Shown: positions 1-64,000 of the stretch, piece by piece | Numbering within the stretch: position 1 is the stretch's first letter | Layout: each line of letters begins with the position of its first letter | From: Aquabacterium lacunae | Lineage (GTDB): Bacteria > Pseudomonadota > Gammaproteobacteria > Burkholderiales > Burkholderiaceae_C | Direction: 5' to 3' | DNA: 64,000 nucleotides | Assembly: GCF_004310865.1 (NCBI RefSeq) | Contig: NZ_SIXI01000001.1 | Span: 248,001 to 312,000, forward strand | Made by a program: the position numbers and the translations under genes | Notes under the pieces: generated by a model | Told to the model about the DNA's origin: nothing | The model's input: only the letters and a program-made list of their open reading frames with translations | Databases searched by the model: none

Positions 1-36
1 AGCCAGGCCGCTGCCAAGGCTCGCAAGACCGCCTGA
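1..36 (+). CDS. C-terminal tail of an unidentified upstream gene (partial)
   Basis: The first 36 bases read in one frame as a short Ala/Lys/Arg-rich tail (SQAAAKARKTA) ending in TGA, and a strong terminator lies about 130 bases further on. A basic Ala/Lys tail would fit a nucleoid-associated or ribosomal-type protein, but eleven residues are too few to name a family. The call rests on the open frame at the window edge and on the terminator that needs an upstream transcript. Confidence 0.3.
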   Translation, partial: SQAAAKARKTA

Positions 37-166
37 TGTGCGTGTGAGGGCGCGTGCCAGCATGCGCCTCTGACGCCCGATTCCCTCGCTGGCCACGGGT
101 GCCATTGCCAGCCGGGACGTACCAGTTGTCTCCTCGGTACCCAGTGAAATCTTTTCACCGTACCTT

Positions 167-197
167 AGCCTGGTGGCTTGCCACCAGGCTTTTTTTT
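167..197 (+). terminator. Rho-independent terminator upstream of aat
   Basis: A perfect 10-bp stem (AGCCTGGTGG, 167-176, with CCACCAGGCT, 181-190) closes on the loop CTTG and runs straight into eight T residues. It should end the transcript of the gene at the left edge. The stretch 37-166 before it holds no gene I can support. Confidence 0.9.
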
Positions 198-211
198 CTA
201 TGCTTGCGACC

Positions 212-949
212 ATGATCGAATGGCTGACCGAGCAAGACCCCTTCCCGCCCACACGCCTGGCCCTGGGCCCGGACACCGACGCCCCCGGCCTGCTGGCCGC
301 AGGGGGTGAACTCTCGGTTGCACGCCTGCAGCAGGCCTACCGCCAGGGCATCTTCCCCTGGTTCGGCCCGGGCCAGCCCGTCATGTGGTGGAGCACGGCG
401 CCCCGCATGGTGCTGCCGGTGGCCGACTTCCGCCTGACACGCTCGCTGCGCAAGACCTTGCAGAGGTTCCGCCGCACGCCGGGCTGTGCCGTGCGCATCG
501 ACACCGCCTTCCCCCAGGTCATTGCCCACTGCGCCGGCACCCCGCGCCCCGGGCAAGATGGCACCTGGATCGTCGAGGGGGTTCAGCGCGCCTACCTGGA
601 CTGGCACCAGCAGGGCCAGGTGCACTCGTTCGAAACCTGGGTGGATGGTGAACTGGTGGGCGGGCTGTACGGCATCAACCTGGGGCGCATGTTCTATGGC
701 GAGTCGATGTTCGCGCTGCGCACCGACGCCTCCAAGATCGCGCTGGCCGCCCTGGTGTGCTTCTGCCGGGCCCACGGCATCGAGGTGATCGATTGTCAGC
801 AGGAAACCTCGCACCTGGCCTCGATGGGCGGCAGCGCCTGGCCCCGCGAGGCGTTTGAATCTCACCTCAAACGGGTGGTGGATCTGCCACCTCCGACCGA
901 TTGGACCTATGATGAATCTCTCTGGTCCCATCTGTTCGAGACGGCGTGA
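212..949 (+). CDS. aat: Leucyl/phenylalanyl-tRNA--protein transferase
   Basis: Aat transfers Leu or Phe from aminoacyl-tRNA to the N-terminal Arg or Lys of proteins, marking them for ClpS/ClpAP degradation in the cytoplasm. The family signature is clear: [10 protein letters not shown] (26-35), QGIFPWF (45-51), the following MWWS, and FYGESMF in the core. At 245 residues it has normal family length. I chose ATG 212 because [13 protein letters not shown] matches the usual short N terminus; ATG 200 is a possible alternative. The stop overlaps the GTG start of bpt (GTGA), so the two N-degron transferases are translationally coupled. Well-supported call. Confidence 0.95.
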
Positions 950-1731
950 CCCACCTCAAAGACCTGCCCCTGGCGTCGCTTCAGTTCTACGCCACCGCGC
1001 CTTACGCGTGCAGCTACCTGCCGGACCGCACGGCACGCTCGCAGGTGGCCACCCCCAGCCACGCCATCAATGCCGACGTCTATTCCGGCCTGGTGCTCAA
1101 TGGCTTTCGGCGCAGTGGCATGTTCACCTACCGCCCGCACTGCGACGGTTGCCAGGCCTGCGTGCCCATGCGGATCCCGGTGGCCCGCTTCGAGGCCAAC
1201 CGCAGCCAGCGCCGCGCCTGGAAGGCCCACGAGGCCCTGGAAGCCCGGGTGATGCGCCTGTGCTTCGTGCCCGAGCATTACCGCCTTTACCTGCGCTACC
1301 AGGCCCACCGGCACAGCGGCGGCGGCATGGACCAGGATTCGATCGACCAGTACACCCAGTTCCTGCTGCAGAGCCGCGTGAATTCTCGCCTGGTGGAATT
1401 CCGCGAGCCTGCCGACCCCAGCGGCCAGCCCGGTGCCCTGCGCATGGTGTCGATCCTGGACATCCTGAACGATGGGCTGTCGGCCGTGTACACCTTCTAC
1501 GACCCGCAGGTGCCCGCCAGTTACGGCACCTACAACGTGCTGTGGCAGGTGCGACAGGCCGCGGAGATGGGCCTGCCGCATGTGTACCTGGGCTACTGGA
1601 TCCCCGACAGTCCCAAGATGGCCTACAAGGCCAACTTCCGGCCTTGCGAGGTGCTGCAGAACGGCCAGTGGGTCGAGCCCCGCCTCAGCGAGGGGCCGAT
1701 GCCGCAGGGTTCAGCACCATCGAGCCGCTGA
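946..1731 (+). CDS. bpt: Aspartate/glutamate leucyltransferase
   Basis: Bpt (also called Ate) attaches Leu to N-terminal Asp or Glu, feeding the same N-degron route as Aat. The 261-residue product starts at GTG inside the aat stop and shows the family's N-terminal cysteine cluster: the Cys of [11 protein letters not shown] and [12 protein letters not shown]. The C-terminal acyltransferase fold carries [17 protein letters not shown]. The order aat-bpt is usual in this group. The last 47 bases overlap the 3' end of the convergent SIMPL gene, so the two transcripts are complementary at their ends. Confidence 0.95.
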
Positions 1732-2455
1732 CCGACACCGACACCACACCCTTGCCCGGGGCCACCGGCAGCGGCGCGTCGGCCATGGACTCGGCCTTGA
1801 CCGAGCGCATCAGCATGGGCTGCACACCCTGGTCAAAGCCTGGCTCACCCGACTGGATGCTCAACTCACCCACCCCGTAGCCGGGTGCGCCGAAGGCCTT
1901 GGCCACATCGTGCGCCTTGGCCTGCCAGCGGCCGATGGCCTGGCCCAGCAAGGCCGATTCGGCCGATTCACGCGCAGCCCTCGACAGGCCATACGCCACC
2001 TGCTGCACGTTCATGCTGGCCGAGAGCTTGCCCGCCAGCTGACCGATGCCCGCCATGTCCTGCCCTTCCAGCAGCAACTGGGCGTTGCCTTGCCAGCCCA
2101 CGATGCGCCCCTTGTTGTCGTAGCGCGGGAACATCGAAAACGCGCCCGTGCGCACATCGATCTGCCCCGGGCGAGCAGCGCGGCGGGCTTCGGCCAGGGC
2201 CGCATCGAGCACCTGCTTGAGCTGGGTCTGCACATCGGTGGCCTGGCTGCCATCGCGCGTGACGCCCAGGGTCACGGCCAGGGTGTCCTGGGCGATTTCC
2301 TGGGTGGCCGAGGCACTGAGCTGCACCACCCCGCGGGCCGGGCCCACAGGCTGCGGTGCCACGCCTTGCGCCTGCGCGCTGGCGGCTGTCAGGCAAGCGG
2401 CCAGGCCGGTGGCGAGCATCAGGGCACGGTGGTGGGCAACAGGGGTTCGGGGCAT
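1685..2455 (-). CDS. Periplasmic SIMPL-domain (DUF541) protein
   Basis: A 256-residue exported protein. ATG 2455 gives a signal peptide of about 25 residues ending ASAQAQG, followed by the SIMPL/DUF541 fold ([20 protein letters not shown], then a central segment and a C-terminal [11 protein letters not shown] strand). SIMPL proteins (YggE-like) are periplasmic or surface proteins linked to oxidative stress, but the biochemical role is unsettled. The frame opens further upstream, but only this start gives a clean signal peptide. It faces ompR across 185 bases and overlaps bpt at its 3' end. Confidence 0.8.
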
Positions 2456-2553
2456 GCGGTCTCCAGTGCAATGCAATTGAAAAGGTGGTGTCAGCACAAC
2501 GCATTGTGGCCTTTGGCGGATGACCGGCGTCAGGCCTTTCACGATCCCGCAAG

Positions 2554-2623
2554 ATTTGTAACAAGCGGTCAGGGCGCTGGCGGCGGCCGGGCCAAAGTGG
2601 TCACAATCGGCGCTGTTACAAAT
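2554..2623. promoter_or_regulatory. Inverted repeat ATTTGTAACA / TGTTACAAAT between the SIMPL gene and ompR
   Basis: ATTTGTAACA at 2554-2563 is repeated exactly in inverse orientation as TGTTACAAAT at 2614-2623, with 50 bases between the arms. GTAACA-type words are typical of OmpR-family boxes, so these may be a pair of sites for OmpR itself (inference). The downstream arm ends 17 bases before the ompR ATG. The pair lies between two divergent genes and could act on both. Confidence 0.5.
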
Positions 2624-2640
2624 TCGTTGAGGACCGGACC

Positions 2641-3378
2641 ATGAACGCCAACGCCCCCACACAGCGCCCCGACCGCGTCCTGGTCGTGGACGACGACGCC
2701 CGCATTCGCGACCTGCTGCGTCGCTACCTGAGCCAGGAAGGTTTCGAGGTGCTGCTGGCCGAAGACGCCAAGGCGCTGAACCGCCTGTTGACGCGCGAAA
2801 CGGTCGACCTGATCGTGCTCGACCTGATGCTGCCGGGCGAAGACGGCCTGTCGATCTGCCGCCGCCTGCGCGCCGCCAACGACGTCACCCCCATCATCAT
2901 GCTGACGGCCAAGGTGGAAGACGTGGACCGCATCGTGGGCCTGGAGGTGGGTGCCGACGACTACCTGCCCAAGCCCTTCAACCCCCGCGAGCTGCTGGCC
3001 CGCATCCACGCGGTGCTGCGCCGCCGCCCCGCCATGGAAGCGCCGGGCGCGCCGGCCAAGGAGGCCCAGTCGGTCAACTTCGGGCCCTTCGAGTTCGACC
3101 TGGCCCTGCGCCGCCTGAGCAAGGAAGGCGAGCCGATCTCTTTGACCACGGGCGAGTTCTCGATGCTCAAGGCCCTGGTGCGCCACCCCCGCCAGCCTTT
3201 GAGCCGCGACAAGCTGGCCCAACTGGCCCGAGGCCGCGAGTTCGAGCCTTTTGATCGCAGCCTGGACGTGCAGATCTCGCGCCTGCGCAAGATGATCGAA
3301 CCCGATCCCTCGCAGCCGCGCTACATCCAGACCGTGTGGGGCGTGGGCTACGTGTTCGTGCCGGACGGCGGCAACTGA
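2641..3378 (+). CDS. ompR: OmpR-type response regulator
   Basis: A 245-residue two-domain regulator. The receiver domain (about 10-130) has the acidic pocket DDD at 17-19, phospho-acceptor D61 in LDLMLPGEDG and the Lys of LPKPF. The OmpR/PhoB winged helix (about 145-242) ends YIQTVWGVGYVFVPDG. It is encoded 101 bases upstream of its cognate-looking sensor kinase EnvZ. In the family, OmpR-P controls porin and envelope genes in response to osmolarity and acid; the exact regulon here cannot be read from sequence. Confidence 0.93.
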   Translation: MNANAPTQRPDRVLVVDDDARIRDLLRRYLSQEGFEVLLAEDAKALNRLLTRETVDLIVLDLMLPGEDGLSICRRLRAANDVTPIIMLTAKVEDVDRIVGLEVGADDYLPKPFNPRELLARIHAVLRRRPAMEAPGAPAKEAQSVNFGPFEFDLALRRLSKEGEPISLTTGEFSMLKALVRHPRQPLSRDKLAQLARGREFEPFDRSLDVQISRLRKMIEPDPSQPRYIQTVWGVGYVFVPDGGN

Positions 3379-3479
3379 GGCCACGCCTGCGGCGTCCGTG
3401 CAGCATGATGTGCGGGCCGAGTCTTTGTTGAGTTGTTGCCGACCCGCCCTGCCCCGATCTTCCTGCCCGTTTGCCCTCG

Positions 3480-4808
3480 ATGCCGAAAAACCGGTTTGCG
3501 CTGAGCCTGTTCTGGCGCACTTTCATTCTGCTGGGTCTGCTGCTGACCGTCAGCATCATTGCCTGGGTGCAGACCTTCAAGGCACTCGACTTCGAGCCGC
3601 GTGCTGTGCAGGCCGCCCAGCAGATCGCTTCGCTGGTGAACCTGTCGCGGGCGGGCCTGCAATATGCCGACCGCATCAACCGCGTCACCCTGGTCAAGAC
3701 CATCTTCGACCAGGAGTCGATCACACTGAAACCGCGTGAGCCCAGCGACCGCTACGAGCCCTTCGAGACCAGCCGCTTCAACGAGATGATCTCGCGCGAG
3801 CTGCACATGCGCATGGGCGAAGACACCGTGATCGCCGGCAGTGTGAACGGCGTCAAAGGCCTGTGGGTGGGCTTTCAGATCGAGCAGGACCGCTACTGGC
3901 TGCAGGCCGACCCCACACGGGTCGAGCCCATGACCACCCGCACCTGGTTCATCTGGGTGGGCATTGCCTTCGTGGCCACCATGCTGGGCTCGGCCGCCAT
4001 TGCACGGCTGATCAACCAGCCTCTGCGCGACCTGTCGTTCGCAGCCAGCCGCATCCGCGAAGGCGAGTACGACTCGGTGCTGGACGAAAGCATGATCACC
4101 CGCGAAATCCGCGAAGTGAACCAGGGCTTCAACCGCATGGCGCGCGAGCTGGCCAAGGTGGAAGAAGACCGCACCGTGATGCTGGCCGGCATCTCGCACG
4201 ACCTGCGCACCCCGCTGGCCCGCGTGCGCCTGGAAGCGGAAATGAGCGTGGCCGACGAGGAAGCGCGCCGCAACATCGCAGCCGACATCGACCAGCTCGA
4301 CGCCATCATCGACAAGTTCATGGACTACGCGCGCCCTGGCGACAGCAAGCTGGTGCCGGTGCATGTGTCGAGCGTGGTCGACAAGGCCATCAGCCAGTTC
4401 CGTGACACCAAGCGCATCAAGATCTCGGCCAAGCTGCCCATCGACACCAAGGTGATGGCCGACGAAACCGAACTGAGCCGCGTGCTGACCAACCTGTTCG
4501 AGAACGCCCGTCGCTACGGCCGCAACACCTACACCGGCGTGGCCAATGTGGAGGTGAGCTACACGCGTTCGGGCTCGTGGGTGATCTTGAGCGTGCGCGA
4601 CCACGGGCCCGGCGTGGCCCCTGAAAAGCTGGCCCAGCTGACCACGCCCTTCTTCCGGGGTGACGCCGCCCGCACGGCGGCATCAGGCGCCGGACTGGGC
4701 CTGGCCATTGTGGAAAAGGCCCTGCAGCGCATGGGCGGCGGGCTGGAACTGGCCAATGCACCGGGTGGTGGGCTGCTGGCCCATGTGCGACTCAAGCGCG
4801 CGAGCTGA
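3480..4808 (+). CDS. envZ: EnvZ-type sensor histidine kinase
   Basis: A 442-residue inner-membrane kinase. There are two membrane segments (about 10-30 and 152-175) around a periplasmic loop, then HAMP, the dimerisation/H-box GISHDLRTPLAR with the phospho-His, and a HATPase_c domain with N box NLFENARRYG, G1 DHGPGV and G2 GAGLGLAIV. I used ATG 3480 (MPKNRF); TTG 3471 is in frame but less likely. It phosphorylates and dephosphorylates the OmpR partner encoded just upstream. No terminator is visible between the two genes. Confidence 0.93.
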   Translation: MPKNRFALSLFWRTFILLGLLLTVSIIAWVQTFKALDFEPRAVQAAQQIASLVNLSRAGLQYADRINRVTLVKTIFDQESITLKPREPSDRYEPFETSRFNEMISRELHMRMGEDTVIAGSVNGVKGLWVGFQIEQDRYWLQADPTRVEPMTTRTWFIWVGIAFVATMLGSAAIARLINQPLRDLSFAASRIREGEYDSVLDESMITREIREVNQGFNRMARELAKVEEDRTVMLAGISHDLRTPLARVRLEAEMSVADEEARRNIAADIDQLDAIIDKFMDYARPGDSKLVPVHVSSVVDKAISQFRDTKRIKISAKLPIDTKVMADETELSRVLTNLFENARRYGRNTYTGVANVEVSYTRSGSWVILSVRDHGPGVAPEKLAQLTTPFFRGDAARTAASGAGLGLAIVEKALQRMGGGLELANAPGGGLLAHVRLKRAS

Positions 4809-4864
4809 GCCCTGCACCACCGCTGTGCATGACGCCGGGTTGCAATGCGTGACCTGGCCCCGCC

Positions 4865-5356
4865 TCAGGCGCGAGCGGCCAGCAGGCACACGGCCCGGGT
4901 TTCGATGGATCGCCCCTCACCCACCGGGCCCATTTTCTCGGCCGTTTTGGCCTTGACGTTCACCTGGCCTGGCTGCACGCCCAGGGCCTCGGCGATGCGG
5001 GCCACCATGGCGCCGATGTGGGGCGCCATCTTGGGCGCCTGCGCCACGATGGTGGCGTCCAGGTTCACCAGTTGCCAGCCAGCCGCCTGCACACGGCGGT
5101 AGGCCTCCTGCAGCAGCACGACCGAATCGGCGCCCTTGAATTGCGGGTCGGTGTCGGGGAAGTGCCGGCCAATGTCACCCAGGGCAGCAGCCCCCAACAG
5201 CGCATCGGTGATGGCGTGCAGCAAGGCATCGGCGTCGGAATGGCCCAGCAGCCCATGGGTGTGCGGGATGGTGATGCCACCCAGCACAAGGGGGCGTCCG
5301 TTGACGAGGGCGTGGGTGTCCCACCCTTCGCCGATTCGCAGTGCAGGCAGATTCAT
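4865..5356 (-). CDS. ispF: 2-C-methyl-D-erythritol 2,4-cyclodiphosphate synthase
   Basis: IspF cyclises CDP-methylerythritol 2-phosphate to MEcPP in the non-mevalonate isoprenoid pathway. The 163-residue product has the expected family length. It shows the N-terminal metal site ([11 protein letters not shown]), the second His motif ([13 protein letters not shown]) and the C-terminal [14 protein letters not shown] 5356 is the start that matches the family. IspD lies 2.9 kb away on the same strand instead of directly upstream, because amtB and a toxin-antitoxin pair sit between them. Confidence 0.95.
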
Positions 5357-5480
5357 GGGCTGTGGTGGCCTGGGCCACGGTTGGCAGCGGCAAAACGCCA
5401 TTGTTGCACCGCCGACAACCCTGCTCGACCTGGCCCGCCTCATCCGTGCGATGGCCTCAACGCCGACTGGTAGCCGCCAA

Positions 5481-5499
5481 TTGCACCATCAAGGTGCAA
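5481..5499. promoter_or_regulatory. NtrC-type enhancer site upstream of amtB
   Basis: TTGCACC-ATCAA-GGTGCAA is a perfect dyad with 7-bp arms and a 5-bp spacer. It matches the known NtrC binding pattern TGCAC-N5/7-GTGCA. It sits about 100 bases upstream of a sigma-54 promoter, the usual position for an NtrC enhancer. A further GGTGCGCACC palindrome at 5612-5621 lies near the predicted start point. Confidence 0.8.
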
Positions 5500-5587
5500 T
5501 CATGGCGCATGAAGACTGGATACGCACCGAAACAAGGCAACAAGCACCGGGCAACTTGACCGAACAGCGCATCTTGCGCACGATTTT

Positions 5588-5604
5588 CAGGCACAAACAT
5601 TGCT
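5588..5604 (+). promoter_or_regulatory. Sigma-54 promoter of amtB
   Basis: The sequence CAGGCACAAACATTGCT has the sigma-54 hallmarks: GG (5590-5591) and GC (5602-5603) separated by exactly ten bases, in a GGCAC-N5-TTGC context. Initiation would fall near 5615, about 70 bases before the amtB start. Together with the NtrC-type dyad upstream it predicts induction under nitrogen limitation. Confidence 0.82.
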
Positions 5605-5685
5605 TTATTCTGGTGCGCACCGACCCAATAGAGGGCAACAGCCCCACGCCGGTGCGGATTCTGTTCTTTTCACTGGAAGTCAACG

Positions 5686-6888
5686 ATGGAACAACTCAAA
5701 CAAGGCGCAGACGCGCTTTTCATTCTTCTGGGCGCCGTGATGGTCCTGGCGATGCACGCGGGCTTCGCCTTCCTCGAACTCGGCACGGTTCGGCACAAAA
5801 ACCAGGTCAATGCCCTGGTCAAGATCCTGGTGGACTTCTGCGTGTCGACCATTGCGTACTTCTTCGTGGGCTACACCATTGCCTACGGCGTTGACTTCTA
5901 TGCAGGCGCCGGCACCCTGGCGCAGAACAACGGCTACGCGCTGGTCAAGTTCTTCTTCCTGCTGACCTTTGCTGCTGCCATCCCGGCCATCATTTCGGGC
6001 GGCATTGCCGAGCGCGCCAAGTTCGGCCCGCAACTGGCGGCCACTGCCGTGATCGTGGGCGTGTTCTACCCCCTGTGCGAAGGCGCCATCTGGGCCAACA
6101 AGTTCGGCATCGCCGACTGGCTGGCGGCCGTGGGCGGCGCGCCCATGCACGACTTTGCCGGCTCGGTGGTGGTGCATGCCTTCGGTGGCTGGATCGCGCT
6201 GCCGGCCGTGCTGATCCTGGGTGCGCGTCGCAACCGCTACCGCAAGAACGGTGAAATGTCAGCCCACCCGCCGTCGAGCATCCCCTTCCTGGCCCTGGGT
6301 TCCTGGATCCTGGCCGTGGGCTGGTTCGGCTTCAACGTGATGAGCGCCCAGACCATCGACAAGATCTCGGGCCTGGTGGCCGTGAACTCGCTGATGGCCC
6401 TGGTGGGCGGCACCCTGGTGGCCGTGCTGATGGGCAAGAACGACCCTGGCTTTGCCTACAACGGCCCCCTGGCCGGTCTGGTGGCCGTGTGCGCGGGCTC
6501 CGACATCTTCCACCCGGCCGGCGCGCTGGCCGTGGGTGCCATTGCTGGCGGCATCTTCGTGATCATGTTCACCCTGGTGCAGAACAAGTGGAAGATCGAC
6601 GACGTGCTGGGCGTCTGGCCGCTGCACGGCCTGTGTGGCGCCTGGGGCGGCATTGCAGCCGGCATCTTCGGCATGGAATCACTGGGCGGCGCTGGCGGCG
6701 TGAGCCTGCTGACCCAGACCGTGGGCACCCTGGTGGTGGTGGGCTTTGCGCTGGTCACCGGCTTCCTGGTGTATGGCGTGCTGAACAAGGTGATGGGCCT
6801 GCGCCTGTCGCAAGAGGAAGAGTTCGAAGGCGCCGACCTGTCGATCCACCGCATCAAGGCCACCCCGGAGCACGAAACTTCGTGGTGA
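5686..6888 (+). CDS. amtB: Ammonium channel AmtB
   Basis: A 400-residue Amt/Mep/Rh-family channel with about eleven membrane helices that conducts ammonium across the inner membrane. Both pore histidines are present (in FAGSVVVHAFGG and in WPLHGLCGAWGG), as is the Amt signature DFAGS. Unlike E. coli AmtB there is no cleavable signal peptide: the first helix begins almost at once and carries GFAFLELGTVRHKNQ, typical of the shorter, signal-less Amt clade. No glnK (PII) gene is adjacent. The NtrC-type site and sigma-54 promoter upstream, and a terminator downstream, make it a single-gene nitrogen-regulated unit. Confidence 0.95.
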   Translation: MEQLKQGADALFILLGAVMVLAMHAGFAFLELGTVRHKNQVNALVKILVDFCVSTIAYFFVGYTIAYGVDFYAGAGTLAQNNGYALVKFFFLLTFAAAIPAIISGGIAERAKFGPQLAATAVIVGVFYPLCEGAIWANKFGIADWLAAVGGAPMHDFAGSVVVHAFGGWIALPAVLILGARRNRYRKNGEMSAHPPSSIPFLALGSWILAVGWFGFNVMSAQTIDKISGLVAVNSLMALVGGTLVAVLMGKNDPGFAYNGPLAGLVAVCAGSDIFHPAGALAVGAIAGGIFVIMFTLVQNKWKIDDVLGVWPLHGLCGAWGGIAAGIFGMESLGGAGGVSLLTQTVGTLVVVGFALVTGFLVYGVLNKVMGLRLSQEEEFEGADLSIHRIKATPEHETSW

Positions 6889-6932
6889 GGCCTGGGGCTG
6901 CCTGCCCTCAGGCGGCACCCTCCCCTGCACGC

Positions 6933-6956
6933 AACCCGGCTTCGGCCGGGTTTTTT
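6933..6956 (+). terminator. Terminator of amtB
   Basis: AACCCGGC-TTCG-GCCGGGTT is an 8-bp stem with a stable TTCG tetraloop, continuing into a run of T residues (6951-6956). It lies 45 bases after the amtB stop. Confidence 0.9.
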
Positions 6957-6980
6957 CATGCCCAGACGCACCGAAGCCAC

Positions 6981-7008
6981 TGGACATTTTGGCCAAAATA
7001 GCTAACAT
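6981..7008 (+). promoter_or_regulatory. Promoter with palindromic operator of the Phd/zeta module
   Basis: TGGACA (6981-6986) and TAACAT (7003-7008) are separated by 16 bases and fit a sigma-70 promoter. The spacer holds the perfect 12-bp palindrome TTTTGGCCAAAA (6987-6998). A palindrome between -35 and -10 is the usual layout for autorepression by a Phd/YefM antitoxin. Translation of the antitoxin starts about 30 bases downstream, preceded by AAAGGCG. Confidence 0.65.
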
Positions 7009-7039
7009 AACCACACAGTGCATCCCCGAAAGGCGAACC

Positions 7040-7390
7040 ATGTCGGCCCTGACCCTGCGCAACCCCCGTGGCGACCACAGCCCCGTGCCTGAGTTTTCAG
7101 CCACCGAGGCCAAAAACAGCTTCGGCAAGGTGCTGGACACCGCCATCAGCCAGGGCATGGCCACCATCACCAAACGGGACCGCCCAGCGGCCGTGGTGCT
7201 GTCGATGGACGCTTACCAGGCCTTGCTGGCCGGCCAGGCCCAACCGCTGCAGCACCTGAGCCAGGAGTTCGACGCCCTGCTGTTGCAGATGCAGGCGGGC
7301 AGCAGCCGCCAGGGTGCACTGGACGCCTTCGATGCCTCGCCCCAGGCGATGGGACAAGCGGCCCTGAACGCCGCACAAGCCTTGCGCTGA
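7040..7390 (+). CDS. Phd/YefM-family antitoxin
   Basis: A 116-residue protein with a Phd/YefM DNA-binding fold at about 17-62 (EFSATEAKNSFGKVLDTA, then ITKRDRPAAVVLSMDAYQ). Its C-terminal tail (68-116) is longer than usual and contains QEFDALLLQMQ and an Ala-rich end. In this family the N-terminal domain binds the operator and the tail neutralises the toxin, so the tail is the likely contact for the zeta-type kinase encoded 129 bases downstream. I chose ATG 7040 for its AAAGGCG ribosome site; an upstream in-frame start would place the coding region inside the promoter. The antitoxin family is clear; the pairing is inferred from position. Confidence 0.82.
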   Translation: MSALTLRNPRGDHSPVPEFSATEAKNSFGKVLDTAISQGMATITKRDRPAAVVLSMDAYQALLAGQAQPLQHLSQEFDALLLQMQAGSSRQGALDAFDASPQAMGQAALNAAQALR

Positions 7391-7519
7391 GCCGCGCCCT
7401 GCCACCGCCACCTGCGGCCTTGGATGCCGCCAGGCAGCACACACCGTTGACACCCCCACACGCCTCAGGCGCCACTGCGCACTGGGGCCGATGCACAACC
7501 ATTGCCCAGGAGCCCCCAC

Positions 7520-8242
7520 GTGGCCAGCCCCACCCCACCCCGCCTCTTCGTGCTGGCTGGCACCAACGGTGCCGGCAAGAGCAGCATTGGTGGCGCCACC
7601 CTGCGCGCGCATGGCGCCGCCTACTTCAACCCCGACGAGGCCGCGGCCCGCATCCGCCAGGCCCAGCCGCACCTCAGCACCACGCAAGCCAACAGCGCCG
7701 CCTGGCACGAAGGCAAGCGCCTGCTGCAGCGGGCTGTGGCCGAGCGCCTGGACTACAACTTCGAGACCACCCTGGGTGGCCGCAGCTTCGCGCGCCTGCT
7801 GCGTGAGGCAGCTGAGGCCGGCTTCGAGGTGCGCGTGTGGTACGTGGGCCTGGCCAGCCCCGAACACCACCTGGCCCGAGTGCGGGCGCGGGTGGCCAAG
7901 GGCGGGCACGACATCCCCGAGGCCGACATCCGCCGCCGCTTCGACCAGAGCCGCCTGCAGTTGATCGCCCTGCTGCCCTGGCTCACCGAACTCAAGGTGT
8001 TCGACAACAGCCCGGAGGCCGACCCGCACCAGGGCCAGGCCCCACGGCCGCAGTTGCTGCTCCACTGGCAAGGCGCAGGCCATGGCCAGGGCGGGCAAGT
8101 GCGCGTGCCCGCCACGCCGCAGGCGCTGCTGGCCACACCAGAATGGGCCAAGCCCCTGGTGATGGCCGCCATGCGGGCCACCCTGGGCCCCTCGGCCAGC
8201 GAAGAACTCAGCGCGGGTGCAACAGGCGCTCGGCCAGGCTGA
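7520..8242 (+). CDS. Zeta-toxin-type P-loop kinase
   Basis: A 240-residue P-loop protein of the zeta toxin / COG4185 group. It has the Walker A GTNGAGKSS (14-22), the substrate-loop acidic motif YFNPDEAAARI, NFETTLGGRSF and the arginine-rich GGHDIPEADIRRRF. Family members phosphorylate UDP-N-acetylglucosamine or related sugar nucleotides and block wall synthesis; the substrate here is not known. GTG 7520 is preferred because AGGAG lies seven bases upstream. TTG 7502 is in frame but lies upstream of that site. The preceding gene encodes a Phd-type antitoxin. The last 35 bases overlap convergent ispD. Confidence 0.82.
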   Translation: MASPTPPRLFVLAGTNGAGKSSIGGATLRAHGAAYFNPDEAAARIRQAQPHLSTTQANSAAWHEGKRLLQRAVAERLDYNFETTLGGRSFARLLREAAEAGFEVRVWYVGLASPEHHLARVRARVAKGGHDIPEADIRRRFDQSRLQLIALLPWLTELKVFDNSPEADPHQGQAPRPQLLLHWQGAGHGQGGQVRVPATPQALLATPEWAKPLVMAAMRATLGPSASEELSAGATGARPG

Positions 8243-8954
8243 AGTCGCCGGGCCAGGTCACCTTGAAGTTTTCGTAAGCGCCTGGCACCAGCCTGGGCTG
8301 GTGCCCGATGCGCTCGATGGCGCTGGCTTCGTCGGTGATCTGCGCGGCCGTTTCCGGGTCAGACAAGGCCTGCAACAGCGCCGGGCGCAGCAGGCCAAGG
8401 CGGAACATCTGCGGCGTCTGGGCCGCCCACTTGCCGGAACGGTCCACCGTGGCCCGCACGCGGAGGCCTGCGTCGTCGGCCACCGCATCTTTCAGGGTGT
8501 CGGCCAGCGGCAGGGCCAGCAAGCCACCCACCTCGTCGTCTTCGCAGGCGGCAATCAAAGCCTGCACATGCGCGGGCTGCAGCAAGCAGCGGGCCGCATC
8601 GTGCACCAGCACCCAGTCGTGGGCACCCACGCCCCGCTCCATCAGTTCGTTCAGGCCATTGAGCACACTCTCGGCCCGTGTGGCGCCGCCCACCCGGGCC
8701 ACCCAGCCACGCTCACTTTCAAAGCCTGGCACGTGCTGCTCGAACTGGGTGTCGGTGGGCGACAGCACCACCAGCGTGGCCTCCAGCTCGGGCACGCGCT
8801 GCAGGCTGCTCAGGGTGTGGGCCACCACGGCCTGGCCGGCCACCGGGTGGTATTGCTTGGGGCCACCCACACCGGCACGCTCGCCCACCCCTGCACAGGG
8901 CACCAGGGCGAAACAACGGGGCTTGAACTCGGGGTGGACAATGGCAAATGACAT
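8208..8954 (-). CDS. ispD: 2-C-methyl-D-erythritol 4-phosphate cytidylyltransferase
   Basis: IspD joins CTP and MEP to give CDP-ME in isoprenoid synthesis. The 248-residue product has the nucleotide-binding start ALVPCAGVGERAGVGGPKQY, the VHDAARCLL motif and WAAQTPQMFRLGLL. ATG 8954 (MSFAIVHPEF) and ATG 8963 are both possible. It diverges from mfd, as in relatives, but is not followed by ispF: the toxin gene overlaps its 3' end and ispF is 2.9 kb away. Confidence 0.93.
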   Translation of the reverse strand: MSFAIVHPEFKPRCFALVPCAGVGERAGVGGPKQYHPVAGQAVVAHTLSSLQRVPELEATLVVLSPTDTQFEQHVPGFESERGWVARVGGATRAESVLNGLNELMERGVGAHDWVLVHDAARCLLQPAHVQALIAACEDDEVGGLLALPLADTLKDAVADDAGLRVRATVDRSGKWAAQTPQMFRLGLLRPALLQALSDPETAAQITDEASAIERIGHQPRLVPGAYENFKVTWPGDFSLAERLLHPR

Positions 8955-9048
8955 GGACGGCATTGTGGCGCATGGCCCGCTGGCTGGGCTTGAACTCGAC
9001 TGGCTGCCTACAATCAGGCTTCTGCGTGGCTGTCCACGCGACCCTTCA

Positions 9049-9074
9049 CGCCCGTTTCTTCACGGAAACGGGCG
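9049..9074 (+). other. Perfect 10-bp hairpin in the mfd leader
   Basis: CGCCCGTTTC (9049-9058) pairs exactly with GAAACGGGCG (9065-9074) around the loop TTCACG and is followed by CTTTGT. The hairpin ends 18 bases before the mfd ATG. A TACAAT -10 element at 9009-9014 suggests that it lies inside the mfd 5' untranslated RNA. It has only a weak T-run, so it may be a leader structure rather than a terminator. Confidence 0.55.
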
Positions 9075-9092
9075 CTTTGTCATTGTTGCGCC

Positions 9093-12000
9093 ATGCTGCC
9101 TGCCCTGTCCCTGCCGTCCATCGCTCCTGGCAAACGCTACACCCTGCCCCGCCCGCTGGGCGCGGCCGACGCCCTGCTGCTGGGCCAGTACGCGCTGGCC
9201 CGCAAGGCCCAGCAGCAGCTCACGGCCATCGTCACGGCCGACCCGGCCGACGCCCAACGCCTGGTCGACGAAATGGCGTTTTTCGCGCCGGGCCTGCGCT
9301 GCGCCGTGTTCCCCGACTGGGAAACGCTGCCCTACGACACGTTTTCGCCCCACCAGGATCTGATCTCCGAGCGGCTGGCCACGCTGTGGCGCGTGCAGCA
9401 AGGCGTGAAGGGCGAAGGCGACACCGGGGTCGACGTGGTGCTGCTGCCGGCCACCACGGCCCTGACCCGCATGGCGCCACCCGCCTTCCTGGCGGCCTAC
9501 ACCTTCCACTTCAAGCAAAAGCAGAAGCTGGACGAGGCCGCGCTGAAGGCCCAGCTCACGCTGGCGGGCTACAACCACGTCAGCCAGGTGGTCTCGCCCG
9601 GTGAATACGCCGTGCGCGGTGGCCTGATCGACCTCTACCCCATGGGCTCGCCCGTGCCCTACCGGGTGGACCTGTTCGGCGACGAGGTCGATTCCATCCG
9701 CACCTTCGACCCCGACAGCCAGCGCAGCCTCTACCCCGTGCCCGAGGTGCGACTGCTGCCCGGCCGCGAGTTCCCGATGGACGAGGCCGCACGCGGCGCC
9801 TTCCGCAACCGATGGCGCGAACGCATCGAGGGCGACCCGACCAAGTCGCGCATCTACAAGGACATCGGCAACGGCGTGGCCACGGCCGGCATCGAGTACT
9901 ACCTGCCGCTGTTCTTCGACGAGACCGCCACCATCTTCCAGCACCTGGGCGAGCAGGCGGCCGTGGTGCTGCATGGCGATGTGGACGAGGCCCTGCGCCG
10001 CTTCTGGACCGAAACGCGCGAGCGCCACCGCTTCCTGCAGCACGACCCCGAACGCCCGCTGCTGCCCCCGGAAGACATCTACCTGAAGGTGGAAGACTTC
10101 TTCACCCTGGCCAATGTGCACCCGGTGCTGGCCATCAAGGGCAACGAGCCCTGCGAATGGGCCCGCCCCCTGCCCGACCTGGCCAGCGAACGCGGCGCGC
10201 AAGAGCCCCTGCGCAAGCTGCAAAGCCACCTGCAGGCCCTTCGCAGCAGCGGCACCCGCGCCCTGGTGGTGGCCGAAAGCGCCGGCCGCCGCGAAAGCCT
10301 GCTGGAGCTGCTGCGCGACCACCAGATCGACGTGCCCTCGGTCGATTCGCTGCAGGCCTTTGCCGACAGCGACCACGCCCTGGCCATGGTGGTGGCGCCC
10401 TTGTCGGCTGGCTTTGTGTGGCTGGATGCGGGTGCGTCGGCTGGCACGAAACCCGGCATCGAGTTCATCACCGAAACCGAGCTGTTCGACGCCAGCCCCA
10501 CCACCCGCCGCCGCAAGAAGAACGAGCAGGCCACCGACGTCGATTCGCTCATCAAGGACCTGAGCGAGCTGAACGTGGGCGACCCGGTGGTGCACAGCAA
10601 CCACGGCATCGGCCGCTACCAGGGCCTGATCAACCTCGACCTGGGTGATGGCCCCTCCGAGTTCCTGCACCTGGAGTACGCCGACAAGGCCACGCTGTAC
10701 GTGCCCGTGAGCCAGCTGCACCTGATCAGCCGCTACACCGGCGTGAGCCCGGAAGAAGCGCCGCTGCACAAGCTGGGCTCGCCCCAATGGGACAAGGCCA
10801 AGCGCAAGGCCGCCGAACAGGTGCGCGACACCGCTGCCGAGCTGCTGAACCTGTACGCACGCCGCGCCGCACGCGAGGGCTTTGCCTTCCGCTTCTCGGC
10901 GCAAGACTACGAAGCCTTTGCCACCAGCTTCGGCTTTGAGGAAACGGCCGACCAGCGCGCGGCCATCCACGCCGTGATCCAGGACATGATCAGCCCACGC
11001 CCGATGGACCGGCTGGTGTGCGGCGACGTGGGCTTCGGCAAGACCGAGGTGGCCCTGCGCGCCATGTTCGTGGCCGTGACCGGCGGCAAGCAGGTGGTGC
11101 TGCTGGCGCCCACCACGCTGCTGGCCGAGCAGCATTACCAGAACATCGTCGACCGCTTTGCACAGTGGCCCGTGAAGGTGGCCGAGATGTCGCGCTTCCG
11201 CTCGGCCAAGGAAATCAAGGCCGCCATGCAGGGCCTGGAAGACGGCACCATCGACATCGTCATCGGCACGCACAAGTTGCTGAGCGATTCGGTGAAGTTC
11301 AAGCGCCTGGGCCTGCTGATCATCGACGAAGAACACCGCTTTGGTGTGCGCCACAAAGAGGCCATCAAGGCCATGCGTGCCGACATCGACGTGCTCACGC
11401 TCACGGCCACCCCCATCCCCCGCACACTGGGTATGGCCATGGAAGGCCTGCGTGATCTGTCGGTGATCGCCACTGCGCCGCAACGCCGCCTGGCCATCAA
11501 GACCTTCGTGCGCAGTGAAAGCAGCAACGTGATCCGCGAGGCCGTGCTGCGCGAGCTCAAGCGCGGCGGGCAGGTCTACTTCCTGCACAACGAGGTCGAC
11601 ACCATCGAGAACCGGCGCGACAAGTTGCAGGAGCTGATCCCCGAGGCGCGCATTGGCGTGGCCCACGGTCAGATGCCCGAGCGCGAGCTGGAACGCGTCA
11701 TGCGTGATTTCGTGGCCCAGCGCCACAACATCCTGCTGTGCTCGACCATCATCGAAACCGGCATCGACGTGCCGAGCGCCAACACCATCATCATGAGCCG
11801 CGCCGACAAATTCGGCCTGGCGCAGTTGCACCAGTTGCGCGGCCGTGTGGGCCGCAGCCACCACCAGGCCTATGCCTACCTGCTGGTGCCCGATGTGGAA
11901 GGCCTGACCAAGCAGGCCCAGCAGCGCCTGGACGCCATCCAGAGCATGGAAGAGCTGGGCTCGGGCTTTTACCTGGCCATGCACGACCTGGAGATCCGCG

Positions 12001-12593
12001 GGGCCGGCGAGGTGCTGGGCGACAGCCAGAGCGGCAACATGATGGAGGTGGGCTTCCAGCTGTACAACGACATGCTGGCCGAAGCCGTGCGCAGCCTGAA
12101 AAAGGGCAAGGAGCCCGACCTGCTGTCACCGCTGGGCATGTTCGGCAGCAACACCGACATCAACCTGCACGCCCCGGCCCTGCTGCCCGATGCCTACTGC
12201 GGCGATGTGCATGTGCGCCTGAGCCTGTACAAGCGCCTGGCCACGGCCGACTCGCTCGACAAGATCGAGAAGATGCTGGAAGAGATCGTGGACCGCTTCG
12301 GCAAGCTGCCCGCACAGGCGCAGACCCTGTTCGACACGCACAAGCTGCGCGTGATGTCACGCCCCTATGGCGTGATCAAGGTCGATGCGGCCCCGGGCAT
12401 CATCAACGTGCACTTCCGGCCCAACCCGCCAGTCGACCCCATGCGCATCATCGAACTGGTGCAGAAGAACCGCCACATCAAGCTGGCAGGCAACGACAAG
12501 CTGCGCATCGAGAAGGCCTTGACTGACCCGAAGGACCGCGCGCAGTTCGTGCGCGATCTGCTACGGCAACTGGGGCAGCCGCTGGCGCAGTGA
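9093..12593 (+). CDS. mfd: Transcription-repair coupling factor
   Basis: Mfd displaces RNA polymerase stalled at DNA lesions and recruits UvrA. The 1166-residue length is typical. N-terminal UvrB-homology region (about 1-400), CarD-type RNA-polymerase-interaction domain around 490-570 (LNVGDPVVHSNHGIGRYQGL), then the SF2 translocase. The translocase shows GDVGFGKTEVA (Walker A), DEEHRFG (Walker B), LTATPIPRTL and QLRGRVGRS. The C-terminal TRCF domain closes the protein. It starts right after a leader hairpin and ends three bases from the convergent TfoX-like gene. Confidence 0.97.
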   Translation: MLPALSLPSIAPGKRYTLPRPLGAADALLLGQYALARKAQQQLTAIVTADPADAQRLVDEMAFFAPGLRCAVFPDWETLPYDTFSPHQDLISERLATLWRVQQGVKGEGDTGVDVVLLPATTALTRMAPPAFLAAYTFHFKQKQKLDEAALKAQLTLAGYNHVSQVVSPGEYAVRGGLIDLYPMGSPVPYRVDLFGDEVDSIRTFDPDSQRSLYPVPEVRLLPGREFPMDEAARGAFRNRWRERIEGDPTKSRIYKDIGNGVATAGIEYYLPLFFDETATIFQHLGEQAAVVLHGDVDEALRRFWTETRERHRFLQHDPERPLLPPEDIYLKVEDFFTLANVHPVLAIKGNEPCEWARPLPDLASERGAQEPLRKLQSHLQALRSSGTRALVVAESAGRRESLLELLRDHQIDVPSVDSLQAFADSDHALAMVVAPLSAGFVWLDAGASAGTKPGIEFITETELFDASPTTRRRKKNEQATDVDSLIKDLSELNVGDPVVHSNHGIGRYQGLINLDLGDGPSEFLHLEYADKATLYVPVSQLHLISRYTGVSPEEAPLHKLGSPQWDKAKRKAAEQVRDTAAELLNLYARRAAREGFAFRFSAQDYEAFATSFGFEETADQRAAIHAVIQDMISPRPMDRLVCGDVGFGKTEVALRAMFVAVTGGKQVVLLAPTTLLAEQHYQNIVDRFAQWPVKVAEMSRFRSAKEIKAAMQGLEDGTIDIVIGTHKLLSDSVKFKRLGLLIIDEEHRFGVRHKEAIKAMRADIDVLTLTATPIPRTLGMAMEGLRDLSVIATAPQRRLAIKTFVRSESSNVIREAVLRELKRGGQVYFLHNEVDTIENRRDKLQELIPEARIGVAHGQMPERELERVMRDFVAQRHNILLCSTIIETGIDVPSANTIIMSRADKFGLAQLHQLRGRVGRSHHQAYAYLLVPDVEGLTKQAQQRLDAIQSMEELGSGFYLAMHDLEIRGAGEVLGDSQSGNMMEVGFQLYNDMLAEAVRSLKKGKEPDLLSPLGMFGSNTDINLHAPALLPDAYCGDVHVRLSLYKRLATADSLDKIEKMLEEIVDRFGKLPAQAQTLFDTHKLRVMSRPYGVIKVDAAPGIINVHFRPNPPVDPMRIIELVQKNRHIKLAGNDKLRIEKALTDPKDRAQFVRDLLRQLGQPLAQ

Positions 12594-12595
12594 TT

Positions 12596-12937
12596 TCAGC
12601 GGCGGCGCGCGGGCGCACGCAAGGCCGCTGCCAGGCCCTCACAGGCCCACTGCACGGCAGCTTCGGGCTGGTCAAGCGCCTCGGGCGGCACCTCGTGGTA
12701 GGCCACTTGCACGCGGCGCCCCTTGGCCTCGTAGGTGAACGGAGGCAGGCCCGCGGCCTCGAACAGCGCCCGGTTGTGGGCATCGGCTTTCACGTACAGC
12801 CGGTCGTCCACGATGAGCGCGAACATGCGCCCTTGCAGGGAAAGGCCATGCCCACCGAACATGGCCCGGGCCTGCACAGGGCCCAGGCCGTCCAGCAGGT
12901 CCAGCACATGGGCCACGAAAGCAGGCGTCGAGGCCAT
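12596..12937 (-). CDS. TfoX N-terminal-domain-like protein
   Basis: A 113-residue protein resembling the N-terminal domain of TfoX (DLLDGLGPVQARAMFGGHGLS, then a short beta segment with DDRLYVKAD). In gammaproteobacteria full-length TfoX/Sxy regulates competence. Stand-alone short versions like this are common in Burkholderiales, and their role is not established. ATG 12937 matches the domain start; the upstream in-frame extension looks non-coding. Its upstream neighbour on the same strand is the COG2509 flavoprotein gene, which ends 28 bases before this start. Confidence 0.78.
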   Translation of the reverse strand: MASTPAFVAHVLDLLDGLGPVQARAMFGGHGLSLQGRMFALIVDDRLYVKADAHNRALFEAAGLPPFTYEAKGRRVQVAYHEVPPEALDQPEAAVQWACEGLAAALRAPARRR

Positions 12938-12965
12938 GGGCTGCACTGATCTGCCCTGAAGGCTG

Positions 12966-14684
12966 TCAGCCCTTGAACTCGGGCGGTGCGCCCTTGGCCT
13001 GGGCAACGGGTGGCACGCCCAACATGGATGCGCCCACGGCCTCGGCCACTTCGATGCCATCGACCCCGGCCGACATGATGCCGCCGGCATAACCCGCGCC
13101 TTCACCGGCGGGGTACAGGCCTTGCACGTTCAGGCTCTGGTAGTCACGCCCCCGGGTGATGCGCAGCGGTGACGAGGTGCGCGTTTCCACGCCGGTCAGC
13201 ACGGCATCGGGCATGGAGAAGCCCTTGATCTGCTTTTCGAAGGCGGGCAGCGCTTCGCGGATGGCGTCCAGGCAGTAATCGGGCAGGCTGCCGCGGCCCG
13301 GCTCGGCCAGGTCGACCAGGTTCACGCCCGGCTTGTACGAGGGCATGACCGAGCCGAAGTCGCTGCTGCGCTGGCGCTTGACGAAGTCGCCCACCAGCGA
13401 ACCGGGTGCGATGTAGCCGCCACCGCCCAGCTCGTAGGCGCGGCTTTCCCAGATGCGCTGGAAGGCCATGCCATCGAGCGGGCTGACCGGCCCTTCGGTC
13501 TGGCCGTCCTGGCGGTAGTCTTGCGGCGAAATCGCCACCACGATGCCGGCGTTGGCGTTGCGCTCGTTGCGCGAATACTGGCTCATGCCGTTGGTGACCA
13601 CGCGGTTCGGCTCGGAGGTGGCCGCCACCACGGTGCCACCGGGGCACATGCAGAAGCTGTACACCGCGCGGCCGTTGCTGGCGTGGTGCACCAGCTTGTA
13701 GTCGGCCGCGCCCAGGATTTCGTGGCCTGCGTTGGGGCCGAAGCGTGCGCGGTCGATGATGCTTTGCGGGTGTTCGATGCGGTAGCCGATGGAAAACGGC
13801 TTGGCCTCCATGTACACGCCGCGGCCATGCAGCATGGTGAAGGTGTCGCGGGCGCTGTGGCCCAGGGCCAGCACCACATGGTCGGTGCGCAGTTCGATGC
13901 GCTGGCCCAGGAACTCGGCCACCACCCCGCGCACATGGCGCTGGTCGCCCTCGCCTTCGATCAGCACATCGGTCACATGGTGCTGGAATCGGATCTCGCC
14001 GCCCAGTGCCTCGATGTCCTCGCGGATCTTCTCGACCATGCTGACCAGGCGGAAGGTGCCGATGTGCGGCTTGCTGACGAACAGGATCTCTTCGGGCGCA
14101 CCGGCCTTGACGAACTCGGTCAGCACCTTGCGCGTGAGGTGTCGCGGGTCGGAGATCTGGCTGTAGAGCTTGCCGTCAGAGAAGGTGCCGGCACCGCCCT
14201 CGCCGAACTGCACGTTCGACTCGGGGTTGAGTTGCTGCTTGCGCCACAGGCCCCAGGTGTCTTTGGTGCGTTCGCGCACCTGCTTGCCGCGCTCCAGCAC
14301 GATGGGGCGCAGGCCCATCTGCGCCAGGATCAGCGCCGCGAAGATGCCGCAGGGGCCAAAGCCGATCACCACCGGTCGCTTGTCCTGGGGGAAACCGGCC
14401 GGCGCGTGGCCCACGAACTTGTAGGACGTGTCGGGCGTGACGCGGATCTGGTGGTCGCCCTGAAAACGGGCCAGCAAGGCCGATTCCAGGGCCTCGGTGG
14501 CCAGCTCGCAGTCGATGGTGTAGCTGAGGATGATGTTCGTCTTCTTGCGGGCGTCGTAGCCACGGCGGAAGACATGGAAGCTTTTCAGGTCTGCGTCCTG
14601 GATGCCCAGGCGTTGCACCACAGCGGGGCGCAGCTCGCCTTCGGCATGGTTCAGGGGCAGGCGCAGTTCGGTGATTCGGAGCAT
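12966..14684 (-). CDS. FAD-dependent dehydrogenase of the COG2509 family
   Basis: A 572-residue flavoprotein. An N-terminal domain of about 90 residues (MLRITELRLPLNHAEGEL) precedes a Rossmann FAD-binding segment PVVIGFGPCGIFAALILAQMG. Further family motifs are FGEGGAGTFSDGKL, CMCPGGTVVAATSE and the C-terminal GLYPAGEGAGYAGGIMSA. COG2509 proteins are predicted oxidoreductases whose substrate is unknown. ATG 14684 is the start supported by homology. The family is certain, the function open. Confidence 0.85.
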   Translation of the reverse strand: MLRITELRLPLNHAEGELRPAVVQRLGIQDADLKSFHVFRRGYDARKKTNIILSYTIDCELATEALESALLARFQGDHQIRVTPDTSYKFVGHAPAGFPQDKRPVVIGFGPCGIFAALILAQMGLRPIVLERGKQVRERTKDTWGLWRKQQLNPESNVQFGEGGAGTFSDGKLYSQISDPRHLTRKVLTEFVKAGAPEEILFVSKPHIGTFRLVSMVEKIREDIEALGGEIRFQHHVTDVLIEGEGDQRHVRGVVAEFLGQRIELRTDHVVLALGHSARDTFTMLHGRGVYMEAKPFSIGYRIEHPQSIIDRARFGPNAGHEILGAADYKLVHHASNGRAVYSFCMCPGGTVVAATSEPNRVVTNGMSQYSRNERNANAGIVVAISPQDYRQDGQTEGPVSPLDGMAFQRIWESRAYELGGGGYIAPGSLVGDFVKRQRSSDFGSVMPSYKPGVNLVDLAEPGRGSLPDYCLDAIREALPAFEKQIKGFSMPDAVLTGVETRTSSPLRITRGRDYQSLNVQGLYPAGEGAGYAGGIMSAGVDGIEVAEAVGASMLGVPPVAQAKGAPPEFKG

Positions 14685-14724
14685 GGGCGTGATTATCAGG
14701 GCCCCACGCTGCTTCCATGCGGGT

Positions 14725-15615
14725 TCAAGGGCGCGGCAGAAGGCGCTGCACCAGGGGGTGCATGACCTTCTTCTCGGTGCCCACGGCATAGAACGGGTCT
14801 TCCACCCCGTTGCAGGGCCCGATCAGCTGCACCCCGTAGCGTTGACTGAGTTGCTCCCCCACCCACAAGGCCGCCGGGAACACGCCGAGCCCCTCGCCGC
14901 CGAAGGTGGCCATCAGGGCGCTGTCCTGGATCTCGCCGACCACCCGGGGTCGCACGCCCTGGCGCTCGAACCAGGCGTCCAGGCGCAGCCGCAAGGTGGC
15001 ATGCTGGGTGGGCAGCAGCACCGGCAGGTCGGCCAGCACTTTGGGAAACCCGCCAGGCAGTCGAGCGGCCTGCTCGGCCAGTGCAGGCACACCGAACCAG
15101 CCCACGGGTGATGCGCCCAGGGCATGGCTGTACACCTTCAGGTTCGGGTTGGGTGACGGTGCCCGGTCGGTCAGCACCACGTCGAGCCTGTGCAGGGCCA
15201 ACTCGGCCAGCAACTCTTCGACGCGGCCCTCATGGCACAACAGCCGCAACTGCGGCGTGCCCAGCACACTGCCCAGCAAGCGGTGCACCACCAGCTTGGG
15301 CAAGCTGTCAGAGATGCCCACGGCCAGCCGCACCCCGGGGGCCGAGGCGGTGCTGCGCACCACATCGGGCAACTGGTCGCCCAGCTGGAAGATCTGCTCG
15401 GCCTGCCGGAAGGCGGCCTGGCCGGCCTCGGTGAGCGCCAGCCCACGCCCGGCCGGCTTGAGCAAGGCGCAACCCAGCGATTTCTCCAGCTCATGCACCT
15501 GCGCCGACACGGTCTGCACGGCCATGCCCAGGCGCTCTGCGGCGCGGGCCATGCCGCCTTCCTTGGCAACGACCCAGAAGTAGTACAGGTGGCGGTAGCT
15601 GAATTCGAGGCTCAT
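14725..15615 (-). CDS. nhaR: LysR-family regulator, NhaR-like
   Basis: A 296-residue LysR regulator. The N-terminal winged helix SYRHLYYFWVVAKEGGMARA is characteristic of the NhaR subgroup, which in enterobacteria activates the Na+/H+ antiporter gene nhaA. No nhaA is nearby: the gene is divergent from a Bax-inhibitor-1 protein, with a perfect 8-bp inverted repeat beside its start. The symbol reflects sequence resemblance, and the target is more likely the divergent gene or itself. Confidence 0.78.
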   Translation of the reverse strand: MSLEFSYRHLYYFWVVAKEGGMARAAERLGMAVQTVSAQVHELEKSLGCALLKPAGRGLALTEAGQAAFRQAEQIFQLGDQLPDVVRSTASAPGVRLAVGISDSLPKLVVHRLLGSVLGTPQLRLLCHEGRVEELLAELALHRLDVVLTDRAPSPNPNLKVYSHALGASPVGWFGVPALAEQAARLPGGFPKVLADLPVLLPTQHATLRLRLDAWFERQGVRPRVVGEIQDSALMATFGGEGLGVFPAALWVGEQLSQRYGVQLIGPCNGVEDPFYAVGTEKKVMHPLVQRLLPRP

Positions 15616-15625
15616 GATCAGTTTT

Positions 15626-15646
15626 TTGCTGAATTTCCTTCAGCAA
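15626..15646. promoter_or_regulatory. Likely LysR operator between nhaR-like gene and BI-1 gene
   Basis: TTGCTGAA-TTTCC-TTCAGCAA is a perfect inverted repeat with 8-bp arms and a 5-bp spacer, starting 11 bases upstream of the LysR ATG. LysR proteins bind such interrupted dyads (T-N11-A type) in divergent intergenic regions and usually repress their own gene. The position supports autoregulation and control of the divergent gene. Confidence 0.65.
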
Positions 15647-15729
15647 GTTTCTGCTTTTTCTTGTCGCTTGTGAAGCTTAACCTTCAAGGCATGCGGCTTT
15701 GTCCGCGTTTGTTCCTGAAAGGAATTGCC

Positions 15730-16413
15730 ATGAGTGACACCCGACTCCTGACTGCTCGCCACGGCGACGTGGTCGATGTGCTGCCCGCCGAAGGCGCGCG
15801 GGTGCTGCGCAACACACACGCCCTGCTGGCCGCCACCTTGCTGGTCAGCGCCGGCACCGCAGCCGCCAGTGCCGCTTACCAGCTGCCAGCCGCTGGCCTG
15901 ATCGTGACCCTGGTGGGCTTCTATGGCCTGCTGTTCGCCATCCACAAGCTGCAGCGCAGCGCCTGGTCGATCGGCCTGGTGTTCGTGCTGACCGCCTTCA
16001 TGGGCTACACGCTGGGCCCCCTGCTCGGCAAGGTCGCAGCCCTGCCCGGTGGCTCGCAAACCATCGCGCTGGCCCTGGGCGCCACGGGTCTGAGCTTCCT
16101 GGCCACGTCGGCCTACGCCGTGACCACGCGGCGCGACCTGAGCTTCATGGGCGGCATGCTGATGGTGGGCATGATCGTGGCCCTGGTGGCAGGCATCGCG
16201 GGCATCTTCCTGCAGATCCCCGCCCTGTCGCTGACGGTGTCGGCCATGGTGGCCCTGCTGTCGGCCGGCCTGATCATGTACGAGACCAACCAGATCGTGC
16301 GGGGCGGCCAGACCAACTACGTGCTGGCCACCGTGAACCTGTACGTGTCGATCTTCAACCTGTTCACCAGCCTGCTGAGCCTGCTGGGCTTCAGCAGCAG
16401 CTCCAACGACTGA
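15730..16413 (+). CDS. Bax inhibitor-1 / YccA-family membrane protein
   Basis: A 227-residue integral membrane protein with about seven hydrophobic helices of the BI-1 (UPF0005) family, for example FMGYTLGPLLG and the conserved C-terminal region LYVSIFNLFTSLLSLLGF. E. coli YccA of this family modulates the FtsH protease; other members affect ion leakage. ATG 15730 has GAAAGGA upstream. It is a single-gene unit, with two hairpins downstream and the LysR gene divergent upstream. Confidence 0.85.
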   Translation: MSDTRLLTARHGDVVDVLPAEGARVLRNTHALLAATLLVSAGTAAASAAYQLPAAGLIVTLVGFYGLLFAIHKLQRSAWSIGLVFVLTAFMGYTLGPLLGKVAALPGGSQTIALALGATGLSFLATSAYAVTTRRDLSFMGGMLMVGMIVALVAGIAGIFLQIPALSLTVSAMVALLSAGLIMYETNQIVRGGQTNYVLATVNLYVSIFNLFTSLLSLLGFSSSSND

Positions 16414-16457
16414 GCATGAGCAGCCCACGAATCTGAACCCCGGGTGGGGTGACGAGC

Positions 16458-16520
16458 CCGCCTCCTTTTGGTTGGACGGAGGAGGCGGTTTTGACAGGGT
16501 GCCCTCGGGCACCCTTTTTT
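16458..16520 (+). terminator. Double terminator of the BI-1 gene
   Basis: Two hairpins follow each other. CCGCCTCC (16458-16465) pairs with GGAGGCGG (16481-16488) and is followed by TTTT. GGGTGCC (16497-16503) pairs with GGCACCC (16508-16514) around CTCG and is followed by six T residues. Confidence 0.85.
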
Positions 16521-16534
16521 CATGGCAGGTCGGG

Positions 16535-16906
16535 TCAGTCGTCTGACGGAAACGCACCGAGGAAGGCCTGGGCAAAGCCGTCGTGCCCGGTGAGCGTGAG
16601 GGTGGCCGTGTGGCGCGGCTGGCCGGGCGCGCCCAGCTCGGCCTCCAGGCTGCCGGTGCGCTCGTTGAAGCGCAGGGCCCAGGCCGAGGCCACTTCGTGC
16701 ACCCCCTGCAGCTCGTAGTCCCAGTCACCGCCCTCGTCGAGCGGGCCACGCTCACCGCGGAACTGCCGATGGGCCCACTGCAGCACCTGGGCCACTTCGG
16801 CTTGCACCTGAGGCCAGTGCCCTGGGCCCACGCTGGCCATGGCTTCGAAGGTGTGCACGCCTTCGGTGTCTTCGCTGTGGTCGAACAGCAGGTAGTTCAG
16901 CGGCAT
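16535..16906 (-). CDS. Conserved hypothetical protein
   Basis: A 123-residue soluble, acidic protein (MPLNYLLFDHSEDTEGVHTF, C-terminal FLGAFPSDD). I do not recognise a domain. It has no signal peptide or membrane segment. Its stop lies just downstream of the BI-1 terminator on the opposite strand, and its ATG is divergent from serB about 110 bases away. Codon use matches the neighbours, which supports it being a real gene. Confidence 0.65.
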   Translation of the reverse strand: MPLNYLLFDHSEDTEGVHTFEAMASVGPGHWPQVQAEVAQVLQWAHRQFRGERGPLDEGGDWDYELQGVHEVASAWALRFNERTGSLEAELGAPGQPRHTATLTLTGHDGFAQAFLGAFPSDD

Positions 16907-17014
16907 GGCGGCAGACTTTCAGCGCAAGGCAGAGTGCATGAAACGGGGGCGTGAGCATACCCAATGGCGACGCCAGGGGTGAGCGGCTCCAGGCCCTGCA
17001 GCGATAATGACGCC

Positions 17015-17725
17015 ATGTCTGCCGCACCCCAAGCCACCGAATTCGCCCCGGGCCTGCTCATCCAGCGCTTGTCCCCGCCCCTGCGCCTGTCGTCGTTCAA
17101 GGCCATTGCCTTCGACATGGACTCCACGCTGATCAACATCGAGTGCATCGACGAGATCGCCGACGCTGCCGGCAAGAAGGCCGAAGTGGCGGCCATCACG
17201 GAAGCGGCCATGCGCGGCGAGATCACCGACTTCAAGGACAGCCTGCGCCGCCGCGTGGCCCTGCTCAAGGGCGTGCCGGCCGAAGCATTGCAAACCGTGT
17301 ACGAGCAACGGCTGAAACTCAACCCGGGCGCCCCCGAGCTGGTCAACGCGGCCAAAGCCGCCGGCCTGCACACGCTGCTGGTGTCGGGCGGCTTCACCTT
17401 CTTTGCCGACCGTGTGAAGGCCCGGCTGGGCATGCATGAAGCGCACTCGAACGTGCTGGGCATCGAAGGCGGGCTGCTGACGGGCGAGGTGATCGGCGAG
17501 ATCGTCGATGGCGAGGCCAAGCGTCAGCACCTGCTGGCCTTGTGCGCACGCCTGGGTTGTGCGCCCTCGCAAGCCATTGCGGTGGGCGATGGCGCCAACG
17601 ACCTGCCCATGATGGGTGAAGCCGGCCTCAGCGTGGCCTACCACGCCAAGCCCAAGGTGCGCGAGCAGGCCATGGTGGCCATCAACGAAGGCGGCCTGGA
17701 CCGCCTGCTGAGTGTGATGGTCTGA
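17015..17725 (+). CDS. serB: Phosphoserine phosphatase
   Basis: SerB removes phosphate from L-phosphoserine in the last step of serine synthesis. HAD-superfamily motifs are complete: AFDMDSTLINIE (nucleophile Asp and acid/base Asp), VSGGFTFF, and the metal-binding VGDGANDLPMM. At 236 residues it lacks the N-terminal ACT domain of longer enterobacterial SerB, as is usual in this group. ATG 17015 was chosen over a longer frame. Its TGA shares the palindrome TGATCA with the stop of the convergent rraA-like gene. Confidence 0.94.
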   Translation: MSAAPQATEFAPGLLIQRLSPPLRLSSFKAIAFDMDSTLINIECIDEIADAAGKKAEVAAITEAAMRGEITDFKDSLRRRVALLKGVPAEALQTVYEQRLKLNPGAPELVNAAKAAGLHTLLVSGGFTFFADRVKARLGMHEAHSNVLGIEGGLLTGEVIGEIVDGEAKRQHLLALCARLGCAPSQAIAVGDGANDLPMMGEAGLSVAYHAKPKVREQAMVAINEGGLDRLLSVMV

Positions 17726-18229
17726 TCAAGCCTTCTTGGCGATGGCATCGGCCATCACCACGATGCCGTCTTCGTCGGCATACAGCCAGTCGCCCGGGCG
17801 CACCCACACGCCCTGGATCTGCACATCGACGTCCTTCTGGCCTTCGTTGCGCTTTTCGGTGGGCAAGGGCATCGATGCCAGAGCACGGATGCCCACGTCG
17901 CATTCGGCCAGCTCGGCCACATCACGCACACAACCGTCGATCACGACGCCAGCCCAACCATTGCGCGCGGCAGCCTTGCCCAGGTTGCCTCCCAGCAGGG
18001 CTCGGCGCAAGGACCCGCCACCATCAACCACCAGCACGCGGCCCTGTCCCGGCGAGTCCACCGCAGCCTTGACCAGAGAGTTGTCTTCGAAGCACTTCAC
18101 GGTGGTGACCGGACCCGCGAACTTCAGGCGTTTGCCGAAATCCTTGAACAACGGGGGCAGCACACGGAAAGTGGCATCGGTGGTGTTTTTGTGCTCGTCG
18201 CACAGGTCGCAAGTGACGAAATCGACCAT
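17726..18229 (-). CDS. rraA: RraA-like protein / 4-hydroxy-4-methyl-2-oxoglutarate aldolase family
   Basis: A 167-residue protein of the RraA family: VTCDLCDEHKN at the start, VVDGGGSLRRALLGGNLG, GWAGVVIDGCVRDVAEL and VRPGDWLYADEDGIVVM. E. coli RraA inhibits RNase E, while close homologues are HMG/CHA aldolases, and GG-x-R plus G-R-D type active-site features are present here. Either activity is possible from sequence. ATG 18229 is preceded by AGGAG on its strand. Confidence 0.82.
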   Translation of the reverse strand: MVDFVTCDLCDEHKNTTDATFRVLPPLFKDFGKRLKFAGPVTTVKCFEDNSLVKAAVDSPGQGRVLVVDGGGSLRRALLGGNLGKAAARNGWAGVVIDGCVRDVAELAECDVGIRALASMPLPTEKRNEGQKDVDVQIQGVWVRPGDWLYADEDGIVVMADAIAKKA

Positions 18230-18339
18230 GAGGGGCTCCTGACTGAACGGTGGACAAGGGGTTGAAATCTGCAGTGGCAACATTGTCGCCTGGGCGGCAT
18301 CAGGCATCGGCGACAATATCGGGTTTCCCTGCTCCTGCC

Positions 18340-19368
18340 ATGCGTCCGACCGACACCGCCCCCCAGACCCCTGCCACGCCAAACGCGTGGTGGCGCTTCG
18401 TGCTGGTCTGGGGCGTCGGGCTGGGCCTGTTGGCCTGGATGCTGACTCAGGTGCCGCGACAGGCCGTGTGGCAGGCGCTGCAGCAGCCGTCGGCGGCCAC
18501 CTGGACCCTGACGCTGATGGGACTGCTCCTGAGTTACGGGTTGCGGGCTGGACGCCTGCAGGTGGTCATGGGTCTGAGCGACCGACACGGTACCGCGCCG
18601 CGCCTGGGCGGCCTGCGACTTGATGCACTGCGCGTGATCCTGATGCACAACGCCGCGGTGAACCTGCTGCCCATGCGCGCGGGTGAGCTGAGTTTCCCCT
18701 ACCTGGCCAGCCGCGAGCTGAGAATGCCGATGGCCCGCGCAGTGGCCGCGTTGCTGTGGATGAGGCTTCAAGACCTGGCCGTGCTGGTGAGTCTGGGGCT
18801 GCTGTGTTGGCCCACACTGCCCTGGCCGATGCGCTTGGCCGCCTTGCTGCTCGTGGTCGTGGGGTGGCATGCCAGCGTGTGGTTACTTCAGCGCCTGCAC
18901 ACCGACACACCAGGCACCGCCGGCTGGCGCACGCTGTTGAACCGTCTGCATGGGGCACTGCTGGAGCCGCACCACCACCGATTGGCCACCTGGGGCTTCA
19001 CCTGGGCCAATTGGAGCGTGAAGCTGATGGCGGGCGCCTGGTTGATATCGTCCATCACAGGCGTGCCACCCGGCCCCGCTTGGACCGGTGCGCTGGGCGG
19101 CGAATTGGCCGCCATCCTGCCTGTGCAGGGGCCAGCAGGCCTGGGCACTTACGAAGCCGGCGTGTGGGGGGGGCTCCACCTCGGTACCGGGATCGACCTT
19201 CGGTCCGCACTGCCTGCGGCCCTGGCCCTTCACCTGTGCTTCCTGTGCTGTGCCGTGCTGGCAGGCCTGCTGGCCTGGGTCTCGGGAGGACGTTTCGAGC
19301 GCAGCGCCTCAGCGAAGTCTTCACCATCCGTTGCACACAGTGCGTCAGCCTCAGGCAATCCCGACTGA
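18340..19368 (+). CDS. LPG-synthase-type (UPF0104) membrane protein
   Basis: A 342-residue polytopic protein resembling the lysylphosphatidylglycerol synthase transmembrane region (PF03706), with the family hallmarks LRVILMHNAAVNLLPMRAGELSFP and ILPVQGPAGLGTYEAGVWGG. It lacks the cytosolic aminoacyl-transfer domain. Such stand-alone membrane halves are found with glycosyltransferases and are thought to move lipids. It is followed after 48 bases by a GT2 gene, an ArnT-like gene and a PAP2 gene on the same strand, which suggests a shared role in envelope lipid modification. Confidence 0.78.
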   Translation: MRPTDTAPQTPATPNAWWRFVLVWGVGLGLLAWMLTQVPRQAVWQALQQPSAATWTLTLMGLLLSYGLRAGRLQVVMGLSDRHGTAPRLGGLRLDALRVILMHNAAVNLLPMRAGELSFPYLASRELRMPMARAVAALLWMRLQDLAVLVSLGLLCWPTLPWPMRLAALLLVVVGWHASVWLLQRLHTDTPGTAGWRTLLNRLHGALLEPHHHRLATWGFTWANWSVKLMAGAWLISSITGVPPGPAWTGALGGELAAILPVQGPAGLGTYEAGVWGGLHLGTGIDLRSALPAALALHLCFLCCAVLAGLLAWVSGGRFERSASAKSSPSVAHSASASGNPD

Positions 19369-19416
19369 CGAAAACGCTTGCCTTTTGCTACAAACACCGA
19401 TTCTTCCCACGTTGTC

Positions 19417-20427
19417 ATGACCTCTGATTTCTCCCGCATTCCTCCACATCGGCTGTCCATCGTGGTGCCGATGTACAACGAGGTCGACAACGTCGAACCC
19501 TTCGTCACGGCCGTGCACGAAGCGCTGGCGAACTACCCCTTCGAGTGGGAACTGATCATCGCCAACGATGGCAGCCGCGACGGTACCCGCGAAGCCCTGG
19601 ACGAACAGGTCAAGCTGCGTGGGCCCCATGTTCGCCCGGTGCACCTGTGGCGCAATTTCCGCCAGACCGCTGCCATGCAGGCGGGCATTGATGCTGCCCG
19701 CGGCGACGTGATCGTCACCCTCGACGGCGACCTGCAGAACGACCCGCAAGACATCCCCGCACTGGTCGAAAAGCTGCTGGTGGACGACCTGGACCTGGTC
19801 GCCGGCTGGCGCCAGAACCGCCAGGACGGCTTCATCCTGCGCAAGATCCCATCCAAGATCGCCAACCGCCTGATCCGCCGCATCACCGAACTCGAGTTCC
19901 AGGATCTGGGCTGCAGCCTGAAGGCCTACCGCACCAGCGTGCTGCGCCGCGTGCGTCTGTACGGCGAGATGCACCGCTTCATCCCGGCCTGGATGGCCAC
20001 CGTCACATCGCCCGCGCGCATGTCGGAGGTGCCAGTGCGCCACCACGCGCGCACCCGCGGCGAATCGAAGTACGGCATCTCGCGCACCCTGCGTGTGGTG
20101 CTCGACCTGCTGGCCGTCAACTTCTTCCTGCGGTTCGCCGGGCGTCCTGGCCACTTCTTCGGTGGTGTGGGCCTGGGCATCGGCATGATCGGTGGCCTGA
20201 TCCTCAGCTACCTGCTGGCGCTCAAGCTCACGGGCGAATCCATCGGCGGACGCCCGCTGATGTGGCTGGGCTTCTTCTGCGTGATCGGCGGCCTGCAATT
20301 CCTCACGACGGGGGTGTTGGCCGAGCTGCTCATTCGCATCTACTACGACCGGGGCGAAAGTGCGCCCTATCACACCACGAATGGCCCTGCCCTGCCCGAG
20401 TCCGAAGGCTGGCATCGCCAACACTGA
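19417..20427 (+). CDS. GT2 glycosyltransferase, polyprenol-phosphate type (ArnC/GtrB/DPM-like)
   Basis: A 336-residue enzyme with an N-terminal GT-A domain (SIVVPMYNEVDNV at about 11-23, IIANDGSRDGT, and the DGDLQNDPQD metal-binding DxD region). Two C-terminal membrane helices start near FFGGVGLGIGMIGG and GFFCVIGGLQFL. This layout is typical of enzymes that load a sugar on undecaprenyl phosphate for later transfer outside the membrane. The ArnT-like acceptor enzyme is encoded 20 bases downstream. The exact sugar cannot be told. Confidence 0.88.
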   Translation: MTSDFSRIPPHRLSIVVPMYNEVDNVEPFVTAVHEALANYPFEWELIIANDGSRDGTREALDEQVKLRGPHVRPVHLWRNFRQTAAMQAGIDAARGDVIVTLDGDLQNDPQDIPALVEKLLVDDLDLVAGWRQNRQDGFILRKIPSKIANRLIRRITELEFQDLGCSLKAYRTSVLRRVRLYGEMHRFIPAWMATVTSPARMSEVPVRHHARTRGESKYGISRTLRVVLDLLAVNFFLRFAGRPGHFFGGVGLGIGMIGGLILSYLLALKLTGESIGGRPLMWLGFFCVIGGLQFLTTGVLAELLIRIYYDRGESAPYHTTNGPALPESEGWHRQH

Positions 20428-20447
20428 CCAGTTCACGGACCCTTGCA

Positions 20448-22292
20448 ATGAACACCCAAGTCGCTCCCGACACGCAGACGCCAGGCCCTTCATCGGCTGG
20501 CGCATCCGGCTCACAGCGGCCGGCCCAACGCTGGCCCCGCCTGGGTGGCCGTCGCCTTTGGATGCTGCTGGCCCTGGCCGCCGCCCTGGTGATCTACCGC
20601 ATGGGCGTGATCGAGTTCAGCGGCATCTCGCTGTTCTTTGACGAAGCCCAGTACTGGGACTGGTCGCGCCACCTGCAGTGGGGCTATTACTCCAAGCCCC
20701 CCATGATCGCTGCCCTGATCAAGCTGAGCACCGGCGTGTTCGGCGACAGCGTGCTGGGCGTGAAAGTGGTGTCCATGCTGCTGTACGTGGTCACGGCCGT
20801 GGCCATCGTGGGTCTGGCCCGAGCCTTGTGGCCCACTTCCAGCGGCGTGCGCACAGGCATCGTGGCGGCCGCTCTGTTCCTGGTGTCCCCCATGGTCGGC
20901 ACACTGGGCATGTTCGCCAGCACCGACTCGCCTCTGATCTTGTGCTGGACCCTGGCCGCCTGGGCGCTGTGGCGGGCACAGGTCACCAACCGGCTGAGCC
21001 TGTGGGCACTGCTGGGGGTGGTCTGCGGTCTGGGATTGCTGAGCAAATACACCATGGCGGCTTTCGCCATCACAGCGGTCTGGGCCCTGTGGGGCGTGCA
21101 GGGGCCACGCCGCGGCGTGTTCCGCCTGGGCCCTTGGCTGACCGTCGCGATCGCGCTGGCCTTGCTCAGCCCGAACCTGCTGTGGAACATGAGGGAAGGC
21201 TTCCCGACCTTGCAGCACACCGCCGAGATCACCACGCAATCGTCCCGCTCCGGCGGGCCCGTGGCCACGCTGGAGTTTCTGGCCGGCCAGGTGCTGATGC
21301 TGGGGCCGCTGACCGTGCTGGCTGGAGTGTGGCTGCACCGCGTGATCCGTCGCCTGCCTCAAGGCGAGGTCGCTGGCAGCACCCAATGGGCTGCCTCCAG
21401 CCAGATGCTGCCACCCAGTCAATGGGCTGCCAGCACCCAGATGAGCACGCAGATGCCCTCGCAACTGGGCACTCAGCCTCCCAGCACCCTGGGCCCTCAG
21501 AAGGATGCCCGCAGCCGCACGGTGCGCACGTCGGCCCTGTACCTGGCCTCGGTCACGGCGTACCGCTACCTGATCATGCTGAGCGCTCCGCTGCTGCTGC
21601 TGGCGGTGGTGCAGTCTTTCCTGGCAGGCGCCCACATCAACTGGGCAGCGCCGGCCATGGTCGGCATCTTCCTGCTGGTGGCGTCGCGCCTGAGCCAGCC
21701 GCTGCTGCCGCTGGCCGCACCCCGCCCTCGCAAATGGTTCTGGGCGGTGCTGGTGGGCAACCTGGTCATGACCGGCGCGGTGATCCATGCCCGCGACCTG
21801 TTCGGCGACAACCTGCCCGCCCGCCTGGACGTGCTGGTGCGCATGCGCGGCTGGGAACAGGCTTTCAACACGCTGGAAAGCACGCTGCAAGACCCACGCT
21901 ACAAGGGCCTGCCCGTGGTGGCCGACTCGCGCCTGATGCTGACACAGTCGAGCTACCACTGGCGAGAGCACGCACCCAAGATCATGGCCTGGAACCCCAC
22001 TGGCGCCCGCGACAACCACTACCAGATGCAGCAAAGCATGCCCAATGTGGTGGGGCAAGATGTGCTGGTGCTGTCGGAATCGGCCGATCCGAAAGCCATC
22101 CTCGGTCGGTTCGCCTGGGTGCGCGAGCTCGGTCAGTCGGCCGTGCAGGTCGGCCCCGACCGCCAGGTCAGGCTGTACCTGTACCTCGCACGGGGTTTCG
22201 TGGGTTATGACAACATGACCTACAAGGAACAAAGTGGCACCTCCGGCCTGAAGACCGAAGACACGCCTTTCACCGAAGAACCGAAGAAGTGA
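20448..22292 (+). CDS. ArnT/PMT-family (GT39/GT83-like) membrane glycosyltransferase
   Basis: A 614-residue GT-C enzyme with many membrane helices. The catalytic first periplasmic loop carries FFDEAQYWDWSRHLQWGYYS, followed by KPPMIAALI; the DE pair is the usual metal/base site. These enzymes take a sugar from a polyprenyl-phosphate donor and put it on lipid A, protein or another envelope acceptor. The upstream GT2 gene would supply the donor. An odd feature is a Gln/Ser/Thr-rich insert at about 312-345 made from a 36-base imperfect tandem repeat. Its TGA overlaps the GTG of the PAP2 gene. Confidence 0.86.
   Translation: MNTQVAPDTQTPGPSSAGASGSQRPAQRWPRLGGRRLWMLLALAAALVIYRMGVIEFSGISLFFDEAQYWDWSRHLQWGYYSKPPMIAALIKLSTGVFGDSVLGVKVVSMLLYVVTAVAIVGLARALWPTSSGVRTGIVAAALFLVSPMVGTLGMFASTDSPLILCWTLAAWALWRAQVTNRLSLWALLGVVCGLGLLSKYTMAAFAITAVWALWGVQGPRRGVFRLGPWLTVAIALALLSPNLLWNMREGFPTLQHTAEITTQSSRSGGPVATLEFLAGQVLMLGPLTVLAGVWLHRVIRRLPQGEVAGSTQWAASSQMLPPSQWAASTQMSTQMPSQLGTQPPSTLGPQKDARSRTVRTSALYLASVTAYRYLIMLSAPLLLLAVVQSFLAGAHINWAAPAMVGIFLLVASRLSQPLLPLAAPRPRKWFWAVLVGNLVMTGAVIHARDLFGDNLPARLDVLVRMRGWEQAFNTLESTLQDPRYKGLPVVADSRLMLTQSSYHWREHAPKIMAWNPTGARDNHYQMQQSMPNVVGQDVLVLSESADPKAILGRFAWVRELGQSAVQVGPDRQVRLYLYLARGFVGYDNMTYKEQSGTSGLKTEDTPFTEEPKK
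21384..21443 (+). repeat. 36-base imperfect tandem repeat inside the ArnT-like gene
   Basis: CAATGGGCTGCC occurs at 21384-21395 and again at 21420-21431, each followed within six bases by CCAGATG. The unit encodes QWAASSQM then QWAASTQM and leads into a Gln/Thr/Ser-rich loop between membrane helices. Confidence 0.7.
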
Positions 22293-23062
22293 CGACCGAC
22301 ACGATCGATTCCACCGAGCGTGACACCCGCCTGATCTGGGCGGGTTTGTTCTTGTGCGTGGCCGTGTTCCTGAAGGTGCCGGCCATCGACCTGTGGGTGT
22401 CGGCCCACTACTGGCGCCCCGAAACCGGCTTTTTCCAGCGGCACAACCCGGTGGTCGTGGCCTTGTATGACGCCACGCCCTGGGTGGGCAATGGCCTGGT
22501 CGTGCTGATGCTGGTGGTGGCGCTGGCGGGCCCCTGGTTGGCCCGCCGCGCGGCAGGCATGGGGCGAGCCCACTGGGCCGAGCACCTGCGGGGAACGTGG
22601 CGCCGCACGGCCGTGGCGGGCCTGTGCGTGGCTGTGCTCAGCTCGGGCCTGGCCGTCGAACTGGGCCTGAAAAAAACCATGGGCCGCCCGCGCCCCGTGC
22701 AGACCGTGGAGTTTGGTGGGACGCAGCCCTTCCACGCGCTGTTCAAACGCGGCCCAACCCCCAGCAAGCACAAGAGCTTCCCGAGCGGGCATGCCGCCGC
22801 AGGCTTCAGCCTGATGGTGCTGGGCCTGTTCGCCTCACCCCTCTGGCGCCGCCGCTGGTTGCTGATCGGCCTGGTGGCCGGTGGGGCGGTGGGCATGGCC
22901 CGCATCCTGCAAGGCGGGCATTACCTCAGCGACGTGATCGGCTCGTTCTACATGGTGTGGCTCAGTTGCGAACTGGTCGCCTGGGGCTTCCGGCGCTACG
23001 ATCTGTCCCGCCTGCCCGCACACCACCCGGATCGCATGGGCCAACGCCGAGCGATCCGCTGA
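22289..23062 (+). CDS. PAP2-family membrane phosphatase
   Basis: A 257-residue integral membrane phosphatase. The three PAP2 motifs are visible: [18 protein letters not shown] and [13 protein letters not shown]. Family members dephosphorylate undecaprenyl diphosphate, phosphatidylglycerol phosphate or lipid A. Translation is coupled to the ArnT-like gene through a GTGA overlap, so a lipid-linked substrate of the same pathway is likely (inference). The next gene, nadA, belongs to a different function. Confidence 0.86.
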
Positions 23063-23085
23063 TATTCATCCACACTGCCTTGACC

Positions 23086-24204
23086 ATGTCCACGACCTCC
23101 GTCGTCTACGACTACACCCGCCAGGACGCTTCTGGCGAAAGCTGCACCGCCCACGCCTGGGCCAAGGTGCCCCCCACCCTGCCTGCCGCCGAAAAGGCCG
23201 AGGTGATCGAACGCATCAAGGCCCAGCTCAAGGCGCAGAACGCCGTGCTGGTGGCGCACTACTACGTCGACGGCGACCTGCAGGACCTGGCCCTGGCCAC
23301 TGGCGGCTGCGTGTCTGATTCGCTGGAAATGGCCCGCTTCGGGCGTGACCACGCCGCGCAAACCCTGGTGGTGGCCGGCGTGAAGTTCATGGGCGAATCG
23401 GCCAAGATCCTCAGCCCCGAAAAGCGCGTGCTGATGCCCGACCTGGACGCCACCTGCTCACTCGACCTGGGCTGCGAGGCCGACGACTTCGCCAGGTTCT
23501 GCGACGCCCACCCCGACCGCAAGGTGGTGGTGTACGCCAACACCAGCGCCGCCGTGAAGGCCCGCGCCGACTGGATGGTGACCAGCTCGTGCGCCCTGTC
23601 GATCGTGCAGCACCTGAAAGACCAGGGCGAAAAGATCCTGTGGGCGCCCGACCGCCACCTGGGCCGCTACATCGAGAAGCAGACCGGCGCCGACATGCTG
23701 ATGTGGAATGGCGCCTGCATCGTGCACGACGAGTTCAAGGGCCTGGAGCTCGACCTGCTCAAGAAGGACCACCCCGGCGCCCTGGTGCTGGTGCACCCTG
23801 AATCACCCGAGAGCGTGGTGGCCCAGGCCGACGTGGTGGGCTCGACCTCGCAGCTGCTCAAGGCCGTGATGGAGATCGACGCGCCGGCCTACATCGTGGC
23901 CACCGACAACGGCATCCTGCACCGCATGCGCCAGCTGGCCCCGGGCAAAAAGCTGATCGAAGCCCCCACCGCGGGCAACAGCGCCACCTGCAAGAGCTGC
24001 GCTCACTGCCCCTGGATGGCCATGAACGCGCTGCAGGGCGTGCTGGCCTGCCTGGAACAAGGCAGCGGCGAGATCCAGGTGGACGAAGCCACCCGCGTGA
24101 AGGCCCACGGCTGCATCGACCGCATGCTCGACTTTGTGGCCCGCAACCCCAACGCCATCAGCAAGCCCGCCCAAGGCTTCGTGCCCCACATCGGCGCGGC
24201 CTGA
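23086..24204 (+). CDS. nadA: Quinolinate synthase A
   Basis: NadA condenses iminoaspartate with dihydroxyacetone phosphate to quinolinate, using a [4Fe-4S] cluster. The 372-residue protein shows [28 protein letters not shown], the HPES motif and the cysteines of SSCALS and [13 protein letters not shown] 23086 starts [10 protein letters not shown]. It is followed after 10 bases by nadC, and nadB lies 0.4 kb beyond on the other strand, so the de novo NAD genes are together here. Confidence 0.96.
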
Positions 24205-24214
24205 AAGTTTCCCC

Positions 24215-25120
24215 ATGTTCGACCACAACGAAACCCTCGAAGAAGCGCGTGCGCGCAACATCCGTGACGCCCTGTTCGAAGACGTGGGCGTGTGCGACTG
24301 GACAGCCGCCCTGGTGGCCGCGGGCCAGCGCGTGAAGGCCCGCCTGCTGGTGCGCGACCACGCCGTGCTGTGTGGCCGCGACTGGTTCGAAGGCTGCCTC
24401 AAGCAGCTCGACGCCAGCGCCAGCATTGCGTGGCAGTACGACGAAGGCGCCCTGATGGCCGCCAACACCGACGTATGCCACATTGAGGCTGACGCCCGCG
24501 CCCTGCTCACGGCCGAGCGCCCGGGCCTGAACTTCCTGCAGACCCTGTCGGCCGTGGCCACGCTCACGCGCCAGCACATGGACGCCATCGAAGGCGCCTC
24601 GCCCAACCCGCGCGGCTGTGTGGTGCTCGACACCCGCAAGACCCTGCCTGGACTGCGCCTGGCCCAGAAGTACGCCGTGCGCGTTGGAGGCGGCGCCAAC
24701 CAGCGGCTGGCCCTGTACGACGGCATCCTCATCAAAGAGAACCACATCGCATCGGCCGGCAGCGTGACCGGCGCCCTGCAGCGCGCCCAGGCCCTGGTGG
24801 CCGAACAGGCCGCACCCAAGGGTTACAGCATCGGCATCCAGATCGAGGTGGAAACGCTGGACCAGCTGCGCGAAGCCTTTGCGGCGGGCGCCACCAGCAT
24901 CCTGCTGGACAACTTCGACGAAGCCCTGATGCGCCAAGCCGTGGCCATCAACCAGGACATGACCGGCGGCACCGCGCTGCTGGAAGCCTCGGGCGGCGTG
25001 ACGCTGGAGCAGCTCCGCGGCATCGCGGCCACCGGCGTGGACCGCATCAGCATCGGCAAGCTCACGAAAGACGTGAAAGCCACCGACTTCTCGCTGCGCG
25101 TGCTGGAACGCATCGCCTGA
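24215..25120 (+). CDS. nadC: Nicotinate-nucleotide pyrophosphorylase (quinolinate phosphoribosyltransferase)
   Basis: NadC converts quinolinate and PRPP to nicotinate mononucleotide and CO2. The 301-residue product has RNIRDALFEDVGVCDWTAAL, FLQTLSAVATLTR, the invariant DTRKTLPGLR, IKENHI and LEASGGVTL. ATG 24215 lies 10 bases after the nadA stop, so the two are probably one transcript ending at the hairpin at 25164. Confidence 0.96.
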   Translation: MFDHNETLEEARARNIRDALFEDVGVCDWTAALVAAGQRVKARLLVRDHAVLCGRDWFEGCLKQLDASASIAWQYDEGALMAANTDVCHIEADARALLTAERPGLNFLQTLSAVATLTRQHMDAIEGASPNPRGCVVLDTRKTLPGLRLAQKYAVRVGGGANQRLALYDGILIKENHIASAGSVTGALQRAQALVAEQAAPKGYSIGIQIEVETLDQLREAFAAGATSILLDNFDEALMRQAVAINQDMTGGTALLEASGGVTLEQLRGIAATGVDRISIGKLTKDVKATDFSLRVLERIA

Positions 25121-25163
25121 CCTGGTGCGGCCTGACCTTGCCCCACCTGTTCGGCAGGACAAG

Positions 25164-25184
25164 GCCGGGTTCCGGCGCATTTTT
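25164..25184 (+). terminator. Probable terminator after nadC
   Basis: GCCGG (25164-25168) pairs with CCGGC (25172-25176) around GTT and is followed by GCA and a run of five T. The stem is short, but an interrupted CCTTG/CAAGG hairpin just upstream strengthens the region. It would end nadA-nadC transcription before the ComFB-like gene. Confidence 0.55.
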
Positions 25185-25237
25185 CACGCCACGGCATGGG
25201 CCGCGGCAGGCACACTGCCTGCATCTGGAGCCCGCCC

Positions 25238-25522
25238 ATGCCCGCCGACTTCCACACCCTCAAGAACTACTACGAGCACCTGGTGATCGACGCGGTCATC
25301 CTGGCCGCTCCCACCTACCCGCTGCTCACGGAAGACCAGCACCCGGACGTGGCCTGTGTGGCCCTGAACCGGCTGCCGCCGCGCTACATCCGCCACCAGG
25401 TGGACCTGGCCTTCCACATGACCGAGAAAGAGCGCCAGGACAACGAGCAGCAGATCGCCGACGCGGTGAAGTACGCCTTCGAGTTCGTACAGGCCCGCTA
25501 CGCGATGCGGGCCCGGCGCTGA
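25238..25522 (+). CDS. ComFB-family protein
   Basis: A 94-residue protein matching the late-competence ComFB family: NYYEHLVIDAVI, then the typical DVACVALNRLPPRYI and a helical C terminus. Bacillus ComFB has no settled role in competence; related proteins in cyanobacteria have been reported as cyclic dinucleotide receptors. ATG 25238 has CTGGAG upstream. The stop abuts that of nadB in the palindrome TGATCA. Its place between nadC and nadB does not by itself imply an NAD role. Confidence 0.75.
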   Translation: MPADFHTLKNYYEHLVIDAVILAAPTYPLLTEDQHPDVACVALNRLPPRYIRHQVDLAFHMTEKERQDNEQQIADAVKYAFEFVQARYAMRARR

Positions 25523-27163
25523 TCAGGGCAGCCAGGCGTCTTTCGCCTTGGGCTTCTTGCACAAGATGGTGGGGAAGCTCACTGGCAAGGTGTGCGGGTA
25601 GTCGCGGCTGAAGTGCAGCCCGCGGCTTTCCTGGCGTGACAGGGCCGAGCGCACGATCAGCTCGGCGCAATCGACCAGGTTGCGCAGCTCCAGCAGGTCG
25701 CGCGTCACGCGGAAGGCCGCGTAATAGTCTTCGATCTCCTGGCGCAGCAGCTTGATGCGGTGGCGCGCCCGCTCCAGGCGGCGCGTGGTGCGCACGATGC
25801 CCACGTAGTTCCACATCAGCAGGCGCAGCTCGTCCCAGTTGTGGGCGATCACGACCTCTTCGTCGGCATCGATCACCTGGCTTTCGTCCCAGCCGGGCAC
25901 CTTGGGCTGGAAGGACGGGATCTGGCGCTCGATGTCGTCGGCGCAGGTCTTGCCCAGCACCACACATTCCAGCAGCGAGTTGCTGGCCAGGCGGTTGGCG
26001 CCATGCAGGCCGGTGTAGGTGGTCTCGCCCACCGCGTACAGGCCGGGCATGTCGGTGCGGCCATGCAGGTCGGTCACCACACCACCACAGGTGTAATGCG
26101 CCGCCGGCACCACCGGAATGGGCTGGCGCGCAATGTCGATGCCCAGGCTCAGGCAACGCGCATGAATGGTGGGGAAATGCTCTTTCAGGAAGGCTTCGCC
26201 CAGGTGCGTGGCGTCGAGCCACACGTGGTCCAGGCCATGCTTCTTCATCTCGAAGTCGATGGCGCGGGCCACGATGTCGCGCGGGGCCAGCTCGCCCCGT
26301 TCGTCGTGCTCGGGCATGAAGCGCGTGCCATCGGGCAGGCGCAAGATGCCACCTTCGCCACGCAGGGCCTCGGTGATCAGGAAGCTGCGCTCCTGCGGGT
26401 GGTACAGGCAGGTCGGGTGGAACTGGATGAACTCCATGTTGGCCACCCGGCAGCCCGCGCGCCAGGCCATGGCAATGCCGTCGCCCGTGGAGGTGTCGGG
26501 GTTGCTGGTGTAGCGGTACACCTTGCCCACACCGCCCGAGGCCAGCACCACGGCCGAGGCCTGCAGGGTTTCCACCCGGTCGTGGTCGATGTCGAGGGCG
26601 TACACACCGTGGCAACGCGGGCCTTCCACCTGATCGGCCTGGCCCTTCTTGAGGTGCCGGTTGGTGATCAGGTCGACCGCCATCCAGCGTTCGCGCAGCG
26701 TGATGTTGGGGTGCTTGCGCACTTCATCGAGCAGCACCTCGTGGATGGCCTTGCCTGTGGCGTCGGCCGCGTGGGCGATGCGGCGCACGGCATGTCCCCC
26801 CTCACGTGTGAGGTGCAGGCCCAGCGGGCCATCGGGGTCGGGCGAAAACGGCACGCCGCGATCGACCAGCCACTGCACTGCCTCGGCGCTGTGGCGGGCG
26901 ATGAACTCGGCCGTGCGCTCGTCGACCAGGCCGGCCCCGGCCTCTTGCGTGTCGCGCACATGCGATTCGATGCTGTCGTCGCTGCCCAGCACCCCCACGA
27001 TGCCGCCCTGGGCCCAGGCCGTGGCAGCTTCTTCCAGGTTGCGTTTGGCCAGCACCACCACCGGCTGGGTCTCAGCCAGGTGCAGGGCCACGGTCAGGCC
27101 AGCCAGGCCAGCGCCGATGATGACGACGGGCAGCGGCGCGGCCGCAGGGGTGTGTTCGGACAT
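25523..27163 (-). CDS. nadB: L-aspartate oxidase
   Basis: NadB oxidises L-aspartate to iminoaspartate, the first step of de novo NAD synthesis, with FAD. The 546-residue protein has the dinucleotide motif [19 protein letters not shown] near the N terminus, the active-site region [27 protein letters not shown] and [17 protein letters not shown] 27163 (MSEHTP) is the natural start. It is transcribed towards the other nad genes from a short region shared with the divergent metallopeptidase gene. Confidence 0.96.
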
Positions 27164-27246
27164 ATCTGTGCATTTTAATGACCCCGCCAAAGCCCCATGG
27201 GGTGCGCTGCTACCATGCACCGCGAGTTTCTGTCGTGGAGCAAACC

Positions 27247-28167
27247 ATGCGGCTGGATGGACAGCGAGAAAGTGACAACGTCGATGACGTGCGGGGCCAG
27301 GGCGGCAGCTTCGGCGGTGGCCGCGGTCTGGGTTCGGGCGGTGGTGGCCTGCGCCTGGGTGGCGGGCGCCTGAGCCTGGGCACGGTGGCCGTGGCCCTGG
27401 TGGCCGGCTACTTCCTGGGCATCAACCCCATGACCATGCTCAGCATGCTGGCCGGTGGGCCGATGCCCGTGCAGCAGCAGGCCCCGGCAGAGCCCACCGA
27501 AGAGCAGCGCGAGGCCTCGAAAAACGACCCGGGTGCCCGCTTCGTGCGCCAGGTACTGGCCACCACCGAAGACGTCTGGAACGCCCAGTTCCAGGCCCAG
27601 GGTGCGCGCTACGAAGAACCGCGCCTGACCCTGTTCCGCGGCAGCACGCCCACAGCCTGTGGTCAGGGCGAAGCCGCCATGGGCCCCTTTTACTGCCCGG
27701 CCGACAAGCGGGTGTACATCGACCTGGGTTTTTTTGACACGCTCAAGAGCCGTCTGGGCGCACCCGGTGATTTCGCCCAGGCCTATGTGATCGCGCACGA
27801 AGTGGGCCACCACGTGCAGAACCTGGAAGGCACTTCCGACAAGGTGCATGCAGCGCGCCAGCGCCTGAGTGAAGCGCAGTACAACGCCCTGAGCGTTCGG
27901 CTGGAGCTGCAAGCCGACTGCTATGCCGGCCTGTGGGCGCACCACACCCAGCAAAGCAAGCAGATCATGGACAACGGCGACCTGGAAGAGGCCATGAACG
28001 CGGCCGCCCAGATCGGCGACGACACCTTGCAGCAAAACGCCGGGCGTGCCGTGGTGCCCGAAAGCTTCACCCATGGCAGCAGCGCACAACGGGTGCGCTG
28101 GTTCAAACGCGGGTTCGACACGGGCGACATCCGCCAGTGCGACACCTTCAACACCCGCACGCTCTGA
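27247..28167 (+). CDS. Neutral zinc metallopeptidase (YpfJ family)
   Basis: A 306-residue membrane-anchored zincin of the YpfJ / PF04228 family. A Gly-rich cytoplasmic stretch ([16 protein letters not shown]) is followed by one membrane helix (about 45-65), a linker and the peptidase domain. That domain has the zinc motif HEVGHHVQ and the family segments [18 protein letters not shown] and [15 protein letters not shown]. The substrate is unknown. ATG 27247 begins [17 protein letters not shown], as in relatives. Confidence 0.87.
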
Positions 28168-28195
28168 CCCCACACCCCACCTGAGGAGACCCCTG

Positions 28196-29173
28196 ATGCA
28201 CGCCTGGTTCTGCGAAACCCTGGATGGCCCCGAGGCCCTGGTCTGGAAAGAAGCCCCGACGCCTGAACCTGGCAAGGGTGAAGTGCGGGTGGCCATCCGC
28301 GCCGCCAGCCTCAACTTCCCCGACCTGCTGATCGTGCAGGGCAAGTACCAGATGCGTCCGCCCCTGCCCTTCGTGCCGGGCGCCGAGTTCGCCGGCGTGG
28401 TCGAAGCCGTGGGCGAAGGGGTCAAGCACCTGGCCGTGGGCAGCCACGTGGCGGGCTTCGCCGGCACCGGCGGTTTCGGCAGCCACACCGTGGCCCCGGC
28501 CGCCGTGCTGATGCCCCTGCCCCCGGTGTTCAGCTTTGCCGATGCCGCCGCCTTCCTGTGCACCTATGGCACCACCTACCACGCCCTGCTGGACCGAGCC
28601 GCCTTGAAAGCCGGTGAAACGGTGCTGGTGCTGGGCGCTGCCGGGGGCGTGGGCACCGCGGCCATCCAGATCGCCAAGGCCGCAGGCGCCAAGGTGATCG
28701 CGGCGGCCTCCACCGACGAGAAGTGTGCGCTGTGCCGCGAACTGGGTGCCGATGCCACCATCAACTACACCGTGCAAAACCTGCGCGACGAACTGAAAGC
28801 ACTCACCGAAGGCAAGGGCCCGGACGTGGTCTATGACCCGGTGGGCGGCGACCTGACCGAGCAGGCCTTCCGCTCGATCGCCTGGCGCGGGCGCCACCTG
28901 GTGATCGGCTTTGCCAACGGCGCCATCCCGAGCCTGCCGCTGAACCTGGCCCTGCTCAAAGGTGCTTCGGTCATGGGTGTGTTCTGGGGCGAGTTCGCCA
29001 AGCGCGAGCCTCAGAACAATGCGGCCTGCCTGATGCAGCTGGCCGCCTGGTACATGGAAGGCAAGATCAAGCCCGTGATCGAGCACCAGCTGCCCATGCC
29101 CCAGCTGAAGGAAGCCTTCACGCTGATGGGATCGCGTCAGGTGCGCGGCAAGCTGGTGCTGGTCAATTCCTGA
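28196..29173 (+). CDS. NADPH:quinone oxidoreductase-like MDR protein
   Basis: A 325-residue zinc-independent medium-chain dehydrogenase/reductase. N-terminal GroES-like half with FPDLLIVQGKYQ and PFVPGAEFAGVV; Rossmann half with VLVLGAAGGVGTAAIQIAKA. No structural zinc cysteine cluster is present, which fits the quinone oxidoreductase branch that reduces quinones or enoyl compounds with NADPH. GAGGAG lies upstream of ATG 28196. Its 3' end overlaps the convergent lipase gene by 11 bases. Confidence 0.86.
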   Translation: MHAWFCETLDGPEALVWKEAPTPEPGKGEVRVAIRAASLNFPDLLIVQGKYQMRPPLPFVPGAEFAGVVEAVGEGVKHLAVGSHVAGFAGTGGFGSHTVAPAAVLMPLPPVFSFADAAAFLCTYGTTYHALLDRAALKAGETVLVLGAAGGVGTAAIQIAKAAGAKVIAAASTDEKCALCRELGADATINYTVQNLRDELKALTEGKGPDVVYDPVGGDLTEQAFRSIAWRGRHLVIGFANGAIPSLPLNLALLKGASVMGVFWGEFAKREPQNNAACLMQLAAWYMEGKIKPVIEHQLPMPQLKEAFTLMGSRQVRGKLVLVNS

Positions 29174-30461
29174 CCAGGCGCGTGTCGGGCGAGCAGGTGC
29201 TGGGTGCCGGCTTGCCCGCAAAACGATCGGCCAGGAAATCACGGGCGGCCGGATAACCCACGGCCATGCCCGAAATGTGCGCCGAGATGAAGTTGCGGTA
29301 CTGCACCGGCGTGCCCGCCTTGCACACCTTGCTCACCCACTGCTCCACATCATCGCGGGGCATGACCTGGTCGTAGCGCGCCTGGTACACATGCAGCGGC
29401 ACCTTGGGGGCCGTGGCGCCGAGCCGGTTGGCCTCGACCACCTTGCGAACGGGTGGCTCTGACAGCAGGTCAGGCACCGTCACGTAATCGCTCATGCGTT
29501 CAAAAGGAAACGCCAGCAAGGTTTCGCGCGCACCGGTCAGGAACTGCCCGACGCAGGCGTCGTTGGCCTTGTCGATCATGGCGCGCCCACGCTCGTTGAT
29601 GTAATGGTCGACCGGGATCTCCGGGTAGGCCCGCGTCAAGGCCACCACCATGGTCAGGTAGAGGCCCGAGAAAAAGCCGCCGTCCACCTTTCTGGCGACA
29701 TTGGCCAGGTCCACCGGCACACCCCCTGCACTGGCGCCCACCAGTTTCAGTTCAGGGGCGTAGTCTGGCGCCAACTGGGCCGCCCAGGCAGTGGCCAGAC
29801 CCCCGCCCGAGTATCCGATCAGACCCACGCGGGTGTTCGCACCCGGAAGGCCCAGGGGCGCGAACGCCTGTGCGGCGCGCACTGCATCGAGCACTCCCTG
29901 CCCGGAGTTGCGGGCGGCGCCCCAGTGGGAATCCAGGCCTTCATAGTCGGGAATGGACAGCACCCAGCCTTGACGCAAGGCCGAATCGATCTGAAGCTGT
30001 TCCAGAGAACGGCCCCGCACCAGCGACTGCGAGGGTGCGCAGCGCAGGGTGAGTGCGTCATAAGCCACCTGGTAAGACACCAGCACCCGGTCTTGCGAGG
30101 GGGCATTGGGCGGCACGAGCACCGTGGTGATGCTGGCCACCGGCTGGCCCTTGCTGTCGTTGGAGCGGAACATGAGCTGCCAGGCGCGCGCGTTCATCGA
30201 GAACACGAAGTGCGCCTTGGGGTCGATCTCACGCACGCGCAGCACCGTGCCTGGGGCCAGCGCCTCCAGGGCCTGACGGCTGGGCTTGGCGTAAAACGCG
30301 TCGCTGTATGCGTCAGACGTGCTGGCCTGCGGCTTGGGAAAGACCTCGGGCAGGGCCTGTGCGTGCGCCGGCCGACCCAGGCCCAGCACACCGATCAGGC
30401 ACAGGGCCGCCGCAAGGGCCTGGCCCCGGGGCCGGAGGGATGACAGCGCGACAACCGACAT
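29163..30461 (-). CDS. Secreted lipase (LIP family, PF03583-like)
   Basis: A 432-residue alpha/beta hydrolase with a signal peptide (ALCLIGVLGLGRPAHAQA) and the nucleophile elbow GYSGGG in VGLIGYSGGGLATAW. The catalytic Asp/His region is near YQARYDQVMP and HISGMAVG. The arrangement matches secretory lipases of the Candida/actinobacterial LIP family, which are less common in betaproteobacteria. ATG 30461 gives the signal peptide directly. No chaperone or T2SS gene is adjacent; export would use Sec. Confidence 0.82.
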   Translation of the reverse strand: MSVVALSSLRPRGQALAAALCLIGVLGLGRPAHAQALPEVFPKPQASTSDAYSDAFYAKPSRQALEALAPGTVLRVREIDPKAHFVFSMNARAWQLMFRSNDSKGQPVASITTVLVPPNAPSQDRVLVSYQVAYDALTLRCAPSQSLVRGRSLEQLQIDSALRQGWVLSIPDYEGLDSHWGAARNSGQGVLDAVRAAQAFAPLGLPGANTRVGLIGYSGGGLATAWAAQLAPDYAPELKLVGASAGGVPVDLANVARKVDGGFFSGLYLTMVVALTRAYPEIPVDHYINERGRAMIDKANDACVGQFLTGARETLLAFPFERMSDYVTVPDLLSEPPVRKVVEANRLGATAPKVPLHVYQARYDQVMPRDDVEQWVSKVCKAGTPVQYRNFISAHISGMAVGYPAARDFLADRFAGKPAPSTCSPDTRLVRN

Positions 30462-30560
30462 GTTCGAACAAGTGCATGAATGACAGACGCCATTCTGCAC
30501 ATCTGACGAACCAGATCACAGACAAGACATACCCAGCCCCCCAGATGGGGCCCCACTTTT

Positions 30561-31772
30561 TCAAGGCGATGCAGGGGCTGTGTCTTGCAACACTGCAGGC
30601 GCAGGCCCCAACGCCCACCGCACATGGGCGCGCACCATGACATCGTCCGGCGAATCGCCCGCCTGAGTCAGCCAGGCGGTCAAGGCAGCCCGGAGTGCCG
30701 ATTCGACCACAAGGGGCACGGCCTGTTCGCCCCGTGCGTGCAGGGCATTGCCCATGGCCACAGCCAGGTTGCGCCGCCAGCGCGCATGGCCGATGCGCCG
30801 AATGGGGCTGCCTTCGGTCAAGCGCAGGAAGGTCGGCTCGTCCCAGGCCCACAAGGCCAGCAGGTCGGGTGCCGCCAGCGCAGGGCGCACATCGAAATCA
30901 GGCACCACGGCCCGCTGGGCGAACTTGTTCCATGGACAGGCCAGCTGACAATCGTCGCAACCGTAGATGCGATTGCCCATCAAGGGCCGGAGCCCTTCCG
31001 GAATCTCACCGGGGTGCTCGATGGTGAGGTAGGAAATGCAGCGGCGCGCATCGACGAGCCGATCACCCACGATGGCCTGGGTGGGGCAGGCCACCTGGCA
31101 CGCCGTGCAAGAGCCGCAGTGCGCAGTTTCGGGCTCGGTCAGCGGCAAGGCCAGGTCGACAAAGATCTCGCCCAGGAAAAAGGTCGAGCCCGCTTCGCGC
31201 GACAGCAGCAGGGTGTGCTTGCCGCGCCAACCCAGGCCACTCCGGCTGGCCAGCTCCACCTCCAGCACAGGGGCCGAATCGGTGAACACGCGGTGGCCGA
31301 AGGGCCCCAGGTGCAAGGCGAGGCGGTCGGCCAGTTTCTGCAGGCGTGCGCGCAGCACCTTGTGATAGTCGCGGCCGCGAGCGTAAAGCGACACGGTGGC
31401 GGCCTCGGGCTGCGCCAGGCGCGCCCACTCCACGGCCTGCCAACCGTCCGGCAGGCTGGCGGGCAGGTAATCCATGCGCGCCGTGATCACGCGCACCGTG
31501 CCGGGCACCAGCTCGGCCGGTCGAGCACGCTTGAGGCCATGGCTGGCCATGTAATGCATCTCACCGTGGAAACCACCTGACAACCAATCGAGTAAACCCG
31601 CCTCAGCACTTGACAAATCCACATCGGCTACGCCAATCTGAGAAAATCCCAGCTCCGCGGCCCATTGCCGCAACAGCGCCAGCACCTCGTGACCGTCGGC
31701 CAGCAAGCTCTTGGCACCTTCGAAAGGGGCTTGAGGGTCGGACGGCAAGAAGGGGTCAGGCGCAGCATGCAT
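30561..31772 (-). CDS. queG: Epoxyqueuosine reductase
   Basis: QueG reduces epoxyqueuosine to queuosine in tRNA, using cobalamin and two [4Fe-4S] clusters. The 403-residue protein has the helical start LLRQWAAELGFSQIGVADVD and DYHKVLR. Both ferredoxin-like cysteine motifs are present, CGSCTACQVACP and CDDCQLACPW. A C-terminal HEAT-like region carries WRRNLAVAMGNALH. ATG 31772 directly abuts the ATG of divergent tsaE. The true start could be later, but not past residue 25, where homology begins. Confidence 0.93.
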   Translation of the reverse strand: MHAAPDPFLPSDPQAPFEGAKSLLADGHEVLALLRQWAAELGFSQIGVADVDLSSAEAGLLDWLSGGFHGEMHYMASHGLKRARPAELVPGTVRVITARMDYLPASLPDGWQAVEWARLAQPEAATVSLYARGRDYHKVLRARLQKLADRLALHLGPFGHRVFTDSAPVLEVELASRSGLGWRGKHTLLLSREAGSTFFLGEIFVDLALPLTEPETAHCGSCTACQVACPTQAIVGDRLVDARRCISYLTIEHPGEIPEGLRPLMGNRIYGCDDCQLACPWNKFAQRAVVPDFDVRPALAAPDLLALWAWDEPTFLRLTEGSPIRRIGHARWRRNLAVAMGNALHARGEQAVPLVVESALRAALTAWLTQAGDSPDDVMVRAHVRWALGPAPAVLQDTAPASP

Positions 31773-32366
31773 GTGACGACTGTAGCAAGAGCGCCCCAAA
31801 CGGGTCCCGACGCGCGCCCCGCTGTGGAGGACAGCACCGTGTGGATCTCCTGGCCCAATGAAGCCGAATGCGAACGTTTTGCCCGCCAGCTGGCCGGGCT
31901 GCTTCGCCCTGCGCTCGCGGCAGGCGACAGCATCGTGATCGAACTGCGGGGCACCCTGGGTGCCGGCAAAACCACCTTCACGCGGCATTTGTTGCGCGCG
32001 CTGGGCGTTCAAGGGCGCATCAAGAGCCCCAGTTATGCCGTGGTCGAACCGCATGAGGCCGAAGGGCTCAGCATGTGGCACTTCGACTTTTATCGGTTCA
32101 ATGACCCGCAGGAATGGGAAGACGCCGGTTTCCGCGACCTGTTCGCCAGCCCCGGGTTGAAGCTGGTGGAATGGCCAGACCATGCCGCGGGGCTGCTGCC
32201 TCCGGCCGACCTGGCCCTGCACCTTGCACCCCAGGGAGAGCACGAACGCCATGTCAGCGCACGGGCGGGCACTGCACAAGGACGAGACTGCCTGACCCGC
32301 CTGCATGACGCTGGCTGGGGTCCGATGCAGGCGCCTGCCCACGCCTCTGCCGAGGTGGCGCCATGA
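31767..32366 (+). CDS. tsaE: tRNA threonylcarbamoyladenosine biosynthesis ATPase TsaE
   Basis: TsaE is the ATPase that works with TsaB and TsaD to make t6A37 in tRNAs. The 199-residue product has the Walker A LRGTLGAGKTTF, IKSPSYAVVE and HFDFYRF, and GLKLVEWPDHA near the C terminus. ATG 31767 overlaps the queG start codon region; a GTG near 31840 is a possible shorter start. Its TGA overlaps the amidase ATG (ATGA), so tsaE and the amidase gene are coupled, an order seen in many proteobacteria. Confidence 0.9.
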   Translation: MHVTTVARAPQTGPDARPAVEDSTVWISWPNEAECERFARQLAGLLRPALAAGDSIVIELRGTLGAGKTTFTRHLLRALGVQGRIKSPSYAVVEPHEAEGLSMWHFDFYRFNDPQEWEDAGFRDLFASPGLKLVEWPDHAAGLLPPADLALHLAPQGEHERHVSARAGTAQGRDCLTRLHDAGWGPMQAPAHASAEVAP

Positions 32367-33997
32367 TGCGCCGGCGTGACGCTTTGCAGCAAGGCCTGGG
32401 CGCCCTGCTCTTCACCCTGGGGCCGGCACAACTGGCCTGGGGCGCACAGCTGCTGGCCGTGCGCGTCTGGCCTGCCAAGGACTACACACGGGTCACCCTC
32501 GAATCGGACACGGCCCTGAAGGCGCGACATTTCCTGATGGGGCAGCCCGCACGGCTGGTGATCGACATCGAAGGACTGGAGCTGAACAGCGCCCTGAAAG
32601 ACCTGGTGCGCAAGGTGCGCGCCGATGACCCGTACATCGCGGGTGTGCGTGCGGGCCAGTTCTCGCCCAAGGTGGTGCGCCTGGTGGTCGATCTCAAGCA
32701 GGCCAGCCGCCCGCAAGTGTTCTCGCTCGAACCTGTGGCGGCGTACCAGCACCGCCTGGTGTTCGATCTGTACCCCACCCAGGAAGCCGATCCGGCCCAG
32801 TCGCTGGCAGCCGCCCAGTCTCCCACACCGGGGCTGTCAGGCAACCCCGGTGTGTCGGTCAAGCCCGCGCCAGTCTTGCCCAGCATGCCTGGCACCCCCA
32901 TGGGCACTGCATCTGCCACCGCAGCGCCGGCCACAGATTCGCCGAGCGTCTCAGGCAGCAGCGCGAGCAGCCCGCCCGCTCCGGCAACCCCGACCACGGC
33001 CACAACCAGCACGCTCACTGAACGCCAATCGGCCAGCGCGGCCGACGCCATGAACGACGCCCTCGACGAGTTCATCGGGGACCTGCATCGCAAAGGCAGC
33101 ACAGAACGACCGGCAACCGCCACCGCCAACGCCAACGTCGCCGCACCAGCCCCCCATGCGGGAGGCCCTTCGCCCATGGCCAAGGGCGGTCGGCCTGACG
33201 CCCGCCTGCCTGATGGCCGACACGACACCCAGATGGCCGCGCAACGCGAAGCCGACGCCAACGAAGCCGAACGCCGCACCGGTGCGCGCCGCCTGGTGAT
33301 CGTGGCCATCGACCCAGGACACGGCGGCGAAGACCCCGGTGCCATCGGGCCCACCGGCCTGTACGAAAAGGATGTGGTGCTGTCGATCGCCTGGAAGATG
33401 CGCGACCGCATCAACAAGATCCCGGGCATGCGCGCCATGCTCACCCGGGACGCCGACTACTTCGTGCCGCTGCATGAGCGCGTGCGCAAGGCCCGTCGCG
33501 TGGGCGCCGACCTGTTCATCTCCATCCATGCCGATGCCTTCCTGAACCCCCAGGCCAAAGGGGCTTCGGTGTTCGCGCTGTCAGAAGGGGGCGCCACCAG
33601 CGCCACGGCGCGCTGGATGGCCAACAAGGAAAACGCCTCTGACCTGGTCGGTGGCGTCAACATCAAGGGCAAGGATTCGCAGGTCATGCGCGCCATGCTC
33701 GACATGTCGACCACGGCCCAGATCAAGGACAGCCTGAAACTCGGCAAGGTGGTGCTGGGCCACCTGGGCAAGGTCGGGCGCCTGCACAAACCTCAGGTGG
33801 AACAGGCCGGTTTTGCGGTGCTCAAAGCCCCGGACATCCCGTCCATTCTGGTGGAAACCGGCTTCATCTCGAACCCCGAGGAAGAGGCCAAGCTCAAGGA
33901 CGAGTCCTACCAGGCCGAGCTGGCCGACGCCCTGATGACGGGCATCAGCCGTTACTTCGCCAAGAACCCGCCACTGGCCCGCAACCGGTCGGTGTGA
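32363..33997 (+). CDS. amiC: N-acetylmuramoyl-L-alanine amidase (AmiC-like)
   Basis: A 544-residue periplasmic amidase that cleaves the stem peptide from MurNAc during cell separation. Residues 1-28 form a signal peptide with a twin-arginine-like MRRRDALQ, as in AmiC. An AMIN domain covers about 30-135, and a Ser/Thr/Pro/Ala-rich linker about 140-310. The Amidase_3 domain follows, with zinc ligands in AIDPGHGGEDPGA, YEKD and SIHADAF, and the catalytic Glu in LVETGFISNP. The linker is long for the family. Translation is coupled to tsaE. Confidence 0.92.
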   Translation: MMRRRDALQQGLGALLFTLGPAQLAWGAQLLAVRVWPAKDYTRVTLESDTALKARHFLMGQPARLVIDIEGLELNSALKDLVRKVRADDPYIAGVRAGQFSPKVVRLVVDLKQASRPQVFSLEPVAAYQHRLVFDLYPTQEADPAQSLAAAQSPTPGLSGNPGVSVKPAPVLPSMPGTPMGTASATAAPATDSPSVSGSSASSPPAPATPTTATTSTLTERQSASAADAMNDALDEFIGDLHRKGSTERPATATANANVAAPAPHAGGPSPMAKGGRPDARLPDGRHDTQMAAQREADANEAERRTGARRLVIVAIDPGHGGEDPGAIGPTGLYEKDVVLSIAWKMRDRINKIPGMRAMLTRDADYFVPLHERVRKARRVGADLFISIHADAFLNPQAKGASVFALSEGGATSATARWMANKENASDLVGGVNIKGKDSQVMRAMLDMSTTAQIKDSLKLGKVVLGHLGKVGRLHKPQVEQAGFAVLKAPDIPSILVETGFISNPEEEAKLKDESYQAELADALMTGISRYFAKNPPLARNRSV

Positions 33998-34018
33998 GCC
34001 AGCAACCGAAGGTTGCGC

Positions 34019-34660
34019 TCAGGCTGCAGCCTGGCGTGCCTTCCAACCACCGTACAGCGCAATCAGGCCCGGCACGATGATCATGGCCAGGATGATCTTG
34101 CTCAGGTGCTGCTGCACGAAGGGAATGTTGCCGAACAGGTAGCCGGCTGTGCAGAGCCCCACCACCCAGATGACGGCACCGATCACGTTGTAAGCGGTGA
34201 ACTTGGCACGGTCCATTTCGGCCACACCGGCCACGAAGGGCGCAAAGGTGCGGATGAAAGGCATGAAGCGCGCAATGATGATGGTGACGCCGCCATGCTT
34301 TTCGTAAAACGCGTGGGCCGCATTGAACGCCTTGCGATTGAAGAAGCGCGAGTCCTCCCACTGAAACACCTTGGGCCCGAAGTACCGGCCGATGCTGTAG
34401 TTCAGCTGATCTCCCGCGATGGCGGCCACCAGCAGCAGGGCAATGGCCAGCGGCAAGCTCAGCGAGCCCGTGGCGGCCAGCGTGCCCACCATGAACAACA
34501 GCGAATCGCCTGGCAAGAAGGGCATCACCACCAGCCCGGTCTCGACGAACACGATCAGGAACAGCAAGGCGTACACCAGCGTGCCGTAGGCCTCGACAAA
34601 CTCCTTGAGGTGCTTGTCGACGTGCAGGATGAAATCGATGAGGAAGAGAATGACGTCCAT
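34019..34660 (-). CDS. DedA-family membrane protein
   Basis: A 213-residue inner-membrane protein of the DedA/SNARE-associated family. It has the conserved ETGLVVMPFLPGDSLLF and GDQLNYSIGRYFG, and the RFMPFIRTFAPFVAGVAEM segment with the functionally important arginines. DedA proteins include the undecaprenyl-phosphate flippase UptA and lipid scramblases. It is convergent with the amidase gene and divergent from mutL. Confidence 0.88.
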   Translation of the reverse strand: MDVILFLIDFILHVDKHLKEFVEAYGTLVYALLFLIVFVETGLVVMPFLPGDSLLFMVGTLAATGSLSLPLAIALLLVAAIAGDQLNYSIGRYFGPKVFQWEDSRFFNRKAFNAAHAFYEKHGGVTIIIARFMPFIRTFAPFVAGVAEMDRAKFTAYNVIGAVIWVVGLCTAGYLFGNIPFVQQHLSKIILAMIIVPGLIALYGGWKARQAAA

Positions 34661-34739
34661 GAGGCCATTATCGAGCGGCTGTGGCCCCCATCAGCCCCTT
34701 TCAGCCCCCTCAGGCAGGCGTGCCACGTAAAATGCGTGG

Positions 34740-36791
34740 ATGAGCCAAGCCCCCGCCGAACGCCGCACCATCCGCGAACTGCCCGACGAACTGATCAGCC
34801 AGATCGCAGCCGGTGAAGTGGTGGAGCGCCCGGCCTCGGTGGTGCGTGAGCTGGTGGACAACGCACTCGATGCCGGCGCCACCCAGGTCACGGTGAAGCT
34901 GCTGGCCGGCGGCATCCGCCAGATCCTGATCGAAGACGATGGCTGCGGCATCCCGGTCGACGAGCTGCCCCTGGCCCTCAAACGGCACGCCACCAGCAAG
35001 ATCCGATCGCTCGACGACCTCGAACACGTGCTGACCATGGGCTTTCGCGGTGAGGCCCTGGCCGCGGTGTCGTCGGTGGCTGAAATGGCCATCAGCAGCC
35101 GCACGCCCGATGCCGCCCACGCCCACCGCCTCGATGCCCGCTCGGGCGAACTCAGCCCGGCCGCCCGCAGCCAGGGCACCAGCATCGAAGTGCGCGAGCT
35201 GTTTTTCAACACCCCGGCCCGGCGCAAGTTCCTCAAGAGCGAGGCCACCGAACTGGCCCACTGCCTGGAGGCCGTCAAGCGCCATGCGCTGGCCCGCCCC
35301 GACGTGGGCTTCACCGTGTGGCACGAAGGCAAGCTGATCGAGCAATGGCGCGCCGCACCGCTGGAGCAACGCCTGCGCGACGTGCTGGGTGACGACTTCA
35401 TCCGCGACAGCGTGGCCGTGCAGTTGCAAGTAGGCCCGGTGCGGGTCAGTGGCCGCGCTGGCACCCCGGATGCCGCCCGCTCGCGCGCCGACCACCAGTA
35501 CTGCTACGTGAATGGCCGCTACGTGCGCGACAAGCTGCTGGCCCATGGCGTGCGCTCGGCCTACGAAGACGTGCTGCACGGCAACCGCCAGCCGGTGTAC
35601 GCGCTGTTCGTGGAGATCGCACCCGAGCTGGTCGACGTGAACGTGCACCCCACCAAGATCGAGGTGCGCTTTCGCGACGGGCGCGAGGTGCACCAGGCCG
35701 CGCGCAAGGCGGTCGATGCCGCACTGGCCGTGTCGCGGGCCGGTCAGCCCGATGTGGGCACAGGGCCCGCCGAGCTGCAGGGCGCCCCGCACGCACCCGG
35801 CACACCCAGCACGCACCCAGGCCCGACCCCGGCCTACGCCGCCGGCCAGCAAGGCATGCCCGCGGGTGTGAGCCACACAGCACCCCGCCCGGTGCCCACC
35901 CGCGAGCAAGACCGCCTGCCCTGGGGCACCGCCCCGGGCGTCGAGCCCCTGATGGCCCAGCGCTGGGCCGGCTGGCCCACGGACAGTGCGCAAGCCGCGC
36001 CATCCGCGCCCGCCATCCGTGCGCGGGCCGACGATGAAAACGGATTCGGCGCTGCCGTGGCCACGGCCCAGGAAGCCACCCCGGCCCTCGCCCGCGCACA
36101 GGGTAATGGCTGGAACCCGGTGGCGGCAAGCGCCGCACCGGCCAGCCAGGCCTTGCCTGAAACAGATGCAGGCCAAGATCCCACCTGGGCCGAAGCGGCC
36201 CCGGAAGACTGGCCCCTGGGCCGTGCCATCGCACAGCTGCAAGGCATCTACATCCTGGCCGAGAACGCCAAGGGCCTGGTCATTGTGGACATGCATGCGG
36301 CGCACGAACGCATCGTGTACGAGCGCCTCAAAACCCAGATCGCCCAGGAAAAGCTGCCCAGCCAACCCCTGCTGATCCCGGTCACCTTCGCGGCCACGCC
36401 CCAGGAAGTGGCCGCCGCAGAAACGCATGCCACCGCCCTGGAAACACTGGGCCTGGAGGTCAGCCCCCTGGGGCCCAAGACCCTGGCCGTGCGTTCGCGC
36501 CCCATGGCCCTGGCCCAGGCCGACCTGGTCGAGCTGGCCCGCTCGGTGCTGGGCGAGCTGGCCGGTTTCGATGCCACCACCGTGGTGCAGCGCGCCCAGC
36601 ACGAACTGCTGGCCACGATGGCCTGCCACGGCGCCGTGCGCGCCAACCGCCGCCTGACGCTGACCGAAATGAACGCCCTGTTGCGCGACATGGAGGCCAC
36701 GGAGAGGGCCGACCAGTGCAACCACGGGCGCCCCACCTGGCGCCAGCTCACCCTCGGTGAGCTGGACAACCTGTTCCTGCGCGGGCGCTGA
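34740..36791 (+). CDS. mutL: DNA mismatch repair protein MutL
   Basis: A 683-residue MutL. The N-terminal GHKL ATPase (about 10-330) has IAAGEVVERPASVVRELVDN, DDGCGI and MGFRGEALAAVSSV. A Pro/Ala-rich linker (about 340-490) follows, then the C-terminal dimerisation domain. That domain contains VDMHAAHERIVYE, which fits the metal-binding motif D-x-HA-x2-E-x4-E of endonuclease-active MutL, together with CNHGRP at the end. This suggests nicking activity, unlike E. coli MutL (inference from motif). It is divergent from dedA. Confidence 0.96.
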   Translation: MSQAPAERRTIRELPDELISQIAAGEVVERPASVVRELVDNALDAGATQVTVKLLAGGIRQILIEDDGCGIPVDELPLALKRHATSKIRSLDDLEHVLTMGFRGEALAAVSSVAEMAISSRTPDAAHAHRLDARSGELSPAARSQGTSIEVRELFFNTPARRKFLKSEATELAHCLEAVKRHALARPDVGFTVWHEGKLIEQWRAAPLEQRLRDVLGDDFIRDSVAVQLQVGPVRVSGRAGTPDAARSRADHQYCYVNGRYVRDKLLAHGVRSAYEDVLHGNRQPVYALFVEIAPELVDVNVHPTKIEVRFRDGREVHQAARKAVDAALAVSRAGQPDVGTGPAELQGAPHAPGTPSTHPGPTPAYAAGQQGMPAGVSHTAPRPVPTREQDRLPWGTAPGVEPLMAQRWAGWPTDSAQAAPSAPAIRARADDENGFGAAVATAQEATPALARAQGNGWNPVAASAAPASQALPETDAGQDPTWAEAAPEDWPLGRAIAQLQGIYILAENAKGLVIVDMHAAHERIVYERLKTQIAQEKLPSQPLLIPVTFAATPQEVAAAETHATALETLGLEVSPLGPKTLAVRSRPMALAQADLVELARSVLGELAGFDATTVVQRAQHELLATMACHGAVRANRRLTLTEMNALLRDMEATERADQCNHGRPTWRQLTLGELDNLFLRGR

Positions 36792-36822
36792 GCGCTCGCC
36801 CCACCGCTTTGCCTGCCCGGAC

Positions 36823-38232
36823 ATGACCGAACGCAAGAAGATCAAGCTGCCCACCAGCAGCACCCCCAGCACCGACGGCCCGCGCCGTCGTCCGGTCCGC
36901 CCTGGCACCGCCCCGCGCACCCGCGTGCTCAGCGAGGTGCAGGCTGAACGCGCCGAGCGCAAGGCCAGGCAAGAGGCCTGGCAGGAGCGCGGTGAGGGCC
37001 GCGGAGACCGTGGTGATCGCGGAGATCGCCCCCCGCGCCGCGACGAACGTGGCCACTGGGAGGAACGCGGCCCTCGCAGCGAGCAGCGTGAGGGCTACCG
37101 CGATGGGCCACGCGAAGGCCAGCGAGGTGCACCCCGCGATGGACGACGTGACGAGCGACACAGCGATGACCGCCGTGGCCCGCGCCCTGATGGCCGTGGC
37201 CAGGGCCCGCGTGACACCCGCCAGGCCGACCGCGGTGACGCGCCCCACAAACCCCGCGAGCGCGTGAATCCCAAGCCCTGGGAGCGCCGCGACGACGGTG
37301 ACCGGGGCTACCGTTCCGACCGCCCCCTGCGTCAGGAAGGCGACCGTGCGCGACGCGACGACCGGGATGAGCGCCACAGCCGCAACGACCGCCCTGAGCG
37401 CCTGGACCGCACCCTGCGCGATGACACGCCCCGCACTGCGGTGCCCACCGTGCGCCAGGCCCCTGAAGACGGCCGTGTGCGCCTGTCCAAGGTCATGAGC
37501 GAGAAGGGTCTGGCCTCGCGCCGTGAGGCCGACGACTGGATCGTCAACGGATGGGTGCGTGTCGATGGCCAGGTGGTCACCGAGCTGGGCACCCGCATCT
37601 TCCCTGACCAGCGCATCGACATCGACGCGCAAGCCCGCGCCGAGCAATCGCGCCAGGTCACCATCCTGCTGCACAAGCCCATCGGCTATGTCAGCGGCCA
37701 GGCCGAAGACGGGCACGAGCCCGCCGTGGTGCTGATCCACCCCGACAACCATTGGGCCGAAGATCCGATGCCCTGGAAGCTGCAACGCGGTCACCTGCAC
37801 AAGCTGGCCCCTGCAGGCCGTCTGGACATCGACTCCACAGGCCTGCTGGTGCTGACGCAAGACGGCCGCATCGCCCGACAGCTGATCGGCGAAGACGCCC
37901 TGGTGGAAAAGGAATACCTGGTGCGCGTGGTGTGGCAAGGTGCCCCCGAGGCCGAGAACGTGATGGAAGCCACCCCGCCTGAAGTGCTGGAGCAGCTTCA
38001 ATACGGTCTGAGCCTCGATGGCAAGCCGCTCAAGCCTGCCAAAGTGTCGTGGCAGAACGAACACCAGCTGCGCTTCGTGCTGCGCGAAGGCAAGAAGCGC
38101 CAGATCCGCCGCATGTGCGAGCAGGTGGGCCTGAAGGTGGTGGGCCTCAAGCGGGTGCGCATGGGCCGTGTGGTGCTGGGCAAGCTGCCCATGGGCCAAT
38201 GGCGCTTCCTGCGCCCTGACGAACAGTTCTGA
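36823..38232 (+). CDS. rluB: RsuA/RluB-family 23S rRNA pseudouridine synthase
   Basis: A 469-residue synthase, long for the family because of an Arg/Asp/Gly-rich low-complexity N terminus (about 50-210, with units such as GDRGDRGDR). After it comes an S4 RNA-binding domain (VRLSKVMSEKGLASRREADD) and the catalytic domain, with the Asp nucleophile in GRLDIDSTGLL near residue 334. The C-terminal EGKKRQIRRMCEQVGLKV is typical of RluB/RluE. RluB modifies U2605 of 23S rRNA; specificity here is by resemblance. It starts 32 bases after mutL. Confidence 0.88.
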   Translation: MTERKKIKLPTSSTPSTDGPRRRPVRPGTAPRTRVLSEVQAERAERKARQEAWQERGEGRGDRGDRGDRPPRRDERGHWEERGPRSEQREGYRDGPREGQRGAPRDGRRDERHSDDRRGPRPDGRGQGPRDTRQADRGDAPHKPRERVNPKPWERRDDGDRGYRSDRPLRQEGDRARRDDRDERHSRNDRPERLDRTLRDDTPRTAVPTVRQAPEDGRVRLSKVMSEKGLASRREADDWIVNGWVRVDGQVVTELGTRIFPDQRIDIDAQARAEQSRQVTILLHKPIGYVSGQAEDGHEPAVVLIHPDNHWAEDPMPWKLQRGHLHKLAPAGRLDIDSTGLLVLTQDGRIARQLIGEDALVEKEYLVRVVWQGAPEAENVMEATPPEVLEQLQYGLSLDGKPLKPAKVSWQNEHQLRFVLREGKKRQIRRMCEQVGLKVVGLKRVRMGRVVLGKLPMGQWRFLRPDEQF

Positions 38233-38249
38233 GGCCGCTGGCCCCCTTC

Positions 38250-39515
38250 ATGAACCCGGTCGTCATCATCCTGGCGCTGTCGTTCCTGCTCGGCTTGCAG
38301 CCGGTGGCGACCGACCTCTACCTCCCCGCCCTGCCGCAGATGCAGCAGGCCCTGCAGATCACGCAGGCCGATGCGCAATGGACGTTGTCGTCCATCGTGC
38401 TGGCTTTCGGGGTCTCCCAGATGGTGTGGGGCCCGGTCTCCGACCGCATTGGCCGGCGCCCTGTGCTGCTGGCCGGCCTGAGCCTGTTCGTGCTGGCCTC
38501 GGCCGGCACGGTGCTGGCCCAGAACCTGGGGCAGATGGTGGCCCTGCGCACCGTGCAAGGGGTGGGCCTGGCCGCTTCGGTGGTGTGCGCCCGCGCCATG
38601 ATCCGTGACCTGTACGAGCCCGAAGCCGGCGCGCGGGTGCTGTCCAAGGGCCTCAGTGGCCTGGGCGTGATCGCGCTGGTCGGGCCCATCGTGGGGGGCC
38701 TCACGGCGCAGCACCTGGGCTGGCGGGCCACCCTGGCCGAGGTGGGGCTGTTCGCTTTCGCCGGGCTGGTGTTCATCGCGCTGGCCCTGCGCGAAACCTT
38801 GCCCGTGCACCGTCGCCAGCGCGGCATGTCGCTGGGGCAGCGCCTGTCGCAATGGCACGAGATCACCGCCCAGCCCATGTTCCGCGCCTACACGGCCCTG
38901 ACCTCATCCACCTATGGCGGGCTGTACGTGTTCCTCGCGGCATCGTCCTTCGTGTTCATCCAGGTGCTGGGTGTGAGCAAGCCCGTTTACGGCGGCATCA
39001 TGGCCAGCATGTCGCTGGGCTATCTGCTGGGCACCGTGCTGTGCCGCGCCCGGCTGCGCACCATGGGCCTGCCCGACACCGTGCGCCTGGGCACCGTGCT
39101 GTCGATGGCGGCGGCCGTCTGGCTGATCGGTCTGTCGGCCGTGTGCGGGGTGCTGGACTGGGTGCCCCCTGCATGGGTGCTCATGCCCGGGCTGTGGTGC
39201 TATGCCATCGCCCACGGCGTGCACCAGCCCTGCAGCCAGGCGGGCGTGGTGGCATCGTTCCCGCAACAGGCGGGTGCGGCTTCGGCCCTGTCGGGCCTGG
39301 TGATGAGCGTGCTGGCCTTTGTCATCGGCGCCCTGCTGGCCGCCTGGAGCCAGCAACCCGGCTGGGCCGGCACCCTCTACCCCATGACCCTGGGGGTGGG
39401 CCTGGGCGCCCTGCTCACGGCCCATGTGGGACGCACCCGCGTGCAGCGCCATGGCCACCCGGTGGTCACCACGCAGATCGACTCGGGCATCACCGAGCCG
39501 GAGGGCACGGCATGA
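38250..39515 (+). CDS. Bcr/CflA-family MFS drug transporter
   Basis: A 421-residue transporter with twelve predicted membrane helices. It has the family start [25 protein letters not shown] motif [17 protein letters not shown] and RALVQG-like [19 protein letters not shown]. Bcr/CflA proteins export bicyclomycin, chloramphenicol or other small molecules; the substrate is not predictable. It is 17 bases after the rluB-like gene, and its stop overlaps the miaA ATG (ATGA), so the three genes are probably cotranscribed. Confidence 0.88.
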
Positions 39516-40483
39516 GCCCGGACACCCGCACCCTGATCCTCGCAGGGCCCACCGCCTCGGGCAAAACCGCACTGGCCCTGGCCCTGGCCGAACACCTGCC
39601 CCTGGAGATCATCAGCGTCGACTCGGCCCTGATCTACCGCGGCATGGACATCGGCACGGCCAAGCCCACGCCCGACGAGCAAGCCGCGGTGCCCCACCAC
39701 CTGATCGACATCCTCGACCCGCTCGAGAGCTACAGCGCCGCGCGCTTTGTGGCCGACACCCGGCGGCTGATGGGCGAGATCCGGGCGCGTGGCCGCACGC
39801 CACTGCTGGTGGGTGGCACCATGCTGTACGTCAAGGCCCTGATCGACGGGCTGGACGACATCCCGGCCTCCAACCCCGAGGTGCGCGCACAGATCGACGA
39901 ACGCGCCGCACGCGAAGGCTGGCCTGTGCTGCACGCCGAACTGTGCCGCGTCGACCCCGTGCTGGGCCAGCGCCTGGCCCCCCATGATGCGCAACGCATC
40001 CAGCGCGCGCTGGAGGTGTTCCTGAGCACGGGCCAACCCCTGTCCAGCTTCCAGCGCATCCACCAGGGCCCCTTGCCCTCTCAACAGGCCCAGGCGCCCG
40101 AGGGCACAGTGATGGTCTCGCTGGAGCCCGACAACCGCCGCTGGCTGCACGACCGCATCGGCCTGCGCTACCAGCTGATGATGCAGCAGGGCCTGGTCGA
40201 CGAGGTGCAGCGCCTGCGTGCACGCGGCGACCTGCACCTGGAGCTGCCCTCCATGCGCTGTGTGGGCTACCGGCAGGTGTGGGAAGCGCTCGATGCTGGC
40301 CTGGACCTGAGCCAGCCCGCCGTGCAGGCCGAAGTGGCCGAACGCGGCGCGGCGGCCACGCGACAGCTGGCCAAGCGGCAGATCACGTGGCTGCGCAGCA
40401 TGCCCTGGCGCACCGCCCTGCCCTGTGACACCCTCAGCCCGGCCGACATGCTCGCCGGTCTGCGGCAGGCACTGCGCTGTTGA
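39512..40483 (+). CDS. miaA: tRNA dimethylallyltransferase
   Basis: MiaA isopentenylates A37 of tRNAs reading UNN codons. The 323-residue product shows the P-loop [18 protein letters not shown], the substrate motif [34 protein letters not shown] and the C-terminal [13 protein letters not shown]. Start ATG 39512 overlaps the transporter stop. mutL and miaA are neighbours in many proteobacteria; here the rluB-like and transporter genes lie between them. Confidence 0.96.
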
Positions 40484-40498
40484 GGCCGGCGCGTCGGC

Positions 40499-41035
40499 TC
40501 AAACTGTCACCGCGTCAGGGCCCCCAGAACCACCCGAAGCCTTGAATCGTTCGGCATTGGCCAGCAAACGACGCAGCATGCCCAGCATCTGCAGCCACTC
40601 GTCCTCGGTGAAGCCGCTCAGGTAAGCGTTCTGCACCTGCGACAGCACCACCGGCACCTGCTCGGCGGCCTGCCGACCGGCATCGGTCAGCTCCAGCAAC
40701 GACACCCGTCGATCGGCCGTGCTGCGCACCCGGCGGCACAGCCCCTTGGCTTCCAGGCGGTCGAGCGTGCGGGTCAGCGCGCCCGGGTCAAGCTGCAGCT
40801 CGCGGGCCAGTTCTGCCAATGTGGATGCCCGGCCCTTGAACAACATGAACAACGGGGTCCACTGCGCGTGGGTCAGGCCCTGTTCGGCCAGGCGCCGGTC
40901 CACCTCACCCGTCATGGCGAGCATCAGGCGCTTCATCAGGAAGCCCATGGAGTTGTCACTGGAATAGGACTGCGCCGAGTAAAAGCAAGCGGGAGCGCCA
41001 TCGGGCGCACCCGAGGAAGGATCGTCGGGGAGCAT
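40499..41035 (-). CDS. MarR-family transcriptional regulator
   Basis: A 178-residue MarR protein. After a 25-residue extension it reads FYSAQSYSSDNSMGFLMKRL, followed by the winged helix (LTHAQWTPLFMLFKGRASTL, then DPGALTRTLDRLEAKGL and RRVRSTADRR in the wing). ATG 41035 was chosen because the putative promoter and operator lie just upstream. It is divergent from an ABC exporter gene by 52 bases, the usual context for a repressor of an efflux system. Confidence 0.85.
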   Translation of the reverse strand: MLPDDPSSGAPDGAPACFYSAQSYSSDNSMGFLMKRLMLAMTGEVDRRLAEQGLTHAQWTPLFMLFKGRASTLAELARELQLDPGALTRTLDRLEAKGLCRRVRSTADRRVSLLELTDAGRQAAEQVPVVLSQVQNAYLSGFTEDEWLQMLGMLRRLLANAERFKASGGSGGPDAVTV

Positions 41036-41041
41036 GGGTTC

Positions 41042-41070
41042 ATCTTGATTGCCTGGGCAACCATTGTCAA
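41042..41070 (-). promoter_or_regulatory. Promoter and palindrome of the marR-type gene
   Basis: On the minus strand TTGACA (41070-41065) and CAAGAT (41047-41042) are 17 bases apart. The spacer contains TTGCC-TG-GGCAA (41049-41060), an inverted repeat with 5-bp arms. A MarR dimer bound there would block its own promoter and probably that of the divergent ABC gene. Confidence 0.55.
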
Positions 41071-41087
41071 GGCACGATAATGGTGGC

Positions 41088-42926
41088 ATGAGTTCGTCTG
41101 CATCGCATTCCGCCCCGGTGGCCCCCGCCCCCCAGGAAGCCTCAAGGCCCGCCGTGGCACCGGGCGCCCTCAAGGCCCTGACCCCGTTCCTGCAGCCCTA
41201 CAAGGGCCGCATTGCGCTGGCCGGCATCTTCCTGGTGATGGCCGCTGTCACCACCCTGGTGCTGCCACAGGCCCTGCGCCAGCTGATCGACCAGGGCTTT
41301 TTGCCCACCGACCCCGGCGAGCGCATTGCGGCCATGCGCGAACACTTCCTGGCGCTGGCCGCAGTGGGCGTGGCCCTGGGCGTGTTCTCGGCCCTGCGCT
41401 ACTACTGCGTCACCTGGCTGGGCGAGCGCATCTCGGCCGACCTCAAAGACGCGGTGTATGCGCACGTTCTGCGCCAGAGCCCCCAGTTTTTCGAAACCAC
41501 CCGCACTGGCGAGGTGCTGTCACGCCTGACGGCCGACACCACCCTGATCCAGAGCGTGGTGGGCTCCAGCCTGTCGATGGGCCTGCGCAACGTGATCATG
41601 GGCGTGGGCGCGCTGACCATGCTGGTGATCACCAACCCCACGGTGATGGCCTGGGTGCTGGGCGTGATCGGCCTGGTCGTGGTACCGGCCGTGCTGGCCG
41701 GGCGCCGGGTGCGCAAGCTGTCTCGGGCCAGCCAGGACCGCGTGGCCGACTCGTCGGCCATTGCGGGCGAAGTGCTCAATGCCGTCCACGAGGTGCAAAG
41801 CTACACCGCCGAAGCGCGTGAAGCCCTGCGCTTTGCCGATGCCACCGAGCTGGCGTTCAGCACCAGCGTACGACGCGCACGCACGCGTGCCGCCCTGGTG
41901 GCCTTCCTGATCAGCGGCATCGCCAGCGCTTTGCTGTGGGTTCTCTACCAGGGGAGCCAGGCCGTGGTCGAGGGCCGCATCAGTGCGGGCCACATGGGCC
42001 AGACTGTGGTGTACGTGATCCTGCTGATCAGCTCGACCGCCGCGCTGTCCGAAATCTACGGCGAGCTGCTGCGTGCCGCTGGCGCCACCGAGCGCCTGGT
42101 CGAACTGCTCAACACGCCTGCGAACATCGCATCACCATCGCAGCCCATGGCCTTGCCACCTGTCAGCCAGGGCACCGCCGTGCGTTTTGATCAGGTGGGA
42201 TTTCATTACCCATCGCGCCCAGGCCAGCCTGCCCTGCAGCGCTTCGACCTGGCCATCGAGCCTGGCCAGACCGTCGCCCTGGTGGGCCCCAGCGGCGCTG
42301 GCAAGACCACGGTGTTCCAGCTGCTGCAACGCTTTTACGACCCCCAGCAAGGCCGCATCGTGGTCGATGGTGTGCCCATCCAGCAACTGAGCCTGGACGC
42401 CCTGCGCGGCCGCATCAGCGTGGTGGCACAAGACAGCACTGTGTTCTCCAGCTCCGCCCTGGAAAACATCCGATATGGGCGTCCCGACGCCACCGACGAC
42501 GAAGTGTTCGCTGCCGCACGCGCAGCGCATGCGCACGATTTCATCCAGAATCTGCCCGAAGGCTACGACACCTTCCTGGGCGAACGCGGCGTGCGCCTGT
42601 CAGGGGGGCAACGTCAGCGCATCAGCATCGCCCGGGCGATTTTGAAGAACGCCCCGCTGCTGCTGCTGGACGAAGCCACCAGCGCACTCGACACCGAAAG
42701 CGAACGCGCCGTGCAGGCTGCCCTCGAGGCGGCCATGAAGGGGCGCACCACGCTGGTCATTGCCCACCGCCTGAGCACCGTGGTCAATGCCGACCGCATC
42801 GTGGTATTGGAAGGTGGCCAGATCGTTGACACGGGAACTCACCACGAACTGATGGGGCGAAATGGACTGTATGCGCGCCTGGCGGCCATGCAGTTCGACC
42901 GCTTCGAGCAAAGCGACGCCGCCTGA
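41088..42926 (+). CDS. ABC exporter, fused permease-ATPase (MsbA/LmrA type)
   Basis: A 612-residue half-transporter. Six membrane helices (about 40-330) precede an ATPase domain with Walker A VGPSGAGKTTVFQLL, Q-loop VVAQDSTVF, signature LSGGQRQRISIARA and Walker B LLLLDEATSALD, then the His switch IAHRLSTV. It would act as a homodimer exporting a lipid or drug. True MsbA usually sits by lpxK; here the divergent MarR gene suggests a regulated efflux role instead. Confidence 0.9.
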   Translation: MSSSASHSAPVAPAPQEASRPAVAPGALKALTPFLQPYKGRIALAGIFLVMAAVTTLVLPQALRQLIDQGFLPTDPGERIAAMREHFLALAAVGVALGVFSALRYYCVTWLGERISADLKDAVYAHVLRQSPQFFETTRTGEVLSRLTADTTLIQSVVGSSLSMGLRNVIMGVGALTMLVITNPTVMAWVLGVIGLVVVPAVLAGRRVRKLSRASQDRVADSSAIAGEVLNAVHEVQSYTAEAREALRFADATELAFSTSVRRARTRAALVAFLISGIASALLWVLYQGSQAVVEGRISAGHMGQTVVYVILLISSTAALSEIYGELLRAAGATERLVELLNTPANIASPSQPMALPPVSQGTAVRFDQVGFHYPSRPGQPALQRFDLAIEPGQTVALVGPSGAGKTTVFQLLQRFYDPQQGRIVVDGVPIQQLSLDALRGRISVVAQDSTVFSSSALENIRYGRPDATDDEVFAAARAAHAHDFIQNLPEGYDTFLGERGVRLSGGQRQRISIARAILKNAPLLLLDEATSALDTESERAVQAALEAAMKGRTTLVIAHRLSTVVNADRIVVLEGGQIVDTGTHHELMGRNGLYARLAAMQFDRFEQSDAA

Positions 42927-42987
42927 CCCGGTCAACGCCGGCCACCGGCAATGCGTTGAACACCCAGCTTTCACTTTCACAGCCCCC

Positions 42988-43668
42988 ATGACCCACACCG
43001 CACTGACCCGTCTGCCCGCCCGCCTGACCCTCATCACCGCCCTGGCCGCCACCGTGCTGGCCACCGGCTGCGCCAACATGGACGACACCCAACGCCGCAC
43101 GGCCACGGGCGCGGCCATCGGTGCCGTGGCAGGTGCCGTGCTGGGCAAGGCCACCGGCAACAACGCCGGCGCAGGCGCGGCCATCGGTGGCATTGCCGGT
43201 GCCGTGATCGGCAACGTGTGGTCGCAGCGCATGGAAGCCCAGAAAAAGGCCATGGAGCAGGCCACTCAGGGCACGCCCGTCGAAGTAACCCGCACCGCCG
43301 ACAACCAGCTCAAGCTGGAGATTCCGGCCGACATCTCGTTCGACAAGAACAGCGCCGCCATCAAGCCCGAACTGCGCAGCGTGCTCGACACCTTCGCCGA
43401 CGGTCTGCGCAAGAACAGCACGGGCATGGTGGTGCGCATCGTGGGCCACACCGACAGCACCGGCAGCGACGCCATCAACAACCCGCTGTCGCTGCAACGC
43501 GCTGAAAGCGTCAAGGATTTCCTGACCGACCGCAGCGTGCCGGCCAGCCGCATCGAAACCCAGGGCCGCGGCTCGCGTGAACCCATCGCCAGCAATGCCA
43601 CCACCGAGGGCCAGGCCAAGAACCGCCGCGTGGAAATCTTCCTGCGCGAGCCGGGCCAGAACGGCTGA
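42988..43668 (+). CDS. OmpA-family lipoprotein with glycine zipper (YiaD-like)
   Basis: A 226-residue outer-membrane lipoprotein. The signal peptide ends at the lipobox LATGC (Cys 29). A glycine-zipper segment follows (TGAAIGAVAGAVLG and AAIGGIAGAVIG), then an OmpA-like peptidoglycan-binding domain with LEIPADISFDKNSAAI, VGHTDSTGSD and NRRVEIFL. Such proteins tether the outer membrane to peptidoglycan. ATG 42988 gives the signal peptide. A terminator follows the gene. Confidence 0.9.
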   Translation: MTHTALTRLPARLTLITALAATVLATGCANMDDTQRRTATGAAIGAVAGAVLGKATGNNAGAGAAIGGIAGAVIGNVWSQRMEAQKKAMEQATQGTPVEVTRTADNQLKLEIPADISFDKNSAAIKPELRSVLDTFADGLRKNSTGMVVRIVGHTDSTGSDAINNPLSLQRAESVKDFLTDRSVPASRIETQGRGSREPIASNATTEGQAKNRRVEIFLREPGQNG

Positions 43669-43710
43669 AATCCCTCACCGGTCGCCAGCGCGCGGCAGTG
43701 AGACAATGCA

Positions 43711-43741
43711 AGGCCTCGGCACACCCGCCGGGGCCTTTTTC
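43711..43741 (+). terminator. Terminator after the OmpA-like lipoprotein gene
   Basis: AGGCCTCGGC (43711-43720) pairs with GCCGGGGCCT (43727-43736) with one G-T wobble around the loop ACACCC, followed by a T-run. It separates the lipoprotein gene from thyA, which starts 33 bases later. Confidence 0.85.
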
Positions 43742-43773
43742 GTTGTCCAGCCAGTCGTCACCCAGTCGCCACC

Positions 43774-44604
43774 ATGAGCCGCCCTGTCCGCAGCCAGTAC
43801 GAAGACTTCATGCGCCATGTGCACACCCAAGGTGTGCTCAAGACCGACCGCACCGGCACCGGCACCCGCAGCGTGTTCGGCCACCAGATGCGCTTCGACC
43901 TGAGCGAAGGCTTCCCCCTGGTGACCACCAAGAAGGTGCATCTGAAATCGATCATCGTGGAGCTGCTGTGGTTCCTTCGTGGCGACAACAACGTGAAGTG
44001 GCTACAAGAGCGCGGCGTCACCATCTGGGACGAGTGGGCGCGTGAAGACGGATCGCTGGGCCCGGTGTATGGCGTGCAATGGCGCAACTGGCCCAAGCCT
44101 GGCGGCGGCCACATCGACCAGATCAGCGAAGTGATCAAGCAGCTGAAGACCAGCCCCGATTCGCGCCGCATCATCGTCAGCGCCTGGAACGTGGGCGAGA
44201 TCGAGCAGATGGCCCTGCCGCCCTGCCACGCCTTCTTCCAGTTCTACGTGGCCCCACCGCAGGCCGAGGGCCAGCGCCCCAAGCTCAGCTGCCAGCTGTA
44301 CCAGCGCAGCGCCGACATCTTCCTGGGCGTGCCCTTCAACATCGCCAGCTACGCCCTGCTCACCCACATGGTGGCCCAGCAGTGCGACATGGACGTGGGC
44401 GACTTCATCTGGACCGGCGGCGACTGCCACATCTACAGCAACCACACCGAGCAGGTCGAGCTGCAGCTCAGCCGCACGCCCCACCCCTACCCGGTGCTGA
44501 ACATCAAGCGCAAGCCCGATTCGATCTTCGGTTACGAATACGAAGACTTCGAAGTGCTGGAGTACCAGCACCACGCGCCCATCAAGGCGCCCGTGGCCGT
44601 CTGA
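43774..44604 (+). CDS. thyA: Thymidylate synthase
   Basis: ThyA methylates dUMP to dTMP with methylene-tetrahydrofolate. The 276-residue length is normal. It has [35 protein letters not shown], the catalytic Cys in [12 protein letters not shown], and [19 protein letters not shown]. Its dihydrofolate partner enzyme FolA is encoded 2 kb downstream on the same strand, with an oppositely oriented RTX gene between them. Confidence 0.97.
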
Positions 44605-44637
44605 CCACGGGCACTGGCTGCCGGTTCAGCGTCAGTC

Positions 44638-46527
44638 TCAGCGCCAGCTGCTGGCCACCAGGTTCACCAGCGTCTTGGGCGCATCGGCCGGCAGGCTGGT
44701 CGCACCTGCAGGTGGCGTGAAGCTGGCCATGGCCGACACCAGGGCGTCGACCTTGCTGGCGCTCAGGCTCTTGCCGTCCATGGCCCTGAAGGTCTCCACG
44801 CGGTAGGCGCTGCCCTTGTACCAGTCCTTCACCGTGACCTGGTCCTGCGAGCCCAGCACGCTGACCTGCAGGTCAGTGCCCACGCGCTTGAACCACAACT
44901 GGTTGGACGCACTGGCATTGAAACGTGCCGTGTCACTGACCAGCAAGGTGCTGTCGTTTTCCACGATCACGTCCTTGCCGAAGCCGGCATTGAACTCGTA
45001 CAGGTCGGCGCCTTTACCGCCCAACAAACTGTCGTTGCCGGCACCGCCGTTGAGGGTGTCATTGCCGCTCAGGCCGCTCAGGGTGTCGTCCCCGATGTCG
45101 CCGACCAGCGCCTCCCGACCCGATGTGCCCGTGAGATTCAACGCGGCCGCGCGCTTCCACACGTCAGCCGTGGACAGCACCGTGCCATCGGCGAACTTCA
45201 GGGCGCCGATCCCCGCACTGGCCATCTGAATCACCACCGACTCCGACCGGCCTTTGAAGCCGACCCGGGTGTCGGTGTTGGTGCTCAAGGGCGTGGTGTC
45301 CACCCGCTGAATGACCAGGTCAGCAGCGTTCAGCCCCGCACCCAACACCACGGCATCGCCGTCGAACATGCGCACGGTGTCGTTGCCGTCGCCCACATTG
45401 AACAGGATGGTGTCGCGCCCAGACCCCATCACCAGGTCATTGCCCGCGCCACCTCGCAAGGTGTCGGCCAACGAGTCGTAAGACAAAGCGCTGTAGCCAT
45501 AGGCGCTCACGTCTTCGTAGGCATACAGGCTGTCGTTGCCCGCCCCGCCCGAGATGAAGTCGGCGCCCTCCTGCCCGCGGATGAGGTCATTGCCACTGCC
45601 GCCCCACACCGTGTCGGCGCGTGAGCTGCCAATGACGGTCTCCCCGACGGCTTGGGTGCGATGGTCCAGGTTGACCGACACCGGCGCACGGCCCGTCAGG
45701 CGAGCGTTGGCGATGTCGGTGGCATCCCACACCTCACCGTTGGCGAATTCCACACGGTTGAGCCCGCCCACCGTCAGGCTGCCCGGCTGGTCGGTGAACG
45801 ACAGCACCTGACGCTTCTTTTCGCCATCCTGCCAGCCCAGCTGCACATTCGACGGGTCGAGGCCCACGCCCAGTTTGACCGTCAAGGTGCCGCCATAGCC
45901 CCAGGCGCCGGGGTCGCGGCCGTAAAACACCAGTTGGTCATAGGCCTCGTCGAAACCGTCACCCGCGTTGTAGACCACCGTGGTGGCCTGGATGGTGTCG
46001 TTGCCTCGGCCGCCAGCCACCTCGGTGCCCGTCAGCACATCGTCACCAGCGGTGGGTTGTGCGCCGGCGGTGGCCACGGGCAGGCTCAACACCTGCATCT
46101 GCCCCGCCAAAGAAGCCTGCAACGCCGACGCCTGGATCACAGTGCCATCGGCAAACACCAATTGGCGCAAACCGGTGCGCGCAGCATCAGCAGGATCAGA
46201 GAATGACGACAGGCCTTCAAAGCGGCCCAGCTCAATGGCACCACTGCCATCGGCCATGGCCAGCACCAGGCTGTCGCTGGTATAGGCCCCCGAACGGTAG
46301 ATCAGCACCAGGTCAGAGGGCTTCACCCCCGCTGCCAGTCGAACGTCGAACGTGCCTGTGCCAGGGGCGCGCGTGACGCGGTCGTCACCCTGGCCCGGGC
46401 CCCACTCCACGGTCACGGCCGTGCCTTGAAGTTGCACCACATCGTTGCCCGCACTGGCTTGCACGGTGTCGCCAGCCTGGGCCAGCAAGGTGTCGGCACC
46501 AGAGGTGCCCGCGATGGTCTGCGCCAT
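44638..46527 (-). CDS. RTX (hemolysin-type calcium-binding repeat) protein
   Basis: A 629-residue protein rich in Asp and Gly with scattered RTX nonapeptides (GG-x-G-x-D-x-L-x). Examples are GGSGNDLIRGQEGADFISGG, GGAGNDSLYAYED, GSGRDTILFNVGDGND and LSGNDTLNGGAGNDSLLGG. There is no Sec signal peptide; such proteins usually leave by type I secretion with an uncleaved C-terminal signal and fold on binding Ca2+. No catalytic domain is evident and no type I secretion genes are in the window. It lies between thyA and folA in the opposite orientation. Confidence 0.82.
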   Translation of the reverse strand: MAQTIAGTSGADTLLAQAGDTVQASAGNDVVQLQGTAVTVEWGPGQGDDRVTRAPGTGTFDVRLAAGVKPSDLVLIYRSGAYTSDSLVLAMADGSGAIELGRFEGLSSFSDPADAARTGLRQLVFADGTVIQASALQASLAGQMQVLSLPVATAGAQPTAGDDVLTGTEVAGGRGNDTIQATTVVYNAGDGFDEAYDQLVFYGRDPGAWGYGGTLTVKLGVGLDPSNVQLGWQDGEKKRQVLSFTDQPGSLTVGGLNRVEFANGEVWDATDIANARLTGRAPVSVNLDHRTQAVGETVIGSSRADTVWGGSGNDLIRGQEGADFISGGAGNDSLYAYEDVSAYGYSALSYDSLADTLRGGAGNDLVMGSGRDTILFNVGDGNDTVRMFDGDAVVLGAGLNAADLVIQRVDTTPLSTNTDTRVGFKGRSESVVIQMASAGIGALKFADGTVLSTADVWKRAAALNLTGTSGREALVGDIGDDTLSGLSGNDTLNGGAGNDSLLGGKGADLYEFNAGFGKDVIVENDSTLLVSDTARFNASASNQLWFKRVGTDLQVSVLGSQDQVTVKDWYKGSAYRVETFRAMDGKSLSASKVDALVSAMASFTPPAGATSLPADAPKTLVNLVASSWR

Positions 46528-46636
46528 GTCGATGTCTCCCTATGAACAGCGTTGGATGAATGCCGTCATTAGGCCAAGCATCGGGTGCGTCTCTCCTCTG
46601 GAATTTCCCTGAGCAGCCCCTGGGATAATCCCGGGC

Positions 46637-47158
46637 ATGACCCGCCCGCTTATCAGCCTGATCGCTGCCGTGGCCGCCAATGGCGCCATCGGCAAGGACA
46701 ACGACCTGCTCTTCAACGACCCGCGCGACCAGAAGCACTTCCGGGCCGCCACACTGGGCAGCCCGGTCATCATGGGCCGTCGCACCTGGGATTCGCTGCC
46801 CGAGCGCTTCCGCCCCCTTCCTGGTCGGCGCAACATCGTGGTCACGCGCCAGGCGGGCTGGCAGGCCCCGGGCGCCGAAGTGGCGCATTCGCTGCCTGAG
46901 GCGCTTGATCTGCTGGGGGACGCCGCCGCGGTGCCCAAGGCCTTCGTGATGGGAGGCGGCCAGTTGTACGCCGAAGCCCTGCCCCTGGCCGACGAGCTGG
47001 AACTCACCGAAGTGCATGCCGCATTCGAGGCCGACACCTTTTTCCCGGCCTGGCCGCGCGAGGCCTTTGAAGAAGTGCGCCGGGAACCCCACCCCGGCAC
47101 CGCGGAAGGTGGTCCGGGCTTTGACTTCGTGACCTACCGCCGGAAAACCAGCACCTGA
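46637..47158 (+). CDS. folA: Dihydrofolate reductase
   Basis: FolA reduces dihydrofolate to tetrahydrofolate with NADPH. The 173-residue protein shows ISLIAAVAANGAIGKDNDLL, the conserved VIMGRRTWDSLPERFRPLPG and VMGGGQLYAEALPLADEL. The active-site acidic residue falls in NDPRDQKHF. A GGGATAATCCC element just upstream of ATG 46637 contains a GATAAT -10 box, so the leader is very short. Confidence 0.95.
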   Translation: MTRPLISLIAAVAANGAIGKDNDLLFNDPRDQKHFRAATLGSPVIMGRRTWDSLPERFRPLPGRRNIVVTRQAGWQAPGAEVAHSLPEALDLLGDAAAVPKAFVMGGGQLYAEALPLADELELTEVHAAFEADTFFPAWPREAFEEVRREPHPGTAEGGPGFDFVTYRRKTST

Positions 47159-47261
47159 CATTCAGGAAAAAACTGAAGATCAATCCACAACCATTCGCTG
47201 GCTGTTTATCCTGTCTGGCGTGAAGATCTGTGAAGTTATCCAAACACACACTCGTCACACC

Positions 47262-48011
47262 ATGGAATTCCTGCTCGACCCGAACATCTGGATCGCTTTT
47301 GCGATGCTCACCGCCCTGGAAATCGTCCTGGGCGTCGACAACATCATTTTCATTTCGATCCTGGTGGGTCGTCTGCCCGCCGAAATGCGCGACAAGGCCC
47401 GCCGCCTGGGTCTGGGATTCGCGATGGCCTCTCGCCTGGCCCTGCTGTTCTCGCTGAGCTGGGTGATGGGCCTGAAGGAAGACCTGTTCCATCTGTTCGG
47501 GCAAGGCATCTCGGGCCGTGACCTGGTGCTGCTGGGCGGTGGCCTGTTCCTGCTGTACAAGGCCTCGCACGAAATCTTTGTCGAAGTCGAAGCCCGTGAA
47601 GAAGACGGCCCTCCCGCCACCGACGAAGCCACGCTCAAGGCCGCCGGCGCCCGCATGTTCTGGGGCATCATCGGCCAGATCGCCATCATCGACATCGTGT
47701 TCTCGCTGGACTCGGTCATCACCGCCGTGGGCATGGTCGACCAGATCGGCGTGATGGTGGCCGCTGTCGTCACCTCGGTGGGTGTCATGCTCTTTGCAGC
47801 CAAGCCCATCGGCGAGTTCGTCGATGCTCACCCCTCGGTGAAGGTTCTGGCCCTGGCCTTCCTGGTCATGGTGGGCATGGCCCTGACGGCCGAAGCCTTC
47901 GAAGTGCACATGCCCAAGGGCTACATCTACGCCGCCATGGGCTTCTCGCTGGCCGTGGAAGCACTGAACATCCGCGCTCGCAGCAAGCGACTGGCTCAAC
48001 GCGCAGCCTGA
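47262..48011 (+). CDS. TerC-family integral membrane protein
   Basis: A 249-residue membrane protein with about seven helices and the paired acidic motifs of the TerC family (ALEIVLGVDNIIFISIL and IIDIVFSLDSVITAVGM). TerC proteins are linked to tellurite resistance and to manganese loading of exported enzymes; without a ter operon the second role is more likely. ATG 47262 (MEFLLDPNIWIAF) is the family start. Confidence 0.88.
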   Translation: MEFLLDPNIWIAFAMLTALEIVLGVDNIIFISILVGRLPAEMRDKARRLGLGFAMASRLALLFSLSWVMGLKEDLFHLFGQGISGRDLVLLGGGLFLLYKASHEIFVEVEAREEDGPPATDEATLKAAGARMFWGIIGQIAIIDIVFSLDSVITAVGMVDQIGVMVAAVVTSVGVMLFAAKPIGEFVDAHPSVKVLALAFLVMVGMALTAEAFEVHMPKGYIYAAMGFSLAVEALNIRARSKRLAQRAA

Positions 48012-48136
48012 GCCGGCGCAAGCTGGGTGGCGCAGAGGCGGGCACAATACGGCTCGCCTCTCCGAAGGGCCCGTCAGCCGTCACGCCATGGCGGCCCTGC
48101 TGAACCGAGATGGCCTCACCCCACCTCACCCTGCCC

Positions 48137-48916
48137 ATGAAGCTCGCCACCTGGAACGTCAACTCCCTGTCTGTCCGACTGCCTCAGCTGATCGACTGGC
48201 TGGCCGCCAACCCGGTCGATGCCCTGGTGCTGCAGGAAACCAAGCTGACCGACGACAAGTTCCCGCAGGCCGACCTGGAAGCGGCGGGCTATCACGCCCA
48301 CTGGTTCGGCCAGAAAACCTACAACGGCGTGGCCCTGCTCACGCGCGAGCCGGCCACCGACCCGGTGCGCAACATCCCCGGGTTGGCCGACGAGCAGGCC
48401 CGCGTGATCGCGGCCACCGTGCCCCACGCCACCCACGGGCCCGTGCGGGTGATCGGCGCTTACTTCCCCAATGGACAGGCGCCGGGCAGCGACAAGTTCG
48501 CCTACAAGATGGGCTGGCTGGAAGCGTTGAATGCCTGGGTGAAAGACGAGCTGTCGCGCCACCCGCGCCTGGTGCTGATGGGCGACTACAACATCGCCCC
48601 CACCGACGCCGACGTGTACGACCCCGTGGGATGGAAAGACCAGATCCACTGCACGGTCGAAGAACGCGAGCACTTCCAGCGCCTGCTGGGGCTGGGCCTG
48701 CACGACGCCTTCCGCCTGTTCGAACAGGCCCCCAAGCTGTGGAGCTGGTGGGACTACCGCAACCTGGCCTTCCGCAAGAACCAGGGCCTGCGCATCGACC
48801 ACATCCTGGTCAGCGAGGCCCTGAAGCCCGCGGTCAGCGCCTGCGTGATCGACAAGGCCCCGCGCAAGAACGAACGCCCGTCGGACCACGCCCCGGTGGT
48901 GGTCACGCTGGCCTGA
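48137..48916 (+). CDS. xth: Exodeoxyribonuclease III
   Basis: A 259-residue AP endonuclease / 3'-5' exonuclease of the ExoIII class. It begins with the canonical MKLATWNVNSLSVRLPQL, then LVLQETKLTDDKFP (metal-binding Glu), LMGDYNIAPTDADVYDP and the C-terminal RIDHILVS and PSDHAPVVV. ATG 48137 is preferred over an in-frame ATG nine codons upstream. The -35 box of the attenuator described next lies two bases after its stop. Confidence 0.95.
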   Translation: MKLATWNVNSLSVRLPQLIDWLAANPVDALVLQETKLTDDKFPQADLEAAGYHAHWFGQKTYNGVALLTREPATDPVRNIPGLADEQARVIAATVPHATHGPVRVIGAYFPNGQAPGSDKFAYKMGWLEALNAWVKDELSRHPRLVLMGDYNIAPTDADVYDPVGWKDQIHCTVEEREHFQRLLGLGLHDAFRLFEQAPKLWSWWDYRNLAFRKNQGLRIDHILVSEALKPAVSACVIDKAPRKNERPSDHAPVVVTLA

Positions 48917-48917
48917 C

Positions 48918-48947
48918 TTGACGTGCACGGCGCCAGCCCCTTACATT
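48918..48947 (+). promoter_or_regulatory. Promoter of the Trp-rich leader
   Basis: TTGACG (48918-48923) and TACATT (48942-48947) are 18 bases apart (TTACAT one base earlier gives 17). Initiation would fall about seven bases after the -10, at or next to the A of the leader ATG (48954). The leader mRNA would then be leaderless or nearly so. Confidence 0.6.
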
Positions 48948-48953
48948 GAAGGC

Positions 48954-49034
48954 ATGAACTCGCTGCACGTCGTTTCCCAACACACCGCCTCGTGGCGCTG
49001 GTGGCCCTGCCCACCGGCGAGCATGCGCGTGTGA
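48954..49034 (+). CDS. Trp-rich leader peptide of an attenuator
   Basis: A 26-codon open frame with three tryptophan codons in four positions (WRWW at residues 14-17: codons at 48993, 48999 and 49002), followed by PCPP. Trp is the rarest residue in most proteins, so this density in a tiny frame with its own promoter is strong evidence for a trpL-type sensor peptide. The second and third Trp codons lie inside RNA segment 1, GCTGGTGG (48997-49004). That segment can pair with CCACCGGC (49011-49018). A ribosome waiting for Trp-tRNA would melt this hairpin. I infer the function from architecture; no homologous leader was compared. Confidence 0.72.
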   Translation: MNSLHVVSQHTASWRWWPCPPASMRV

Positions 49035-49072
49035 ACAGCCCCAGCAGCTGAACCCCCGACCACCATGCCGCC
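49016..49072 (+). promoter_or_regulatory. Predicted antiterminator pairing of the Trp attenuator
   Basis: GGCGAGCATG (49016-49025) is complementary to CATGCCGCC (49064-49072) over nine base pairs with one bulged A. The left arm overlaps segment 2 of the leader hairpin, and the right arm is the 5' half of the terminator. The three pairings exclude each other as in classical trp attenuation: 1:2 at 48997-49018, 2:3 here and 3:4 at 49064-49087. Confidence 0.65.
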
Positions 49073-49094
49073 ACACCGGGCGGCATGTGTGTTT
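49061..49094 (+). terminator. Terminator hairpin of the Trp attenuator
   Basis: CATGCCGCC (49064-49072) pairs perfectly with GGCGGCATG (49079-49087) around ACACCG. CAC/GTG can extend the stem past a one-base bulge, followed by TTT-C-T. The T-run is short but the stem is very stable. It lies between the Trp-rich leader frame and the 74-residue downstream gene. Confidence 0.68.
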
Positions 49095-49160
49095 CTGGCA
49101 GGCAGTTCCTGAAGCATCCATGGCCGCCCTGGCTGACACCCCCGCCTTCAGGAGATCACC

Positions 49161-49385
49161 ATGCATGCTTTCAACACTGCGTTCGACGCCTCGTTCCTGC
49201 AGCCCCTCGTGGTGGCTTGCGACACCGTCCAGGAAGCCCTGACCCGTGCCGACCAGGCCCGCCGCCAGGTGGCACTGGCCCAGGCCGAACTGGCCCATTA
49301 CGAAGCCCAGGCCCAAGCGCTGCGCCAACAGGTCGCTGCCCCCGCCACCGCACCAGCCCCTCAGCGCCCGGTCAACCAGCGCTGA
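49161..49385 (+). CDS. Small protein of unknown function under the Trp attenuator
   Basis: A 74-residue protein starting at ATG 49161, nine bases after a strong AGGAG. Residues 20-58 are predicted to form one long amphipathic, coiled-coil-like helix (Ala/Gln/Glu/Arg rich: ADQARRQVALAQAELAHYEA). The tail (59-74) is Ala/Pro-rich. There is no Trp codon, signal peptide or membrane segment. I recognise no family. It is the only gene between the attenuator and convergent mutY, whose 3' end it overlaps by 25 bases. A protein-interaction or RNA-linked role is possible but unproven. Confidence 0.65.
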   Translation: MHAFNTAFDASFLQPLVVACDTVQEALTRADQARRQVALAQAELAHYEAQAQALRQQVAAPATAPAPQRPVNQR

Positions 49386-50491
49386 AACGGGGCGGGAAAG
49401 CCCAGCGTGGCCATCCCTTCAGCGCTGCGGGGGCTTGGCCCGGCCGCCACGGGCTCCATGGCAGCCACCGGGTCAGCGGCCTGTGACGCTTGCAGCACAG
49501 CCTGCACGTCCACTTGGGCCGGCACGCTGAGGCGGCTGAGGTGCAGCACCCAGTCCAGGTGGGTCAGCACATGGGTGATGGGCGGCTGTGTGTCCACGCG
49601 CTCGGGCTGCAGGGCCTGCTGCACCCGCAGGGCGGCGCCTTCACTGGCCCACATGGGGAAGGTCCACAGGCCCGCCCACACGCCTGTGTCGGGGCGTTGT
49701 GCCACCCAGGTCTGTCCGCCCTGCTCGATCCACAGGCACCAGCTTTCACGGCGCGAGCGCTTGAGTTTGCGGGTCTTGACCGGCAACTCGGCGGCACGCC
49801 CGGCCTGCAGCCCCAGGCATTGCGGCTGCCAGGGGCACAGCAGGCACTGCGGCTTGCGCGGCGTGCACACGGTGGCCCCCAGGTCCATCAGGCCCTGGGT
49901 GTAGGCCGGCATGTCGGCACCCTGCTCGGGCACCAGCAGGCTGGCGGCGTCCCACAGCCAGCGCTCGTGGCGAGTCACCGACAGGTCGCCCTCCCAGTTC
50001 AGCGCCCGGGTCAGCACGCGTTTCACGTTGCCATCGAGGATGGTCACCCGCTCATCGAAGCAAAAGCCCGCGATGGCCGCCGCGGTGGACCGGCCAATGC
50101 CCGGCAAGGTGGCCAGCACCTCGGCCTGGCGCGGGAAGGTGCCGCCGTGCGCGCTCACCACGGCCTGCGCACAACGGTGCAGGTTGCGGGCGCGGCTGTA
50201 GTAGCCCAGCCCGGCCCACTGGGCCAGCACCTCGTCCAGGCTGGCTGCGGCCAGATCGGCCACGGTGGGCCACAGCGCCAGGAACCGGTCGTAGTAGCCC
50301 AGCACCGTGCTCACCTGGGTCTGCTGCAGCATGATCTCTGACAGCCACACCCGGTAAGGGTCACGGGTGTTCTGCCAGGGCAGGTGGTGGCGCCCATGCT
50401 GGCGCTGCCAGGTCACCAGGCGTTCAGACAGGGTCGGGCCCATGCCCTGGGCGGCTGCCATCAGGCGAACCTGCAGATCCGGCGTGCTCAC
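49361..50491 (-). CDS. mutY: A/G-specific adenine glycosylase
   Basis: MutY removes A mispaired with 8-oxoguanine. The 376-residue protein has the HhH-GPD domain (about 25-230) with LPWQNTRDPYRVWLSEIMLQ and TQV (catalytic Glu), LPGIGRSTAAAIAGFCF and VTILDGNVKRVLTRA. The iron-sulfur cysteines are in CTPRKPQCLLCPWQPQC. A C-terminal NUDIX-like 8-oxoG recognition domain follows. The start is GTG 50491; ATG 50461 is possible. It is the last gene of the unit mutM-dynamin-mutY. Confidence 0.95.
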   Translation of the reverse strand: MSTPDLQVRLMAAAQGMGPTLSERLVTWQRQHGRHHLPWQNTRDPYRVWLSEIMLQQTQVSTVLGYYDRFLALWPTVADLAAASLDEVLAQWAGLGYYSRARNLHRCAQAVVSAHGGTFPRQAEVLATLPGIGRSTAAAIAGFCFDERVTILDGNVKRVLTRALNWEGDLSVTRHERWLWDAASLLVPEQGADMPAYTQGLMDLGATVCTPRKPQCLLCPWQPQCLGLQAGRAAELPVKTRKLKRSRRESWCLWIEQGGQTWVAQRPDTGVWAGLWTFPMWASEGAALRVQQALQPERVDTQPPITHVLTHLDWVLHLSRLSVPAQVDVQAVLQASQAADPVAAMEPVAAGPSPRSAEGMATLGFPAPFQRWLTGR

Positions 50492-50518
50492 CCGCTCAAG
50501 CTTCCAATCGAGGCGGCA

Positions 50519-52516
50519 TCAGGCAGCACCGCCGGTGCCCATCAGCGCGGCGGCATCGAGCACCATGCGCTTCGGGGTGGCATCGACCACGGGCATCGGG
50601 TCACGGGAAGCCTCAGCCACCAGTTCCTCCACCAGCACGGTCAGGCGAGTTTGCAACTGCAGCACACGCTCGTCCTGGGCTTGCACTTCCTGCAGGCGGG
50701 TGTCGAGCTCGTTGGCCGCCGACTGGATGCGGTCCAGCGACTCGTAGCGGCGCTTGAAATTGCGGCGACGCTCGCGCAACTGGCCATCGACCTGGGCCGA
50801 GGCCGTCTTGTTCCACATCTCGATGTCGTTGCTGATGGTCTCGAACACCACGCGCAAGCGCGAGATCAGCATGCGGCGGAACTGTTCCTGGAAGCCCGGC
50901 TGGGCCAGACGGAAGGCCTGGCTCAGGCCCAGGTACTGCACGTAGTTCTTTTCGATCAGGTCGAGGTCATCGCGGTACTTGCGCACATCGATGGCCTGCT
51001 CGACCGCCAGACTGAAGCCGAACTCGGCATTGAGCTTGGCAAACGAGGCCACCAGCATGGCCTGGATCTCGTCGCTGCGCTGCTGGGCCTGCTCGATCAG
51101 GTCACGCAGGCGGGCGCACAGTTCGATGAAGGCGCGTTTGGCGCCCAGGGGCAGCCACGAGCCCCCCAGCACCTGCTGCAGCACATCGACCTCCTGGCGC
51201 AGGCGGTCAGACGAGAGGTCTTTCAGGGCCTCCTTGAGCATGCGGGCATGCACCGAACGCATGGCGGCCAGGCGGGCCGTGCACTGCTCGAACTCGGTGG
51301 CTTCGCCCTGCACGCGCTGCAGCATCAGCTGAACCTTGCCGCCGCTCTTGCCACGCAGGCTGCGCAGCTCGGACATCTGCTCGGCGTGCAGCCGGCGCAA
51401 CTCGCCAAAGCGGCGGGTGAGCTGGTGCTGCAGTGCACGAGCACCGTCGACAGCGCCCGCCGCCAGGGTCTCACGCCGTCGGGGCAACAGCCCTTCGGAC
51501 AAGGCCTGCTCCAGTGCGGGCAAGCGGCTTGCGTTCAGGCCTGCCTCGTCACCCGCAAGGCGGGCGGCCAGGCCCTGGCGTGCCGAAATCGGGAACACGT
51601 GCTCGTGCGGGATCTCGAGCGTCTGGGCCACGCTCTGGGCCTGGCGCTCGATGGTGGCCAGCACCTCCTGCGGTGTGCTCAGCGGATCGGCCAGCGTGTC
51701 GATCTTGTTGAGCGCCACGAAACGGGCCAGGGCCGGACCACACAGGTGGTCGCGCCAGATGCTCAGGTCGGAGCGGGTCACGCCCGTGTCAGCCCCCAGG
51801 ATGAACACCGTGGCATGCGCCTGGGGCAGCAACCCCAGCGTCAGTTCGGGCTCGGTGCCGATGGCGTTCAGGCCCGGGGTGTCCAGCACCACCAGGCCGC
51901 GCTTGAGCAGCGGGTGCGGCAGGTTGATGCGGGCATGGCGCCACAGCGGCACCTCGACCTTGCCCTCGGCGTCACACGGCGGGTTGTCATCAGGGCGCTC
52001 GTCGTCCCAGAAACCCAGTGCAACGGCTTCGTCCTGGCTGACATGGCGGGTGCGCATGACCTCGGCCAGGGCCTGGGCCATGCCATCGGGGTTGTCCAGC
52101 GCCAGCGGGATGTGGGTCCAGGCGCCGGGCGAGCGACGGTACTCGGTCAGCGAAGTGGGCTCGAGCCGCGTGTCGATGGGCAGCAGCGACAGCCCCACCG
52201 GGTCTTCGGCGTCATAGCCCAGCTCGACCGGGCACATGGTGGTGCGGCCCGCAGAGGCCGGCATCATGCGGCGGCCCTTGTCGGAAAAGAAGATCGCGTT
52301 GATCAGCTCCGACTTGCCACGCGAAAACTCGGCCACGAAGGCCACCATGAGCTTTTCACCCGACAGGCGAAAACGCATGGCTTCGAACCATTCCGACAGG
52401 CCATCGTCCAGCAGGTCGTGCTCGCGCACGAACCGGGCCAGTTCGGCCAGGCGCGCGTCGGTGGCTTGCCGCCACTGGCCAAGCGCATCAAGGTGGGTGG
52501 CAAAAGTCGGTTTCAT
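50519..52516 (-). CDS. Dynamin-family GTPase
   Basis: A 665-residue bacterial dynamin-like protein. The GTPase domain has G1 VAEFSRGKSELINAIFF, switch GRTTMCPVEL, G3 VVLDTPGLNAI and G4 ALNKIDTL (about residues 60-290). The rest is long alpha-helical stalk (EQCTARLAAMRSVHARMLKE) with a coiled coil at the end (RIQSAANELDTRLQEVQAQD). Bacterial dynamins remodel or protect membranes, and some affect chromosome organisation or stress survival. It lies 27 bases before mutY and 77 bases after mutM on the same strand, which suggests cotranscription with 8-oxoguanine repair. Confidence 0.88.
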   Translation of the reverse strand: MKPTFATHLDALGQWRQATDARLAELARFVREHDLLDDGLSEWFEAMRFRLSGEKLMVAFVAEFSRGKSELINAIFFSDKGRRMMPASAGRTTMCPVELGYDAEDPVGLSLLPIDTRLEPTSLTEYRRSPGAWTHIPLALDNPDGMAQALAEVMRTRHVSQDEAVALGFWDDERPDDNPPCDAEGKVEVPLWRHARINLPHPLLKRGLVVLDTPGLNAIGTEPELTLGLLPQAHATVFILGADTGVTRSDLSIWRDHLCGPALARFVALNKIDTLADPLSTPQEVLATIERQAQSVAQTLEIPHEHVFPISARQGLAARLAGDEAGLNASRLPALEQALSEGLLPRRRETLAAGAVDGARALQHQLTRRFGELRRLHAEQMSELRSLRGKSGGKVQLMLQRVQGEATEFEQCTARLAAMRSVHARMLKEALKDLSSDRLRQEVDVLQQVLGGSWLPLGAKRAFIELCARLRDLIEQAQQRSDEIQAMLVASFAKLNAEFGFSLAVEQAIDVRKYRDDLDLIEKNYVQYLGLSQAFRLAQPGFQEQFRRMLISRLRVVFETISNDIEMWNKTASAQVDGQLRERRRNFKRRYESLDRIQSAANELDTRLQEVQAQDERVLQLQTRLTVLVEELVAEASRDPMPVVDATPKRMVLDAAALMGTGGAA

Positions 52517-52593
52517 GACTTGGATGCTAGCTCATGGGGATGCATCACATCCAGAGTGAAAGTGGGGGAATGCACCACAGACCGACCAACGGT

Positions 52594-53436
52594 TCACCGA
52601 CGCTGACAGGTGGCACAGAAATAGGTGGCACGCTGCCCCTGCACGATGCGCCGCACCGGCTGGCCGCAGCCCCCGCAGGGCAGCCCGGCGCGGTCGTAGA
52701 CCCGAGTGGCCTGCTGGAAGTGCCCTTGCTGCCCCAAGGCGTTGCGAAAATCTCTCAGGGTGGTGCCCCCGGCCGCCACCGCCTCGGACAGCACCTCGCG
52801 CACGGCGTGCACCAGGCGTTCGCAGCGCGGTCTTGACAGCTTGCCAGCGGCCAATCGCGGGTCGATGCCCGCGCGAAACAAGGCCTCGCTGGCGTAGATG
52901 TTCCCCACGCCCACCACCACGTCTCCGGCCAGCAAGGCCTGCTTGATGGCCACGCGGCGGCCTTTCAAGGCCTGGTGCAGGTGCCGAGTGGTCCATGCGT
53001 CGGTCAGGGGCTCCACCCCCAGGCCCGCCAGCAGCCGCGCCACCTGCCCTTCGTCCAGGCCCTGCCCCCACACCAGCGCCCCGAAGCGCCGCGGATCGTG
53101 CAGGCGCAGCAGGCCGCGGTCGGTCAGCATGTCGACGTGGTCGTGAGGACCTCGGGGCGGCGCACTCTGGCCCGGCCACCAGCCCAGCGAGCCTGACATG
53201 CCCAGGTGCCAGAGCAGCCCACCCGAAGAGCGCTCCGGCGCATCGGCCTGCAGGGGCATCCACAGGTACTTGCCCCGGCGCTGCACCGCACCGATCACCT
53301 GCCCGCCCACGACCGCAGGGTCGCATCCCAGGGGCCAACGCAGCGGCTTGCCCATCTGCAAGGCCAGCACACGCGCACCAGCCATGGCCTCGTCCACCGT
53401 TCGGCGCGTCACTTCCACTTCGGGCAATTCAGGCAT
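52594..53436 (-). CDS. mutM: Formamidopyrimidine-DNA glycosylase
   Basis: MutM (Fpg) removes 8-oxoguanine and formamidopyrimidines. The 280-residue protein starts [12 protein letters not shown], with Pro2 as the catalytic nucleophile and Glu3 beside it. It contains [19 protein letters not shown] and ends in the zinc finger [12 protein letters not shown], then [12 protein letters not shown] 53436 is fixed by the need for Pro2. It heads the unit with the dynamin GTPase and mutY, and is divergent from the TPR gene. Confidence 0.96.
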
Positions 53437-53584
53437 GCACCCCACTCCTGCGAGCGTTTCGATCAGCCCCTGATCTTCGCTCAAAGCGGGGGGCTGTCGC
53501 CTGCGTCACACACTTGTCCCGACGTTTCTCCGGTCATCAGGCGCACCGGGCATGCCTAGAATGGGGCGCATCACTGGAGTGTCC

Positions 53585-55426
53585 ATGCGCCTTCGCACCG
53601 CTGCCCTTGTCAGGTCTGCCTTGTCTCTGCCTCTGCCTGCCGCCCGGCGCCCGACCGCCACGCCGTGGCCGCTGGGCCGCATCACGGCCGGCCTGGTCAT
53701 GTCGCTGGGTGCCCTGGCGAGCCCGGCCCTGGCTGCCCCTGCCCCAGAAGTGACCGGAGACAGCCCAGCCAGCCGCCCGCTTCGTGGCCCGGAAGTGGTC
53801 AACTCCGCCATGGACGCACAGCTGTTCTATCAGCTGCTGATCGGCGAAATCGCTGCGCGCGACGGTGACCTGGGCACGGCCTACCAGCTCTACCTGGAGG
53901 GTGCCAAGCGACAACGCAGTGCGCAACTCTTCCGCAAGGCCGTCGACATCGCCCTGGCCGGTCGAGCGGGTGAGCAGGCCCTGACCGCAGCACGCGCATG
54001 GCGAACAGCGCTGCCCCAAGACCGGGATGCCGCCGAGTTCAGCGCCCAGATCCTGATGGCCCTGGGCCGCTACGATGAAATGGCCGAACCGGTTCGCGCC
54101 ATGTTGCGCAACAGCCCCCCCGAAGCGCTGCCCGGCCTGCTGACCGGACTGCCTCGCTCGTTCCTGCGCATCAGCGACCGGCAACGTGCCGCCCAGCTGA
54201 TCGACGAGACCACCGAACCCTGGCGCAGCGGCAACGGCGCACAGGCCGCAGCATGGACGGCCAGCGCCGAGGGCTGGCTGATGGCTGGACAACCGGACAA
54301 GGCCCGCGCGGCCCTTCACCAGGCACAGGCGCTCAATGCCGACGAACCGGCCGTGGCCCTGGTGGCTTCCGAGCTCATGGCCAGTCACCCTGACACTGAA
54401 GCACTCATCACGGCCCAGCTGGCCCGCAAGCCACAGGATGTGGTGCGTCTGGCCTACGCACGGCGACTGATCGCCGGGGGCCGGCTGGCCGATGGCGCCC
54501 GACAGCTCGACGCCGTGGTGGCCAACCAGCCCGACAACGTGACCGCCCTGATGACCCTGGCTGCGGTGCAGGTCGAATTGCGCCAGCTGGCACCAGCCGA
54601 AACCCACCTGCAAAAGCTCCTGAGCCTGAACACAAACCGCAAGGAAGGCCAGCCGACCATCGACACGGAAACCGTGTACCTGCTGCTGGCCCAGGTGGCC
54701 GAACTGCGCAAGAAACCTCAGGACGCAGACCAGTGGTTGCGCATGGCCGACCCGCAACAGGCTCGCATCAAGATCCAGACCGCGCGAGCGCGTCTGCTGG
54801 TGCAGCAAGGCAAGATGAAGGAAGCGCGTCAGCTGCTGCGCCAGATGCCTGAAACCGAACCGCGCGATGGCGTGGTCAAGGCCCAGGCCGAAGCCCAGTT
54901 GCTCAAAGAAGCCCAGGCCTGGCCAGATGCCCGACTGGTGCTGCAGCAGGCCAACCAGCGCTTCCCTGATGACCCGGATCTGATGTACGAGCAGGCGATG
55001 GTGGCCGAACAGATCGGCCTGTTCGATGAAATGGAAACCCTGTTGCGCAAGGTGCTGATGATCCGGCCGCAAGATGCCTCGGCACTCAATGCCCTGGGCT
55101 ACAGCCTGGCCGACCGCAATGTGCGCCTGCCCGAAGCACGCGACCTGATCACCCGGGCCTTGGCGCAACGCCCGAAAGACCCCTTCATCACCGACAGCCT
55201 GGGCTGGCTGTTGTACCGCGAGGGTGATCTGCCCCAGGCCCTGAAGGTGCTGTCGGAAGCGTACGAACAACGCCAGGACGCCGACATTGGCGCCCACATC
55301 GGTGAAGTGCTCTGGCAGCAAGGCGACAAGGCCGGCGCCGTCCGTTATTGGAAAGACGCCCGCCAGCGTGACCCGGGCAACCGCACGCTCAAGGAAATCC
55401 TGCAGCGCCTCAAGCCTGAACTGTGA
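53585..55426 (+). CDS. Secreted TPR-repeat protein
   Basis: A 613-residue protein with an N-terminal signal region ending PALAAPAPEV, followed by tetratricopeptide repeats across almost the whole length. Examples are ALIGE-like helices near the start and ALNALGYSLADRNVRLPEARD and LGWLLYREGDLPQALKVL near the end. TPR proteins at this locus, before lolB, are common in betaproteobacteria and are presumed periplasmic scaffolds. ATG 53585 is preferred to ATG 53552. Its TGA overlaps the lolB GTG, so it heads the lolB-ispE operon. Confidence 0.84.
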   Translation: MRLRTAALVRSALSLPLPAARRPTATPWPLGRITAGLVMSLGALASPALAAPAPEVTGDSPASRPLRGPEVVNSAMDAQLFYQLLIGEIAARDGDLGTAYQLYLEGAKRQRSAQLFRKAVDIALAGRAGEQALTAARAWRTALPQDRDAAEFSAQILMALGRYDEMAEPVRAMLRNSPPEALPGLLTGLPRSFLRISDRQRAAQLIDETTEPWRSGNGAQAAAWTASAEGWLMAGQPDKARAALHQAQALNADEPAVALVASELMASHPDTEALITAQLARKPQDVVRLAYARRLIAGGRLADGARQLDAVVANQPDNVTALMTLAAVQVELRQLAPAETHLQKLLSLNTNRKEGQPTIDTETVYLLLAQVAELRKKPQDADQWLRMADPQQARIKIQTARARLLVQQGKMKEARQLLRQMPETEPRDGVVKAQAEAQLLKEAQAWPDARLVLQQANQRFPDDPDLMYEQAMVAEQIGLFDEMETLLRKVLMIRPQDASALNALGYSLADRNVRLPEARDLITRALAQRPKDPFITDSLGWLLYREGDLPQALKVLSEAYEQRQDADIGAHIGEVLWQQGDKAGAVRYWKDARQRDPGNRTLKEILQRLKPEL

Positions 55427-56076
55427 ACCAGACCACCCACACCGCCAGGCTGGCACGCACGCTGTGCACCCTGGCCTGCAGCCTGTGGCTGGGCGCCTGC
55501 GGCCACACACCCCGCCCGGCGCCTGGCACACCCCAGCCCACCGACGCGCAGGCACTGGCACCGTCAGCCCCCACCGAACCGCCCACCACCACACCGGCCC
55601 CCAGCTTGCTGTCAGGTCAGTGGGCCGGCAGACTCAGCCTGAAGCTCGGCGCCTGGCAGGGGCAATCGGCCAGCGGCATCACCCTGGCCTTTGACCTGAA
55701 CAGCCAGGTCCAGCAAGGGGTGCTTGACCTGTCCACCGCGCTGGGCACCCAGGTGGCCAGCCTGCGCTGGCGGCTCGATGGGGCACAGACCACCGCCGAA
55801 CTTGACACCGCCGATGGCAGCAGCCGCTTCGACAGCCTGGAAACCCTGAGCCAGGCGGTGCTGGGCGAGGCGCTGCCGCTGCAAGCCCTGCCGCACTGGC
55901 TCAGTGGCCAGCCGGCACCCTGGCTGCCCCATGCACCCGGTCTGGCCCCGGGGCATTTCGAGCAGGCCGGCTGGCGGGTGGATGCAAGCGAATTGCCGCG
56001 GGGCCGACTGAACCTCGAACGCCCCGCCAGTGACACCCAGCGTGGTGTCACACTGCGCGTCCGACTCGACCTGTGA
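55423..56076 (+). CDS. lolB: Outer-membrane lipoprotein insertion factor LolB
   Basis: LolB accepts lipoproteins from LolA and inserts them in the outer membrane. The 217-residue product starts at GTG inside the upstream stop. It has a signal peptide ending in the lipobox LGAC, a Pro/Thr-rich spacer and the LolA/LolB beta-barrel-like domain (LLSGQWAGRLSLKLGAWQG, then LPHWLSGQPAP). Its place directly before ispE is conserved in proteobacteria and supports the call. Confidence 0.9.
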   Translation: MNQTTHTARLARTLCTLACSLWLGACGHTPRPAPGTPQPTDAQALAPSAPTEPPTTTPAPSLLSGQWAGRLSLKLGAWQGQSASGITLAFDLNSQVQQGVLDLSTALGTQVASLRWRLDGAQTTAELDTADGSSRFDSLETLSQAVLGEALPLQALPHWLSGQPAPWLPHAPGLAPGHFEQAGWRVDASELPRGRLNLERPASDTQRGVTLRVRLDL

Positions 56077-56079
56077 ACC

Positions 56080-56958
56080 ATGTCCATCACGCCTGCCAGC
56101 CTGACCGACCTCAAGGCCCCCGCCAAACTGAACCTGTTCCTGCACGTGACCGGGCGTCGCGCCGACGGCTATCACCTGCTGCAGTCCGTGTTCGTGCCCA
56201 TCGACTGGTGCGACACCCTGCACCTGCACCTGCGCACCGACGGCCAGATCACACGCCATGACCTCACGGCCACCCTGCCCCCAGAAGACCTCTGCCTGAA
56301 AGCAGCCCGCTTGCTGCAGCAACACAGCGGCACCTCACTGGGCGCTGACGTCCACATCGACAAGCAGGTGCCTTGGGGGGCTGGCCTGGGCGGCGGCAGC
56401 TCGGACGCCGCCACCGTGCTCAAGGGCCTGAACACCTTGTGGGGCCTGCACTGGCCCACCGAGCGTCTGGCCGAGCTGGCCGTGCAGTTGGGTGCCGATG
56501 TGCCCTTTTTCATTCACGGACGCCCGGCCTGGGTCGAAGGCGTCGGCGAACAGATCACCCCCATTGAACTGCCCCAGGCCTTGTTCGACACCCCGGTGGC
56601 GGTGCTCAAACCCCCCGTGGCGATTCCGACACCCGCCATTTTTGGCAGCGAAAATTTGCGCAGGGACGAAAAACCTGCTATAGTCGCAGACTTTCTTGCA
56701 GCGCCCAAGCAATTTGGATGCAACAACCTGGAAGAGCCCGCAAAGGCCTACAGCCAGGAAGTGGTTCAAGCGCTTGAGTGGATGCAGGCCCGATTCGGCA
56801 ACAGCCGCATGACGGGTTCTGGCAGTGCAGTGTTTGCCTGGGTCGACACCCTCTCACACCAACGCCAGCCTTTCACGCCAGCCGATGTCGGGGTGAGTGA
56901 TCTCACGCAGACGGGCCCTTGGGTCGGTCGCATGTGCCGGTTGATTCGGCAAGCCTGA
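56080..56958 (+). CDS. ispE: 4-diphosphocytidyl-2-C-methyl-D-erythritol kinase
   Basis: IspE phosphorylates CDP-ME in the MEP isoprenoid pathway. The 292-residue GHMP kinase has KAPAKLNLFLHVTGRRADGY, the ATP loop PWGAGLGGGSSDAATV and the C-terminal MTGSGSAVFAW. ATG 56080 is three bases after the lolB stop. With ispD and ispF it makes three of the MEP genes in this window. A strong sigma-70 promoter-like pair lies inside its coding sequence at 56656-56684. Confidence 0.96.
   Translation: MSITPASLTDLKAPAKLNLFLHVTGRRADGYHLLQSVFVPIDWCDTLHLHLRTDGQITRHDLTATLPPEDLCLKAARLLQQHSGTSLGADVHIDKQVPWGAGLGGGSSDAATVLKGLNTLWGLHWPTERLAELAVQLGADVPFFIHGRPAWVEGVGEQITPIELPQALFDTPVAVLKPPVAIPTPAIFGSENLRRDEKPAIVADFLAAPKQFGCNNLEEPAKAYSQEVVQALEWMQARFGNSRMTGSGSAVFAWVDTLSHQRQPFTPADVGVSDLTQTGPWVGRMCRLIRQA
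56656..56684 (+). promoter_or_regulatory. Internal promoter within ispE
   Basis: TTGCGC (56656-56661) and TATAGT (56679-56684) are exactly 17 bases apart in an AT-richer patch. The pair points at tRNA-Gln and prs about 390 bases downstream. It is a good sigma-70 match, unusual inside a high-GC coding region. Confidence 0.55.
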
Positions 56959-56981
56959 CGAAACAAAAAATTTCGAGTCGC

Positions 56982-57011
56982 TTGCAAAACAACAAAAAAA
57001 CGGCATATAAT
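56982..57011 (+). promoter_or_regulatory. Promoter of tRNA-Gln
   Basis: TTGCAA (56982-56987) and a perfect TATAAT (57006-57011) are 18 bases apart, joined by an A-rich spacer. Transcription would begin near 57018, about 60 bases before the mature tRNA. Confidence 0.8.
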
Positions 57012-57078
57012 GTGAGTCTCACGCAGACAACCGGATAACGGCTTCAAGCAAAACGCAAGTCAAGCTTGAATCCAGTGT

Positions 57079-57155
57079 AGGGGAGTCGCCAAGTTGGTTA
57101 AGGCATCGGATTTTGATTCCGACATACGAGGGTTCGAATCCTTCCTCCCCTGCCA
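57079..57155 (+). tRNA. tRNA-Gln (anticodon TTG)
   Basis: A 77-base tRNA. The acceptor stem AGGGGAG (57079-57085) pairs with CTCCCCT (57145-57151), discriminator G and encoded CCA (57153-57155) follow. The anticodon stem TCGGA/TCCGA holds the loop TTTTGAT with anticodon TTG (57113-57115), and the T loop reads GGTTCGAATCC. Its place between ispE and prs is conserved in many betaproteobacteria. Confidence 0.96.
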
Positions 57156-57202
57156 ACCTGCACTTCCGGTTCGAAGCGACAGCCAATTCAAACAACCCGC
57201 TG

Positions 57203-57250
57203 TGCCGCCCCTGATCTTCGCGATCAATCCAAGGGCGGCATTGGTTTTTT
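57203..57250 (+). terminator. Terminator or attenuator hairpin between tRNA-Gln and prs
   Basis: TGCCGCCC (57203-57210) pairs with GGGCGGCA (57233-57240), enclosing an inner hairpin TGATC/GATCA, and is followed by TTGGTTTTTT. It ends 12 bases before the prs ATG. It could simply end the tRNA transcript, or control read-through into prs. Confidence 0.72.
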
Positions 57251-57262
57251 CTGAGTTCGCCC

Positions 57263-58225
57263 ATGCTCTCTGACACCGTCGTTTTCACCGGCAACGCAAA
57301 CCCTGCGCTGGCCCAGGAAATCGTTTCTCACCTCGGCCTGGAGCTGGGCAAGGCACAAGTCGGCCGCTTCTCTGACGGCGAAACCACCGTCGAGATCCAG
57401 CAAAACGTGCGAGGCCGTGAAGTCTTCGTGGTGCAGTCCACCTGCGCGCCCACGAACGACAACCTGATGGAACTGCTGATCATGGTCGACGCCCTCAAGC
57501 GTGCCTCGGCCCAGCGCATCACAGCGGTCATCCCCTACTTCGGTTACGCCCGCCAGGACCGCCGCCCCCGCTCCACCCGCGTGCCCATCTCGGCCCGCGT
57601 CGTGGCCAACATGCTGGAAGCCGTGGGCGTGAACCGCGTGCTGACCATGGACCTGCACGCCGACCAGATCCAGGGCTTCTTCAACATCCCCGTCGACAAC
57701 ATCTACGCGTCGCCGGTGCTGCTGTCTGACCTGCAAAGCAAGAACTACGAAGACCTGGTGGTCGTTTCGCCCGACGTGGGCGGCGTGGTGCGTGCGCGCG
57801 CTCTGGCCAAGCAGCTGGGCTGCGACCTGGCCATCATCGACAAGCGTCGTCCCAAGGCCAACGTGTCGGAAGTGATGCACGTCATCGGCGAAATCGAAAA
57901 CCGCAACTGCGTGATCATGGACGACATGATCGACACTGCCGGCACGCTGGTGAAGGCGGCCGAAGTGCTGAAGGAGCGCGGCGCCAAGAGCGTGTACGCC
58001 TACTGCACCCACTCGGTGTTCTCGGGCCCGGCCATCGAGCGCATCAAGGCCTCGCACCTCGACGAAGTCGTGATCACCAACACCATCCCGCTGAACGAGT
58101 CGGCCAAGGGCACGCCCAAGATCCGCCAGCTCAGCACCGCTTTCCTGTTCGCCGAAACCATCCGTCGCATCACCGACGGCGATTCGGTGACCTCCCTCTT
58201 CTCGGAACAGAACAACAACTTCTGA
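57263..58225 (+). CDS. prs: Ribose-phosphate pyrophosphokinase
   Basis: Prs makes PRPP from ribose 5-phosphate and ATP for nucleotide, His, Trp and NAD synthesis. The 320-residue protein has [19 protein letters not shown], the flexible-loop region [33 protein letters not shown] and the PRPP-binding [17 protein letters not shown]. It ends SEQNNNF. The 28 bases covering this end are duplicated 66 bases downstream. A strong hairpin with a T-run sits just before the start codon. Confidence 0.97.
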
Positions 58226-58293
58226 TCAGTCCGAGTAGTCAGCCGCCTGGCGGCGACTGCCAATCTCTCGGAACAGAACAACAACTTCTGATC
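58200..58293 (+). repeat. 28-base perfect direct repeat of the prs 3' end
   Basis: The 28 bases at 58200-58227, covering the codons for SEQNNNF, the stop and GATC, recur without mismatch at 58266-58293. The 38 bases between the copies hold a hairpin, AGTC-A-GCCGC/GCGGC-GACT. The second copy is out of any gene and lies just before the rplY leader. Confidence 0.9.
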
Positions 58294-58302
58294 CGAAAGA
58301 CG

Positions 58303-58329
58303 CCCGGTTAGAATGCCGGGTTTTCCTTT
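58303..58329 (+). terminator. Possible terminator between prs and rplY
   Basis: CCCGG (58303-58307) pairs with CCGGG (58316-58320), followed by TTTTCCTTT. The loop contains TAGAAT, which could instead be the -10 box of an rplY promoter, so the assignment is open. Confidence 0.5.
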
Positions 58330-58371
58330 CAGCGCCTGGTCGCGGGCGCTTCAACCAACTGGAGCTTTTCC

Positions 58372-58989
58372 ATGAAATTCGTCGCTTTTGAGCGCAGCCT
58401 GCAGGGGACCGGAGCGAGCCGCCGCCTGCGCACCGCCGGCAAGGTGCCCGGCATCGTTTACGGCGCTGGCCAACCCGCCATGATCGAAGTCGATCACAAC
58501 GCCCTGTACCACGCCATGCGCAACGAGGCCTTCCACTCGTCCGTGCTGGACATGGAACTGAACGGCCAGAACACCAAGGTCCTGCTGCGCGACTACCAGG
58601 CTCACCCCTACAAGCGCCAGGTGCTGCACGTGGACTTCCAGCGCGTGGACGCCACCACCCGCATCACCAAGAAGGTGCCCCTGCACTTCGTGAACGAAGC
58701 CGAATCGCCGGCCGTCAAGCAAGACAAGTGCATCATCAACCACGTGACCACCGCGCTGGAAATCGAGTGCCTGGCTGAACAGCTGCCCGAATTCATCACC
58801 GTGGACCTGGCCAACGCCGTCAAGGGCCAGATCATCAATGTGGAAGACCTGAACCTGGCTTCGCACATCAAGGTGCTGACCCACGGTCGCAAGGCCCCGA
58901 CCATCGCCACCGTGGTCGAGCCCGTGGAAGAAGTGATCGTTGCCGCCCCCGTGGTCGCCGACACCGGCAAGGGCAAGAAGAAGAAGTAA
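58372..58989 (+). CDS. rplY: 50S ribosomal protein L25 (general stress Ctc type)
   Basis: A 205-residue L25/Ctc-type protein that binds 5S rRNA. The L25 domain comes first ([26 protein letters not shown]), followed by the C-terminal Ctc extension ([18 protein letters not shown]) and a basic end GKGKKKK. E. coli L25 lacks the extension; the longer form is usual in betaproteobacteria. It lies between prs and pth in the conserved order and ends at a strong terminator. Confidence 0.94.
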
Positions 58990-59035
58990 TCCTTCTTCGC
59001 TGCGCCCGCAGCCCAGGGCCTTCGGGCCCACCGTC

Positions 59036-59062
59036 AAGCCCCGCCCGTGCGGGGCTTTTCTT
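59036..59062 (+). terminator. Terminator of rplY
   Basis: GCCCCGC (59038-59044) pairs with GCGGGGC (59049-59055) around CCGT, with AA/TT extending the stem, and leads into TTTTCTTT. A second small hairpin (GGGCC-TTC-GGGCCC) lies just upstream. Confidence 0.88.
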
Positions 59063-59108
59063 TGGGCGCGCGGCGCGCCACCATTGCACCTCTGACCTCA
59101 TCGCCATC

Positions 59109-59735
59109 ATGATCCGACTGTTTGTCGGCCTGGGCAACCCGGGCCCTGAATACGACGACACCCGCCACAACGCCGGCTTCTGGTACATCGACCAGCTCGC
59201 CCGCCGCCTGGGTGTGAACCTCGTGCACGACCGCGCCTACCATGGCTTCGTGGCCCGCGCCAACCTGCCTGGCGGCCCGGTGTGGCTGCTCCAGCCACAG
59301 ACCTACATGAACCTGTCGGGCAAGTCGGTGGCGCCGCTGGCGCGCTTTTTCAAGATCGCGCCCGAAGAAATCCTGGTGGCCCATGACGAACTCGACATCC
59401 TGCCCGGGCAGGTCAAGCTCAAGCAAGGCGGCAGCCATGCCGGCCACAACGGCCTGAAGGACATCCACGCCCAACTGGGCTCGCCCAGTTACTGGCGCCT
59501 GCGCCTGGGCATCGGCCACCCCGGCGTCAAGGGCGAGGTGGCCGCCTATGTGCTGCGCAAGCCTCCGCTCAGCGAACGCGAGCTGGTCGACAAATGCATC
59601 GACAAGGCACTGGACGCCACCGAGGCCCTGCTCAAGGGCGACATGGCCAAGGCCACAGCCGCCATCCACGCGGGCGAGCAGCGCCCGAAACCACCGCGCA
59701 TCCCCAAAGGGGAGGTATCGCCCCCCGAGACCTGA
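59109..59735 (+). CDS. pth: Peptidyl-tRNA hydrolase
   Basis: Pth frees tRNA from stalled peptidyl-tRNA. The 208-residue protein has [19 protein letters not shown] (catalytic His), [31 protein letters not shown] and GHNGLKDI, all diagnostic. ATG 59109 ([10 protein letters not shown]) is the standard start. It follows the rplY terminator, so it probably has its own promoter. Confidence 0.96.
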
Positions 59736-59824
59736 TCCCGCACAATGCCGATGGGGTCCGAAGCCAGCACCCACAGAGTCGCGGCCGGAATCCACCCCAT
59801 CCAACATTCCAGGGAGATGTCACC

Positions 59825-60301
59825 ATGTCGATCGCCAAGATCGTGCTGACCGCAGGCCTGCTGGCCTTGCAGGCAGCACTGTTGGCCTTGCTGCATTCGG
59901 GCGAGGCCCGCTCGGCCACCGTGTACCAGTGCAATGGCCAGTACCAGCAAATCGCCTGTTCAGGCGCAGGCAACCACCGCACCATGCTGGTGGCCGATGC
60001 CCGTCATGCGGCACAGGTGCAGCACGCCACGCAGCAGTTGCGCCTGATGCAGCGACAGTCAAAGGCTTCGCGTAGCACCTCGGTCAAGGCACGCAACAGC
60101 CGCAATCGCATCCACACTGGCGCCCAGCAGGCGGTGGGCCTGACGGCTCACCGACACGGCGACGCCCCTTTCCGCAATGGGCGGCAGGTGGGCGTGGGCT
60201 CGGTGCTGCAGGACCGGGCCTGCGTGCAGATCGGTGGCAGCCGGGTGCGACATGGCCATGACACTGGCCAAGGCTGTCAGAGGCTGCCCCGGCACCGCTG
60301 A
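59825..60301 (+). CDS. Small exported protein, DUF4124-like start, function unknown
   Basis: A 158-residue frame with a signal peptide (IVLTAGLLALQAALLALLHS, then EARSA) followed by TVYQCNGQYQQIACSG, which resembles the Cys-containing DUF4124 segment of betaproteobacterial exported proteins. The remainder is basic and low in recognisable structure (RSTSVKARNSRNRIHTG), and the last 40 residues look less protein-like, so a frame slip near the end cannot be excluded. GGGAG precedes ATG 59825. Real gene likely, role unknown. Confidence 0.55.
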   Translation: MSIAKIVLTAGLLALQAALLALLHSGEARSATVYQCNGQYQQIACSGAGNHRTMLVADARHAAQVQHATQQLRLMQRQSKASRSTSVKARNSRNRIHTGAQQAVGLTAHRHGDAPFRNGRQVGVGSVLQDRACVQIGGSRVRHGHDTGQGCQRLPRHR

Positions 60302-60353
60302 GGCGGGAGGGCACCCAACAGCCACTGGCCATGGTGCAGCGGCCTTGCGCAGC

Positions 60354-61140
<787 letters not shown>

Positions 61141-61207
61141 GGGCGAAGTGTAGTGGGGTCGTCAAGGGCGCGGAGCATGCTCAGGCTCCACCCGGCCGTG
61201 GGCAGGG

Positions 61208-61876
61208 TCAAGCCATGCGCTCGAACAGGTGATAGTGCACGGCGCCCGCGCGGTCATGGCGGTGCAGGCGCAAATGGGGCAATGCCGCCTGGGGAGCATC
61301 GGCTTCCAGGTAGATCCAGCCGCCGACGGGCACGCACTGGCTACCGGCTGCCAAGGCCTCGGCAAACATCTGCTCGCCAAACGGAGGGTCGAGGAACACC
61401 AGGTCGTGCGCCGGGGCCGGCTGGCGACGCATCCAGGCCAGCGCATCGGCGACCTGCACCTGCACCTGGCGGGCGCCCAGTTGCCGGGCATTGGCCTCGA
61501 TCTGCCGCGCCAAGGCAGGCTCCTTCTCCAGGGCCAGCACAGCCGCAGCGCCGCGCGAAGCGGCCTCCAGCCCAAGGGCACCGGTGCCGGCAAAAGCGTC
61601 CAGCACCCGCCAGCCGTTGAGGTCCTGACCCAGCCAGTTGAACAGGGTTTCGCGCACGCGGGCGGGCGTGGGGCGCAGGCCGGGCCACACCGGCACCTTC
61701 AGGGGCGAGCGCTTGTACGCCCCCCCGATGATGCGCACCTCCAGGGGCGCCTGGCGTGCCACCCTTTCAGCCTGGGCCCGCGCCGACTGGCCACCGCCCG
61801 CTGCGCCCGAAGCACCCGAAACGCCCGGCGCAGGGGCATGGGATCGATGGCGGGAATGCGGGGCTCGGCTCGACAT
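61208..61876 (-). CDS. rsmD: 16S rRNA (guanine(966)-N(2))-methyltransferase
   Basis: RsmD methylates G966 of 16S rRNA. The 222-residue protein has an Ala/Arg/Gly-rich N-terminal extension of about 45 residues, then the family core. Core motifs are RIIGGAYKRSPLKVP, RPTPARVRETLFNWL, the SAM motif VLDAFAGTGALGLEAASRGA and catalytic VFLDPPFGE. ATG 61876 is used; a start near VRIIGG is possible. It is divergent from ftsY by about 100 bases, a conserved arrangement. Confidence 0.93.
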   Translation of the reverse strand: MSSRAPHSRHRSHAPAPGVSGASGAAGGGQSARAQAERVARQAPLEVRIIGGAYKRSPLKVPVWPGLRPTPARVRETLFNWLGQDLNGWRVLDAFAGTGALGLEAASRGAAAVLALEKEPALARQIEANARQLGARQVQVQVADALAWMRRQPAPAHDLVFLDPPFGEQMFAEALAAGSQCVPVGGWIYLEADAPQAALPHLRLHRHDRAGAVHYHLFERMA

Positions 61877-61978
61877 GGTGCGGTATGGAAACTGGCGGGC
61901 CCTGCAGGCTGGGGGCCGTGTGCGCCACCCCTGGATTCTAGGCGCCACCACCACAGGGTGCCCGCCTACAATCACGCC

Positions 61979-63112
61979 ATGTTCAGTTTCATCAAGAAGA
62001 AGCTGGGGTGGGGTCAGCCCGAGAAAGCCGATCCGGCTGACAAGGCCACCGCACCCGAGGCTTCGCCCGCCCCCGCGCCTGCCGCGCCCTCCCCTGCCGC
62101 TGCGCCCGCTTCTGCGTCCGCTTTTGGACTCGCTTCTGCGCCGTCCCCGGTCGCATGGGTGCCGCAGGCCCAGGACGACACCCAGGCCAAACCCACCGAT
62201 CGCCGCTCATGGCTCGACCGCCTGAAGAGTGGCCTGCGCAAGACCGGCTCGTCGATCGCGCAGGTGTTCACTGGCACCCGCATCGACGACGCGCTGTATG
62301 AAGAGCTGGAAGCGGCCCTGCTGATGGCCGATGCCGGGGTGGCGGCCACCGAGCACCTGCTGGCCGACCTCAAGCAGCGCGTGAAAGACACGAAGGCCAC
62401 CGACCCGGCCGCCGTGAAAGCCTTGCTGGCCGACGGCATTGCCGAGCTGCTCAAGCCGCTGGAACAGTCGCTGCAGATCGGGCAACACACGCCCACCGTG
62501 ATCATGGTGGCGGGTGTCAACGGCGCTGGCAAGACCACCACGATCGGCAAGCTCACGCGCCACCTGTCCGACCACGGCGCGCAAGTGCTGCTGGCTGCGG
62601 CCGACACCTTCCGCGCAGCGGCCCGCGAGCAACTGGCCGTCTGGGCCGATCGCAACCGCGTGCAGATCGTGAGCCAGGAAGGCGGTGATCCGGCGGCCGT
62701 CACGTTCGATGCGGTCACTGCGGGCAAAGCCCGCGGTTGTGATGTCGTGATCGCAGACACCGCCGGTCGCCTGGCCACGCAGATCCACCTGATGGACGAG
62801 CTCAAGAAGGTCAAACGCGTGATCGGCAAGGCCATGGACAGCGCCCCCCACGAGGTGCTGCTGGTGGTTGACGGCAACACCGGCCAGAACGCGCTGACCC
62901 AGGTGAAGGCTTTTGACGACGCGCTGGGCCTGACCGGTCTGGTGGTCACCAAGCTCGATGGCACCGCCAAGGGTGGCGTGCTGGCCGCGATTGCCCTGTG
63001 GTCGCGTCAACGCGGCACGCCGGTGCCGGTGTATTTCATCGGGGTGGGAGAAGGTCTGGAAGACCTGCAGACCTTCAACGCACGCGAGTTCGCACGCGCA
63101 CTGCTGGAGTGA
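61979..63112 (+). CDS. ftsY: Signal recognition particle receptor FtsY
   Basis: FtsY is the membrane-associated SRP receptor GTPase. The 377-residue protein starts MFSFIKKKLGWGQPEKADP. It has an Ala/Pro-rich A region (about 20-75), shorter than in E. coli, then the NG domain. The G motifs are GVNGAGKTTTIGKL, ADTFRAAAREQL, DTAGRL and TKLDGTAKGG, with GVGEGLEDLQTFN at the end. It is divergent from rsmD. Confidence 0.96.
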   Translation: MFSFIKKKLGWGQPEKADPADKATAPEASPAPAPAAPSPAAAPASASAFGLASAPSPVAWVPQAQDDTQAKPTDRRSWLDRLKSGLRKTGSSIAQVFTGTRIDDALYEELEAALLMADAGVAATEHLLADLKQRVKDTKATDPAAVKALLADGIAELLKPLEQSLQIGQHTPTVIMVAGVNGAGKTTTIGKLTRHLSDHGAQVLLAAADTFRAAAREQLAVWADRNRVQIVSQEGGDPAAVTFDAVTAGKARGCDVVIADTAGRLATQIHLMDELKKVKRVIGKAMDSAPHEVLLVVDGNTGQNALTQVKAFDDALGLTGLVVTKLDGTAKGGVLAAIALWSRQRGTPVPVYFIGVGEGLEDLQTFNAREFARALLE

Positions 63113-63126
63113 CCCCAGCGAGGACC

Positions 63127-63930
63127 TCAGCGCACCCGCTCGGGTTGATCGAGCGGGGTGTGCCCCGAGTGCACCGATTCGAACCACAGCGACATGCGCT
63201 GTGAACTGCCATCGCCGTCGGGTTTGTCTCCCAGGTTGTCACCCACGTCGGTGGGCACGTCGATGTCCTGTGGCTCAGAGGGGTCGACATCCAGATCGAC
63301 CGCCACACCGCCCTCGCCTCCGCGCTTGCGGATCAAAGCCGAGGTGTCGACCAGGGTGGCGCCTGATTTGGTGGTGAACACCACCGAGCCCCCCAGCACG
63401 GTTTCGCGTGCCACCGCGGGGCCCGGCAAAGCGCCTTCCAGCCACACGTGCACGGGAATGTTGGCCGCTGCCAGCACGCGGTCGAGGCGGCCATGGCGCT
63501 TGAGCGTGCGGTCCTTGTCCTTGCCCTGACCCACCGGCTGGCGGATCTCGACCACCGCCACCACCTGGGCGTTGGCATCGCAGACCACCAGATCGGCGCA
63601 CAGCGAGCCCGCACGGCGCAACCACTCGGAATACGAGTTGCGCGTGGGCACTTTCAGAAAACGGGCCAGGGGCACCTGAGCCAGCACCATGTGCTCGGGC
63701 AGGGCCTTGTGCAGGATGTGCCATGCCTCGCGCTCGGCGTGCGTCAGCACACGGGTGGCCGCAGGCTCCCAGCCTGTCACGGTGTCGAGTTCTTCGTTCT
63801 GCGCAGGGCGTTTCCCATTGGTGCCAGGCCGGGCCAGGCGCCTGCGGCTTCGCAGCACATACACACCGCCAGCCAGCAGCACCAGCCCCAGAAGGGCCGT
63901 CATCGCGATCGGCTGCATCAGTGTGTCCAT
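63127..63930 (-). CDS. Membrane-anchored DUF2726 protein
   Basis: A 267-residue protein with one N-terminal membrane helix (about 8-28), a basic stop (RSRRRLARPG) and a DUF2726 domain (about 60-175). The domain shows LPEHMVLAQVPLARFL, ADLVVCDANAQVVAVVEI and RLDRVLAAANIPVHVW. DUF2726 is nuclease-like in fold (DxxVVxxxxxxxxxVVEI resembles a PD-(D/E)xK core), but its activity is unproven. The acidic C-terminal tail (DLDVDPSEPQDIDVPTD) is unusual. It is convergent with ftsY. Confidence 0.8.
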   Translation of the reverse strand: MDTLMQPIAMTALLGLVLLAGGVYVLRSRRRLARPGTNGKRPAQNEELDTVTGWEPAATRVLTHAEREAWHILHKALPEHMVLAQVPLARFLKVPTRNSYSEWLRRAGSLCADLVVCDANAQVVAVVEIRQPVGQGKDKDRTLKRHGRLDRVLAAANIPVHVWLEGALPGPAVARETVLGGSVVFTTKSGATLVDTSALIRKRGGEGGVAVDLDVDPSEPQDIDVPTDVGDNLGDKPDGDGSSQRMSLWFESVHSGHTPLDQPERVR

Positions 63931-63975
63931 GGTCTTTCCCTCGTCTCGGTTGGTGAGTGTGGCGGGCCTGAGGCC

Positions 63976-64000
63976 TCAGCGCATCCCGGGGAAGCCCTTC
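63976..64000 (-). CDS. C-terminal end of a further minus-strand gene (partial)
   Basis: The last 25 bases read on the minus strand as KGFPGMR followed by TGA. A Gly/Pro/Met-rich end of this kind would fit Ffh, whose M domain often closes in a similar way. Seven residues cannot prove it; other Gly/Met-rich tails are possible. Confidence 0.25.

Follow-up and report, generated by a model that had tools for sequence, protein, structure and literature searches.

This locus raises the question of why a tryptophan-type attenuator should stand before a gene with no role in Trp synthesis or transport. It lies in a stretch of 64,000 nucleotides from Aquabacterium lacunae, hereafter the window, where the attenuator and a 74-aa open reading frame (ORF) are placed between an exonuclease III-family gene (exoIII) and mutY. 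An earlier note had described a complete device of the trp kind controlling an orphan protein. It is rather likely that the region represents a ribosome-mediated Trp attenuator belonging to a module of leader plus AroQ/PchB-type gene, and that the window copy is a decaying remnant of it. All carriers of the module seen so far are Aquabacterium or members of the same genus. The features of the region, in window coordinates, are the following:

48110..48916, plus strand: exonuclease III-family gene exoIII (Pfam PF03372, Exo_endo_phos), flanking the leader upstream, with synteny across the genus
48918..48947, plus strand: sigma-70-like promoter TTGACG-18-TACATT, from a promoter scan
48954..49034, plus strand: leader peptide ORF MNSLHVVSQHTASWRWWPCPPASMRV, 26 codons
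48993..49004, plus strand: Trp-Arg-Trp-Trp control codons
48996..49019, plus strand: stem 1:2, 48996-49004 with 49011-49019, 9 bp
49016..49072, plus strand: antiterminator 2:3, 49021-49025 with 49064-49068 and 49016-49019 with 49069-49072
49064..49095, plus strand: terminator 3:4, 49064-49072 with 49079-49087, tail TGTGTTTC
49106..49154, plus strand: possible Shine-Dalgarno-masking stem, TTCCTGAAG at 49106-49114 with CTTCAGGAG at 49146-49154
49161..49385, plus strand: 74-aa protein ORF, by sequence a truncated AroQ/PchB chorismate-mutase-family derivative, helix 1 only
49361..50491, minus strand: mutY (Pfam HhH-GPD and NUDIX_4), convergent, overlapping the tail of the 74-aa ORF by 25 nt

The distance between exoIII and mutY is at most 139 nt in 27 of the 35 genus genomes with both genes on one contig, and among the same 35 it reaches 450 nt in the window's own genome (handle G000), 572 nt in its sister genome (G034), and 1.9-4.4 kb in six genomes. 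G000 and G034 are sisters in the exoIII tree with support of 96/86 (22 of 30 rows in the tree). Elsewhere in the window, the minus strand at 44638-46527 carries a 629-aa ORF with GGxGND-type repeats that by eye looks like an RTX calcium-binding protein.

The Leader and Its Alternative Stems

The promoter has no second match of its type within 48800-49500, where 50 shuffles gave a mean of 0.0, and its -10 element ends 6 nt upstream of the leader ATG, from which the transcript probably starts at or beside the leader AUG. The 26-codon frame with its WRWW block is present as described before and reads SWRWWPC around the control codons, with three Trp within four codons (at 48993, 48999, and 49002, counted from the ATG).

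The three mutually exclusive pairings 1:2, 2:3, and 3:4 are all possible in this leader. The terminator forms the 9 bp attributed to it; however, stem 1:2 is one pair longer than the earlier note had it, also reaching 9 bp, and stem 2:3, described as a 9-bp pairing, consists of 5 + 4 bp around one bulged base and not of a continuous helix. In comparison with 20,000 dinucleotide shuffles, with stem positions fixed after the structure was known, stem 1:2 (-16.8 kcal/mol) is equalled in 0.07% and the terminator stem in 0.055%, whereas the 2:3 duplex (-15.6 kcal/mol) is equalled in 9.4% and is the weakest of the three; all three stems jointly occur in 0 of 20,000. Moreover, the folding of the 140-nt leader beats 198 of 200 shuffles (z -2.5). 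The U-tract of the terminator is poor (UGUGUUUC, with the tail following 49087), compared with runs of 4-9 consecutive T in relatives, which speaks for decay of the switch. The parts described before can thus be seen in the sequence, but with such a U-tract it was generous to call the device complete.

Between the terminator and the start codon, a CCTG element is kept in 12 of 12 aligned sequences, most of which allow it to pair with the Shine-Dalgarno region; the stem of the window has nine contiguous pairs, including one G-U. Summed over the rows, the stems are longer than in 5,000 mononucleotide shuffles, but only six of the 12 rows, which are related to one another, are below 0.05 individually, and the alignment of the 12 sequences gives no covariation support for the pairing. 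A second regulatory layer by masking of the Shine-Dalgarno region is, on this basis, suggestive only. Rfam (4227 models, release 15) gave over the whole window a gathering-score match only for a tRNA at 57079 and, at E up to 10 in 48880-49420, only two sub-threshold matches, both outside the leader and neither a Trp leader (mir-8813, 18.7 of 58 bits; Mu-gpT-DE, 18 of 49 bits, at 49127-49163).

A Chorismate-Mutase-Family Gene behind the Same Leader

In the sister genome, the gap between exoIII and mutY holds a leader, MDRMLNANLMVTGSWWRCLVSGGMRS (SWWRC), a terminator of GCCGCC/GGCGGC and T6, and the gene for a protein of 122 aa that matches Pfam CM_2 with an E-value of 6.9e-17 (2.4e-19 for a second relative). 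By sequence and predicted fold, this protein is closest to the isochorismate-pyruvate lyase PchB, followed by E. coli chorismate mutase; the best of its five models has a pLDDT of 83.6, the other four 60-67, with Foldseek TM values to PchB of 0.69 / 0.86. It has a lysine aligned with K42 of PchB, a residue whose mutants are named in PDB titles. NCBIfam NF005475 (isochorismate lyase) gave 67 and 78.3 bits, against a cut-off of 126, for the two of the ten full-length proteins that were scanned.

The window protein is identical to the N-terminal half of the G034 protein at 18 of 42 residues, with an E-value of 1e-7 in pairwise comparison and 7e-6 on genome scale. On its own, it gives no Pfam CM_2 match at E up to 10, so that its homology is indirect, through the relatives. 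Furthermore, used as a query it found only itself in 299 family genomes and gave no match in the genome contig collection, and it was recognised because of the synteny with G034. By its sequence, the 74-aa protein is thus a truncated AroQ/PchB chorismate-mutase-family derivative and not the orphan that it had been taken for; in relatives, this device stands before a full-length gene. The view that the attenuator precedes a gene outside the trp set is upheld, with clustered Trp codons and a terminator in 11 relatives: the downstream gene of the module is a CM_2 gene or its remnant, and never one for Trp synthesis or transport.

Distribution of the Module

The G034 protein has a match (E<=0.001) in 18 of 42 genomes of the genus, with a close full-length copy in ten (G034, the source of the query, counted); the remaining matches are three divergent PchB-like copies (33-35% identical), truncated copies in G024 and G000, and three weak ones in long frames. 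A clustered-Trp leader, a terminator, and a promoter precede all ten close full-length copies as well as the copies of G024 and G000. The best promoter site upstream of each of these 12 leaders scores 9 of 12 with a spacing of 17-18, values obtained without a shuffle control, and its -10 element lies only 6-9 nt from the leader ATG in all 12, so that the transcript is probably leaderless. Tandem Trp codons occur in the leaders of the 11 relatives, and the leader peptides differ among modules outside the Trp block.

The module is located directly 3' of exoIII in G000, G034, G002, and G007; in the last two, other DNA of about 3 kb separates it from mutY. The other eight modules occupy a second genomic site, where a gene start of one and the same kind comes after each; in L149 the gene that follows is Polysacc_synt_2, a PMT-type glycosyltransferase gene stands on the upstream side, and L153 looks similar by eye. 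At this polysaccharide-gene site, G024 (locus L106, reverse complement) has a truncated CM-family gene of 66 aa (1519-1719) behind a RWWRCP leader (1308-1388) and a T9 terminator. The same leaders are found in eight named records (L146-L153), six of Aquabacterium and two Burkholderiales MAGs, which probably duplicate some of the genomes with G handles and were not counted twice.

The gene family itself extends beyond the genus, with matches in 97 of 399 family genomes sampled (including the genus member G008) and also in Variovorax, Pseudomonas, and others. Upstream regions were scanned at 110 loci (30 loci of the 97 matching family genomes and 80 named loci), nine of which are the module. Among the 101 non-module regions, a chance Trp pair lies within 420 nt in 15 and a weak terminator within 300 nt in one (L203), and no region combines the two; on this sample, the attenuator was rejected as a property of the whole chorismate-mutase gene family. 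Nor do the divergent PchB-like copies (G027, G017, G003) qualify as modules, lacking a terminator within 300 nt upstream; chance-like Trp pairs precede two of these copies (L103 WW, L105 WSW; the third is L104). At the DNA level, the 516-nt region used as a query matched 16 of the 42 genus genomes at E<=0.001, one of them that of the window, and apart from itself all matches were short; those covering the leader (query 111-143) were in L015, L016, and L021, and neither L015 nor L021 has the layout of a module.

Conservation of the RNA

The sequence TGGTGGCGC is invariant in the 11 relatives, and a 6-bp stem 1:2 and a 7-bp terminator form in all ten aligned rows. Both-sided changes occur at two terminator pairs among these ten relatives, and the antiterminator is paired in 98% of cells, hardly varying. 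Thus, the stems expected to covary do pair in relatives but vary so little that covariation is weak and neither proves nor refutes the antiterminator. In the window, the leader is altered in the 1:2 stem and segment 2, with CGCTGGTGG/CCACCGGCG in place of GCTGCC/GGCGGC; stems that have changed while retaining the exclusive pairings may reflect selection, although the poor U-tract points to decay.

A covariance model (R1) built from the ten aligned relatives, with G034 and G000 held out, recovers G034 at 48.9 bits, whereas the best non-module scores are 35.9 bits in the 42 genus genomes and 36.1 bits in the 399 family genomes. In the genus, 23 genomes have a match at E<=0.05, 11 of which are modules; in the family, 44 have a match at E<=0.01, and only that of G008 (101.5 bits) is a module. 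The genus match at 35.9 bits, in G014, was discarded as a further module since it has no Trp ORF. Among the matches listed, 47 weaker loci (L267-L313) are by eye terminators or coding DNA; two close Trp codons in a short frame occur in 12 of them, none judged to be such a leader. The window leader was not recovered in the genus-wide run, scoring 17.0 bits against 16.5 bits for a terminator at 6868-6956 of the window, a terminator-like hairpin followed by TTTTTT. What places it in the module is its synteny, its Trp codons, the stems that it forms itself, and the homology of the gene behind it.

This low score would also suit the simplest alternative, in which there is no regulation and a chance Trp-rich ORF is followed by an ordinary exoIII terminator. 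Short Trp-rich ORFs do arise by chance in GC-rich DNA, and the window contains ten on both strands with three Trp within five codons. However, only the leader ORF among these ten has a terminator-like hairpin within 110 nt on its 3' side, the three stems never occurred jointly in the shuffles, and the same layout recurs in 11 relatives at two loci, all of which makes coincidence extremely improbable.

State of the Window Copy

Everything beyond helix 1 is absent from the window protein, its C-terminal half having been lost, and in G034 numbering R25 and R42 are replaced by L and K53 by R. The arginines at these aligned positions are presumably catalytic, and from its sequence the 74-aa protein is probably non-catalytic. 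The genome keeps a housekeeping chorismate mutase in PheA (CM_2, PDT, and ACT domains). The lost C-terminal half, the lost putative catalytic residues, and the poor U-tract indicate that the window copy is most likely a decaying remnant, in which the switch would be outliving the enzyme.

The rates of divergence bear on the same point. Identity between G000 and G034 is 90% for exoIII, 64% for mutY, and 44% over 55 residues for the chorismate-mutase part, and between G034 and G007 it is 75% for exoIII (an underestimate, from stop-to-stop frames), 75% for mutY, and 74% for the chorismate mutase, with 32 of 42 residues of helix 1 kept, compared with 18 of 42 for G034 and the window. The leader DNA is identical at 71 of 133 aligned bases in G000/G034 and 84 of 135 in G034/G007. 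Thus, the 44% against 90% marks the window protein as unusually fast-evolving, although mutY is also faster on the G000 side and part of the divergence may be local.

The shortened protein could instead have been repurposed as a small helical protein that is produced when Trp runs short and, for instance, docks on helix 1 of another AroQ domain. The 74-aa ORF is intact, with a good Shine-Dalgarno sequence, and its codon bias of 0.389 is like that of the neighbouring genes (0.26-0.55), which made up the reference; this gene-like bias is as compatible with a gene still in use as with one that began to decay recently. Its predicted structure is a single confident helix at residues 23-59 (mean pLDDT of the model 75.6), and the truncated copy of G024 likewise retains leader and terminator. 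Nevertheless, the few residues kept relative to the sister genome, the failure of the short form to match anything but itself in the searches above, and the weakened U-tract make this reading unlikely. Decay of the window protein is judged likelier than a new role, for which the G024 truncation still leaves room.

Proposed Mechanism and Metabolic Implications

From the parts, their conservation, the synteny, and the homology seen in the sequence, we infer each regulatory step as follows. The RNA would start at or next to the leader AUG. When charged tRNA-Trp is present, the ribosome would reach the stop codon beside segment 2 and hairpin 3:4 would form, giving a terminated RNA of about 130-140 nt. 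Under a shortage of Trp-tRNA, the ribosome would stall on the Trp codons and mask segment 1, segment 2 would capture segment 3, and the polymerase would read into the downstream gene. Classical attenuation logic thus predicts that Trp starvation turns the downstream gene on.

The trpE genes of the genus have a Trp leader of their own, of the AWPW type, at 27 of 30 loci (of the three without it, one is a cut locus and two come from genomes that have a further trpE copy outside the sample), so that the module's leader would be an additional device of the Trp type, placed before a non-trp gene. An example is the trpE leader MFLPRKFTKGCNDRGAWPWRR of the window's genome; such leaders (L239, ORF 1229-1339 on the reverse complement of the locus, and 26 other loci) start 6-7 nt after a TACACT box where inspected. 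By eye, none of 12 regions before trpE has a clear T-run terminator, and trpE attenuation may therefore work differently.

Judging from the gene family, it seems odd that a chorismate-consuming enzyme should be made under Trp shortage, when it would compete with TrpE. Either the task of the enzyme is not to supply Phe and Tyr synthesis, or Trp shortage acts as a wider signal of aromatic starvation. A more speculative and quite improbable proposal is that Trp starvation induces a protein of the chorismate branch so as to channel chorismate into Trp synthesis, with the helix 1 remnant as a dominant partner that would bind the AroQ domain of PheA and dampen it while Trp is scarce, a function that would have evolved twice. 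Helix 1 is the helix through which AroQ dimers intertwine. If true, this would be an attenuator-controlled metabolic brake that has arisen twice from an enzyme, in the window and in G024.

Comparison with Known Systems

The trpL attenuators of E. coli and Sinorhizobium meliloti (trpL/rnTrpL) share with the module a short ORF with clustered Trp codons and exclusive stems 1:2, 2:3, and 3:4, and that of S. meliloti also shares the probably leaderless start. In Sinorhizobium, the 5' end of rnTrpL is the trpL ATG (PMC7298713), and rnTrpL and its peptide peTrpL are reported to act in trans. The terminated leader RNA or leader peptide of the module could act likewise, in which case the downstream gene would hardly matter; the probably leaderless short RNA resembles rnTrpL, and the leader is kept in two genomes with a cut-down gene. 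However, the leader precedes one and the same gene family in 12 of 12 cases and its peptide varies outside the Trp block, so that action in trans appears very unlikely, and control of the adjacent gene is preferred. On that reading, the regulatory RNA seems to have outlived its enzyme in the same two genomes. Unlike the trpL attenuators, the module precedes a chorismate-mutase-family gene and not trpE.

With respect to the enzymes, the fold predicted for the G034 protein is that of PchB and AroQ (PDB 2h9d, 3ret, 5vht), and the protein has the lysine aligned with K42; the two full-length relatives scanned score under the isochorismate-lyase cut-off, and the window copy, by contrast, has one helix only. 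No description of a Trp attenuator on a chorismate mutase was found in the titles and abstract starts of the open papers searched. Leader attenuators of the pheA type precede chorismate mutase/prephenate dehydratase and have Phe control codons. They have in common with the module the placing of a chorismate mutase under ribosome-mediated attenuation; however, the control codons of the module are Trp, the product of the competing branch, and the module thus links a switch of the Trp-sensing type to a chorismate-mutase-family gene, that is, to a branch that would compete with Trp synthesis.
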